Positions 1 through 64,000 of a stretch of DNA of 64,000 nt are shown here, piece by piece. Each line of letters begins with the position of its first letter. The first letter of the stretch is position 1. The DNA is from Lactifluus volemus. Taxonomy: Eukaryota; Basidiomycota; Agaricomycetes; Russulales; Russulaceae. The position numbers and the translations under genes are program-made. The stretch lies in NCBI GenBank assembly GCA_022376515.1, contig WTXI01000157.1:1-64000 (forward strand), read 5' to 3'. The notes under the pieces are model-generated. The model had not been told where the DNA came from. It did not search any database and saw nothing but the letters and a program-made list of their open reading frames with translations.

Positions 1-172
1 GCGACTGGCGAGCAGCAAGCGAGCGGGGCCATGCCGCCTGGACCACATGCACATACCATGAGGTCGGCCGAACCGTTTATCAATTTCACCGAATATAGAA
101 CAAGGATATCATAAGGACAGGTAGCGCAACCAAACGCAATCAAATTTCAATACAGGATGCAACATAGAACCA

Positions 173-796
173 CTAGAGTAGGTCACAAAACACGCCAACT
201 GATTGAATATGTTGGTAAGGTGCGAGTAATGGCACATCAGCTATATTGTTTAAACTAAGCATCTGTTGTCCCCCTTGAGGGGGGGCTTGCGATGGTGGAG
301 CCGAGGACTGGAGACCTGCAGAGGGAGCGGAAGGGTTGGGTTGAACAACGAGGTTTTGTTGTAGTGAGCCATCCTTGAGAAAGTCCCAATCCAGGGGTGA
401 AAGTTTTGACCCGCCTGAGCGGAGAAGCTGGCGCTGCCATTTGGCGGTTGCTGACTGTGTGAGGAGATTGTTCAAGGGACGAGAACTTGGATGATCCTGT
501 GCCTGAACGACGCGTTGGAGGATATTCATCTGATTATTGACCATTGGCTGGGCATGCTGCTGCGAGAGCGCAGACATTTGTTGCTATGTAGGGCCACCTG
601 CCATCCCACCAGAGGTGAAAGTTGGCGGTATATGTTGAGGAACAGCCTGTTCTTGAAATGGGAGGGCTGCAGAGGCCTGCATGATAGTGAAACGCTCAAG
701 GTTGGTCCAGGAGTGGTCCTGGAACAAGAGGGACCAAGGAAGCCACTGAACCACTGGATGACGGAGTGGGAAGAGTTTGAGGTGACAAGGCAACAC
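173..796 (-). pseudogene. Gln/Pro-rich protein remnant with an in-frame stop
   Basis: One minus-strand frame reads from about 796 down to 173 as a Gln-, Asn-, Pro- and Ser-rich protein of the kind found in fungal transcription or chromatin regulators. It is broken by one TAG at 584-586, placed where a CAG in a run of Gln codons would fit (context GGPT-stop-QQMSALSQ). After the stop it runs about 134 residues (PSAPSAGLQSSAPPSQAPP and similar). Upstream of 800 the same frame stays readable but has further stops, and a plausible splice acceptor with a CTAAC branch site lies at about 1142-1160. I do not recognise the protein. It could be the 3' end of a gene whose stop is an error, or a decayed copy. 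Confidence 0.4.
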
Positions 797-842
797 ACTC
801 CCCCTACATAGGACATTGGCAGGGAGGCTTAGATGCGCCGCC

Positions 843-1090
843 TCAGCCCGCTCGCGGTCATGGAGAGAGTGGCATGAGGACTGTGATCGGGACCGGGACG
901 GGGGTCAGTTCCGGGATGAAAGGGATTGACGTCCACCCATGCCTAGGAGAGAATCGCCGCCTCCGCGAGCGGCGTGGAGTGAGTGGGATCGTGCACCTTG
1001 GGATAGACGGTCGCCCTCTCGGTCTCGGTCGGGTTCCCCAACGGCACGCAGAAAAAGTTGGAGGATGGGCCCTAAGACGGCATCTGTGGT
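843..1090 (+). pseudogene. Arg/Ser- and Arg/Asp-rich coding remnant
   Basis: The plus frame gives strongly patterned RS/RD-rich sequence (DRDRDGGQFRDERD, then RRSPSRSRSGSPTARRKS) typical of RS domains in splicing or RNA-binding proteins. A TGA at about 927-929 stands where an Arg CGA would fit, which is a C-to-T change at a CpG. There is no start codon and no recognisable folded domain. The complementary strand also has an open frame here, so the coding strand is not certain. Probably a fragment of a larger gene, decayed or cut off by rearrangement near the LTR. Confidence 0.3.
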
Positions 1091-1525
1091 AACCCCCCAT
1101 GACTGGTATATATCGCTCCATGTCGTTATAAAATCAGAACCTGAAATTATTTGTTAGGGGGGAACGTAGGGAATCACGGGGGGGAGGGGCATACCATTGC
1201 CAATCATCCAGTATCGCGTGCATGGCATCATTGGTGGTGCGAGGGCAGGCAGTTTCCATGGATGGTTGAGTGGGAATGGCGCTGTCACGATGGTCGGAAG
1301 TGTTGGACGCGACACAAAAACGAACGGGAAGGGGGGTGCAACAGGAGCTCTACCTAAGATAGCAGGACGGCTTGTCGATGCTATCCGAGATGGAGGATGT
1401 GCGGAGAAGGAAAAGACTTGACACAGTTGCAAGGAAAGAAGATGGGGGGTGCATGACCGTGTCAAGAGGAAAGGGGAGCGGTAGGGAGAGTCCAACGCAG
1501 ACAAGAGGAAGGTGGCAGGGGTTTG

Positions 1526-1968
1526 TGTCAGCTAGCTGGCTCTAGCTGGTCTAGCTGGCAAAAAGCCGGCTTGTCCCGAGTCAGCTAAAGGGGGTGGCTA
1601 TGCAACAGTGGCTCGGCTCGGCTAGCATTTTAGCCGGCTACGGCTCCGGCTATAGCCGCGTTTTAGCTGGAGCCGCCGCAACACTATCGTAGTTAGACCC
1701 AGGCTCATGACATCATTACTGATGTCACTCGCCCTTTGCCCTGTACAGTATATAAAGACCCCTCGTCTTGTGTCCTTGCTCTCCAGCTTGGACTTCTCTC
1801 CAATACTAGCCTCTTGAAACTCCTCACAAATCCCCTTGTGATTCTCTCTTCTCTTGAAGCCCTCTAAGTGCTATAACTTAGCTAGACCCAACTTAGACTC
1901 GCGTCTCCGTTGGTCCCTCTTGAACACTTGATCCTATCTTAGGAACTAGAAACAACTAGTCCCTAACA
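1526..1968 (+). repeat. Solo or terminal LTR of a retrotransposon
   Basis: The segment begins TGTCAGCTAGC and ends CCCTAACA, matching the TG...CA ends of an LTR. It has an internal promoter-like TATATAAAG at 1749-1757, followed by a pyrimidine-rich stretch with TTGTGT, as expected of U3-R-U5 in plus orientation. The first 160 bases are biased towards repeated GCTAGC/GCCGGCT words. No reverse transcriptase or integrase ORF adjoins it, so it is a solo LTR or a truncated end. The five bases on either side (GTTTG and GAATT) do not match, so no target-site duplication is visible. Its right end abuts the Crinkler-type gene to the right. Confidence 0.6.
1749..1757 (+). promoter_or_regulatory. TATA box of the LTR promoter
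   Basis: TATATAAAG lies about 225 bases into the LTR and is followed by CT-rich sequence. It is the best core-promoter match in the first 2 kb and is oriented away from the Crinkler-type gene, so any LTR transcript would run antisense to that gene. Confidence 0.5.
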
Positions 1969-1996
1969 GAATTGGAGAAACCGGTGCCACACTCAC

Positions 1997-2366
1997 CAAG
2001 CATGGGTACCTCAACAAGGATGTGGATGGGTTCTTTGGATAAGTCTTCATCCCCGAAAAGTTGAGAAATTCGCTGCAGGGCCTTTAGGCGAACAATGCGA
2101 TCGTCAGAACCATTGAATCGAATAGTTTTCAAGGTTTGTTCGAGGTTATCATCATCACCAAGGAGACTGGAACACTTCCAGAGTACAAGATCGCGGGAAT
2201 CGACTTCATCGAGCAGTGAGGCATGCTCCTTGGCATGCTCGTCTTTGATCAATTTCTTGAGATCGGCAACAGTGTCGTCGTCATTGATGTCAACCTGGAA
2301 AGCGTGTTCATACAGCTTATCATCAGGCAAGACAAGGCACATTAGCTTTAATTTCGTGCCAGACAT
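1997..2366 (-). CDS. Crinkler (CRN)-type N-terminal domain protein, exon 1
   Basis: Exon 1 (start ATG at 2366) encodes about 123 residues that match the ubiquitin-like N-terminal domain of Crinkler effectors. Visible are an opening LMCLVLPDD strand, DLKKLIKDE helix, DLVLWK, and the closing IHILVEVP. Crinklers are modular proteins known from oomycetes and some fungi, where a C-terminal domain carries the activity; some act in host nuclei. Here the exon ends at a good donor (GTGAGT, first base 1996) after VPML. The next 30 bases run into the LTR, and no C-terminal exon was recognised beyond it. The gene is therefore either interrupted in its first intron by the LTR or truncated. No signal peptide is visible, which is usual for fungal members. 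Confidence 0.7.
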
Positions 2367-3115
2367 TGCAGGATGGAACGGCGTAAAGAGCTGAAGACGA
2401 TTGATGGTGCTGTGCCACTGTTCTCCTTTATGGTGATTGTTGTTGGTTGTTGATCCGGTTGATGAAACCGATTCGCCGGCTCCCCGTCCTCAGCACCGCT
2501 AAACTACTGTACTGTAGTTCCTTCTCATTCGGCATCTCAACTTGACATCTTACTCGATCGCGCCTCTTCCCTACATGCTTCCGAACTCTCCATATTTACC
2601 GCTCGACCCAACTCGACTGGTTCATCCACGCCGGATCTGGCCTTTCTGCGCAACATCCTTGCCAGTAGCTCCCTAAGCGATCGGCTTAATGCGTTCGCGC
2701 TCATGGCTCAGAGTGCACCTTTGCATAACACTGGAGGCACTGAAGAACTTGGAAGAAAAGGGGTGAGGCCGAGTCGGCGTGTCACACGACACTGAACGTA
2801 AAGGCAAGGCGATAGGCAGAGAAGATAGCCGCAAGGGCGATTATGGACCGGTGGGGTTCGGGGAAAGCCGATAGTAAAAAATGCTTGGCAGGGAACAACA
2901 TTGACAAATTTTCGTACAGTCGAGTTTGGCGAAGATTTGGTATTCTGAGGGAAAAAGGTGGTACTATGCGACGCAGAAGGGAATTGCGATACAGTAGTTG
3001 TCGGTAGTCTCGGTACAATAGTTGGAGGCAGAGTGGGTGGAGTTCCCGGGGTCCGAATATGCGGTGAAATACAGTTGTTGAGTTGTTGTTCATCGAATGC
3101 AGCGGATGGTCAGCC
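2367..3115. other. Intergenic region between divergent genes
   Basis: This region separates the Crinkler-type gene (minus) from the methyltransferase-like gene (plus) and must hold both promoters. A TACTGTAC word overlaps CTGTAG near 2507. The open frames here do not look coding. No RNA gene or repeat was seen. Confidence 0.5.
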
Positions 3116-4564
3116 ATGTTTCTTCTATCTCACCGTCACCCCCGCTTCGTCCTTCTCCTCGCCGCTCTCCACATCACTATTCTCCTCCTTTTACTCGCCC
3201 ACTCCCCTTTTACCCTCTATCAATCCTCTTCTGCCTCACGGAGGCCACTAATCAACCCCTCTATCGTTCATCAAGCCCTTTCTGCTCGTGTACGACGCGC
3301 TGAACGTGCCTACCAAAAATCATTGCGCACCCGCGATGTCCTCATTGCAAAAGTCGGACCAGCACCTCGCGACGTTTCCTTGTACGTCTGATCCTGCTTT
3401 ATCACCTTTTTGATAGCCTCATCTTCACTTTGCACAGATTTCCACCGGACAAGGAACCTTGGCCTCCGTACACCGTCTGTGAGTTCCTTTTTTTTTTTTC
3501 CCTCTCACGAGGTATTCATTTGAACCCACTATCAGGGGACTTCTTCCTCCTGCATTTTTTTGCCCTCACGAGTTGGAACGTGTAGGAGATCTTGGTGACG
3601 GTGGTAAGTGGTTCTGCGGATTGTCTCGTCTGCAAGAAAAGGAGGACTGCATTGTCTATTCAATCGGTACATTTGTTCCCCCCTCGTCAACCGTTGGAGA
3701 TGCATTGACCACATTCCCACAGGTCACCCTGCAAGTGCTTCTTTTGAGGCTGAACTACTCGCGCGGACACGTCACTGCCAGCTTTTTCTCTTTGATCACA
3801 CTACATCGAGCCTTCCGTCCGCGCTTTCATCCCCTACATCACTGCCAAGTGCGCTCGGCGAATTTTACGCCTCGTTGGACGCGTCGGTCATAATGAGGAG
3901 CTTGACTACTGGGACTCTCGGCACACAACACAGCGCGCTCACCTCAAGCCGTACCGCATCGCCAATTTCGACGCCCACGCGATGGGCGATTCACCAAAGA
4001 CGTACACCCTTGAATCACTCATGCGCAAGAACGGTGTGCCTTGCTTAATATGGTCACACTCACGGTTCGCTATAACCTGATTGCAGGTCATACGCACATC
4101 GACGTATTGAAAATCGATCTCGAAGGCTGGGAGTTTGATGCGCTTGCCACTTTTCTCGTGCCCAGCCCGGATTTCACTTCGGAAAGACCCCGGGTACCTC
4201 CAGTTTCGCAAATGTTACTCGAATTGCACCTATGGAATCGCGAGTTCCCTTACCTACTTTCCTGGTGGAGCGTATTGGAACGCGCAGGGTTCCGCGCCGT
4301 GGCACGGGAGCCAAATTTGGTTTACCAAAATTATAATCGCTTGCAAGGTGCCGAACTCGCAGAGGTGCGTCGCCGTAATTTTCGCACAGGATGTGGCGCT
4401 GAATTTTGTGACAGTACACGTTCCTTAATGTCGCGGCGCCAAACATTTTTATATCTGATGAAGTTCCAACGTCGTACCCTTCTTCTCTATCTACACCTTC
4501 TTCGCTAGACCCACCACTACCTGCTGTGGCATCCACCCATGAAAGCGACGAACAGAGCGACTGA
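3116..4564 (+). CDS. METTL24-like methyltransferase-domain protein, Golgi-type anchor
   Basis: A spliced gene whose product resembles the PF13383 (Methyltransf_22/METTL24-like) family. Exon 1 (3116-3381) encodes a short N-terminal tail, one hydrophobic anchor (FVLLLAALHITILLLLLA) and a linker, suggesting a type II membrane protein of the secretory pathway. Later exons carry the family signatures CPHELER, GDLGDGGKW(F)CGLS, YSIG, FDAHAMGDSPKTYTLESL and HTHIDVLKIDLEGWEF. The last exon, after an intron at about 4363-4412, starts YTFLNVAAPNIFISDE and has an acidic Ser-rich tail. Introns also lie near 3382-3437, 3479-3535, 3665-3720 and 4033-4086. Two one-base deletions break the frame, near 3546 (expected TTCCCTCCT) and near 3800. 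Substrate unknown; assignment rests on motifs. Confidence 0.75.
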
Positions 4565-4872
4565 TCGCCAGGGTGGCTTCTGTTATCGGAGGATGTGAGT
4601 GAAGACATGGCCTTTCGAGCTGCTTGCGTGTGTATCTTATTGGACATCTTGTTACATGTACAGTAGTTTATTTCCGCACTTGGTTACTCACGGACCTTCG
4701 CACTTTGGTTGATAGAAATCCCATGATATCATGGTGCTTGGGCCTGATACCCATACACTCGGTCAGAAAAGGGCATACCGCCTCGAAATTACAAGTCGTG
4801 GAGATTCGTGAATTATGGTTTCTACTATAGCATACAGAATTGAGGAAAGCTACTTATCGAGAGCTCAAGCCT

Positions 4873-5772
4873 TCACAACGTTGCGGGGCGGGGTGCGTAC
4901 TTGACCTGAGTAACGCCAAGTTCGACCAGAGGTGGACCGTCGCTGCGGTTCTGGTTCTCCGGTGTCCCATGTGTCGGGGGTATCGGCATTGATATTAATA
5001 CGGATATTTGGATGGGCTCAGACGAGACCGGGGTTGGTGCCAGTGGCTCCTCCAAAGAAGGGGTTGTCAGGGTAGTTGATCGTGGATCGGGCCGAACTGA
5101 ACGGCGGCGGCTGCCGAAAAAAGGGATGCGCAGCTGAGACCACCACGAGGCTCGTGGGGACTGGGACTTGACATATGCGGGGGTTTCGGTGACCAGCACA
5201 AATGTGGAACCTCCTACAGGCTAAACGTTGAACCACGGCAACAGAGTGAGCACAGGTGGACTCCGAGTATTCGAGAGGTAGGGAAGAGACGGACCCATAT
5301 CCCGGCCCACCCTTTTTCCGTGTCATCGACAGGGACGGTGTAAGCTTCCCACAGGTGGGGTTTTGGCGCCAAAATGGTGTCACGCTTCCCGCGAGGTCCA
5401 GTTGTGGGTACGTACGTGCCAGCAGCGATGCCAGCAAGGAGCGCAGCATTGCGCTGACGACGCAGACGGACGGAGCGGATGACGAGTGACCCAAAAATTA
5501 CAAAGAGCAAAGATAGGGTAACTATGTAAAAAGAAAACAATTAAATCAGTCGAGAACCGCAGCAAGCTGAATGAGGAGAGCTGACCGACAAAGGTGTACA
5601 CTGTGGGGTAACTGTGTGAGAAGGCATTCAAGTAAACGAGGAATGGTTTACGCACGGTAGAGGGAAGTGGGTGGACTCTCCGAATTGCCACCAGTTGAGG
5701 GTTGGGCTGGAGATGAAGCAACGGTACACTTGGAGGGGGCGTGTTTTGGGGAAAGAAAGGCGTAGTGGCCAT
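4873..5772 (-). CDS. Single-pass membrane protein, function unknown
   Basis: The minus-strand gene probably starts at 5772 (MATTPFFPQN, Pro-rich) and is spliced (introns near 5655 and 5540-5600). It has one strong transmembrane segment (TLSLLFVIFGSLVIRSV) followed by a basic stretch (RLRRQRN), then GKRDTILAPKPHLWEAY. The last exon holds IPFFGSRRR, a Ser/Thr/Pro-rich linker, and a conserved-looking end, IQISVLISMPIP then LVELGVTQVKY, before the stop at 4873. I recall similar architecture in other Agaricomycete membrane proteins but no named family. The two halves lie in different frames joined by an intron or frame break near 5200-5290. It is divergent from the glycosyltransferase gene and may share its promoter. 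Exon borders are uncertain. Confidence 0.55.
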
Positions 5773-5894
5773 CGGTGTTCAAGCTCAAGATGAACGAGCT
5801 GGAGACGCCTTTATTGTTGGCCGGGTGACTACGAGCACGGCACTGGCAGGAGGGACAACTCGGAGGTCGAATACGGCCCGAGTTGATTAGCGCC

Positions 5895-7253
5895 ATGATG
5901 TCGTTACTCATCATCCTCCTCTTATTGTTATCTCTCTCAACTGTCTCGTGATGCCCTTCAGCTGGAATAAAGACGAAAAATATCTTGCCTATCTCCTCAT
6001 AGTGGCCTCCACAATCAGCGCATAGCACTCGAAAATGCTCTCGTCCTGGCCCGCATCCTTAATAGAACACTTCTCGTACCCCCTGCACGCTTGGGAAATG
6101 ACCTCATCAGCTATCACAAGTTCGATGATCTTTACAGCCTCCTGATTCACTCTCGAAAGCAGAGCTCACTTCATTGCTCGAACCTTCCCTCGGCTGTCTC
6201 TCCCCCTTCTGAGTGCTGGGACTACTTTGACTATACGTACGTTTCATGGGACTGGCTCGTCGATCTCTCCTCCGTCGCCGCCGAGCAACCGGCTTTTCAC
6301 CACGAGTCGTTTACCTATCCTTGGCTCGAGAACCCGCCCCCGATACTGACACGCTTAGGCTCAAGGATCAGACAGCGTATGATTTTCGTTTTGTTGATTA
6401 CACACCAGCACTCGATGCCGCACCGCACCCGCGCTACCTCGTCTCAATCCCAATCTCGACTCTTGTCACATCCAGTGCGCAGCTCATTCAACTCGGAACA
6501 CTTTTTGGGTCTTCCCGGCTGCACTTTACCGAGCCTGGCCATCTTGCCGCACGTACTGCGATCCGCGAACGCATGGCATTTGCTAATCCACATCTCCGCG
6601 CTGCATCATTGGCCGCTGCGAATGCCCTCGGTGGCCAGGATGCATTCCTCGCTGCCCACGTCCGGTTGTCGAACGGCCGATTCTGCGCTGCGCAGGCGCA
6701 GACGGTGCGCTCCATTTGGTACCACTGGTTGGGTGTGCATTGCGTCGTGTTAATGCCAGCGCGGGGAGCAACGCCGAGGTACATGCGCTCGAGCGTTTCT
6801 TGGTACCCACTAACGCTATTCTGCCTCTACCGCAAGAGACGACCATCGATTCCGTGTCGCCGCACGAATGCACATCCCCCGTGTAGCACCGGACCATTGT
6901 GCGGGGAAAGCACACAACGTTCACGAATTGGCCCCGCTGAACGTGCCGCTGTTCATCGCCACTGACATCGAAGATGCTCCAACGCTGGCGCCGTTGCGCG
7001 CGGCATTTCCCTGTACATTCCTACTGCGTGACCTAGCCGATGTTCCTGAGTGCGCAAGCTCGGCCATCTCGTCAGCGGAGAGGACGGAGTACGGCTTGGG
7101 CCATTTCTCGAGCCGCTCCTGGACGCGACGATTGCATCGCGAGCATGGGCGGTCGTAGGCACAGAAGGAAGCACGTTTAGCCGATATGTCGAGGACTTTT
7201 TGTGGCAGCGGGAACATGGGCGCCAGATTGTGAGCGTGGGTAGTTGGATCTGA
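5895..7253 (+). CDS. O-fucosyltransferase-like glycosyltransferase, frame broken
   Basis: The conserved block HSGLHNQRIALENAL-VLARILNRTLLVPPARLG is the N-terminal signature of GDP-fucose O-fucosyltransferase-like (PF10250-type) fungal glycosyltransferases. The C-terminal block PLFIATDIEDAP, FPCTFLLRDL, DGVRLGPFLEPLLDA and AWAVVGTEGSTFSRYVED matches the nucleotide-sugar-binding end of the same family. A hydrophobic leader starts at 5895 (MMSLLIILLLLLSLSTV), so the enzyme is probably a secretory-pathway protein acting on glycoproteins or glycans. No intron was needed. The frame must be restored at about 5995 (C run), 6337-6341 (C run), 6731 (G run), 6880 and 7047, each time for one missing base, plus at least one break near the leader. 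Either an error-rich sequence or a pseudogene; the donor sugar is inferred from family only. Confidence 0.65.
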
Positions 7254-7866
7254 TCGGGACGTAGAGTCCGATATTCTTCGGTTCTAAGGAGGTGGCGGGG
7301 AATTGAAACACTTGTTCTCCTCTTGGTCGTATATACAATGACAGCCGCCCAAACTATCCAATGTGACAAAGTTCCGAACAGAGTCAAGTTGATGGCATAC
7401 ATACTGTGACGGCGAGTGCCCACGCAACGATAAATGCAATTGACTGTTTTCGGGGGTGACTCGGATCACGCGGATGTACAGTAGCTGTAGCCCTCGATCC
7501 CCAAGATGGTTAAGGCTCAATGAGCGCATGGGGAAATCGTGGCTAGGAACACCACTCAGGCTGCTGGCGGCTATCTGACTGACGTGAGAGTGCCCAGCCC
7601 CAGCAGCGTATTGCGATTCAGATTAGTATTGAGAGGAGACCAGGGCACTGTGGCTCTCAGGTCTCAGTTTCAGAGATTCCCAAGTCCGAGTCCGCGGCTT
7701 AAACGGCCTCTCTAAGTACTCTTCTGGGTCTTCGATTCCTCAGAATACCGAACACACTTTAACCGATGCACGATGCACGTTCCCCTTCTTTTCCCCCTTA
7801 CAAACCCTCCTCCTACCTTGCGTCCTCTCCTTCCCCTTGGAGGGCCTCTCCCTCCCCTTCCTAGCC
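7254..7866. other. Intergenic region
   Basis: Nothing coding was seen. A CT-rich stretch (about 7780-7860, with CCTTCC and CCCTCC words) immediately precedes the next start codon and is typical of fungal core promoters and 5' leaders. Confidence 0.5.
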
Positions 7867-9297
7867 ATGTCGTATCAGAGCCTTTATCAAACAGACCTTA
7901 GCTCAGGTCAGCCATCTCACATTATTTGACAGGCCCTTTTGACCATACAACATTCTTCCCAGTCGCCGCTCTCACATTTCTGGTCTGGGACGTTTTTATC
8001 ACCCTCGATCAGGAAGCTGAAGCTGTCTGGTCGTTCGTCTTTTTTTTTTCTCTCTTTCCTTCATCATCTCGTCATCTTTGGGCAGGAAACCTAATGATTT
8101 TTATATTAAATGGGTTTTTTTCTTCATTCGATATTTTGCAATTGCCATGCAAATGTAAGCCAGCTGACATCATCATCATCATCATCCACATCTCTCACTT
8201 CATCGATCCCACAGTTCACTCCTCTTCGTCGGCACACAACTCTCCCTCAACTTTCGTTATACCGGAACGACTGCGTCAAATGGTATGTTTTCCAAGAAGT
8301 CGGTACCCAGCTCCTCATAGCAGCTGTAGAATTTATCCTTATGATACGTGGTACGTCACTTTAGCCCTCTCTTTGACCAATCGTTTTCAATGTTTATCCC
8401 CTCAAAGTACACGCCCTGTATGATCGCAACCGCCGCGTTACGGCCACTCTCCTCGTTCTCTATCTCGCAGAGAACCTCGTTATGATGGTCACTCTCATCA
8501 AAGTTGTCCCCGCAGTCCGTTTCGATGACACCTGCACCGTTATACATTCCCCGTCCTCTCTAATCATCTTTGGGTATGACTATATCTTTATACTCCTTTC
8601 ACATTCTTATCTTCGTTTTCTCCAGTATCGCCTTCGTCTCATTCGAAACCGTCCTGTTTGTCCTTACCCTTATCAAATTTCTTGTCGCCCTTCGTAATGG
8701 CTGGGGTCACACCCCCGTTATCCACCTCCTCATGCGTGACAGTACATGGGCATTCATCCTTATATTTGGTTTGCCCGCTTCCTCATTTCTCATCAGCCGT
8801 TGCTTATACGTGTTCAAATAGTGACGCTCTGTGTGAACGTCGGCTTTTATATTGGCGCCGGAAACTCAGCCATTTCGGCCATCGCATTCCCTTGGCTGAT
8901 CTCGGTCGAGTCTTTCGCTGGCGCGCGCATCGTGCTCAACCTTCATACTCTTTCTCTCAATGCATCGACGGATGCCTTCAGATCAAGTGCTGGTGGCACA
9001 CTCTCATCACACCTCGTATTCACCACCCATCCCTCCGCAGCGAACCACGCGCGGACCCCTAGTGTCAGGTGGGACTGGGGCGGTCTGCAAGAGTATTCGT
9101 ATGATGAGCAGACTGCCAGCGCCACTGGCGACAGGGTCACGGGTACGGCGAGCGAGAGCTATGAGATGACGTGGACCGCAAGTGGCAGTGGCACAGGCGT
9201 TCGCAAGCACAGCTCCAATACCAATGGATTCTCCACCGATTATACAAGCCCGTACACACACTCAGACACCTGTATCGAAATCGAGGAAGACCTGTAG
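7867..9297 (+). CDS. DUF6533 seven-transmembrane protein
   Basis: Starts ATG at 7867 (MSYQSLYQTDLSS) with a first intron at 7907-7931. Exon 2 carries the DUF6533 hallmark LVWDVFITLDQE, then KWVFFFIRYFAIAMQ. Later exons give CVKWYVFQEVGTQLLIAAVEFILMIR, VHALYDRNRRV, a TM segment up to SLIIFG, SIAFVSFETVLFVLTLIKF, and an amphipathic end, ARIVLNLHTLSLNAS. About seven hydrophobic segments are seen, followed by a Ser/Thr-rich cytosolic tail of about 115 residues ending at 9297 in acidic EIEEDL. The family is greatly expanded in Agaricomycetes and has no established function; the topology is receptor-like. One intron contains a CAT repeat (about 8167-8190). A single-base deletion near 8264 is needed to join LNFRYTG to NDCVKW. 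Confidence 0.85.
8166..8190. repeat. CAT/ATC trinucleotide microsatellite in an intron
   Basis: About six tandem ATC units lie inside the third intron of the DUF6533 gene, between the GTAAGC donor and the CCCACAG acceptor. Such tracts are length-variable and could serve as a marker. Confidence 0.7.
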
Positions 9298-10108
9298 CGC
9301 GACACCAGAATCGAGGTCAGATCTGGTGAGCAGGGTCTGATGTTTTGTACTAACGATCACTGAGGAGGAATTCTACAGATTTCTCAACGATTCCCCGTTG
9401 GGTTAAAGGCCGCCTTTTTCTATCAATCCCAATTGGGGCCACCATTCGTGCGCTAGCAACGCGTGTGTGGCGCTCACCAGGTAGACGGCCGGTAGTCGTT
9501 GGTACCTGTGTTCCAGCAACCGAGGTGGCCGCGACTGCAGGCCTAGCTTCTGTAGTCCGTCACCATTGAGAATGTACATGGGAGGCAGCATTTCCGGGCA
9601 GCATCGCTTTGTGCCACAGATTTCGTATGGCCAATACTTGAAGGGGTGAATGATACGATGATTGTTTGAACCATGATAAGCTTGCCACAAGATATTACGT
9701 GATCACCCCTTTTTGTTCTCAGTTACTTTTCGCTAATTGTTAGCGAATAACGCGAACCAGACGTACGGTTTGCTTGTACATTCAGTTGCCCAGCGGCGGG
9801 CACCGCCACCGCCACTTCCGTGGGGCGTCTCCCTTGTATTATGAGCCTCCCTTGTGGACTGTTGCGTATGTACCCATCTACCGACGCAATCAATTGTCTC
9901 TGCAAGTCATTACAAGTTGTCGTTGTTCACGCTATCAGCTCATGCCTGGCGACGCCTGCCCAGGAGTAGTGGGTTATTCTCCCTAAGATGACAATAGCGA
10001 ATCGCGGTACTCAGGTCAAGTACAAGAACTTTTAAACGCTCAGTTTTGGCATATAACTCGAATGAGCGAAACTAATGAATGAATAAACAACAGATCGTAC
10101 GTGCAACC
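9298..10108. other. Intergenic region
   Basis: No frame on either strand looks convincingly coding. A minus-strand open frame (9403-9690) and a short one at 9723-9905 lack family motifs and have no codon pattern like neighbouring genes. The region should hold the 3' end of the DUF6533 transcript and the promoter of the next gene. Confidence 0.4.
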
Positions 10109-10627
10109 ATGGGCTTTCGCTTCTCGAAATCACCTCATTCGTGGACACCAGGCTCCTTTCCAACAGGACCTATGCTATTCCTAGGCCACCCGTGCCCACC
10201 TCCGCACTGGCATGCTCAACCTCAGGTTATTGCCGTCGCCTCGCCTCCTACAGTCATACAAGTTCCGGTTCCGGTTCCGTATCCTGTTCAAGTTCCGGTT
10301 CAAGTTCCCGTGCTAGTCCCTACTCCAGTACAAGTGTCCGTTCCATCCCCCGTGGTCCCAGCTCCTGTGTTCGCAACCGCACCCCCCGCCGCCTATGCAG
10401 TCCCTTCGCCACACGTGCAAATGCCCTCTCCGCGTCCAGTCGTCATACAAGCTCAGGTTACCACCCCAACGCCGCCGCCGCCGCCGGTCCATCGTCCCCC
10501 TTCTCCTCATCCACAGCAATTCGTTCATGTGAACGATAACTGGGGTGGCGCAGGCCATCATCCTTGTCCACCCCAGCACCAGGGACCTCATTCTTCCCTC
10601 TTACAGTCAACATTCTTACACCGCTAA
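10109..10627 (+). CDS. Pro/Val-rich low-complexity protein
   Basis: A single open frame from ATG 10109 (an upstream in-frame ATG at 10079 also exists). The product begins MGFRFSKS, which fits an N-myristoylation signal (Gly2, Ser6). It then has a tract of short repeats built on VPVP, VQVP and VPTP (about residues 65-95), followed by Pro-rich and His-containing sequence up to HHPCPPQHQ. The repeat is CAAGTTCCGGTT-like at the DNA level, with units of 6-12 bases between about 10258 and 10340. No known domain. Low-complexity frames can be chance, but length, start and the lack of stops favour a small gene. Function unknown; the N-terminus hints at membrane attachment. Confidence 0.5.
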   Translation: MGFRFSKSPHSWTPGSFPTGPMLFLGHPCPPPHWHAQPQVIAVASPPTVIQVPVPVPYPVQVPVQVPVLVPTPVQVSVPSPVVPAPVFATAPPAAYAVPSPHVQMPSPRPVVIQAQVTTPTPPPPPVHRPPSPHPQQFVHVNDNWGGAGHHPCPPQHQGPHSSLLQSTFLHR

Positions 10628-11144
10628 ATACACCACTAACTCAGCAAGCTCATTTGCCTGAGTTCCACCCGGGTTACACAAGGCAGTAAGCCCTCCATGA
10701 GATTGACTGCTTCCGGTGCTTTGAAACGAGAACGAGAACGTCCAGAACGTCGTCTCAAAGCCCTCTGCAGCTCCACCCGTTCCCACTCGCCTATCCGATC
10801 ACCCTGTAACCTTGACAGCTCTCCCTCTCAAAACATTCTTAACCCGTTGAATATGTAAACATACTACCGGAATACCTTTCTGACAATCAATAGGCCTGCT
10901 TCCTTGACTGACTGTCCCGGACTGATACTATTTGGAACTGTGATATGACACTAACGTCTTATGATTACGACCCGTCCCGATGTCCTTTAATGTACTAGTC
11001 GCTGCATATCAGTATTAATACTGTCCTCACTCTGTCACAGAACTGTCTCATACTAAGTATCCAATAGAACTCTATTCTGATGAACCTAGCCAGATAAATA
11101 TAAATGTAGTGAAAATACCTAATGAGTCTGTCTCTTCATGGCAC
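10628..11144. other. Intergenic region between convergent genes
   Basis: AT-richer sequence with no plausible coding frame. It should contain the 3' untranslated ends of the Pro/Val-rich gene (plus) and the AGC kinase (minus). Nothing else is visible. Confidence 0.5.
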
Positions 11145-13601
<2,457 letters not shown>

Positions 13602-14819
13602 TCATGGGTTGTAGATACAAGTGCAGTCTGTTTGACCAACTTGGTTCGTCTCCACAGACGCTACATCGGTAATACCCGGCCCCAACCATCGATCTCGTCC
13701 TGCGCCTCTCACGGCAGATTTATGACCAAGTCCATCAAGGCTCGTGCTTCGTAGGGCACTTGTACTTAGTGCCCTCGTGTTGGAAAGAAAGGATAGCCGC
13801 CTTGCTCATCCCGCTTCCGAGTCACCAGTCAAAAGGACGAACGATAGAGGCACTTGAAATCAATCCTTTTCTGGCTGTCCTTCGTCTGGTTTTGCTATAT
13901 TCAACGTGGCTGCCATCTTTCCGAGGACGCATTACGCGACACAACTACGAGCAGGGATAGGATCTTTTCTATGTCCAGAGCTCAGATTATGGCCTCATTT
14001 GCGGAAGTTGACGTTGAGTACGATATAAATGACGTAAAAAGGTGGTGGAATAACTCCAAAAAAATCATCTGCCTAGAAACTCTATTCTCCAAGACAATCA
14101 TTAAACCAATCACGAGCTGACCTCAGCTGTTGCACGCCAGTCGCTTTGGTGAAGATGATGGTGGAGGATTTCGGCGTCCATTTAGGGCTTAAGGTGAGCT
14201 TTTCGTAATAAATACGGACCGGGATCTGGCCCCCAAATGCTTATAATTCTTAGGCGTCATTTACGCCAGTCTCACTCTGCTTTTGACCGTACAATGACAA
14301 TTACTGTAATGCTTTAACTCTGAACGTTCTGAACAGTCGAGGGTCGGTAATCGACATAGCCGTCCCGATATGAATCGGCTCGCGGCAATGTCATTAGCCG
14401 AATAGCCGAAACCGGGAAACTTAAGGACCGAGAGGCCAAAGGGCCGAAATGTCTGAACCTGGGGAGTGATCTCACCAAAATACAGCTCTAGGCCTGTCAC
14501 GTCGTACTTGGGGTCAGTGACAGGAGACGGAGAGGAAATGGGACATTTTCGCTGGTGTGGAATGAAGCATCTACAGCCATGTCAATTTCCATCTTGGACC
14601 TGTGCTTCGGTGCTTCCTTGTGATATCCTTTATCGACCGTTCAGAATGTGATCCATGACACAATACTCCTGATCTAACTACGTATCTCATTGGACAATTT
14701 TGGTTCGGCGTATTCCCTCCATCGCCTGTGGGATTCTAATACTAGTAGACCTAGGCGAAAAACCTTATCTCTTCCCCTCGTCTCCTTGAGAGATTTTCGT
14801 CCTCCCGCTGAAAAGGACG
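13602..14819. other. Intergenic region
   Basis: Lies between the divergent AGC kinase (minus) and MFS transporter (plus), so it should hold both promoters. A short CT-rich stretch with TTCCCCTCGTCTCC (about 14770-14800) sits just before the transporter start. Several short open frames show no motif. No repeats or RNA genes were seen. Confidence 0.4.
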
Positions 14820-16804
14820 ATGTCTACTGATCTCTCCCCACAACCCTCTCCGACCCCTGCAATCCTGGCTCACACGACAATACTCAAAGCAAGATTAGAG
14901 TGTGATGAATGTCCCACAAATCATGGATCAAATGTCTCAGAGGAAGTACCCAAAGTTCCCGGGCCATGGTTTTCCGCGGTGTCCACACAGTCCTTCAACT
15001 CTTCAGACTCAAATGTCATTACGTGGGATGGTCCAGATGACCTGGATAATCCAAAGAATTGGTCGTATTGCTACAAATGGTTTGTTACACTCATCTGCAT
15101 TTTGCTCACGCTCAACGTGTGCGTCACTTTCCTGCTGCGACGTTGTCCTTGCCCAACTCACGTTTCCGCTCGCACAGCACCTTCGCTTCCTCAGCTCCAT
15201 CTAGTGCGTCTCTCATCATAGCCAAAGAACTTAGGAGCCCACCCGAAACATCGTACCTTATCACGACCATGTTCCTAGTTGGCTACATCTTTGGCCCAAT
15301 GTTCTGGGGTCCAGGATCCGAGATTATTGGGCGACGTCCTGTCCTCGTCTTCTCTCTGTCATTTTATACGATATTCCATCTCGGCCAGGTTCTAGCGCGG
15401 AATATGACAACCATAATTATTACCCGGTGCTTTGCGGGTTTCTTTGCCTCCGCACCATTGACAACTTGTGGTGGCGTCATCGCTGATATTTGGGACCCAG
15501 TAAACCGTGGCTTAGCGGCAAGCGCGTTTGCAATGAATGTATTCCTGGGGCCAGTGCTTGGACCTGTCATTGGTAGCTAGTAAGTTAAGTGTTAGGGCAT
15601 GCGGCATTTCCCGCGCGCAGTGAAGTTGATCTGTCCTTCATAGTGTCACTTTTAGTCACCTGGGCTGGCGGTGGGTGTTCTGTATCATGATGATCTTTGC
15701 GGGTTCTTGCACCGTTTTTGGCACCTTGTTCCTTCCGGAGACTTACGCCCCAGTTCTACTTGCAAAAAAGGCGCGACAGTATCCCAACTCTAAGCTATAT
15801 CATGATGCTAACACTAAATAAAGGCAAAACGTTTGCGTGCTCTCGATCCTGAAAATAATAAGAATCTATATGCTGAGAACGAAGACGTTGAGTGGAGTGT
15901 GAGAGGGTTATTCCACCGTACTCTGCTGCGTCCACTCAAAATGCTCCTCGTGGAACCCATACTGCTATTCATCACCATATACATCTCCGTCGTCTATGGT
16001 ATCATCTATGCCAGTGAGTTTGTTCTTCTTCTAGAATTTCTGGCTACTCATGTGATGCTGTAGTGTTCGAGGCCTTTCCGGTAATCTTCATTCGAGTCCG
16101 TAATTTCACTGTCCCTCACGATGGACTTGTCTTCATCGGCGTGGGAATCGGCTCGACCATTGCTACGTTAATCAACATCTGGTTCCTTCGCATGTATCCG
16201 CGACTTATGGTAGAATGGCGCGGCTTCCCACCCCCAGAAATGCGGCTGTATTCGGGTATGGTCGGCGGGCCACTGCTAGTGGTCTCCATTTTTTGGCTTG
16301 GTTGGACGGGCAACTACCAGAACATCCCATGGTATGTACCGGCGCTTAGCACTATTCCCCTTGGGATGAGCATTGCGCTCGTATTTATGTCGTTCATGGT
16401 GAGGCATCCAGTCCTTCTCCTATTTACACGCAGTGCTGATGGATTCCTGGAGAGCTACCTTATCGACACATACTTAATGTATTCCGCATCTGCCTTAGCA
16501 GCCAACATGATAGTTCGCTCTGCAGTTGGGCCATATTCCCGCTTTTCACGGGTCGGATGTTCGAAGAAATGGGCATCAATTGGGCCTCTACGCTCATTGG
16601 CGGAATTGCCTTCTTTCTGGCTCCAATGCCCTTCGTCTTTTACAAGTATGGCCCGTGGATACGTCAGAAAAGCAAGTTCGCACCCTGCGTGGTGTGTTCT
16701 TACTTGTCTGAAACGGTCTCCTTCACGATGCTAATCTCTTTCGATCTCAGGATCTTAAGATAGCCAAACAGCTCGACGCAGAACACAGGGAAACTCAGGT
16801 GTAG
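14820..16804 (+). CDS. MFS multidrug/polyamine transporter (DHA1 family)
   Basis: Start ATG at 14820. The N-terminal cytosolic part ends in WDGPDDLDNPKNWSYCYKW, the usual lead-in to TM1 of fungal DHA1 (TPO1/FLR1-type) proton antiporters. Later exons show FLVGYIFGPMFWGPGSEIIGRRP (motif A region), GGVIADIWDPVNRG and FLGPVLGPVIGS (motif C), then LGWRWVFCIMMIFAG, LFLPETYAP, the second six helices (GLVFIGVGIGS, MVGGPLLVVSIFWLGW, YLIDTYLMYSASALAANM) and MFEEMGINWASTLIGG. The last exon encodes DLKIAKQLDAEHRETQV. At least six introns. Two one-base deletions are needed, near 15833 (G pair after the GCTAAC branch site) and at 16528-16530 (G run before FPLF). Expected plasma-membrane efflux pump for drugs, fungicides or polyamines; the substrate is not readable from sequence. 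Confidence 0.88.
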
Positions 16805-17349
16805 TACGAGTACTAGTATGATTTGGAACCACGGCATTGGTTGTCGAGATCGAGTTCGCGATATCGTCACAATCACTGTGTTCGAGCCACAATCCCCGTA
16901 GATTAGTAGGCTTAATAAGTAGGAGCTCTACCACATAGATTAAGCTTAGACGTTAGTGGAGCGATCTTCCGCGTGCACATGGACACCTCACCTCTCGTGC
17001 TGATAGTGCGCGAGTGTGCTAAGGGATCTTGTTGTCGTCCTATTAGGATAACCATCACACGGCATGCTGTATTTTACGAACGTTTCTCTAGACTCGCATT
17101 TCATGGACACCATTGAAGTCGCAATATATATTGACCGTACGACAGTCCATCAAAAGGAGAGCTTTTACCCCTACTTGTAGTCATCATGGCTCCACGAGCC
17201 GGCACGTCTTATTACTGATCTATTTAACAGTAAACGATACCTCCGCACCTGGCTTGAGAACGACATACTGAGGCGCCGCATCCAACCCGTGGAGATTGGC
17301 GCCACAACAACGACCATTCACTGCACGTTCACTATGGCTAGAAGAGCAA
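16805..17349. other. Intergenic region between convergent genes
   Basis: No coding signal. Contains an ACTAGTA-type palindrome (16810) and several short palindromic words. It should hold 3' ends of the MFS gene (plus) and the ferric reductase remnant (minus). Confidence 0.4.
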
Positions 17350-17357
17350 CTATGTCA

Positions 17358-18081
17358 CTAATAGAGGGATAAACATGTTGTACCGACTCTGTACCGACTA
17401 TTGCTCGTGAGAAAAGAAATGAGAGTCTCCACGCTCTCGACATCCAGGTTATTCACTTCCGGGTGGGAGGAAGTATGCGCGCGAGGAGGTGGTGGACGTC
17501 TGGTCGTGTGGCCATGACGTTTGATTTCGGGATCAGCGGGACAGCCTCGGGCTGACACAAGCAAGTCACAAAGATGGTGATGTAGAGGTCAAGCGATGGT
17601 CCGCCGCCATTTCCGTAGTGTCCAGGAGCATGGACTCGAACCACTGGATGTGGCCTTGAAATGTGATACTGTTAAAGTAGCGTATACGAGTGGGGAAGGG
17701 AAATAGCTTACAGACGGAGCGGAAGATCCAGACAAACTCGACGCGTAGCGTACGTTCATTACGAACGCGCTGGTGGCGCACAATCCCCCCGATGAGATCA
17801 TCTAGCAGCCCAAGTGTGAAGGTCACATCCGCCCCGCCAGCAACAAGAAGTACGTCTTCGTAGTCGCCCAGATCCAAACTGCACCCTCCGTACGGGCTGT
17901 CACTCATCACATAAACAGGTACCCGAAGGGTGTCCGCTTTTTCGCTATTCTCGTTAGCGATGCGTTCTTGGTCACTAGACGCGTATCTGCTGGACGCTCC
18001 CAAGTCGAGTCCAATCACCTGATACACGGGCCCCGAGTACAATGGACTGAATAGCGACGCAGGAAATATGAGCTGGTGCAT
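17358..18081 (-). pseudogene. Ferric reductase/NADPH oxidase NAD-binding domain remnant
   Basis: Only the C-terminal NAD(P)H-binding part (PF08030-type) of a ferric-chelate reductase is readable. Visible are VYVMSDSPYGG (the PYGG nucleotide motif), LGDYEDVLLVAGGADVTFTLGLLDDLI (Gly-rich dinucleotide fold with G-to-D in the usual GGAGVTF), RVEFVWIFRSV, an intron, then HIQWFESMLLD. After one missing base near 17609 it continues LDLYITIFVTCLCQPEAVPL. The transmembrane haem domain and the FAD domain are absent upstream, where no matching exon is seen. The intact enzyme reduces Fe(III) or Cu(II) at the plasma membrane, supplying reduced metal to transporters; a Ctr copper transporter lies next door on the same strand. 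Best read as a truncated, probably non-functional copy. Confidence 0.7.
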
Positions 18082-18662
18082 TCAACATTTCAACTTGCAC
18101 GGCTGCGCACGACGGAGCGTTGCTTATTGGCCACCAAAGGAGAAGCGTAACGTGTTTGTTTGGAACAAATATCTGTGAAAACGGTTTTCACTTCTCTCGC
18201 ACAATCAAATTCAGTGCATTACAGAAGCCCGATTCAGTCCGTATGATAACACGAAGCAAAGTGATAGTATCCCTGCTCCGAGGCTTGGCCAAAGAGTCAC
18301 CAGAGTAAACGTCTGGGCTTTTCTTGTCCTTGGGACGTTTACTATTACCCGAACGTAAAGGACAATGCTGAAACGCGAAGGAACAGGACACACGCCTTGT
18401 GGATGTGCAAGCGCAAACATAATTGTGAGGACAGGGGAGGCGGAGGCAGAGAAAGGGGATATTGGATGATCAAGGCAACAGCTGGAATCACAATTGGTGT
18501 GTAGGTATAAATGGCGCAGGAGACATGCAGGCTCGACGGGCAGACCTTATATACTTGTAGAACAATAATAATATGGCACCACGGAGGCCTCCGCAGTGGA
18601 TGAGATGCCTATAGCATCCCCTTGTACATGCGTGGAAGAACCCTAATCCGCTGGCCATTCTC
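18082..18662. other. Intergenic region
   Basis: Short space between the ferric reductase remnant and the copper transporter. Its own open frames carry no motif. If the reductase was once complete, its 5' exons should be here but were not found. Confidence 0.4.
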
Positions 18663-19287
18663 TCAATGTGAATGGACAAAATAAGGGTTGTATCTCCCAA
18701 AAAGTGCCTCTCCCACTCCGAGGCCGATGACAACCGCAATGATGAATCCGATCTGAAACGTCCTGGGAAGTCAAGAAAGAGGGTCAGTTGTTGACATTGA
18801 AATAGATGCGAAGGACAACTCACATAACTGTAAGCATGAAAAGGATGTTGACGCTGGCGAGGACAGCCTGTATGATACCACGTGGGATGTCGTATGTAAG
18901 AACAAAGGGAGGTGTTGTGCGTCTTTGTGAGTCACAACGAGGCTGTGCAGCCTGAGAAGACGAAGTTTTACGCTTTTTGGGAGACGACGCCACAGACGAG
19001 TTATTGAAATTGTTTGCGAGGGAATCTGAGCACTGCATAACCTGTGCATGAGCAGAGCATGAAAGACAAATTCGAAGATCCAACCGTGTGTTCCAATGTG
19101 CCTCCATGACCCCCCGCATCATGGCCAACCACCGCTCCGCGATCGCAAGAATGAAAAGACCAATACAGGTCCCAACCATCGCACCCGTAGATCTGGGTGC
19201 CCAACCGAGAAACCAGAGGTTATCGCCAATGGTAAAATGGAGATAAGCTATCATATTGCCCATATTCATGGCCATTCCCTGGTCCAT
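18663..19287 (-). CDS. Ctr-family copper transporter
   Basis: Start ATG at 19287. The Met-rich N-terminus (MDQGMAMNMGNM) is followed by AYLHFTIGDNLWFLGW, then TM1 with GAMVGTCIGLFILAIAERW, the block that marks fungal Ctr proteins. A variable, Ser/Lys-rich cytosolic loop follows (KKRKTSSSQ), then TYDIPRGIIQAVLASVNILFMLTVM (TM2). After a 50-60-base intron the last exon gives RTFQIGFIIAVVIGLGVGEALFGRY, where GLGVG is the GxxxG helix-packing motif of TM3; it ends FVHSH at 18663. Ctr proteins form trimers that take up Cu(I) across the plasma or vacuolar membrane. Length about 185 residues is normal. A possible 43-base intron in the loop (gtt...cag) would change the loop frame, so its sequence is provisional. 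Confidence 0.88.
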
Positions 19288-22026
19288 GCATGCATGCCAT
19301 TTCCGTGGGCGAAAGCGCTGGAAACCAAAAATGTGAAGAGTAGAGATAATTGTGCGACGACATCATGGGGTGGTTACTGTTAGGATCGGATAACTGAGGT
19401 TTCGTGGGAACTCCATCACGAGCGCGAGTAAATAAGCGCAAACGGTGCGGCCCGAAAGCGGCCCGTGATTGTTTGTACTTAGTTACATACTCGAGAGTGG
19501 CGCACGTCCAGATTTCAGGAGGCGTTGGTCCGTGACAATTAGACAAGGCTAAGTTCCACATTACTGAGAAGGAGAGCGGGTTCCAGCTTCTCGAGTACTA
19601 CGCTCTCGCGTTCTCCGCTCGATCCATCATTAAGGGTTGGTTGAAGAGCAAGAGCGCCGCACATGTGAAGCTAGCTACGCGGGAGAAGGGCAAGGTTACG
19701 TTGAAGGGGAATTGACTGGCCAAGGAGCGTAATAGACTGGACCAGAGGGGAAATAAAACGATTGCCAGATTGACAGCGGTATAAATGCGCATTCTCGTAA
19801 TGAGCAGAAGTCAGGGATGAGGTACAGAGGAGAGGACGCCAGTTAGTGATGATGGTATTGGTCGCGCCATTTTTGCTCCAACGCGAGGCACTTTTGTGAT
19901 TGGTCCGGCGATGTGCAGTTTGGTTCCCATGCTGTGTTCAAGCAAAGTAATAAGTGTGTACACTGCCTTTGCTGATGTAATATGTATGTTTTCCTGCACA
20001 GCTATCTCAACGCATGATAATTCTGAGGGTACAAATCAATGAAACAATTACGCTCGAAGACAAAGGTGTTGCGTGCATGCATGAAAAAGCTTTCCGCGGA
20101 ACAGAACGTGATCGTGGGTAAGTTTGACAAAGATAGAACCTATGCCCGGACTGCCGGACCGAAACAATCGATCCGGAATCCGGATCCGATTGGAATCCCA
20201 TCCATCTCCATCTCATCGATGGTCGTGAGGTTTTGTTCCTACCAGAATCAAGGTTTATGATCAGTGCAATATTTCATGTCCAAGTTTGATGCCCTTATGC
20301 TGAGTTGGAAACTTATAACGAACCCTTAGATAGACGTTTCAGCCTACAACCACCTGATGTGCAAGTCATTCGGTTCACCGACTTATATACCCCCCCTTCC
20401 AAGTTTTTTCTCCACGGATCTGATGAAAATGCGCTACACGTGCATGGCTACAGTGTAGCGACCTTGAGAGGCACTCGTGCTTGTGAACCAGGTTTATTCG
20501 GAGTCGAACATTGCTATGCATAACCCAATACAATTTCTTCCTGCGATCGAGCCCATCTTCGGTGGCGCTTTCGGAACTCTGAACTAGCGAAGGACCGCTT
20601 CGTTTCATTTATGACACGTTGTTTTGCACCTGTCTCCGGGACTCCGCCCCGTTGATCCAAAATGAGCTACGTCACAGTTCGTGCATTCGAGTGAGTAATC
20701 GGAACCCGCCAGAATGGAGTTAGTGGACACTATTCACCGGAGCTCCTCCAGTAGTTTTTCTGTTCCTTGAACCGGAATCCTGAGAGCGAGAACTGAACAT
20801 TGAACGTCAAGCGCGTCTGTGAATACAGACAATCTCCAGTGATCACCGCGACGAATATAGTACAACCACCTTTTTTTTGTTCACTGCCGATATATTTGGC
20901 TCACGAACGTTATTGTAAATGTTTCGACCTTTGGCATGCCCACCTACACCCGCGGCACACGAGGGAGTCGCATAATTTATAGGCGCTAGCCGCTCCGATC
21001 GTTCGCCTCAACTGCAGGTACCAAGTCTCGAGATACAAGCGTGCCTCGGCATGTTTGGACTTTCATTCCGCGTGCCTTCGCAGCCACATGTTCTTGTGTT
21101 ATCGAATCTCGTAGGTTATCTGAAGCACTTGTACTGTAACCCTGATGTTGACCTGTGTATGATGGACGTATTGTACATAAAATATGGATCAGCTCTTCGA
21201 AACTAGGTACTAGTACCGTTGCCAAGCCAACCCTATCCCTGCAATGGGCCACTCAGATCGAACTTGTCAGCTGGCCCAATGAGTCTAACCGTCGTCAAAT
21301 TTGACCTTCTCCATCCCCCTATGATAGGCGATAGGTAAATGTTCCGGGATCAACGAACTCTCTTACTCTTTTTTTCTTGGGCGCGGTGGTTCGGCCGAGT
21401 CTGGTGGGTGCCCGATGAAACCGCGAAATTATCATCTCAGATTTGCCAGGTCATCAACTACCAAGGAGACTGCCCGTGGCCGCTAGCATTGCACCCCTGC
21501 CAGTGGTAGAGCTTGAATATATCCTCGGGGACAGAGGTGTAGCGCTCTTCCGACATATGTCTTGGCGCCATTGGTTGAACGTGTATGACAGAGTTGTGTG
21601 TCAGAGCGAACCAAGAGAACCACAATGCAGTGACGTTCGGTCGATTGCCGGAATATGTGAGCCCCAACCTAGGAGCTGAAATTTGCCGCATGACCGTGAC
21701 CGGCTGGTCCAGAGAATCGTTCAAGCAAGTCCGCTCCTCGCACATTGAAAAGCTGAAGCGTCTCACCACATGGAAACATAGAAACGTGTATATTAGATGT
21801 CTCCCGACCTGCGGGTGTGCTACTGCCACGTAGTATAACATATAGTAGAAAGATATGTATGAACTTGATAGCGGAGAAGTGAACCATAAACAGCAAGGGT
21901 GAGACACCAGCGCTCAAACCCATAAGTTAGCTTCGACTGCGTGGTGCTCTCAGCCTGTCGCATGAACCACGTTACCCTCATCAACACTCTTCCTATTTTT
22001 GGGTGAGCCACACATTTGGCGCATCA
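19288..22026. other. Gene-poor stretch
   Basis: About 2.7 kb with no frame I can support. A minus frame at 19598-19792 has a hydrophobic segment but no start context or homolog I know. The copper transporter promoter must lie in the first few hundred bases. Several short open frames at 21443-21923 overlap on both strands without motif. No tandem repeats or transposon ends were recognised. Confidence 0.35.
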
Positions 22027-23170
22027 TCAGAGCGCAAGGCGGAAGGCATTCAAAACGCGGCTATCCTCAGCTGACCGAGGTGTATAAGGCCTCGTGTTTG
22101 GTGACCCTGGCAATCTTGCCGGTACCGGTGGGGCATGGCCGACGACGGAGGATAGACGAGGAAGGTTTCCCGAAAGGGGTGTTTGAGGACGGGTTGACAT
22201 AACTTGTGTGCCTCGCATGTATGCCTGAGCTGGGACCATCATCACAGGCGAATGCGAGGAACCTGGAGGGCCAGAGAGAGATGATCGGTGACTCGAATAG
22301 ACACTGTCATCGTCATCTGGCTCGCAAGGGAAGGTATCCGCTCGCTTATAAGAACCTTTGCTAGAAACATAGATGCCATGAGGGACGCGAATGTTGCGCA
22401 GCTGTTCGATGTCGTCAATCGTCTGCAGCCGCGTGTAATCATTTCCCTGGAGTACGGAAATTCGGGTGAGCGTGAATGACAGGTTCTAATTTTGTGGGTC
22501 GAATATACCGAAAAATAGGCAACGATGTGCCATTTTCGCGGTGCGTTGGCGCCGGGAAGATACACCTGCGTTGAGAACGTCTGCTTCGTAAGGCCATTTG
22601 GCTTCGAAGGGCGATCTTGCCGCCGATTGGTCAGGGGAGGGACAGAGAGTGGGTCGAGGGCGCGCCGTGCTCTATAGTTATTTCCAATGAAGAGGAAAAG
22701 GAAAAAGTTAGCGCAGGAGTACGCACCGTCTTGCGGCTTTCATGTCGCGCTCTTCTTGGGTGGCTTCGAGTTTCTCTTCATAAAATAAATAGTCTCCCCT
22801 CATTCTACTTTGAGACCTAAGGAGGCTCGGTCATCTACACAGGACACTCTTTGAGTAAGACATACCAACGCCGTCCGTCTGTCCATCGCTCTAAGCCGCC
22901 TTTGAACTCTGCTTCCTCCCAGACAAAGACGTTTCCAGAACAAAGTTGTTCTCTCTCCGTAGAAGACAACCGTCTGGTGATCAATGGGAGAATGTTGAGC
23001 CTAACAGCTTCGAGGATGATATGTGCGTCACGCGCGTCACGGATGTCTGTCAAAGGGGGATGAGAACAAAAACTTGGAGGAGGGTATGAGACCATACGGA
23101 GGGAGGGGTGAGTAGTAAAATCGAGGTGTGATCGATGGTGGGTACTCTGTGATGGATAGGCCATAGCCAT
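22027..23170 (-). CDS. WOPR-domain (Gti1/Pac2/Wor1/Ryp1) transcription regulator
   Basis: Five exons give a continuous WOPR protein of about 300 residues. Exon 1 starts MAMAYPSQS (23170; an in-frame ATG at 23209 is the alternative) and splices at CTCC|GTATGG into HIRDARDAHIILEAVRL, then LPLITRRLSSTEREQL, NVFVWEEAEF, and RWTDGRRWSQSR, split by an intron, with MRGDYLFYEEKLEATQEER. The second half has GLTKQTFSTQVYLP, RKWHIVAYFS, then after another intron NDYTRLQTIDDIEQLRNIRVP-HGIYVSSKG, and a Ser/Pro-rich tail ending at 22027. Both halves of the bipartite DNA-binding WOPR fold are complete and no frame break is needed. Members act as master switches for morphology, sporulation and virulence in fungi; which process is controlled here is not readable. 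Confidence 0.93.
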
Positions 23171-23230
23171 GGTACAGGAGAGATGAGGGGCGGTCGACGA
23201 TTGCGTCAAATTTGATCAGGGTGGGGCATG

Positions 23231-23238
23231 TATATATA
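23231..23238 (-). promoter_or_regulatory. TATA-like element upstream of the WOPR gene
   Basis: TATATATA lies about 60 bases before the preferred start (23170) and about 20 before the alternative ATG (23209). The spacing favours 23170 as the real start, because a transcript starting 30 or so bases after the TATA would barely include 23209. Confidence 0.4.
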
Positions 23239-25243
23239 CCACTCACATCAGATGTGCTTATAAGGTCAATTGGTGGAGGGATACGCTCAAAGTGGCATTG
23301 CCACGGAGCTGAACAAGCCCGGGGAGATTCAAACAAGCCCTGGCTGTCAATAAAAATTAGGCAGAAATTGTTTGGTGGTGGTATGGATCAACTTACCTAT
23401 CCAGGTTCATCACAAAAGTTTGCGCGGAGCTCGACTGAAATATTTTGCATGCGATTTGCGAGCCAAATGAAGAAAGGTATCAATTGGACCCAAAGTTGAG
23501 GTCCAAGAAGAATGGAGCTAGATCGCTGACCGGAGTAAACTCTCGGAGCAATAACTGATGATTCTCCTCGGGATCGGGATTACTGCGCTAATAGTGCGCT
23601 ATCGGGGTACTCACAATGAAGCCCCTGACTTGTACGCGGAATGCTTGACATACCTGACAAAAGTCTGTATGTCTTATCTCACCACGAAGATTTGAACTCT
23701 AAGCAGATGGAATGCCTCATGGAACCAGGGTGTGTGGAACTCTAAGGGCGAACATAACCTTGATACCAAGGTTACCTCAACAGTGAGTAAAAAACCTTTC
23801 TCATGGCGAGTAAGGCTCCCCCCCGTGGCACATAATAAAGGATTGTCCCGTGAAGAAGCATTTTGTGACTCCACGTTGTGCCCAAAGGAGAGACGTGGTG
23901 AGAAGCAACAGCAACCAGTAAAGCATGCCGTGCTTAATTACTGTAACTTCACCAACCGACGGTCTTGCTGGCAAACCATGTGCAGAATTGCCGACCTGTC
24001 TCAGGTAAATTAGACATGCCACGTGATTCCGATTGCCAGCACAGGGGGTGGCACATACGGTAATAATTGTGTCGTAAACTCAAACAGTGCGTCACCATGG
24101 GCACCATTCGTACTATAATACTATTGCCACCACGTACGAGTCGGTCGTACCCAGAATAGCACTGCAAAAGAGCTCCGAGGACATCCGCTTCCCGCACGTC
24201 CTTGTCCAAGCCGATCGCGACTCGGCTATGGACATGTTGTCGATATGAGGCGTGCATGCGGTACACATACACAGCATGGAGTTTAAAGGCGGGGAGCTCC
24301 TCAGAACAACTCTATTACATGACGACTACGGCCGAGGAAAAAAATCTAGCAAGCAGGCGACGCGTCGGCATCATTGATGGTGCGCGTTTCGGGTTGCTGC
24401 CACAACACGTTTCTTTGTAAAGCGGAGTTAGCCTTTTTGAGATTCGCGTGTTCGGACCGGTTGTTGCTTGGGGCAGTTGGGGTTGCTTGGCTGAGGCCTG
24501 AGGCCAACCAACGCTCAACTTGGCGTCGCGTTCAGTTGTACGGGCATCGATTATCAAAAAGCCGGAGGTTAGGTGACTCTGGTGGGGTTCTATATATACA
24601 GTATCAACCATAAGAACTTTTGATTGGCGATCGAGACCAAGTTTAAGAAGGCTGATTATTGCACGAAACTGGCATGATGTGGCGGAGATGACTCGATTGA
24701 TACTGTCCAAGCCAGACTCGAAGGCGTGCCTGTTAACGACATGGCGATAGAGTGAATCACCCAATCTGAAATTCTCCCGACATACATCCGTGCGTTAGCC
24801 CTCGCGAACCTTTTTTATATGGTCGCAAAGCGTCGCGGCCAGATTGGAGGCCATAGACCTGGGAGCAAAGGCTGTTACAAAGCACTCCCTGATTATAAAG
24901 ATGATTCGGAGGGCTCTACAAGACTGGACGGTGATACTGCGGCCCATCTGCATACACTACGTCCAACAAGCACCGAAGCAGAGATACTGTCAGGGATTGC
25001 TAATGCTCGGACCGTGACGCACGATTTACGATAACAGTAACTAATAATTGCCCATCTCAATTGCTGATTAGCGCTGATTTCTCAACAGTGCGAGATCGGG
25101 TGTGGCGTGGCAACTTTGATACATGCTCCCTCACGTGATGCAGAATATTCAGTATGCATTCAAATTACAGTGTATGGTGGGGTAATGAGTTTAGGATATG
25201 TGTGCGAATGTGTTACAATGCGGTTATAATGTCCAAGTACACT
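23239..25243. other. Gene-poor stretch
   Basis: Two kilobases without a supportable gene. Short overlapping frames occur on both strands (for example near 23732-24013 and 24315-24764) but none has a domain, splice logic or a start context. The WOPR promoter is at the left edge and the 3' end of the MLKL-like gene at the right. Confidence 0.35.
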
Positions 25244-28200
25244 TCACAGGGAAGTCGGTTCAGCTATGTCAGGTTTAAATCTGAGTCGAGCAAGTAGGAC
25301 CGAGTCCCATGGTTCAGAGGCGCCCTTGACCAACGACACATTGCTCGCGGTCACAGCGTCCATCATCTCTCGTTGAAAAGTCCCACTTGAAGGCTCCATA
25401 GATTCCTCTGCACACGTGAGCGTGAACTGGCCCCATGGTCGTCCAACGCGCGCTTGTGCGAACACATTAAAATTAACCTGTGCAAGCGCAGCCCAATTAG
25501 CGGCAACGTTAGGGAAAAGCGTCTCTGAAGCGAGCCTACCTGTCCGTCCTGGTGGTTGTGGCTAACGAAAGACGCATAGTCGGGGGCATCCAATGCTCCG
25601 ATTACTGGTAGACAATCACATGAGCAATGACACATAGCACGTTGGTCCGAGATATACCCAGAAATATATCCTCTCGCGTCAGACGCTGTTCTCCACTATA
25701 TATCTTCATAATGTGGTCGATGTTGGACTGAAACCATTTCTTTGGGACGTCCAAGTTCGTGATATAGCGATACATCGTCGTCTCGGTGTATATATATGCT
25801 ACCTTGTGGCCCGCCCGAAGCTGGAAAGAATGGGTACGGTTGACTGCTTGGCTGCCGGTTCGCGCGTAACAAGGGTTAAGGGATTAGTGTCATTGTGGAT
25901 AGATAGAGTCAGAAGGGTTGTACATACGAGGAGGAAAATAAACCTTGGACACGATCGAAGCTGCGCTGCGCAGCATTGCGCTTGTCCTGGCGTTGACTTC
26001 CTTGGTAAACCTTGCCGTAACCCAACAGCATCGGCAGCTCGTCTGCCTTACCATTCGATGTTGTGCCTGGATTGAATGCATTGAAGAGTGTTTCAAACCG
26101 ACCCTCCGGTTTTGACAGGAAGCCCACTGCGCCGAGCTCGACATGAGAAGGCTTCCAGAGCGGGAGCGTGACTGGGGGGGGAGAGAAATTACGTAATTTG
26201 ACACAAAGTTGTAAAGAAATACCCACGGATGGTGTGGTAATCATGCTGGAGAAGCATCCTGTACCGTCGCTCATCGCTGTGCTTTGCAGAAATACTATTG
26301 CGATCCGGGTCACATAGGTAATCAGATGAAAGGATACTCTGGTAAAGGGATCCTTCCTCGGATGTCATGGTGTTCGTCGATGTTGAGATTGAGCTGGACA
26401 TCAAAGGTTCCTTAACTGGCGGGTCTACTCTTTCCTCTTTGAATGACGTAGTCACCCCAGGCTCGGTTCCATCATTTCCAATGTCCAATCCAAGTGCTCC
26501 GGTATGGTCTGGTAGCGGTTGTGGCAAGATGTCGGGTGAGCGATGAGGTGGACCTTGATTCTGCGCGGACCACTGGGCAAGTATTGATGACGGCGTCGGT
26601 GAGCCGGTGATTGGCGCGCTTAAGCCCTGTGTACTTCGCTCGGTACGTTGCTTCTTGATGTCACGCGCGATTTGTTCGAACGATGGTCGATTGGAAGGAA
26701 TAGTAGCCCAGCTCGCGCGAATCACATTCATGAGCGGGCTGTTAGTGAGAGGCGATGGCGGAAGTGATGGCCTCATATTCTCGACTGGTCATGGGCGAGT
26801 GTAGTAGGAATAAGTTTGAGGGCAACACAAAAAGCACAGAATGCAAAAGTTACTTACTCAACACAAAATGTCGCACAGCATTATCATCCATAAGCGACCA
26901 CGGTAACGCTCCCTTCGTTAAAATCTCGACGCAGCAAATTGAAAACGCATAGACGTCCATTTCAGCGGTTAGTGCCTGTGCACCTTGCATAAGTTCAGGT
27001 GCTTGCCAGCGCAGTGTTCCCCCTGGAGATAGGTGAGTCAAACGGAAAAACATATGGTGAAGTATGGAACCCACGAGGGAGCGGCGCGTGACTGATGCGG
27101 TATACCTCAGACTTCATTTCACTCTGGCCAAAGTCGGAGATGATGCAGCGCGTATCATCATCGACCAGTATGTTCGCCGCCTGAGTATGCGTTAGTTCCG
27201 GAAACGTAAGTCATAGTCAAGGAAATTTTACCTTGAGATCGCCGTGCAGCACACCTTCCCTGTGAAGATAAGCCATCCCCTTCGAAATTTCATGAATCAT
27301 CCTCAGCGAATCAACTCTTGCAGCTTCAGCCTCTGTCAGGCCTTTCAGGTACTTCACGAGGCTGCCTCTGGAATAATACTTGCTAACCTGTTCGTGTCGG
27401 GTCATGTCAGGAACCCGGAAGCACGTGACCAAAAAAAAGCTCACCAGGAACCATGGCGGTTCGCCGCTCGCACTTGATGCCCCAAGCAACTCGAGGACAT
27501 TTGGGTGGTAGAGCTTCTTCCAGATCTCAACTTCATGAACGAAAATCTTTCGGGGCGTCGTTTCTGCGAGAACCTTGATTGCGACGGTGTGCGCACGCCA
27601 AGATCCGCGATATACTTCACTGAAGAACCCAAGTCCAATTTTCGCCTCGAGGTCGACTTCGAATCGCGTGATCGTCCAACTTGGCAAGCCCAAATCTGCT
27701 CCGGTCGATAGCCTCCGCAGCGCATCTATCCCAGATTCGATAAACTCGCGGTCAAGCGTGTCCGCAGTACGCCGGTTCTCAGTATCATCGCCCCCCGAGT
27801 TGGTCGACTGCAGAGCCTCGGAGCGGAGAAGTAGTGGTGACTCTATGGGGCTCTCTTCAGCCTCGACCCTGTTGTCCTCAACGACGCGCTCAAGAGCCCG
27901 CTGCAGCGTCTTTATAGCCTCGGGCATCTCGCTACGCGCAATCTGCAGTACATCGATCATTTCTGCGTCGTCGTTCGCCGCGAGGGCCGCACGCATAACT
28001 TGTCGCAAGTCCTCTGCATCGTGCGCGCGATCTTGCTCATTCTGCGCAGATCGCAATGCATGGAGTGTCCTTTGGACGCTCTGGGGTGACGGGTGTATAG
28101 TAGGTGGCACGGTGGGTGGTAAAGACGGAAGGTCTGAAAGGTGTGAGAGTGTCTCGAGTAAACCCTGGGTTTCGTTTTGTCGCCGCAACTCATTGGCCTG

Positions 28201-29417
28201 GATTAACTTGAGCGTGCGAATTTGGATGGACAGCTGTTAAGGTGAGGGATGTCAACTCGAATGCCCCGAAGTGGGGTGAAAGACCTACCCCGAACGTTCC
28301 GAGTGCATCATTAAGGGCAGCATCACAGGACGAAATGGTGAACGCAATCTCGTCACGTCTCAAATAGCGCTTGAGGAAGGGGCGGTGGCCCAACTTGGTG
28401 AGGAAGTGGAGAACACCTTGAAAGGCCCTGCGGAAAGACGGGTCAGGTTTTAGATAAGACGTGCTACTTGTGGTATCGCACTCGTTAAGTTTCGAGATTG
28501 GCGCATTGAGTTCCTCAGCGACAGTGTACCCTGCGTCGATAATTTCTTCGCGGACAGATACCAAAATATCCGCGCAGCGTTCAGTCAAACGCAAAGATGC
28601 GAGACGGTTCGTCTGGGGAATAACCATTTCAGAGGTCCCCCAAAAGGGATCGGTTGAGTTTGGAACTCACTTCGACCATATCGACGGCCTCCCATATGTT
28701 CAATAAAGTATGCCCGAGAAGCTCCAACCCAGGGATGGGCGAAAAGCGCAAGAGGTCGACCCCGGCAAAGAGCACCTCGTGGGTAACGCCCGCCGCAGTA
28801 CCGAGGACACCGGCGACGGCTTCTACAACACGCTGTGGGCGTGTGAGTGATGACTTTAAGTTCGTAGGAGGATGTCGGGAGTGCAAACGTACAGAACGAG
28901 TATGAACGTATCCTTCGACCTGCTGTGGAGGCAGGGTCCGTTTGCGTTTCGAGTTCTCAGACCATGGACGAGGTGAATTCAACCGGTGGTCCAACCAACT
29001 AGACATAAGAGTAGAGGGTTGCTCCTTATCCGACGCGTAGCTAGCTTCGGGTGATGATTTCCTTGAAGGTGAGCGGGAGCGGGAGCGGAAGGATAAGAAT
29101 GAGGGGACGGAAGGAAGCAATGCCGTACTAGATTGGGGGGCGGCGGGAGCTGAGGTGACACGGGAGACAGGGATCAAGCCATCACGTAGAAGTGACGTGT
29201 CTGGTTGAGTAAGAGAGTGCAGCGGCGTGCGGCTGCGAGAAGGGGTCGGGGATGGAGATGGGGATTGAGGCCGGGATTGTGAATTGGGATTAAGTGGTGA
29301 AGGGGTGCGCGGTATGGAGGATATGCCAGTGGGATCACTGGGAGATGTTCTCGGGAAGGAGAATGGTATCGGTGACGATTTATCGACCGAGCTTGGAGAG
29401 AGCGAGTTCTGAGTCAT
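25244..29417 (-). CDS. MLKL-like protein: helical N-terminal domain, kinase, unassigned C-terminal domain
   Basis: About 1,000 residues from ATG 29417 in roughly ten exons. Residues 1-190 are Ser/Pro-rich and disordered. Next comes VVEAVAGVLGTAAG ... FAGVDLLRFSPIPGLELLG, then NRLASLRLTERCADILVSVREEI and FQGVLHFLTKLG ... LKRYLRRDEIAFTISSCDAALN, a helical bundle matching the MLKL-NTD/MCAfunc type of fungal proteins. A helical linker (QIRTLKLIQANELRRQ) leads to a TKL-like kinase: GLGFFSEVYRGSW, AHTVAIKVLAE, HGDLKAANI, ISDFGQSEM, GTLRWQAPE. The last ~230 residues (HVELGAVGFLSKPEG, QRQDKRNAAQRSFD, AYIYTETTMYRYI, LDAPDYASFVSHNHQDGQ, LLARLRFKPD) form a conserved-looking domain I cannot name. Lys, Asp and DFG are present, so catalysis is possible. 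One base is missing in the C run at 27019-27023. Role in regulated cell death is inference from architecture. Confidence 0.85.
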
Positions 29418-31104
29418 CAATGGGGATAGTCGTGTCCTGTCGTGAGTTAAGTTTAACAGCCTCGCTTTCCAAGGTTTTTATACAATTTTGAAGGTGAGAA
29501 TGACCTACCCGGGTTTCGTGCCTTTTCAAGGTTTCGCCCTGCTGATGGGAATCGAATGCCGAAGCGAGGTCGCGTTGCACGCTGCCAGCGGCCAGTGGCA
29601 TGCTCCGTCGACATCCTATTGTACTGTATACACTACTTGGTTGCGATCACGAGGTCTTCATCACTACGTTGTCGAGCCGGCATGATTTGATGGTGCAGCA
29701 TTCTGAAACGTACTGGTCCACTACGTTAACCGACGCCCACTGGCTATTCCCACCATGTGGTGTTGTAAGCACCGCCGCCCACAGCTGCTTCCGAGTCATG
29801 CTCGCATATCATTCACGATCTACTACCGCCGCTCGCCCGCGTACAAGGCATCACTTGTGAATTGTGAAGCACACCTTGTAGTTCCTGAAACAGTATGCTA
29901 ATCCTGCAGCAACTCCGAGTCACCGTCTGCACGCTCAGAACGGTGTCTATATCTCTGACAACTTGAACAACGCTCTTCAAGTCTGTTCTCTAGCTTGCTG
30001 CCCGACGCCCCGATCTTTGCACCCTTTTACTGTAACTGAAATCCGAGTAATGCCAAGTCATACAGTGGTAAGGAGCCCAAGCCAAATAGAAACAGGTAAC
30101 GTGACTTGCTTCTCCGCCGGTTTTGTGTAGCCAAGTATGTGTAGCGCTGTCCGAGTCGTAGTACGTTTACGTGTGCTACACTAAGTTACGCTGGTTCGTC
30201 AAGTGGTGCCCAAGTCTTACGTGTGCATCAGCACAGGTGACTCATGCAGTAGGTGTGCTGGTCCATCAGGAAAACTTGTACAGTATCTGCTAAGTCATAT
30301 ACCCGACGCTAGCGAATGCTCGGCTAGTGTCAGCTAGCACCGGCTTGCACCGGCTATTTTTCTCAACCAAGCAACTCCCGAGCTACAAGGGCGTATGTAT
30401 ACAGAACTAATCGGCGGAGGAATTACTGTGGTTGTCGCGGATAGGTATACAAGCGATAATACTGGCAATGTGCATCAGTATTTGGCCCTGATGCTGTCTA
30501 ATATACGTGTGCCAAAACAATGAAACCATGGAGCAGAATCTGACATCTCGGTCATTATCACACGATTCAAGTGAAGATAAGGCCCGCGCCTTAGATGACC
30601 TGGTGATGAATATGGGAAGGGGACGGCTGCATAAAATACTACGACGGGCAACTCATTTAGTACATAACTCCTATCATAAGGCATCGGAGGGAAATTGGAG
30701 GATTACACACTGACGACCACAAACAGACTCCAGAATAGAACCTCCATGGTTCCATCGATCACCCACTCGAAGTGCAGAGTCGGTACTACAACCAAGACGA
30801 GAGTTCTTACATAGCGCTGTACTGTCTTTCGTTTCATGCATAACGTGGCTACGTCGAGACCCTCGCAACAGATATTGTGGTGACCGAAGTCAGGCGCCCA
30901 GTCAGAACGTTCCGGCGTTAGATGTTAGATGAATTGGAACTGCTGTGCTGGCTAACGAAGCACTGGCACGGTCGGCTCGAGAGTACACACATGGTACCGA
31001 AACTTGATCGCGCTCACTTGAAGAAATAGTGCAGGTTCAAGTTTGGGAAAACCGAGCTTTCTGGAATTTTGTACTAAAACTTTGTTACAGACAACAGCAG
31101 ATCA
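29418..31104. other. Gene-poor stretch with a possible LTR remnant
   Basis: Begins with the promoter of the MLKL-like gene. No supportable gene. At about 30329-30365 the sequence TGTCAGCTAGCACCGGCTTG repeats the first bases and the GCTAGC/CCGGCT word bias of the LTR at 1526, suggesting a short LTR remnant. TCCGAGT words recur between 29.79 and 30.16 kb. Confidence 0.35.
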
Positions 31105-31290
31105 TGATGCATGATCGATCGAATCATGATCGCCTGCCAGTGCGTACACTTTGGTCCCGCGCGTTCCGAGTTTGGATTTTGAAGGAATGATCACTTTCTT
31201 GCCCGAGGTCACCTGGACGACGACCGTGTCCTTCCCGATAGCCATGTGACGTCCCATCATGAACCGCCAATCAAGCCCTGGCAGAAGGTT
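31105..31290 (-). pseudogene. Orphan coding-like fragment
   Basis: A minus-strand frame of about 60 residues follows a good splice acceptor (TTCTGCCAG at about 31279-31287). It reads LDWRFMMGRHMAIGKD, then TVVVQVTSGKKVIIPSKSKLG and TRGTKVYALAGDHD before a stop near 31108. The alternating Val/Lys pattern and lack of low complexity look like real protein. No partner exon was found upstream and no family came to mind. Probably the last exon of a lost gene. Confidence 0.3.
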
Positions 31291-32449
31291 TTAAAAAAGG
31301 ATGGATGGGTTGCACTTATTGTTACTAGAAAAGGCACCCTACCTCGTTCAACGTTCAACCCCGCCAAACGGCATTAATACTGAAAACATTGGTCTACCGG
31401 GCCAGCTCCGAATCCGTGGTCGCTGTCCGACTCGGACTCGGAGTGGTTGGGACCCTATTGTTACCCAAGTCTAATGAACCCTCGTCCCTTTCCCATGCCT
31501 CTCAGGACGTTGCCAATGAGAAAAGTCAAACGACGGGCGCTCCGAGACTCTCGGACCAAGGTTAAATCATTTCTTTGTTCTGAAACCCCACAGCTGGCGC
31601 TCTCACCTATCATTCAGATGTTTATCATGGTGATCCAACTTGAATGCAACCAAATAGGTGTTTCCGCTCCCATTCTCACGACAATTCTAGTTATATTACC
31701 ACACCGTAATCTCCTAACTTGATTAAGAATTTCGACTTGACGCCATCAAACACTTCATCACGTCCGCAACATCAGGCTGCATTATCTCCGGAGCTTTTTC
31801 TGCGTGTTTGAGTATTAGTTCAAATTTGTGAGTACTCCAACCTGTCTCACTGTGAGATCATTCAGGGTACAAGTTCAGCATATGTTTGTCATTCAGACTT
31901 CCTTCGATCAAATAGCAGACCAAGACACATTACGGACTTTCATCTGACAAATCGCCTTTCTATGGAGGACCCACGTTCGTTCAAGGCATCGGTTCAGGTT
32001 TTCGATATCGATAGACGATTTCTGGCGATAACATAAACAGTGGCCTGGAAACGCTGCTACTGTGATTTGTGCAGAGCATAAATTCTCAGCTTCATGTCAC
32101 CGTTGACCCCCAAGAATCTTCGTGAGAAGCTACGGTTGCTTATGCAGCGATCCTTACCTCACAATATCGTTCTTGAATCCACCACCTGCTTAGGTTGCAT
32201 CAGGGGACTACGCCAAATCTGGCTGAGATCTGATATGGAATGCGATGAAACCAGGTGATCGACGAGCCCGGTCTTGCAAAGGCCGAATGCCGAACGGACG
32301 CACTGGGCTACGAAGGTCTGTGAAATGATATCTTCCTGTCCCTGTACAGGTCCTGTGACTCGGAATCGTGATGTGCGACGAGGAGCGTTGCTTATAAGGC
32401 GAAGCAGTCTCCTTTCAGCCGTTCAACTCGCTTAGCACCAGCGGTCGAT

Positions 32450-33360
32450 ACATCATCACTATTTGACGAAAGCATTGCCTTCGCCTACGAGGGCTCAGCT
32501 GATTCTCTGCATATACAGTACTGTGGGTAGTTGCTCTCTTGGAACAAAACGACCTCATCTCAGATCTGACTGCGGAAGCCGTTGTGACCGCTCCAAGATT
32601 CTGGGAAATGCACCCCACCCCATCATCGCACTTGACTATGGCCTATCTACCATCCTCGCCGTACCAACAAATTTGACTCACTTTCTCGCTACCTTTCAAC
32701 TCGTCCTGACCTCGTACCACTGTGAACTCTCTCCTTGAGGGGGAAACTAGTATTGGACTTTACCTTCTTTCTGGGCGTGGTCACGGCCTCGATGCACACC
32801 AGCAGGAAGATGACAGCTATGCCTGAACACTCCTCACGAGGGGCTACCACTGGCAAGTAAGGAAACACTTATAACCGACGCATATGCATTGATGATGTAC
32901 GTTACATCTGGATCCAGATTCATACCTGCCTTAGAAACTTTTGGTATCAACAAGGTTGCCCTTCAGTTCGTCACGGCATCAAAGGCCAGGACAAAGGGAT
33001 ACGCCCCTTCATCGTCATCATCTGCAATACTTGCGAGCCTTTCCCCCGTATCATCTATCCGTCTTCCTCTTCGTAGAGGAGCATCTCCCCTAGACTTCTC
33101 TATGACGCGTTTCAATGAAGTCAAGTTGCCCGCGTCAGCCCTGCTCGGTGACTAATTCGAGGCTCCCAAGGACGCCCGCGCTGTTTGGTCTGGCGTATCC
33201 CGATTAGCTCCTTTTCCATGACCGGTCCCTGCGTCTCTGGCCTCAAGCATACCACCTAAATTGGCGGTTCCTACTCGCTCCGCCGAACCATCTTGGTCAA
33301 GGCCACCCGTCATTCAATTTGTCAGGTAATGGAGTGCTCTCACGAGATGGGCTGAGCGGT
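32450..33360 (+). pseudogene. Acyl-CoA oxidase pseudogene
   Basis: Scattered blocks in changing frames match a peroxisomal acyl-CoA oxidase in the right order. They are LEQNDLISDLTAEAVV then FWEMHPTPIIALDYGLSTI (N-terminal helical domain), SGRGHGLDA, KGQDKGIRPFIVIICN (beta domain, cf. GEDKGIRPF), SPLDFSMTRFNEVKLPASALLG (hinge), then FEAPKDARAVW and KHTT-stop-IGGSYSLRRT. The full enzyme has about 650-700 residues and catalyses the first step of peroxisomal beta-oxidation with O2 as acceptor. Here there are several stops and frame changes, segments are missing, and nothing follows beyond about 33360. Unlike the one-base gaps elsewhere, this copy has both stops and missing blocks, so it is a true relic. 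Confidence 0.6.
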
Positions 33361-35267
33361 ACGGTGCACAGGGTTCGACACCAGCTTTATCGCGTGCCAC
33401 AAGGCAAGGGGGATTCCTTTGACTACGGATGGCTTGCTTAACCGTTTATCAACCAATTAAGCTGACATGAACAGCGTCATCGTCGCTGAAGGTGGACGTC
33501 CTCGCTCTTTGTATTCGCCTTCTGGGGCGAGCTCGTTCTCAGATGCTACACTCTCCAGATCCCGGCTGCCAAGAAAGTGTCTCCTCGACCTCGACGAAGG
33601 CCCGCCAAGTTCTCCGCCGCATTCCGGGGTGGGACACCCTCCGAGTACGGGTTCCTTCACCCGAGTCATCGCACCGGGCCACGCGTGCGCTCGCTCGGCG
33701 GCCAAAAAGGGGGCGGGCCATACCCAAACGTCCTTCTATCTATCTATACGAGAGTGTGTGCTCCGTCGGCCATCCGGGGGGTGACCCCCGCCCTGGTTCT
33801 CCGAGAACGTCGGACTTTTTCACGGGGAGGGAAGAAGTTGCGTTCTGTGAGGGTAGCGCCTGAGATTGAGAAATACTTGGAAGCTCTAAATGTTCAAGTA
33901 CACCGAACGCGATTCTATTGTCAGCGACTCGGACGACGCGGCTTGACTCGGACTCGGACAGGTGGCGCGCATGCCCCACCCGATATACCCGGGATGACCC
34001 CTGGCACCGATGGCACACGCCTTTAATTTTCCTTCAGATTCCCAGCGTTGTACTGACTGTGAGCAGTAGAACTGACCACTTTACAATTGCGTCAATTTGA
34101 CTTCATTCAAGAGTGGCGTGTCACACGACCGGAACCCAACCGGTTGCAGCGGCGGCTGACTACTACGGTAGCTGGACCAACGACGAAAAAAAAGACCCAG
34201 AATACTGTATCTGACTTTTTGTGTTACCACTTGCAATATTCAACACAAAGGCGGGCGCCGCAATCGCGAATTGAGTGGCGAGCACCAATAGCACGCTGCA
34301 CGCTTTTTTTTTTTCTTGTCCAATGAGATGCCGCATTAATGCCAGTGAGCGTTGTTGTGTAACGAAACGGATAAAAGTCCGTCTGGTGTGTGTCCCATCA
34401 GGCCACAACGGACAATTTAGCCAAAGTGGTGCGGGAGCCTGTCAGTCAAGGATGTGTGGGTGTTGGTGGTGTGATCATCACACACACACGCAGGTGCAGC
34501 CCTGCCCCCACCTCGGCTTCTTTTGATCCCCAATCGGGCTCGTATGTGTTACTTGTAATTTACCTGTTAGACACACAAAAACGTAATGGTACAAATTTTT
34601 GCTATTCTTGACACATGGGCTTTTATGACGCGCGCGCATCACACACACTTGGGCGGGTCGGCGACAATGTGGACCAATACAGGACCTTGAACGAGTTTAT
34701 TACGGCCCTGTGTCATGGCCCACCCGTGAGCTCGGATAAATCCCGGTTCCTTCACCCCGACCCCGTCGAGTCGAGTAAACAATTTTTACGCGTATACCGG
34801 ATCATCAATTGGACAGTCAAGCTTTGAAGCAAATTTGAAGGATTGGCGCCAGGAGCGGTGTTTCCCTTTTTTTTTTTCCTTGGCGATGTGATCATTATGA
34901 AACTAATGTATCCAAGTTGGTCCTTCATGATACTGTACTCGATTTTTTTCTTTTCACAAAACGCTCGTAAGGGATCGACGCCAGGGTTTGTTCTCGTTCG
35001 GTGACAGTAAATCAGGAAGCAACATCAGAAACACGTTCCTGCCTCACCGTGAATCCCGAGTCTGTCATGCCGGAGTCACTTTCTGGCCGTAAGTTGAGCG
35101 TCGATCCCTCCCGCTCAATAGGGTTGACTCAATCGGACGGTTAACACCGGTCGAGGATGTTGGAAGGCTCTTGATAGATTGGTGCTGTTGTAGACAATTG
35201 TGGACCATACAATAAATGTGGGGCCAAGAATACAAAGTTTATAATACGCCCTTAATAAATAAACTTG
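33361..35267. other. GC-rich then AT-rich stretch without a supported gene
   Basis: 33470-34020 is GC-rich, with long overlapping open frames on both strands and Ser/Pro/Arg-rich translations, but no domain; a possible start at 33891 (MFKYTERDSIVSDSDDAA) runs into a stop after 18 codons. From 34.1 kb the sequence turns AT-rich with T runs and a short CA repeat (34481-34490). It includes the 3' side of the zinc-finger gene at the right edge. Possibly degenerate genes; I cannot support one. Confidence 0.35.
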
Positions 35268-36394
35268 TCACCGTTGCGTCTTGTGTGAGGTCCAGCCGGG
35301 GACGTTTCCGGCAATAGCGTCCGGCTCAAACCCAAATAACTTCTTCTTTGGCGGTGGTGGCGCCATCATTGTATCTTGGGTGCGCAAGGGACCATGTCGG
35401 TGATTGTGCGAATGTTGAGACATGGGCGGGACCCAGGATTCATCCTCGTCCTCACCGGCCAGTTCATCCTCCTCCTCCTCTTCCTCTCCGTCCGGTGCAA
35501 GCTCGACGATGCGACTTTCGCATTTCACGAGTGACGTCCATCGGGATGGCTGCCGATGCGCACGCATGGACGGCGTGGATTCGCCATCAGACATCATCAT
35601 AGGAGAGGAGGGTGGATCGACCGGGGGGGAATGATCTCGTACCGGATGGGAACGATTCAGTGGATTCCACTGCTGCTGGGTCGTCGTCGTTGTCATGGGA
35701 GTTCCACGCGTCATCTGCTGTGGCGGTGGCTGGGGAAAAGCGGGCCGGGAGGGAGGGGACGACTCTCGGCGCTTGCGACCGTTGATGGGAGTGTCCTTTG
35801 TAGGTGGGCTACGCAGGGACGATGAGCGTCTTCGCGTCCAAGAACCGGGCTCTCCCGGCTGAGCTACGAACCGCGAAGCGACCACGTTCGAAGCGGTACC
35901 GGACGGCGCGACATGGGTGGATTCGAATGCGGCGGTGAGCTCGGCAGCATCGGAAGCTTCGGATATGGAGACGGTACGTGAGCGCGAAGAGCCGCTACCG
36001 CCAACTCTCTGCGGGGTGGGATGGTGGTTATTGTTGGTGTTGTGTTGTTGTTGTTTGTGTCACAAGGTGGGCCGCTACTCGCGCCGGTTTCGCTGACGAG
36101 CTTACCGGCATCATCAAGACCGTCGGCGCTGATGCTCTTGCGACGACCGCGCTGTCGCTCTCGTTCAATACCACGCCACATCTCTTCGGTCACGCCGAAG
36201 CGCTCGCGGCAGCGTCGCTCGTGGCGCGCGCGGGAATCGGGACGAGTTAGCGGTTTGTGACAGATCGCACACGGAGAGGGCTGGCCTCCATGTCTAGCGG
36301 TCTTGTTGAGGTGACGCGAGAGGTCACGAGGAGTACCGAATTGAAGGTTGCACTCGATACACTTGTACTTGCCATCAGACTCTGGGTCTTGCAT
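35268..36394 (-). CDS. C2H2-type zinc-finger protein
   Basis: Starts at MQDPESDGKYKC (36394; MIM at 36400 possible). The N-terminal finger is CIECNLQFGTPRDLSRHLNKTARH (C-x2-C-x12-H-x6-H; first H in SRH), followed by a second, CAICHKPLTRPDSRARHERRC (C-x2-C-x12-H-x4-C), then a basic region (RERQRGRRKS) that may be a nuclear signal. After a missing base at the G run 36013-36016 (plus strand) the frame continues GGSGSSRSRTVSISEASDAAEL, a long Ser/Pro/Gln-rich region, an acidic block (GEEEEEEDELAGEDEDE) and a C-terminal DVPG-like end at 35268. Likely a DNA-binding transcription factor of about 375 residues; the target is unknown. It is divergent from the TLDc gene with about 700 bases between. Confidence 0.75.
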
Positions 36395-36400
36395 GATCAT

Positions 36401-37101
36401 TTCGCGTATAGGGTAAAGAGAGATGGGGAGGAAGAGTAAAGGGAGGAGGGAGTTTATGGGGTGGGCGAAAAAAATAATATGGAGGGGAAAGAGGGAAATG
36501 GCAGGTGGACCTTATAAGCACCGCAAAGACAAGGATGCGCGCCACAGAGACCAAGTAGTATTAGGGCTACGAGTTTGTGGCCCGTTGAGTTGTATAAAGA
36601 CGAGGCCCGGTCGCATTTTGGATTTTGGGGATGGGCGATGCCATGAAAAAGCTTCTTTGAATGCCGTGTCCTTGGGCCGGGTAGGGGGGTTAGTGAGTGG
36701 TAGCGGTGTGTAGTACAACAAGGGGGGGGCGGTCACCGTGACTGTTCGATCCGTGCCTGCCGTGAGTGTTGCCGCTGCCCCGTTTGTGAATGATCATGTG
36801 GCGAACTCGATACACTGCCTCTTTGTTCTTCTTCACCCTTGTTATCCGATAGGTCCAGGCCATTTGCCATTTTTTTTTAAACATAAACATAAACATTAAA
36901 CCTGACAAAGTGCCTGAATCTGTCTCTGTCTGATTCCGCTATCATCGCGTGTACTCTCCCCCTCCAGCCTACCCTCAATCTCGGTTCCTATACACCCTTT
37001 TTTTTTTTGTTGGGTCTCCTTCTCAGAATGTGCGTTACATGCGTGCCTTCACTCACACAACCGAATGCCCACATTGTTGACCTTACACAGGCCTCACAAT
37101 C
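36401..37101. other. Bidirectional promoter region
   Basis: Separates the divergent zinc-finger and TLDc genes. Contains homopolymer tracts (T run at about 36868 and 36998, G run at 36721), which are common nucleosome-excluding elements in fungal promoters. No gene is visible. Confidence 0.45.
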
Positions 37102-38982
37102 ATGTCTCAACGAAACTTTGACGTTGATGACCTCTTCGCCACCCTTTTTGCGCCCGCCACTCCACCGGCCTCGCCTAATCCCCTTCAAGATTCCCTCTCA
37201 ATATTCTCTCCCCTCCCAGATTCTCGTCCACCCCTCAGTGCCACCTCTACCACTAGCTCAACCGACTCTGATTTTGGCGCCTTTGTCTCCGTACCTTCCT
37301 CCGAAGACCCTCTCGCCAGATCTCCATCCAATGATCCAACTCCTCTCACACTACCCGTACGCCATCCGCTGAACGCCAATGCTGATTTTTTTGCCGAAGC
37401 CCGCGCGGCCACGGCGCGAAATCAACAGGGTTTGCTCGCCGAATTGTTGCAACATCAAGACGATCCGATGTACTGGCATAATAACCACGAACCTTCTCCC
37501 ATCTCATCCGCCATCCCCTCGGGTACCACCACTCCCCAGCCTCCCCAGCCTCCGCAACCGCCACAGTTGCCATCACAGTCCACCGCAGCAGCAGCAGCAG
37601 CCGACGAGTCATCCGTAGATATTCTCGGCCTGCTCGTCGCCGAACCCGTCAAGACGACCGCTGTGCAGACGACGACAGTCGTCATGCCCTTATTCGATGC
37701 CCTTCACGAAGCGACATCCGATAGTCCTTTCGCACAACCACCCTCACAATCAGACTCAGAGCTCATCGTCCCTCCCCGTCGCCCTTCCTCCTCGCCCATC
37801 ACCCGATCACCTTCTCTCCCACCTTCGCCCTCCCGGCCATCTCCACCGATACTAACACGCGTAGAATCCACTTCGACCTTCTCTTCTTCATCTCTACCCT
37901 CGCGATGGATGTCCTCCTTCCTCACCTATCGCGGTCCCCCGCCTTCTACCAGCCCATCGGCTCGGCTTTTACCCGAGCGCGCCAACATCACGCATGGTTC
38001 CCCTTTCGCAGCCCACCCTTTCGTACCTGTCAGCGGAGCGCCCGGATTCGATGGAGACCGCGCTTGGAACAAAGGTTTTGACGCTGGCGATGGCGCCGGC
38101 TCACGGGATCGGCGTGGGGTTCTGCTCCTTGGGCGCAAGGAGACCACGCGGGCAGTGTTGGGCACTCCCCTCGCTGACGCTGTACGTCCCACTCACTTTG
38201 ACTCTCGATTTTCAATATCACTGATCAAAAGGCCGCCTCCCAAAAAAAAAAAAAAATTCAATTTAAAATCAAAAACTTTCCACCCCGCTTGAAATGTGGG
38301 TCGCTGACCAGCTCCGTTCCCATCTCCCTGTACGGGCACGCCTTCCACGCTCGTGGTCGTTGCTCTTCAGCCTCGACCAACATGGCATCTCTCTCCACAC
38401 GCTTTACGCGCGTTGTAGCGCCCACACCGGTGGCGTGCTGTTCGTCGTGAGTGATGCGGACGACGGTTCCTTTGGCGCTTGGGTGGCGGATGGTATTCGC
38501 GAAGGCCACGGATCCTATACTGGTTCGGGCGAATCGTGAGTTATCGCCCCGCCTCGCTGAATGGGTTTGGAATAGTTGATCCCGCCCATCGCTTCTGTCT
38601 GTCTTGGGTCACACACACAGTTTTCTGTGGAAAAAGGCAGAGAGCGACGACGAGGTGAAAGTGAACGTGTTCAAGTGGACGGGCAAGAATGACTACGTCG
38701 CGTTGTGCGAGCCAGAGTCTATCTCCTTTGGTGGAGGGTGCGTGCCATCACCCTTTTTGGGGGGATGGTCTTCCATTGTTGTGGCGTCCCTACTTTTAAC
38801 CCGCTTCTTAATATAGGGACGGCCACTATGGGCTGTATCTCGACGAGACGCTTAACGAGGGATCATCTGCTCGCTGTCTGACCTTCAACAATGATCCACT
38901 CTGCTCCTCGGATCCAAGTAAAGCTGGTACGGTCACGTTTGAGTGCGTCGGTCTCGAGGTGTGGGGTGTAGGGACATCGTGA
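37102..38982 (+). CDS. OXR1: TLDc-domain oxidation resistance protein (OXR1)
   Basis: Exon 1 (37102 to about 38179) encodes a long disordered N-terminal half rich in Pro, Ser and Thr with a PQPPQPPQPP tract and an Ala run, ending LLLGRKETTRAVLGTPLADA. A ~130-base intron holding an A run (about 38240) ends at GCTGACCAG, and exon 2 continues LRSHLPVRARLPRSWSLLFSLDQHG, the start of the TLDc fold. Then come GGVLFVVSDADDGSFGAWV, SFLWKKAESDDEVKV, FKWTGKNDYVALC, SISFGGG|DGHYGLYLDETL (intron between) and the closing FECVGLEVWGVG. The fold is complete and unbroken. OXR1 proteins protect against oxidative damage and, in yeast, promote V-ATPase disassembly. The role here is inferred from the family. Confidence 0.92.
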
Positions 38983-40151
38983 CGTTGTCGTTGGTGCATT
39001 GCATGAAAACGTGCAGAGCGCACGCATACACTTACTTTCCGGTGCGTTCATGAGACATCGTGATGGAGTGGTATGGATGCAACGAAATGAAATGGAATTT
39101 CGACATTGTGATGATAATGTACGATGACCTTTTACACGTGCGCGATCTCTCTCTCTCTCCCTAAACGATCGCCGATTGTGTATTGCACCCCCCTTCTCGT
39201 ACTCGTAACCAACCACTGGTATTACTAGTAATTACTCAATAGACACGCCTCGCCCTCATGGGTCGGCGTTTATTGCCAACTTACGTGTTTGCTGTCTTTT
39301 TTTTGTTATATGACAAAATTGCCACATTATCGGACCTGTGTTGGCCTAGAATGGCGGCGGCCACTCTCCCACAAGAGTTTCTCGCCGAGCCCACGTGTCC
39401 TTCGGCTCAAAAAGTCACTTATCTGATGGATTGTCAGGTTGCTCGCGTAGTCAAGATACGAAAAAATAAATTGAATGGGGGCCCGTTATCGATCAAAGAG
39501 GCACACCCACACTCAGGGGTGGGACTGGGCCGAAGCGCATCTCGGCCGCTTGTCGTCCAAAATGGCCTTTCTCGTTCGTTTATACGTAGTCGGTGCTTTT
39601 AAAAAAAAAGGTATCTGTCCAGAACAACCTTGTCGATCATATCTCATAATCTAATCAGAGTGACCTGAGCGCCAACACAGTCCAAGAGGCCGTCAAAGTT
39701 GGGTGCTTTTGATTGGTTGGCAAAGCCTTCACACCATCGAACACGTTGCGCCACACGCACGCAGTGGGAGGAGAGGGGGAGATAGAGGTTTTTTGGGGGG
39801 AGACGGCTTCTTTCTTTTGCCCCCGAAATAAATAAATAAAAACCAAATCGCCCTATTTCCGGGGCGTCGTCTCTATAATTATACCGGTACTACACGTACT
39901 TTTGCATTTTCCGGGTTATCGCGTGGGAGCTGCAATGCAAAGCCCCAAATGCAAATGGCACAGCGCGAGCGCGTAAAACACGCCATAAAGTTGTGTTCTT
40001 TCAAGGAGAACGAAGCTGCAACGGACGGAGCGCTGCACGAACTATGCGAGGGCCGTTGCGTTCGCGCCCAGAGCGCTTCCCTTTCGATGAGAGGTATATG
40101 ATACTGTATCAACCTAAGAGAGAGGCCACATGGATGAGCGTTTAGACGGTA
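38983..40151. other. Intergenic region
   Basis: No supportable gene. Contains a CT dinucleotide run (about 39141-39160) and short A and G runs (39600, 39793). The 3' end of the TLDc transcript should be here. Confidence 0.4.
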
Positions 40152-40452
40152 TCATAGACGCCAATAAAGGGGCTCATCGTCATGTCCATGTCCACCATGG
40201 ATCAATATGATCAACAGGTGGAAGTGCACGAGGGTCACGGCCCACAAGATGATGGCCGTGACAGCATATTGCGCGTGAGTGCGGTTGATCGGAAACGAAT
40301 CAACGATGGGACACAAAAGGTGTGCATGCTCTCCACGGTGTCCCAGGGAACTTGGCAACGGGGGCAAAGAGGTTGAACTGCAGGACGCCGTGCATGATCC
40401 CAAACACGCCCAGACAGATCCCCATGCATACGAGGTCCAGGTCAACCACCAT
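40152..40452 (-). CDS. Possible small membrane protein (frame uncertain)
   Basis: A minus frame starting at 40452 gives MVVDLDLVCMGICLGVFGIMHG, a hydrophobic helix, then FNLFAPVAKFPG. A second frame over the same region ends with AVTAIILWAVTLVHFHLLIILIHG and a His/Asp-rich tail (GHGHDDEPLY) at 40152. Joined, they would be a two-helix protein of about 100 residues with a metal-binding-like tail, but the join needs either an intron or a frame change near 40300. I know no family. It could also be two chance hydrophobic frames. Confidence 0.35.
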
Positions 40453-43400
40453 ATTTGACTGGTGTCGTGTACATGATCAGTACTAGTTTGAATCTTTCGA
40501 AGAACGCGTACTAGTAGTTGGCGATAGTGCTTGGTGAGAAGCGGGCATATTGGAGACCCCTACTGATCCACTTCTCAGGATGGAAACGCCATTCGGACGA
40601 TCGGTACTACCCTCGGCATGGACTAGATCCGACTCGTCCGATTGAGATCTAAGCTTGCTTCTTCTTGTCTAGACCGGACCATGGCTTGAGTATAGAATGG
40701 ACACCTGATACTCTCGTGTCCACCATACCTCGCTAAAAGCAGATGTAGTGATTATAAGCATAACTCGTGCATCTACGTTTGTTACTGCACGTGGAAATAA
40801 AGTAAGGTTACTGGGACCTAGAACAAGTTGGGGAAAAAGTTGGCGCTAGCGATCGTACGGCCGCAAAAGTAGGCAACCCGCGTAAGGCCTAGACAGGCAT
40901 TACACGATTCATCTGATGGCAGCACAAGCGAGTCACGTACCTACGGTGGCCCCCACGACCCAAGCGAAGGGAACGAGGTAAATGCCTCACATCGTACGTA
41001 TCTGTGATCTCCGCTGACATGCCCCTCATATTGTCGTTCAGCGCACCTGCAAGAAACCGCCAATTTACGACATTATGAAGTGTCGCAGCTTGATAAGGCA
41101 TTACTTCACAGCCAACGCCCAGAACGTTCGGGATAGGCCGAGCAAGATCGTCGCTATCCATCAGGCTTGCGGCCGATAAGTACAGTGAAATGCGGCTCCG
41201 TATCAGCACGGCAGAAGCCTGGCCGACAAATAAGAGTGATATTGGATGCACGATAAACATGCGACACCACAGCCCTACACAAGAATCACGTACCACAATG
41301 TCAGCACAATAGGCAACATTCTTTTCATCTCCGCTGGTGATTGGGGATTGGACAACGAATCAGGAAATCACATTGTTTACATTGTGCGGCAGGGAAGGGA
41401 AGGGTGGAAAAAGCCCGGCAGAAGAGGTTAGGTTTTGGAAGCATTGGCACCCTCTTGAAAAAACGGAAGTCATTCGTTAGAGGAAGATCTGATCACGCTA
41501 CAGCGATTACTTGGGATTGACAGAGACTCACCTCTCTGCCTCTCTCCATCAAGTCATGGACTGGAATGTGCGGTTTGAGGTACTGTACGGTAACCGAGAA
41601 TGGTCAGTTGAGATAAGAGGCGACTTGTCTTGTTTACTGCATCTCATATATTTCCAAGGTGCTGTAGCTCACAATGAGAGAGCAACAATGTGTACTGGCA
41701 AGTAGAGTATATCCATCATGATGCAAACAGCCGACTCTGCGGCTCAGCTCGGTCCGAGAATTTGAAGGCTCGGAAATTCTCGGAATTCGTTTTCTCCACT
41801 TACGGAGGCACCTCGGCCAGTGCCCGAGATGATACCGTGCCTTACAGTATTCATATGCACCTATTTGACGTCAAACCTTGAGGCCTTGAGGCGTCAGTGA
41901 GAAATTATCTAGGGGTACCCAATCTTTGCCTGTTCATCCATGGAGCGGTAGCTGAGTCTGTCAGTGCCATACTTTATTGGTTCAGAAGCATAGCCATCAC
42001 TTCGCGATCTTGCTAAGGCACTCATCTGTTTTATATAGCCTCGGTCTTTGAGCGTGCTCAAGTAGAGCTGATGGATGACGCAGAGGCGACCCTTGGTTTT
42101 GAATTATTGCCGACTGGGACTTTGCCACTATCATATGTGCTCTCATGAACCCCGGATCGTGCTAATTGTTTCTACTCAATTTGACTGTTCGAATGCTGTA
42201 CAGTCACTTAGTTGGATATCTTCCTGACGCGGCTCATCCCTGCCGCCTTGCTTGGGAAGGTTGTTGATCGATTAAAAAGAGCCAGTGTTATTGATTCTTT
42301 CTTACTAGACGTTGCCTTTTGCATCTGTCATCCTTGCCATGGCACACTCCGCTAATCGCTGACTTATCTTGATTGCGTCTCTTTCGTCTCCTGTAGCCTT
42401 AGGTGCTGGAGACACCTGCGACCCCAGAGGTGGGTCCAGCTTTCTCGTTTTAGGAGCCCCTTCCCTTAATTTGAGGATTCCAAATATAGGGGCGTATTTT
42501 GTGCGCGACACATACGACGCCATATGTCATTCGGATATGAAATGGGAAAGCCGAGCAAGCAACTTCTCACAGTCACTTGGACGGTCCCTCCACCGGCCCT
42601 GCGGAATAACGAAGAGGACACTGACTAGAATACTACTAGTATTGGTATTAGTACCGTCATGACGAGCTAGGTGTTACTAGTATGCAGTGAGTTATTCAAT
42701 CCAAGTCCGAAGACCAGTAGTCATTGCCCGGTGGGTCCATTTGGCACTACGTTAGTATCACCCATTGTACTAGAGTTTTGGTCCTAGCTGCGTGACATCG
42801 ATATCTTTTCTAACTTTAGTCCAGCTTTGGGCCGTTCTACGGCCGCTTATTGTGGACTCCGTGATCTGACGGAACACCTGTTGTCGTTACCCTCTTCTGA
42901 ATCCCGTGGCCGTTCCAAACCCAGTACAGTCGAGTACTCCCTTACATGGTGCTTGGACAGTCCTAGATTTGAACCTACAAACGAATAGCGACGCGATCCC
43001 GCATCCCTCAGGGAGACACCCGAGGTCGCGTCCATGTTGCTCGAGCATGAAAGAGGATGGCGAAGGCTGCACCGCGTCGTAGGAGGTCTGCTAATAGTTT
43101 ACGCGTACATCGGTGTGGGAATCCCCATATCGCTTTCTCTTTCCGTCATTTATATATGGTTTGTCGGAATCAAAGAAGTCTTCCATGGCTTTCTGTGCGT
43201 GACGACACATTCTCAAACTGGGCATAGTCAATCCAGGATAATTAGCCAGAGAAGATCTGTTCTTCGTGCCATCTATGTTCACGTGGCTATCCAATTGCAG
43301 AAAAACACCTAAAGCACGCTTCCGCGAGGGCCGTGTGCGCAGGTTCGAGAAGAATTTAATAGTACTGTATGAGACGTCTTCACTCGAAGTGGGCGGAGGC

Positions 43401-45906
43401 GACTCCATCTCAGGAACTCCTTTGCGGAGAAATGCGAAAATAGAACAACCTCAGTTGTCTTTGAGTATGCCGCCTCATCAAAGTCAATTGCATGGACTCA
43501 AGCTCATCGACATGGAGTGGTCGAGCGGCCACACAGGACAGTGAAATAGACAATGAGCGTGGTATCAATTCGCCTTCTTGATCCCTTCAATTGACGGTTA
43601 CTGGCAGACCAACATCCTCTTCGATCGCCGCGGAAAGGACAAAAAACACACTTACAGTAGAATTTAGTCACCTTGTTAATCTCTCTCAGGCTTAGCTGCT
43701 CTAGACTACATGGCGTCGAAAGAAAGCTAAAATGGCATTCGAAAATTGCAATTTTGCAATTGGGCGGTGAGTGAATGTAAGATGAGGTCTTTCTTGGCTT
43801 TCTTCCCTAGGATTTCAAGGCATTGTTAACCTAGTTCTGTCAGAGAAACGATCGCATATGTATGTTGCTGGGTGGAGGAAATGCGGGCAATCACACATGA
43901 GCAATTTCTCTTGTCCGTCTCGGGGACCCGATGCTAGTGTCACATATACCAAGGCCTTGAACGCCGACCAACCTTGAAAGGATAGAGCTAGCATGGCACT
44001 GTAATATTGACACGAGCAATGGTGAGGCCACGGTTGACGGTCCCGGACCCCGGAGCCGGGCCTTTCCGAGTCGTGCGACCGTCTCCATCAACACACATCA
44101 CAATAAACCCATCCCAGGAGGAGGCCATCCTAAACTGCTAGCCTGAGACTCTTCACATCTCAGGTCTCAAAAATGATTACTGTACTACTCGCTCGTCATT
44201 CTCCTCAAGATCAGTGGCATTCTGCCTTGCTACGCCCCCGACCTTCTCATTAACGGAAATCATCAGTCGGACTGGCCACCTGGACAAAGATCACCGCTCT
44301 AGACATCGAGTACCCGTGGGTGCACAACAGATTCATTCAAGCTCTGGAAGCGAAAGAGACAATCTACTGGAATATCAACAGGGCTTCGACTCCTCACAAA
44401 CTGTGATATCTTGCCGTTGTTGGACAGCCTCTCTCATGGAACTGTTCCTCTCCCCGCTTCATGCTGCCGTGAGCACGCAACGAAATTTCGGTCTCCCTGT
44501 CATGCATTCGGCTAGGAAAGTGGTGTTCTCCCAAGAGTTTATCGCGTATGCGTGATATTTGTGTCACTACAAATTGACGCGAGGAGGATCAAATTCGGAA
44601 ATGTGTGAGAGGTAGCTCTGTAAGGAGTGTTAGCACCTCAACCACGCCAGCCAATTTGCGACATATATGGCCTAATGCGCGTAGGGCCATGCCTCTAGTC
44701 GTTAATTTCCATCCAATCATCTTCTGTCTGCCCAAGGCCCATCGCTCGGATGTTCCTGGAGCTCCATCCACTAGCCTGTCTTACCCCATTATCTTGTCTC
44801 TCCATCGTTCGTTCACAGCGAGATCATTGACCGCGGCATCTGTCCAATCAGACGACGTTACATGCAAGAACGCTCTTTATCACTGGTGTCGGCAACTGCT
44901 CTGATGGCGCACAGATCCTTGAAAAATTCCTGTCAGGTATTAACCACATCATCGCCACTACGACTTTCGTATGGTAATGTCATCGTTGAATATCAATAAG
45001 GTGTCTTCCAGCTTCCCGGACCCCAGTGGCAGTTTCGCACTTACTTAATCATTGATCAACCAGGGCTCCATGCGCAGCTTTGAATTGCTGACGCCTATTC
45101 GCTGGCATTCCCGATTTCGGTCATCGGCTGAGAAGTGGGCCAAAGGAGGTGGGGTTCACCGACCACGTGTTGACCCTCCCTTGATAGCACAGAATCACAG
45201 AAATTGGGTGCCTCAGTCATTCTGCCTGCGTCTACACGATCGAAAGACACTTAGAATGGTCACAATGGGTATACTGAACGAGGAAGTGCTCTTGATGTTT
45301 AACTTAGGTGACTCAGGCTGCTCCACAACGCGTATGTTTGTGTAGGGGTTGGTATTAGCACCGGGAAAACCGAACTCTGGTTGGGTGACAACAATCTGCG
45401 GCTGAGAGGCTTAGGAACGTTTGTAGAAGTAATATATCGAGCAGGCTTCTCCCGCGACGTTTAGCCTCACTTGCTCCGCACCTATCCGGAAATTATGACC
45501 GAAGATGGGAATTACCCAGGTGTAAGTATAAGAGTCAACTAGACTGCTTTACGCAACCTGAAAATTCATTCACCAGTCATCAAGGCCAGGGATTGCCGGT
45601 GGCTCAGGCGCGCGGCAACAATCACGCTAATCTCAACAAAGGAACCCTATTTGTCCCAGCTTTTACCCACCCTCTACAGCATCATTTTCATTTTATCTCA
45701 TGTCACTCAAGTTGCAACTTGGCCGGTGTGTGCCGCAGGCTTTTTCAATGTGATAGAATCCGAGTCGCCTTCTTTCCTGCCCTCCTCAGACGTGTGGCGT
45801 ATCATCTAGTACCCGCGTGTTGCAGCCAGCGCCGGGCGCCCAGCCTACTTAAGAAATAACCTTACCATCGCGATTCTTTCTGCCCTTCTCCCCCCTGCTT
45901 CGAATA
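40453..45906. other. Long gene-poor stretch
   Basis: About 5.4 kb with no gene I can support. Palindromic ACTAGT and TACTGTA words are common (for example 40486, 41580, 42628, 43367). A minus frame at 40889-41296 has a hydrophobic part but no domain, start context or splice support. Two frames at 43034-43312 and 44214-44904 (plus) are long but featureless. The last 150 bases hold the promoter of the first oxidase, with a TCCGAGT word at 45766. Possibly decayed repeats too old to recognise. Confidence 0.35.
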
Positions 45907-47992
45907 ATGACTCTTCTCTACCCTGTGACCGTCGCTGCCCTAGCCGTGTTGTTATTCAGTTCAGCTTTTCACGCACTGGCATCCCAGTGTCGCAACGAGC
46001 CTGGGGACCCTGGCTATCCTACTGCCACGGATTGGTCTGCTTTGAACGACACAATAGGTGGCATGCTACTCAACGTCTTACCCTCTGCAGAGGCCTGTCG
46101 CGAATTGGCCTGCACAGAGGCTCAATGGGAAAGCGGCATTTTTCGACAGACCATTCCTGGGTCAATGAACTCTGTTGGTGTTCTGACTTGATCCCTTTAC
46201 CATTAATGACTTTATTTTTGGCACATTCAGTACAATTGGGAACAGGTAAAGTGTCTCAACCCTCATTGTCCTTTTTACCCTCTCAACTTGAAGTCCATCC
46301 TTGATAGGATTACAATCCTCCCGCTGAGCTATGCCTACGTAACGGGACTACGTGTGCGCAGGGACATGTCCCACTTTACGCGGTCAATGCTACTGCCGTT
46401 CAACATATTCAGGTTTGCTATCCTTCTATTCATCTGCGTCATGACCGCTTACCACTTTCTAGGCCGGGGTCCGATTTGCGAACACCTACAACTTGCGTGT
46501 TGCTATCAAATCCTCCGGTCATGATTATTTGGGTCGCTCCACTGCAAGACATTCGCTCCTCCTCTGGACTGCTTATCTGAAAAATACCGCATTTTCAGAA
46601 CAATTTTACATAGCGGGCGTAGACCAGGGACCCGCGGTCACTGTTGGTTCCGGGGTCGGCCTAAAAACTATGTACGCTGCGGCTAAGGCACAAAATAAGA
46701 TGTTTGTAGGAGGCAGTGCCGCCACTGTCTGTGCGGCAGGCGGATATACACAGGGTGCAGGACACTCCGGGTTCTCACCAATATACGGGCTTGCCGCAGA
46801 TAATGTTCTTCGTACGGTTTATTTCCAGTAAGCCCGGAAGTAGACTCAAGCCAAGCTCCAGAATACCGCGTCGTTCTAGCCAATGGCTCATTTGTAAAAG
46901 CCAACTCGGTCGAGCACTCAGACCGTACGCTCTCTGCGCATGTCTAGCATTCGTACCTCTCATTTCTTCACTTTCTCCTTTTAGTGTTCTGGGCTATGCG
47001 CGGGGGCGGCGCAGGTAGCTGGGGCGTGATCATCGATGCGACCCTTCGCACATTCCCCACTTTCAATGCAACTCTTCACACCGTGAATGTGCTAACGGAT
47101 ACGTTGGGCCAAACAGCCAATCTGATGACGACTCACGCTATGCACGTCAAGGACTGGGACGCGGTCAAGGCTGGGCAATACTTCTACCTCTCAGGATCAG
47201 CACTCAATACTAGCACCCTTGTCATCTCTACATTGTTTAAAGACCTAGACGGCAACGCTAGCAAGGCGCAGATGTCCCCCTTTCTGAACGATGCGAGGGC
47301 GCTTGGAGCTGTTGTCGAGAACGAGTCAACGAACACTGCGGTTGCCAACGATATTGTTGGATTGGCAGACGACGCGTCTGGGTTCAATCTCATTCTTAGC
47401 TCTCGCCTCATTCCTGCCTCCGTTTATCTCGATTCGCCAGGCAATGTCGGTGCTGCCTACAAGCAGATCCTCTCACAGGGTATCCCACAAATTCTTGGGC
47501 ACCTTGTCGCCGGCGGTGTGCTTTCCTTCCCTTTTTTTTGCCGCGCGTATTTGCCATGATTTATCATTCACGTAGGCCAAGTCGCCGCCAATGCCAATAT
47601 CAGTTCGGCCATCATCCCAGCATGGCGGTCAGCAAAGACCCATGTGGGTGTCATTTTTGGATGTTGAGAATCTCGGATCTGACACGTCTGACTAGATAAT
47701 TGCGACACAATCTTGGAACGATACGTTATCTGCAGCGGACGTACAGGCATTACGGAAGAACTTTACCGCATCAGTTGAACCTGTGCTCTCGGGGCTTGCT
47801 GGTGGTGCATCTAGCGGCAGTTATTCAAACGAAGGTGACGTGCTCGAGCCGAATTTCCAGATCACATTTTATGGTCCAAACTACTCCCGTCTTGAGCGCA
47901 TAAAGTCTCTCTACGACCCCAATGACCTTTTCATCGTTCCGACTGGAGTTCATAGCGAAAACTGGGATGCGGAGGGCATATGTAGAGTATAG
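45907..47992 (+). CDS. Secreted FAD-linked oxidase, BBE type, copy 1
   Basis: Starts with a signal peptide (MTLLYPVTVAALAVLLFSS). After CRNEPGDPGYP and DWSALNDTIGG comes the PCMH-type FAD domain: YNWEQ (small exon), CLRNGTTCAQG, then VRFANTYNLRVAIKSSGHDYLGRS, whose His is the likely covalent FAD site, VDQGPAVTVGSG, AGGYTQGAGHS and PIYGLAADNVL. The substrate domain begins FWAMRGGGAGSWGVI. The C-terminal BBE signature is FYGPNYSRLERIKSLYDPNDLF. About eight introns; all junctions keep frame, so the gene is intact. The Cys of bicovalent enzymes is not in the usual place. Such secreted flavoenzymes oxidise sugars, alkaloids or other secondary metabolites with O2. A close paralog follows in tandem. 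Confidence 0.93.
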
Positions 47993-48065
47993 AGTAGATA
48001 TTTCAGATATTTGATTGGTGTCGACGTTGTCGAACATCCATTTTACAATGTACCGTCCTTTCTCC

Positions 48066-48868
48066 TCAAAATCGACTTAATACCCTACTTCTTCCCCGGG
48101 CCTCAGCCACACGTCGGACGAACTTGTGCAGAACGTGACTGATGTGACAGTGGTTGTGTTCGTCTCTGATATCCGTCAGTGGCTCCATCCTTCGTCTCAG
48201 ACTTCCTCTCGCCTTCTTCGTCGGGTCGTCCTGATATTGATCCTTCATCTCGTCCAAACCGTACGCATCAGCGAGCGCGTCAACAGCTTTCCGTATGGCT
48301 CTAAATCTTCGTCGATGTCATTGTATGTAAACTTCGACAGTCCCGCGCACCATATATCATAGGCGGTGATCCGTCCGGCGTGATGTCTGCGCTCAGGCAT
48401 GGGGGAAAATGAAACGCCATGCCGATCAGAAGCGAGGGCGGACACCATTGGCTTCAGTATGCGGGAAATGCGGTGGGGGGCTCCTCCGCTGGGCTCCGAC
48501 TCGGACGCATTCAAATTTGCAAACTCTCGATGAGAGAATGAGGGCGGATAGGGTGGCCGGAGTGAGTGAGCGCTTCAACGTTTCCACCGAGGGCGACGAT
48601 CCCACTTCCAAAGATTGAGCACGAAGGCATATGCGCCCTGCGGATGAGCCCGCGGAGAAGTGTGTGTGCGGAAGGAAAATATTGCGCGTGGGACCAGTCG
48701 AAGAAGGCGACGAGGTTCTCCAGAGAGTGGGGACCGCGTACGCGAAAGAGAGGCGCGCCGCCCAGGCGTAAACCGTGGTTATCAATGAAACGGAGAGAGT
48801 GGCCCGTCCTTCGAATTGTAGCCATTCGGCATCGGCGTGGAATTGGACGCGCTAGGCGTTTTCATATA
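48066..48868 (-). CDS. Conserved-looking protein of unknown function
   Basis: Lies antisense between the two tandem oxidases. After repairing two one-base gaps (C run near 48552 and near 48286) one continuous frame reads, from about 48825, LRFIDNHGLRLGGAPLF, SLENLVAFFDWSHAQYFP, HTLLRGLIRRAHMPSCSIFG, PSFSHREFANLNASES, HRISRILKPMVSALASDRHG, HHAGRITAYDIWCAGLSKFTY, DLEPYGKAVDALADAYGL and a basic end at 48066. The composition and the way the repairs extend the frame suggest a real folded protein of about 260 residues, but I cannot name the family. The first exon may be upstream of 48868. Confidence 0.5.
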
Positions 48869-50426
48869 TGAGGCGCCTGAGATACTTGACAGTATTCTTC
48901 TGGTGAGGAGGGGTTTGGTCCATGCTGCTGTGAATAACACGGTCGTAAGCAGCGGGATTGTTCCCTAGCTGAAGAAAAGATTCGAGATGAGCATGGCCGG
49001 GGACGGCACCATAGCAAACGTTTCTCGGACCACAGCAGACTCACTTCTCTTCAATAAGCGTAAGGTTTATGTTTATTGAATAGAGCGATAGGCATAACAC
49101 GAAGGAAGTTGAGTCCGAAGTGATTTGGTGCTGGGACTCAGCTGGGGATTACCGAGTCGGAGCTCAATGGTGCCTGCGCTTAGCCGTCTGTTCAAGTTCT
49201 GGCTGAGCTCCACAGTGTCGATGGCCTCCAGTCTTGCAATTATATTGCGAGAACTTGGATAGAAGCCCAGTTACTAGTAGAAGCCAATTAAAGTGAGGAA
49301 CAACTCGCCCTGAATGTTGGAGTGATTTATCTGAGGCCCCCGTCACACCTACTTCTGGCAGAACTGTTATTTCCTTTTAGTTATAAGCTAACACTTTCAT
49401 AGGTCGCCTTCTCATCGCTTATCACTGAGGTCGTCAAATAATGCCGAGTCCCTTGAAGTTCTCCCGTCGGGAATTAAGTACTATGTCATCGCCACTATCA
49501 ATTGTCGTAATCGTGCCACCGTTTGATAATACTGTATGTATACGTGGCGTGTTTTATGCAGGCAGAAAGAGGAGCCTACATCACTCTCACAACTGCCCGT
49601 CTGCCTGTGAGGCGACAGCTCTATGACTGGTTGGGTCCACCATGTTGGTACACGTTTTTTATGAATGCACGGAAGAGGGAAAGAAGGCCAATTGCAAAGT
49701 GGTTAGTCGCTCTACAGGAGCTTTGGCCATTTCTGATGATCTTCCCTGACTTTTTTTGGTTACTCAAGCATAGCAAGGGCGCCTAAGTGGCGCCGCTCAT
49801 TTCAACAAACTTGCTGCGGTCTTGTGCTCGCATCGCCCACCGCGTCTGCAGGATGGAAGCATATGTACTTGTAATCCGATTAACGGATCAATTAGTAAAG
49901 AATAGGCGAGTTGAACGATAATTAGCGTAGCGGTTACAGAAGCCTGAGCAGTAAAAAAGCGACCATTCCGCACGAGAAATCCATCGTATATACTGTAGTC
50001 GAAAAAGAAATAGACAGTCACTCACTGGTGACCTTGACTTTGTACAGACCCGCTCTATTACTTCAAGTTGCCCCAAGATGGAGAGCGCCCGGCCGCCGGC
50101 CGAATCTCGGCATCAGCGCCGTCTGTTATTGCGACACCAATTGATTGTCCTAGTACGCTATGCACCATATGGCACTTTGCCTCAACGAATCATACGCCTT
50201 GCTCCAGCTCCACTCAAACGCCTACAGTTTGCAGCCGCAAACATGCGGTACTGTAGCACAACCGCCCGTTCGAGTAACGCTGACGTCAACATGATGAACT
50301 TGCTGTTGGCTGTGGGACAGACTTCTACTTCTACCCTTTGCCGCCAGCGGGTGTCCGAGTCTACTTAAGATGGAAGTGGCTTCGTAAAGTTTTCTTTTCT
50401 GTCACTATCCCCCTGTTCTTTGAGCA
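48869..50426. other. Intergenic region before the second oxidase
   Basis: No gene supported. Contains TACTGTA words at 49541, 49996 and 50244. The last 80 bases carry a TCCGAGT word (50349) followed by CT-rich sequence, resembling the upstream side of the first oxidase copy. Confidence 0.4.
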
Positions 50427-52511
50427 ATGTTCACTCTTCTCCGCCCAATAACCGTAGCTGCCCTAGCCGTATCGTTATTCAACCCGGCTACTGTGCACGC
50501 GTGGTCTCGTTGTCGCAACCAACCTGGTGATCCAGGTTATCCTACTGATGCAGATTGGTCTACTTTGAACGCCACGATAGGTGGCAGGCTACTCAAAGTC
50601 GTACCCTCAGCAGAAGCCTGTCGCGAATTGGACTGCACGGAGGCCCAATGGGAAAGCAGCGTCTTTCGGCAGGCCATCCCCGGCTCAATGAATGCGGTTC
50701 GTTCATATTACTTCACATTTCTTGCCGTAAATGACCATTTTTTCGCATGTACAGTACAATTGGGAACAGGTGAGGCCTTCTAGGTTGTGTCATCACCTTC
50801 TCAATTCAAGCATGCCAACAGGATTACGGCCCTCCTTCTGAGCTCTGCTTACATAACGGAACCACCTGTGCGCAGGGAGACGTTCCCCTCTACGCAGTCA
50901 ACGCCACAGCCGTTCAATATATTCAGGTCTACTATTCTTCTAGCCCGCTGCATGGTGATCGCTCATCACTTTCTAGGCTGGCATCCAATTTGCAAACGCC
51001 TACAACTTGCGTGTTGCTATCAAATCCTCCGGTCATGATTATTTGGGTCGCTCTACTGCAAGACATTCGCTCCTCCTTTGGACGGCCTACTTGCGGAATG
51101 TCACCTTTGCAAACCAATACCTCATAGCCGGCGTAGACCAGGGACCTGTGGTTACTGTTGGTTCCGGAGTCCCCGAGAATATCATCTATGCTATGGCCAA
51201 GACGCAAAATAAGATGGTAGTAGGTGGCATTGCTGCCACTGTCTCATGGGCAGGGGGATATATCCAAGGCGGTGGACACTCCGCGATCTCACCCATTTAC
51301 GGACTTGGGTCAGATAATGTTCTTCGTACGTGGTTTAATTCCACCAAACTTGAAACTTGACTCAAGATCGGTTCCAAGAGTTCCGCGTTGTTCTGGCTAA
51401 TGGCTCATTCGTGAACGTCAACTCGGCTGAGAACCCCGACCGTACGTTTTCTGAAATGACCAGCTTTCTTATTCCTCATCTCTTTCTCTTCTAGTGTTCT
51501 GGGCCATGCGCGGGGGAGGCGCTGGCAGCTGGGGTGTAATCATTGATGCCACTTTTCGCACATTCCCCACTTTTAACATAACCGCCCACGCCGTGGAGAT
51601 CCTTACGGCTACCTTGGACCAGACGGCCAAACTAATGACGACACATGCCATGCACGTCGGGGATTGGGATGCGGTCAGGGCTGGCCAATACTTCTTCCTG
51701 GGGGGGTCAACATTCAATAGCACCCTCTCCGTGGCTACAATTTTCAAAGATCTCGACACTAATGCTAGCACGGCACAGATGTCCCCTTTCCTAAATGATG
51801 CAAGGGCACTGGGAGCTGTTGTCCAGAATGAGATCACGATAACTGCGCTCGTCAATGATGCTGCTGAAATCCCAGACGACACGTCTGGGTTCAATACCAT
51901 TCTTAGCTCACGCCTCATTCCCAACTCCGTTTACCTCAATGCACCGAGCAGCGTTGGTGATACATACAAGCAGCTCCTCTCAGAAGGTGTAGAATCAATC
52001 CTTGGACACCTTGTCGCTGGTGGTGTGTTTCGCCCAACATCTTCCTGTACTGCTCATTGATTTTTCACCTAGGTCAAGTCGCCGCCAACGCCAATATCAG
52101 TTCGGCAGTCATCCCAGCATGGCGCTCCGCGAAGGTCCACGTGAGCTCCCCTCCTTCCTTTGAATGGTCCGAGCGCCTTTCTGACACGTCTGGCCGGGCT
52201 AGTTGGTCGCAGCTCAAGATTGGAACGATTCTTTGCCTGCAGAGGACGTACAGGCCTTGCGGAAGAACTTCACGGCAAGGGTTCAACCCGTGCTGTCGGA
52301 ACTTGCCGGTGGTGAATGCAGTGGTAGCTACTCGAACGAAGCGGACGTTCTTGAGCCGAATTTCCAGGTCACATTTTACGGCCCAAACTACGCTCGCCTT
52401 GAGAGCATCAAGGCTGCGTATGACCCTGATGACCTTTTCATCGTGCCGACCGGAGTCCGTAGCGAATTCTGGGATGCGGATGGCATGTGCCAAGTATCGC
52501 CATCACCATGA
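50427..52511 (+). CDS. Secreted FAD-linked oxidase, BBE type, copy 2
   Basis: Tandem paralog of the gene at 45907 with the same intron positions. Signal peptide (MFTLLRPITVAALAVSLF), CRNQPGDPGYP, the tiny YNWEQ exon, CLHNGTTCAQG, IKSSGHDYLGRS (His for FAD), VPENIIYAMAKTQ, AGGYIQGGGHS, FWAMRGGGAGSWGVI and the BBE end FYGPNYARLESIKAAYDPDDLF, with stop at 52511. All splice junctions keep frame. Where copy 1 has Cys in TVCAAGGY this copy has Ser (TVSWAGGY), so that Cys is not a conserved flavin link. Differences cluster in surface and substrate-domain segments, so the copies may differ in substrate. Same secreted role as copy 1. Confidence 0.93.
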
Positions 52512-54229
52512 GTGGTTTCAGTTCTACCTTGTATTCTTTAGTGTGTATGTTTGTTTCTGTGTTGTCAACTTTGGACTAGCGTTTGTAAGTTATCTACTGA
52601 CGGTTCATACTAGTAGATATTCAAGTGTCGAACTAGATGCCAGTGAACCCACCGTGTATGACTCAGGGAAGAGAGAGGAACCCATCGTCACAGATGCCCC
52701 GGTGATCAACGATGGGCGCAACCGTCAAGTACAATATTTTAGATACATTACAGTAACTTCAATACGAACCTTTCAAGTTCGAGTTGTGCTCACTGCATAT
52801 TGGTCACGCCTGCCGACCGGGTGCCGTGTCAGCGATCTGGAAATCAAAACAGCCGAACGGAATATGGTTTGTGACACAGTGTGACTGAGCACGAGCAAAT
52901 TGCCACTTATTTTTACTCGTACTTAGATCTTGCGCGGCCGCTCCGGGCGGCAGCAGCGTCGAGAACGCTGTTCTTGACGTGATACTGTACCCTTTTACTG
53001 ACACCATGTGCGTCATAATCTGAGGTGTGCCTCGCAGGCACAGGAACGTTAACTATCACGTGAACTGATTGGCGTTCCCACGCTCCATCGCACACGGCAG
53101 CCGAAGTCGTCACTTTGCCTCACATGAGGCACGGAAAATAAACATGTTATGGCGCCAGCTACGGGCCTACAGCGGAGCAACACATCTTAAGGGACGGCGG
53201 TTGGGCGTGTTAGTGTTCTCCACCGCTGTAGGCCTTGCCTCAGCCGACTCTAGTCACTCTACCGATCTCACTTGTCACTGCATCCCTAATGAGACACTGA
53301 AAATAAAACAAACTTTTTCCCACCCCCTGCGCAACCTGTGCAAACTCAATGTCTCAAGCCAGAACGTGCTGCTGTTGCTGCTGCTAGAGCCTAGAGTCCT
53401 ACAGTGCTACTAGGGGAGAAACACCCTGAGAAGAGGGGAATAGTTAAGTAAGTATACTGTAAAGGGCAACCATCTGCCGCTGAGTGGGGCCAGCCCTATC
53501 GGCTGGCGTGGATGGCCACATAAAGGGCAAGTTGGTGGCGAGACACCTTGGGGAATGGGAAAAGGGGGTGGTACAGGTATCAGAGCAGTCGCATTTCAAC
53601 GCTTCATTCCTGGTCCGCCACCTTTCTAGGAAGCCTTGAATCCATGTCTCTCGTCCTTCCACCCACGTACAGGATCCCAACTCCCACGGTCGACCATTCT
53701 GTGGGTATGAATGATCGTGTGTTCTCTCGGCCGGAAGCTGATAGATGCCCAATTGAACAGCACATTGTCACGAGCTGCGCCAGGGGACCTGGAACCAATC
53801 TCTCTTCGTCAAGCGAGAGAACCCGAGCATTGCCAGCGAGGCTCGCACCCAGGCGGATCCCTGTCAGCAGGCTCGGTCCACGCCCAGCGTGCCAGAGGTG
53901 TACGATGTTTTCGATGATGAGAGGGCAACAGGTATCCAGTCACGGAGCACATCTCCGTTCCGTCCTTTCGCTCCTGGATTGACGAACTGGGCCTTTCCGA
54001 CCAAGAGCGCCAGGACGGAAATGCCACCACCCTCGCAGCGAACGCCAGACATGCCCCCTTCTAGATGGGGACATGATCGGCCCTGTGGGCGGGGGACGCA
54101 TCCAACATAGCTTCTTCGATGGAGGAGGCCCCTGTTCCGTTGGTGACGTTGACGGATTGACAGGTGTCCTTCCAATTTACGAATCTTTCGGCGATCTTCG
54201 GAACGGGGGCATTTATTGGAGTAGAATAT
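52512..54229. other. Intergenic region with one unassigned open frame
   Basis: 52610-52690 resembles a sequence also found near 58.4 and 61.5 kb. At 53760-54110 (plus) a frame of about 115 codons reads NQSLFVKRENPSIASEA, then VPEVYDVFDDERATG and FRPFAPGLTNWAFP, which looks like protein but begins after a stop and has no known domain. No other gene-like content. Confidence 0.35.
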
Positions 54230-55120
54230 GTCGCGGCGTGACAACGCTAGATAGATTCCCCCCATGACTAGGAAGTGCATGCTTCAGATTCCCAAGTTCG
54301 AATCCGATACGGCCATAGCCAACATCCCAGGCACCGTAGATGTTCTGGAGGAAAGCGTCACCAAGAAGAGAGATCACTCTATCACAAGCGCTGCCCACAT
54401 GAGAACCAACGCCGGGCACGTACCAATAGAGGGAGTATCTGTCGCCTTCGCACCAGCGATACATGTACTAGTGACATTGGGGGCAGCAACACTGAGATTA
54501 ATGAAACAAGCAGGACTAATATTGATGATATCTTCCACTGTCTGCCGGAAAGCGATGGGTCAGCGCTTATCTTGGAAAAGCCAAAGAGGCTCTGCATACA
54601 ATGGGACCAGAAATATTAACGGAGTCGGTGTATAGCACCACGGAAATGTTACCATCCGAATACTCCGCGAGATCCTGGAGGTCGCACCAGCTGCCGCGTT
54701 ATAATTTGCATTCCCCGAGCAGCCCAATTGGCACCCAGCCGCGGGCACGATGAGCTCGCCAATGAGCATAGCAAAGCTCACTGTATGGGAGCAAATATTA
54801 GACGACAGCGATCACTAGCCAGAGACCATACCAGTGAATGTGTCTGTGGCACGCTTGCTTGAGTGATTGATGCCCTTGGAAAGGCGCTGGAGCTGGCTAG
54901 AATTCCTCTCAAATGCCATTTTCCACTTGACTAGTATGGTGGTCTTCACGAAACTATATAGAGATAGTGGTTACGCTTCGAGATGGGGATGTAAATGTCA
55001 TTAGAGAAAGACCGAGAGTCGGAGATTGGAATAGCCCCCGCGGGGTGAAGAAAAGGAAGTGCAGCGACTCGGAGGATAAAAGCGAAGGAGAACGTGTTTT
55101 TGAGAAAACGAATGGCTAAA
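54230..55120 (-). pseudogene. Decayed aspartic protease, copy 1
   Basis: Recognisable by alignment with the two intact copies to its right. The C-terminal block LLGDAFLQNIYGAWDVGYGRIGF is kept (about 54290-54360), but the first active-site segment now reads LIGELIVPAAGCQLGCSG where the intact copies have DTGSSDLFVPGNNCRSGCEG, so the catalytic Asp is lost. The central part between these blocks is largely missing, stops interrupt the N-terminal part near 54800-54930, and the start codon region (near 55097, GAACGTG) no longer has ATG. The upstream sequence still matches the promoter side of copies 2 and 3. Confidence 0.75.
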
Positions 55121-55289
55121 CTAGAAACTTGAAAGAGAGAGCAGAAAAGGATAACTAGACTTGAGGGGTTTTGATATCTGCCGAAGGGGTGAGAAACTTA
55201 GTTAAAAGCATCACCGCCAGTGACCTTTGTAGCATAAATGCTATGAGGACGACGCGACCTCTAACCGAGATCTAACCCCTCTTCCGTGA

Positions 55290-55620
55290 CCACATTGCAA
55301 GTTTGTTGCATGCCACTATAATGCTACATCTCCGAATAGCAACGCAAGCTCCCCGCTCAGTTGTCCTCAACCCCCAGTTACGCTGACAAGTCGATCCACC
55401 GCTCTTTGCGGCGCTTCCCTCGCCAGGTCCGCTCGTAGACGGGAAGCACCAGTCGAATCTGCGGCTATTCAAAAAGCCCGTGACAGAGCCCAGCCCGCCA
55501 CCCGTAATGAGGTGGTGTGGCGTGCCAGACAAGTGTTCTTTTCAACCTAGGAAAGCTGAAGGGACAAACCAAGTGAGAACTTGTGAAAAATCAGTTTACC
55601 CCATCCACTCTCCACCACAC
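55290..55620 (+). pseudogene. Partial copy of the 5' part of the membrane-protein gene at 62 kb
   Basis: Matches 61860-62200 in order: CCACATTGCAAGTTT, TATGATGCTACATCTC-like, CGATC(T/C)ACC, GCTCGTAGACGGGAAGCACCAG and GGCGTGCCAGACAAGT. The frame is interrupted (LVDGKHQ becomes a stop-containing stretch). No transmembrane exons follow. It sits next to the decayed protease, in the same relative arrangement as the intact pair at 59.6-63.1 kb, so both were copied together. Confidence 0.65.
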
Positions 55621-56518
55621 GCCATTCACTCCGAGTCTTCGCTCTCAGCGCCCCCCGAGTCCCCGTTTGCCACCCCTCCCTGATCGGCGGACGGCTCGCT
55701 CCCCTCCCCGATCACTCTCCTCCCCTTCCCATCACTGTATACACCCTCCCAACTCAGGCCAACTATTCTCGCCCGGCCACTCTGAAGTTCCGGCTTCTCT
55801 TATATTGTCTCTAGTTTCTCAGGGTGAGTCGTGACCGCACATAACAAATGTTAGATGACGAACTCTGGAGCTACGTCCACCACCGAGGCGCAATTAAGAG
55901 GATAAGATATCGCTCCAGCACTTCGAGCAAATGAATGGATGCCAGTGTCCCGGTCGACCGTCCACGCCCTTTTACCGTTGTTCCACTGTCAGAAGCTTCA
56001 GGCGCCAGTAGAGGGTCGTCTCAATATCCTCGTACTCAACGAAAAGCTCTCTTCCGTGGCTCTTCCGGGATATCCTTTAGTTGATGGAGCACCCACGGCT
56101 ACCCATTCTCCAGCACCTAAGCCTCGGTCTCATCTCGGCCTTACCGTGTCCTACTATGACTCTTGTCAAGATTTCATGCCTCGTTTCAAACGTGTTTACT
56201 TACTCCCTGCTTCCGGCCCATATACACGTAAAGTTCGTCAGCCGAGTCTATTAATAATAACGCCTCATATACTTTACGCCTTAGCACCATGGGTATCTAT
56301 AGACTTTGTGTCGTAAAGATCTCTGAATCGCGCGATGGAGACACAGCGAACCATCGTCGCTAGTCTTCCCTTTTATTAATAAACTGTCCTAAAGTATCTG
56401 ACTTGACGACCATTTCGGTATTCGGAAATGGGTATTTATTGGGAATTAAAAAATGTTACGTGACAACGCCAAATAAAAATATGACAAGGATGAGAAATGG
56501 ATTAGATAATTCACATTT
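55621..56518. other. Intergenic region
   Basis: No supported gene. From about 56270 to 56520 the sequence repeats that at 59370-59606 and marks the 3' side of the protease duplication unit, with TTTATTAATAAA-like sequence that may serve as the minus-strand 3' end. Confidence 0.4.
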
Positions 56519-58130
56519 TTACACTCGGAGGTCAGCAAATCCAATGCGGCCATTGCCAACATCCCAGGCAGTGTAGACGTTCTGGAGGAAAACATCACCA
56601 AGAAACCAGAATACTGTATCACGACCTGTCAGTGCCGCCCACATGAAAATCAACGGACCAACGTACAGCCAGTGAGTCCAGCATCCGACACTGCGCCAGC
56701 GACGCATGTATTGAGGTTATTGGAGGAAACGGGACCGAGATTAAATGAAGCAGGGCTAATGTTGATCACCTTCCCACCAACAGTGATGGAAATTGGAGTG
56801 TTGAAATTACATGGGACTGATATAGTAGGATGATCAATCTATACGTCAGATTCAACTAAGTGAATGCATCACGTAACGCACTGGTGTAAAAGCCATCACC
56901 AATCTCTGGCGCCCGCTTAGCATTAGGGACTCTTTTGAAGAATCGCTCGATGCCAGAAGGATCACCAATGATTAAAGTGGTACCGGTATCAAAGAGCGCT
57001 GCGGTGGGTCCAATCTCTACCCGTCCATTTACAGAAATGCTATCGAAGGACGCTAGCCAGAAACTCTAGCCAAAAATATAACCATATCAGAATCCACGTT
57101 CAAGTGATACTATGACAGCGGCAGGGCGAACCTCATGAGTCAGCGAGACCCAGGTAAAATCACCGATAAAGAGATCGAGATTAGCGCCGCCGAGAAAGAG
57201 CTCGGATTTGCCGGGAATAGTAGACAATTTGAAAGAGAACATGGGACAGTCTACTGCATTCTGGTCCACCAAAGTCTGGAATACCGGAGGCTCGTTCAGT
57301 ACAGATATAGACTGGAAGCCCATCCCCATGAGGCCGTCAGGCCGGAAGTTTGTGATATTGAACTGCATAGAATAATTGATTGCAGCCGCCAGTGCCTGCG
57401 GGAATGCCTATGGTATCGAGCAATCCATCAGCGCTTGATTTTAGAAAAAAAACAAAGGCGCTCCGCATACATCAATACCAGAAATGCTAACGGCGTCAGT
57501 AAATTGGTGCCCGTAAGTCGTGCTGTTATCCCTGAAAACAAAACTAAAACTCTTGTGAAGATTCTTAGAGGTCGAACTAGCATCCGGGTCATAACGTGCA
57601 TGTCCCTCGCAGCCCGAACGGCAGTTATTCCCCGGCACGAAAAGATCGCTGCTGCCCGTATCGACCTCCACTGTATTGGAGAAAAGGTTAGACAGCGGCT
57701 TTGATCACTAGACAGAAAAGATCATACATACCGGTGAATTTTTGGCGTGGTGTGCCGATCTCGATCAGACAGTACCACAGGCCTTCATCCTTGACGCTGG
57801 TCAACGGAACGGTGCCAGTTGCACGCTTCCTTGAGAGGTCGATGCCCCCGACAAGGGGGTGGACCTTGTTAGTATTCTTCTGGTACGTCTTAAGACCATT
57901 CTCCATCTTCCTGTCAATGCGAGTGACAGTATGTCATGGGAGAAAATAACAATAAAATAGAGATCGTACTGGATAGTGCGATGCTTGTTCCTGCCTAGAT
58001 CCACGACTCGTAATTCACCACGATTTGAATGGAGGGAACGCTTCGAGATGGGAATTGACTTCGCTGCTGTGAATGCGGTGAAAAAGAGAATTGCAGCAAC
58101 TCGGAGGACAAAGGCGTTGGAGGGGAACAT
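56519..58130 (-). CDS. Secreted pepsin-type aspartic protease (A1 family), copy 2
   Basis: Start ATG at 58130 with signal peptide MFPSNAFVLRVAAILFFTAF, then a propeptide ending around SRKRATGTVPL. Exon 3 begins VEVDTGSSDLFVPG (first catalytic Asp) with a disulphide-type CRSGC pair; later DGLMGMGFQSISV, LFLGGANLDLFIGDFTWV and ALFDTGTTLIIGDP (second catalytic Asp). The C-terminal exons encode the CNFN...SITVGGKV strand, NTCVAGAV, then FLGDVFLQNVYTAWDVGNGRIGFADL at the end. Introns of 45-70 bases, all in frame; no break. The mature enzyme should act outside the cell at acidic pH as a general endopeptidase, like polyporopepsin. Nearly identical in layout to copy 3, so a recent duplication. Confidence 0.92.
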
Positions 58131-59605
58131 TTGAGAAAACGAGTGGAAGGTTTAACTAGACTGGGAAAATATCTGAACTTGAGCGATCTCCTTGGGGTTT
58201 TAATATCTGTCGAAGGGGGGTGGATCGTGCTCTTCGGAATAACTCCCGTGTGTGCCACGGCATCCTTGTGTCCGCAACTGGTGGAACCTGACGCACTCGA
58301 ACGTTTCGGAACGGTTCTCTAACGAGTCTTATTATCACCTCAAGTGGACAGAGTGCCGTGAATAAGGAGCATAAATGCCACCCTGGCACGTTGAGGGGAT
58401 TATCGTCCTATAAGACGAGAACAGAGTAGATGTCCAAGTGTCGAGCTAGGTGCCAGTGAATCCGGACTCGGAGATCCGCGGGAGAATGCCAACTACAGTA
58501 GTGGACGATGCTCCGAGCAAGCTTGTGTGCATGTGAGGTCGGGTGAACAGATCCAGATAGCGATTATTGTACTTTTCAGATAAGTTGACACAACGCCGAA
58601 ATGAAAAATAAATAAATATAAACTAAAAAATTATGGAGAAAAATCAGACGAAAATCCAAATTTTGGGCAGATGAGCCAGGTACAACTTCCTCTATAATTT
58701 GACAATGAGGTGGCAACTACGATGGCTAAACAAACACCGCCGCCGCCGAATAGGTTAAACGCCACTTACCACTACCTTTAGGCCGGAAGGTCAACAGCGG
58801 GCCCTGGCTACCTACTCGGCGGCATAGCTATGACTTGGATCACGCGAGCTCACGCAGAGCATCAGCGGCACAACTCTCGTGGGGTGCTTGGTGTGACTCA
58901 CGCATCCATTATTCGAAACGATCTCATTGAGTCGTTGACAGTACAACATAGAGGAAGGGATTTGCTTAACAGCATGGATGATAAATGGGAATAGGACTTC
59001 AAATTGTAATTTACTTCTATAACAAAAGCTGTTGACTGGCCCGTGTGAAATCCTTAATCGAGTTACACCGGTGGGCACCGGTGTGAACTTGTTGTGTCCG
59101 ACCAGACTGGACCGCACCGGACCGTGGCAACACTAGCGCCAGCCCTCGGCGACCGTGACGTGAGCGCTAGTATCCAACTCTCGCCCAATGCCATCTCTAT
59201 TCACCTACTTTCCAAATCACATCCTTGGGTTCCTACATACGTCCCCCCGGGACCAGCCTGGTCTCCAACAACCCAAGCCCGGACAGTGCATTCGCGCACC
59301 ACTCTTTAGCACCTTAGCCACTGCAATGCACTCCTGGAGGCATACTCTTTTATATAGTAGATGGCTCATGTACTTTACACCTTAGCACCATAGATGTCAA
59401 TAGACTTGTGTTGTGAAGGCCTCTGAATCGCTCCTAGTCTTCCCTTTTATTAATAAATTGTCCTAAAGTATTTGACTTGGCAACCATTTCGGTATTCGGA
59501 GAATGGGTATTTATTGGGAGTTAAAAAATGTTACGTGACAACGCCAAATAAAAATGTTGTTTCTCCCATGACAAGGGCGAGAAATGGATTAGATAATTCA
59601 CATTT
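58131..59605. other. Duplicated promoter and spacer
   Basis: 58131-58460 matches the promoter side of copy 3 (61205-61560) and must drive copy 2. 58410-58540 (minus) resembles the exon-like fragment at 61480-61640. 58.6-59.3 kb has no gene. 59370-59605 matches 56270-56518. Confidence 0.5.
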
Positions 59606-61203
59606 TTACACCCGGAGGTCAGCAAATCCAATGCGGCCATTGCCAACATCCCAGGCAGTGTAGACGTTCTGGAGGAAAACATCACCAAGAATCCAGAATA
59701 CTGTATCACGACCTGTCAGCGCTGCCCACATGAAAATCAACGGACCAACGTACCGCCAGTGAGTTGAGCATCCGACGCTGCGCCAGCGAGGCATGTATTA
59801 GGGTCCCTGGAGGAAATGACACCAAGAGTAAAGGTAGCAGGGCTAATGTTGATCACCTTCCCACCAACAGTGATGGAAATGGGAGTGTTGAAATTACATG
59901 GGACTGACATAGAAGGAAGATCAATCTATGGGTCAGAGTCGACTAAGTGAATGCATCACGTAACGCACTACTGTAGAAGCCATCACCAATCTCTTGCGCC
60001 CGCCTAGCATTAGGGATTGCTTCAAAGAATTTCGAGATGCCATGAGGATCACCAGTGATTATGGTGGAACCGGTATCAAAGATCGCCGTGGTGGATCCCA
60101 TCACTTCCTTTCCATTCACAGAAATTCTATCGAAGGACGCTATCCACCAACTCTAGCCAAAAAAATAATCATGTTAGCATCCACGGTCAAGTGATGCTGT
60201 GACAGTGGTAGGGCAAACCTTATGAGTCAGCGGGACCCAGGTAAAATCACCGATAAAGAGATCGAGATTAGCGCCGCCGAGAAAGAGCTCAGATCCGCCG
60301 GAATTAGACAACTTGAAAGAGAATATGGGACAGTCTACTGCATTCTCGTACACCAGAGTCTGGAATACCGGAGGTGCGTTCAGTACAGATATAGACTGGA
60401 AGCCCATCCCCATGAGGCCGTCAGACCGGAAGTTTGTGATATTGAAGTTCGCGGAATAATTGGTTGCAGCCGCGAGTGCCTGCGGGAATGCCTATAGTAT
60501 CGAGCAATCCGTCAGCGCTTAATCTTAGGAAAAAAAAAAACAAAGGAGCTCTGCATACATCAAGATCAGAAATGCTAACGACGTCAGAAAATTGAAACCC
60601 GAAAATCGTGCCGATCCCGAACTGAGAACCAAAACTCTTGTGGAGATCCTTGGAAGTCGAACTAGCACCCGAGTCATAACGTGCATGTCCCTCGCAGCCC
60701 GAATGGCAGTTATTCCCCGGCATGATAAGATCGCTGCTGCCCGTATCGAAGTCCACTGTATCGGAGCAAAGATTAGACAGTGGCTTTGATCACTAGACAG
60801 AAAAGATCATACATACCGGTGAATTTTTGGGGTGGTGTGCCGATCTCAATCAGACCGTACCACAGGCCGTCAGTCGTGACACTGGTCAACGGAACGGTAC
60901 CAGTTGCACGCTTCCTTGAGAGGTCGATGCCCCCGACAAGGGGGTGGGGACTTTTAGTATTCTCATAGTACGTCTTAAAGCCATTCTCTATCTTCCTGTC
61001 AATGCGAGTGACAGTATGTCATCGGAGAAAATAACAATAAAATAGAGATCGTACCGGATAGATTGATGTTTACGCCTGGCTATATCCACGACTCGGAAGT
61101 CATGGAAGGAACGCTTCGAAATGGGAATTGACCTCGCTACTGTGAATGCGGTGAAAAAGAGAATTGCAGCAACTCGGAGGACAAAGGCGTTGGAGGGGAA
61201 CAT
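59606..61203 (-). CDS. Secreted pepsin-type aspartic protease (A1 family), copy 3
   Basis: Start ATG at 61203 with the same signal peptide (MFPSNAFVLRVAAILFF) as copy 2. First active site is VDFDTGSSDLIMPG, second AIFDTGSTIITGDP; LGGANLDLFIGDFTWV and FLQNVYTAWDVGNGRIGF are kept. All introns are at the same positions and frames are intact. Residue changes from copy 2 concentrate in the flap-proximal strand (FGSQFGIGTIFGFQFSD against FSFVFRDNSTTYGHQFTD) and around the second Asp (DTGST against DTGTT), which could shift specificity. Expected extracellular endopeptidase. Together with copies 1 and 2 it forms a tandem family. Confidence 0.92.
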
Positions 61204-61479
61204 TTGATATAACGAGTGGAAGGTTTAGTAGACTGGGAAGTAGAATATCTGAACTTGAGCGATCTCCTTGGGGTTTTTATATCTGTCGAAGTGTATCGTG
61301 CTCTTCGGAATAACTCCATGTGTGCCACGGCATCCTTGTGTCGGCAACTGGTGGAACGTGACGCACTCGAACGCCTCGGAACGGTTCGCTAATGAGTCCT
61401 ATTATCACCTCAAGGGGACAGTGTGCCGTGACTACGGAGCATAAATGCCACCCTGGCACGTTGAGGAGATTTATCGTCC

Positions 61480-61640
61480 TATAAGACGAGAATAGAGGGT
61501 TCATAATAGTAGATGTCCAAAGTGTCGAAGTAGGTGCCAGTGAATCCGGGTGTGTATGACTCGGAGATCTGCCGGAGAATGCCAATCACAGTAGTGTACA
61601 ATGCCCCCAGCAAGCTCGCGTACATGTGAGGTCGGGTGAA
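61480..61640 (-). repeat. Exon-like fragment repeated three times
   Basis: Minus-strand frame reads MYASLLGALYTTVIGILRQI, then ESYTPGFTGTYFDTLDIYYY and a stop at 61479. Related sequence occurs at about 58410-58540 and 52610-52690, with stops or deletions in both. It contains a hydrophobic helix and may be the last exon of a lost membrane protein spread with the protease unit. No family recognised. Confidence 0.45.
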
Positions 61641-61936
61641 CAGATCGAGATCTTGACACAAACCTGAAAATGAAAAATAAATAAATACTACAGTACTACA
61701 CTTAGCACACACGTTCCCGCCGACTTATCCGAAAAAATACATAACTTGTTTCAAAGTCAACGACTTTCAGTTCTAAGCAAAAGAGGATATGGATTCCAGC
61801 CTACTACTCCTCTCTTTCTCTCTCTCCATCTGTACTCTCTTTCATGATGCACGCCACTCCCCACATTGCAAGTTTCTGCTCCTTTCTTGCGTGCCCGTAT
61901 GTCTTTCTGATTATGCTACATCTCAAACCTCCATAG

Positions 61937-63129
61937 GACATCCCGGCAGCTGAGCAGGCCTCGCTAAACCGCGTCACTCTACCTGAGCTCTCCCCTAGCG
62001 ATCCGAATAGCATCTCTAGCTCGCCATTGTCCTCAGGCCCGGTGACGCCAGTCGATCTACCCCCCTTTGTACCCGACCCGCTCGTGGACGGGAAGCACCA
62101 GCCAGATCCGCGGCCATTCAAACCCGTGACAAAGACCACCACGCCACGAGGCACGGTGTGGCGTGCCAGACAAGTTCTCTTGAACTTGGGAAAGCGAAAG
62201 AGACAACCGAGCGAGGACACCGGAACTTCAACCAGCATTCAGATCCCCGCCGCCGACTATGACATACCATTGTTGTCAGACAGCCTCACTGAGACGGAGC
62301 TGTTTCCTTCCAAGGTAAGCCCTTTGCCATTCGTACTGGTGGTACAAACCACTCAAGCTTCCGCTATAGTCTCTCTTCAACCTCCCGAACGTCCAGATCA
62401 ACAGCACGCCTCGCATACCACAAGCTCGACCTTCGGTAAGTTTTCACCCCGCTGGTCACAGTTTCTCAATGCCTAACTCCGCGCGCATCGTAGCTTGTAA
62501 GCTCGCTCACTCGGCGCAGCACTTACGACACCCTTCCATCTGCGCTGCCAAGTCCCGAACTCACGGGTCCCACATTCGCACCCGCATCCACATCGGCGTT
62601 TATGCATACCCCTGGGGTGCCCCACCCAGGTGCACCATGGATGCCACCATCTCTCACGCTTGCGCTCATCGCACGAATCGTGTTCTTTCTTCCCTGGTGT
62701 TTCGCCGTCGGCGCCGCGATCGCACTCTATCCTCGCGCACTCTCTCCACTCGTACGCATGTACGCCGAGCCGCCTCGCACGCCTTTGCACCGACTCGCTC
62801 ACCACGCACACACCGCGCGCGCACACGTCGGCATCTTTGTCGGCATCCTCTCTCTCATTGCCGCCGCGCTCCCCACATGGCCGCTTCGTTTCGCACTCGT
62901 CGGTGCAGTGATGGTACGTGCGGCTGTGGTCTGGCACGGTTTTGAGGCACGAGTGAACGAGGTGGTGGTGGTGGTGGAGAAGCGCGGAGCAGGGCCGGTG
63001 TCGGTTGAAGAGGAGTGGCGTGAAGACGTACGGTGCGTGTGGAGGGTGCTGCGTGGAGAAGAGGAAATGGAGATTCTGAGATCGTCCGCTGGCGGTGGTG
63101 GCGGCGATGGTGTCATGAAGGACGAGTAG
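61937..63129 (+). CDS. Multi-pass membrane protein of unknown function
   Basis: Exon at 61937 (after CCTCCATAG) begins DIPAAEQASLNRVTLPELSPSD, then a Ser/Pro-rich part with PLVDGKHQPDPRPFKPVTK and LLNLGKRKRQPSED. Two short introns (about 62314-62369 and 62435-62493) lead to LVSSLTRRSTYDTLPSALPSPE, a Pro-rich linker, and a membrane domain: LTLALIARIVFFLPWCFAVGAA, an intervening YAEPPRTPLHRLAHH loop, and GIFVGILSLIAAALP-PLRFALVGAVMVRAAVVW. The end is charged and Gly-rich (SVEEEWREDVRC, GGGGGDGVMKDE, stop 63129). No ATG is in frame in the first exon seen, so a 5' exon lies upstream, perhaps from 61842. Function unknown; a broken copy of its 5' part lies at 55.3 kb. Confidence 0.65.
62959..62980 (+). 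repeat. GTG trinucleotide microsatellite
   Basis: Seven or so tandem GTG codons encode a Val run (VVVVV) in the cytosolic tail of the membrane protein. In-frame trinucleotide tracts like this vary in length between strains. Confidence 0.7.
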
Positions 63130-64000
63130 ATAACGGGGCCCATGTACCATCGCCTCTGTATTTTTTTTGGAGGGGGTTGCACATGTTCAACTCTCTTTTC
63201 TTTTACACGCTCGCTTGATGCGATTTTTTTTTTCAAACGGTCACCGATGGTCCCGCCTCCGCTTCTCGTGGTCGGTACTTCGACCACCGACTTTTTTTTC
63301 AGTACTACAGCAAGTTGGGACTGCTTAATTTTATGGGTGCCCCCCTTCTTTTATCCTTCACTTCTGGCGCCCTCAAGCGCGCCTGTTTGACCTTTGCGAT
63401 GACGGCTCTTATGAACTTTGACACACCACCTTCTTGCTCTTCAAGAAACGGTAGTCACAATTTTGGAAATTCGTCACGATTGAGTGATGGTGCTCGTTTG
63501 ATTGGGCTACAAAGTGGTGTAGGTAGGTCCTAGTTACTGCGCGTAGAAGATCAATCGATCGGATTCATGGGTACTTTTGATTGTGCCGTCGCCGGTTGAC
63601 TTGGCGAAGCGCGATCTATACACGTTAAAAAACTTTGTCAAGTTTTACTATTAGTACACGCTCGTTCGAACAATAAAACTGAGGAAGGTGGCTTTCTCGG
63701 TTCCGGACTCGACAGGCTCTACGCGTCGGGGCCCCCATATTGCGTTACACATAAAACCTGAGCAGGTCCGATTTTAAAAAGCTAGATTGCGATTCTTACA
63801 TGGGACAGGCGATCACCAGAGCAAAAGGGACCTACAATTATCTCACCAATTCTGGAGTTAGAGGGATAAAAAAAAGAGAGACAGTGTTATAATAAAGAGA
63901 TGTGTGCTTCACAACTGCCAAAAGGGCAAACGATGCGATGGGGGGAATATGTAAGTACACGTGGGGGGTGAGGGGGTTGCAGTTTGGTCGTAAACATGGG
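63130..64000. other. Intergenic region at the right edge
   Basis: Starts with the 3' end of the membrane-protein transcript. Rich in T, G and A homopolymers (63160, 63225, 63290, 63870). No gene can be supported in the last 870 bases; a gene on the minus strand could begin beyond the window. Confidence 0.4.

Follow-up and report, generated by a model that had tools for sequence, protein, structure and literature searches.

A conserved Agaricomycete protein with an MLKL-like domain order, a predicted active kinase and a possible role in membrane signalling or regulated cell death

A helical bundle, a brace and a kinase occur together in wheat Pm13, a protein that acts in immunity and whose resistance function needs all three parts (PMC10951266). 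Likeness to MLKL is already known from fungi, as are BaMLKL domains on fungal NLRs. For example, basidiomycete MLKL-like domains carry one more helix at the N-terminus and a short one inserted between helices three and four (Wojciechowski et al., PMC9815663), and a Basidiobolus protein was named fungal MLKL in a study of metazoan MLKL (PMC11476962). For early-diverging fungi, one study reports MLKL-family homologues from Glomeromycotina only, with Sel1 repeats (PMC8778642). Mushroom kinases have their own literature: Laccaria was earlier found to have TKL kinases in excess (PMC2838846), and the fungal FslK lineage comprises 241 members (6 from Chytridiomycota, the rest from Agaricomycetes; extra domains in 16 of the 241), which lack tyrosine-kinase diagnostic residues though related to tyrosine kinases and were proposed to serve mushroom-specific processes (PMC3937382). 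In the open PMC literature, outside which subscription papers largely lie, we recognised no description of a basidiomycete MLKL-type domain joined to a kinase.

Gene model, conservation and copy number

The window is a 64,000-nucleotide stretch of Lactifluus volemus (contig WTXI01000157.1) and carries, on its minus strand, a gene that starts at an ATG at 29417 and ends at a stop codon at 25246-25244, exactly the borders proposed in the first-pass annotation. The gene was spliced by hand with GT-AG introns of 51-76 bases and refined by homologue alignment. A preliminary model (12 exons, 1173 aa) had retained 18 residues in the N-terminal block that homologues lack; homologue alignment and an independent genome search place an in-frame intron within the bundle, where the genome search breaks (matches 28615-28481 and 28435-28280). 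Further genome matches break near the C-terminal exon borders. A frame artefact was rejected on the basis of the splice model and the full-length homologues. The start codon may instead be the downstream methionine of MSSW, in which case only the low-complexity tail would shrink. The features are as follows (window coordinates).

25244..29417, minus strand: whole gene, 13 exons, 1155 aa (hand-spliced GT-AG model and homologue alignment; exon borders backed by genome matches)
29417-28893, 28832-28671, 28612-28482, 28427-28289, 28233-27445, 27387-27232, 27180-27075, 27022-26858, 26784-26227, 26171-25928, 25851-25658, 25604-25540, 25477-25244, minus strand: exons 1-13
28893..29417, minus strand: exon 1, Ser/Pro-rich low-complexity N-terminal tail, aa 1-175 (about 174 residues), poorly conserved (median identity 0.34, 87 homologues)
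28156..28832, minus strand: predicted helical bundle of MLKL_N type, roughly aa 175-345, encoded by exons 2-4 plus the start of exon 5 (Pfam MLKL_N, model of orthologue P0005)
28481-28428, minus strand: in-frame 54-base GT-AG intron within the bundle
27655..28155, minus strand: helical linker resembling a brace, roughly aa 346-512, partly of low complexity and containing a conserved EMPEAIKTLQRALE stretch (median identity 0.54, 120 homologues)
26657..27654, minus strand: protein kinase domain, about aa 513-767 (PK_Tyr_Ser-Thr, 171.6 bits)
26267..26656, minus strand: variable linker, about aa 768-897 (~130 residues; median identity 0.24, 117 homologues), of low pLDDT and mostly disordered in the P0005 model
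25247..26266, minus strand: uncharacterised C-terminal alpha/beta domain, about aa 898-1155 (~258 residues; median identity 0.56, 116 homologues; structure models)

Homologues were searched with the preliminary 1173-aa model (residues 175-1173 in that numbering), which returned 700 proteins at E <= 1e-3 from 7,993 candidates scored, well above what chance would give. Among the best 120 of these 700, the top homologue, from Gloeopeniophorella convolvens (Russulales by taxonomy), was 72% identical with 100% of residues 175-1173 covered, followed by Lactarius (68-70%) and Russula (67-69%) homologues, which we take to be Russulales; the named homologues are presumably all Agaricomycetes, of several orders. 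Bundle, linker, kinase and C-terminal domain were each more than 75% covered in 110 of 121 aligned sequences (query counted), with median identities to the query of 0.54-0.63 for these four parts, 0.34 for the tail and 0.24 for the second linker. Judged from these alignments, the gene is well conserved, with the same architecture in many Agaricomycetes among the best 120 of 700 homologues.

In the genome (62.4 Mb, 628 contigs), bundle and C-terminal queries matched this locus only among the best candidates scored. The full-length query gave 43 matches, 10 of them to this gene and the other 33 within the query's kinase region at 26-35% identity; a multi-copy family in this genome was rejected on these grounds, the bundle and C-terminal queries matching one locus and the 33 extra matches being confined to the kinase region. 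One gene copy was thus found in the 62-Mb genome, a count that is a lower bound because the search scores best candidates only. Kinase-domain matches numbered 150 over many contigs, with many pairs or triplets of near-equal score on different contigs, as expected from a partly duplicated (two-haplotype) assembly or from recent copies; unlike these, the present gene occurs once.

Other open frames of the window include a copper transporter match (Ctr, 18823-19362, minus), a second protein kinase match (12334-12873, minus) and two matches below cut-off, to O-fucosyltransferase (5971-6750, plus) and C2H2 zinc finger (35867-36511, minus). Frames 46948-47556 (plus) and 51455-52057 (plus) have a near-identical start (FWAMRGGGAGSWGVIIDAT...), as if they were a tandem gene pair, and we take both to resemble FAD-linked oxidases; Pfam gave no match to the first at E <= 0.01.

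MLKL-type bundle, brace-like linker and kinase

The N-terminal block (median identity to the query 0.56, 118 homologues) is, by profile matches and a structure model, an MLKL-type helical bundle with MLKL_N as its best family. Pfam MLKL_N scored 17.3 bits (E 0.0035) against the corrected N-terminal piece of the query, with a curated cut-off of 27 bits, and gave no row in a Pfam scan of the full-length preliminary (mis-spliced) protein. Since the query scores below the cut-off, the MLKL case rests on orthologues. Seven of these, five picked for a precomputed MLKL_N label, scored 29.3, 25.0, 32.3, 30.2, 27.6, 16.5 and 21.3 bits; four exceed the cut-off, the Russulales orthologue P0001 (16.5 bits) is sub-threshold, and the profile span is nearly equal in each (about 10-128 of 142). 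In a scan of 40 orthologues, a subset of the 120 listed homologues, MLKL_N was found at E <= 0.01 in 27 and fell short of E 0.01 in 13; the precomputed label PF22215 is present on 17 of the 120. Trimmed bundle pieces, cut back further by hand, all matched MLKL_N at E <= 10 (15 of 15, best 3.2e-9), and no other family was common to more than five of them. The bundle profile, built from 15 of 19 trimmed homologues, gave chance-level rows only against PDB sequences. An MLKL_N scan of the whole genome gave no match, but with the bundle divided among four exons and no signal in any control genome this result carries no information.

For orthologue P0005 (69% identity to the query over 1101 columns), AlphaFold (91 sequences, mean pLDDT 76.7, pTM 0.60) predicts bundle helices at 121-136, 142-166, 175-197, 200-205 and 207-259, after helices at 74-95, 97-100, 103-108 and 110-115. 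In helix order only, this prediction (an extra N-terminal helix and the short 200-205 helix before the long last one) parallels basidiomycete MLKL-like domains, and predicted brace helices (285-321, 324-331, 335-364) precede the kinase, again a matter of order only. The first-pass annotation had read the block as MLKL-like and helical, and both points stood: given the family-wide MLKL_N matches and the predicted helical bundle, neither an absence of profile matches nor a non-helical fold was found. Fold searches with the whole model returned kinases only among the best 50 matches listed, so that MLKL was neither present nor thereby excluded. A simple hydrophobic-moment calculation, which is not diagnostic for the bundle or the C-terminal domain, singled out no one membrane-attacking helix.

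The catalytic K, E, D and N and the DFG aspartate are intact in all 121 aligned rows (a first census excluded 11 low-coverage rows, and a second took all 121). The kinase is therefore predicted to be catalytically competent, as had been proposed, and should be active, unlike mammalian MLKL; an animal-type pseudokinase was rejected on the same count. All quoted peptides and the motifs VAIK, HGDLKAAN, DFG and APE were found. The label 'TKL-like' can be sharpened: the best 60 PDB sequence matches are mostly Src/Abl-type tyrosine kinases, and the tyrosine-kinase diagnostic residues (AARN, the first Pro in motif 2, and L/M as the fourth residue of motif 3) are missing, with P in place of the last. 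The commonest patterns (HGDLK-x-x-N in 116 of 121, GTLRWQ(A/S)PE in 119, xxRP in 93) fit the mushroom-expanded FslK lineage, as far as motifs can tell, and a SEMKSE-x-YRIS stretch is conserved in the activation segment.

The C-terminal domain

A conserved-looking third domain of about 230 residues without an obvious counterpart in MLKL had been noted in this protein. Its conservation and the lack of an MLKL counterpart were borne out, none being found, and its size was revised to ~258 residues (898-1155). A Pfam-known domain was rejected: neither the query, nor 40 orthologues, nor 36 C-terminal proteins gave an above-cut-off match here. The structure model, from 36 sequences, and its fold matches suggest a fold that is weakly gasdermin/MACPF-like. 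Pfam Gasdermin, a model that may miss fungal or bacterial members, matched 0 of the 36 C-terminal proteins at E <= 10 and gave no match in this genome. The C-terminal profile (12 of 19 trimmed homologues) gave chance-level rows only against PDB sequences and 32 pattern matches in prokaryote genomes, 0 of which were confirmed; PADLOC gave no match for six C-terminal proteins. The gasdermin layout, an N-terminal pore domain followed by an inhibitory C-terminal part, is not found here. In fungi, over 80% of gasdermin genes have a protease gene as neighbour (PMC12881547); among the ten frames scanned in the window, with neighbouring genes read unspliced, there was no protease.

Divergent small proteins, P0193, P0202 (Mycena metata) and P0162 (Laccaria bicolor), have the C-terminal domain and, in the available sequence, neither kinase nor bundle; the domain may therefore also stand alone. 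In Steccherinum ochraceum, a full-length member (EIP91_006834, P0063) is followed, next but one, by a near-identical C-terminal domain alone (EIP91_006836, P0133), which is either a tandem partial duplication or an assembly artefact.

Proposed function and comparison with known systems

In outline the architecture, with a helical linker between bundle and kinase, resembles that of MLKL, and on balance we favour, with modest confidence, a conserved Agaricomycete protein of this plan whose live FslK-type kinase serves membrane signalling or regulated cell death. Linker and kinase would restrain the bundle at rest; an upstream cue, possibly sensed via the C-terminal domain, would switch the kinase on, and the active kinase would phosphorylate itself and partners. 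Phosphorylation could then free the bundle, which would oligomerise at the membrane and lead to membrane-localised signalling or regulated cell death. The protein is plausibly a membrane-targeted active kinase that controls cell death; we infer the membrane targeting, self-release and killing step, and with them the necroptosis-like executioner role suggested by the first-pass annotation.

The main alternative is a conserved signalling kinase that kills nothing, in which the bundle would merely anchor or oligomerise the kinase at the membrane and the C-terminal domain would be a sensor or substrate adaptor, e.g., in hyphal growth, fusion or fruiting. We hold this to be a substantial possibility, though short of an even chance. 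Full-length conservation in 110 of 121 aligned rows, the one genome copy found, the catalytic residues in 121 of 121 and the mushroom-specific processes proposed for FslK kinases (PMC3937382) all favour it, but such bundles are best known from animal, plant and fungal cell-death proteins (PMC12881547), and the order bundle-linker-kinase is that of MLKL. In its strong conservation and single copy the gene differs from many fungal incompatibility genes, which counts against a killer; for a conserved gene with one copy found, a signalling role is no worse a fit than a fast-evolving killer of the incompatibility type.

A C-terminal domain that is a divergent module of gasdermin/MACPF type, and hence a hybrid executioner with two membrane-attacking modules and the active kinase as switch, is unlikely. 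More doubtful still is the broader proposal that mushroom-forming fungi unite in one chain a necroptosis-type MLKL-like bundle, a gasdermin/MACPF-type executioner and an active kinase switch, making a separate RIPK3 or protease needless. Least probable is a generic helical bundle that matches MLKL_N by chance or convergence: the sub-threshold scores (query piece 17.3 bits, P0001 16.5 bits) and the profile without a PDB sequence match would suit it, but the near-equal span in each of seven orthologues, four of them above cut-off, MLKL_N as sole family in all 15 trimmed pieces, and helix order and adjoining kinase as in MLKL argue against it.

A conserved Agaricomycete protein of MLKL plan with a live kinase, as we prefer to read this one, would lend itself to tests in genetically tractable mushrooms. 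It could reveal if kinases of this sort act as the switch for the membrane module in their own chain, and if basidiomycete cell death uses it. If the third domain were truly gasdermin-like, two pathways usually kept apart would meet in one protein.

Compared to gasdermins (bacterial, RCD-1, HET-Q1 and animal), the C-terminal domain shows a weak predicted-fold resemblance and a similar size, whereas it lacks a sequence match, lies C-terminally and is fused to a kinase. Podospora PaMt2 of the het-V system likewise fuses a fungal MLKL-type domain to another module, but that partner is a TUDOR reader and not a kinase, and PaMt2 is an ascomycete incompatibility gene (PMC8229728). The BaMLKL, HeLo and Goodbye-type domains of fungal NLRs share the additional N-terminal helix, the short helix before the last and the occurrence in Agaricomycetes; published BaMLKL domains have been studied at NLR N-termini, whereas here the domain is kinase-linked and part of a conserved gene (PMC9815663). 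FslK kinases are similarly tyrosine-kinase-related without the diagnostic residues and belong to mushroom fungi, but additional domains occur in just 16 of 241, and the available part of PMC3937382 does not mention a bundle or this C-terminal domain. Plant MLKL and Pm13-type MLKL_NTD-kinases share MLKL_NTD, brace and kinase; Pm13 has 476 aa vs 1155 here and a kinase of the plant LRR_8B subfamily, and the extra C-terminal domain is not among the features described in the accessible part of PMC10951266. Animal MLKL, which oligomerises and permeabilises membranes once phosphorylated, shares an MLKL_N-type N-terminal bundle, a helical brace and a kinase-fold domain in the same order, but the mammalian protein is a pseudokinase whereas the kinase residues are intact here, and the protein is therefore not classed as animal-type MLKL. 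The mushroom protein is also far larger, with a long tail, linkers and an extra C-terminal domain of ~258 aa.
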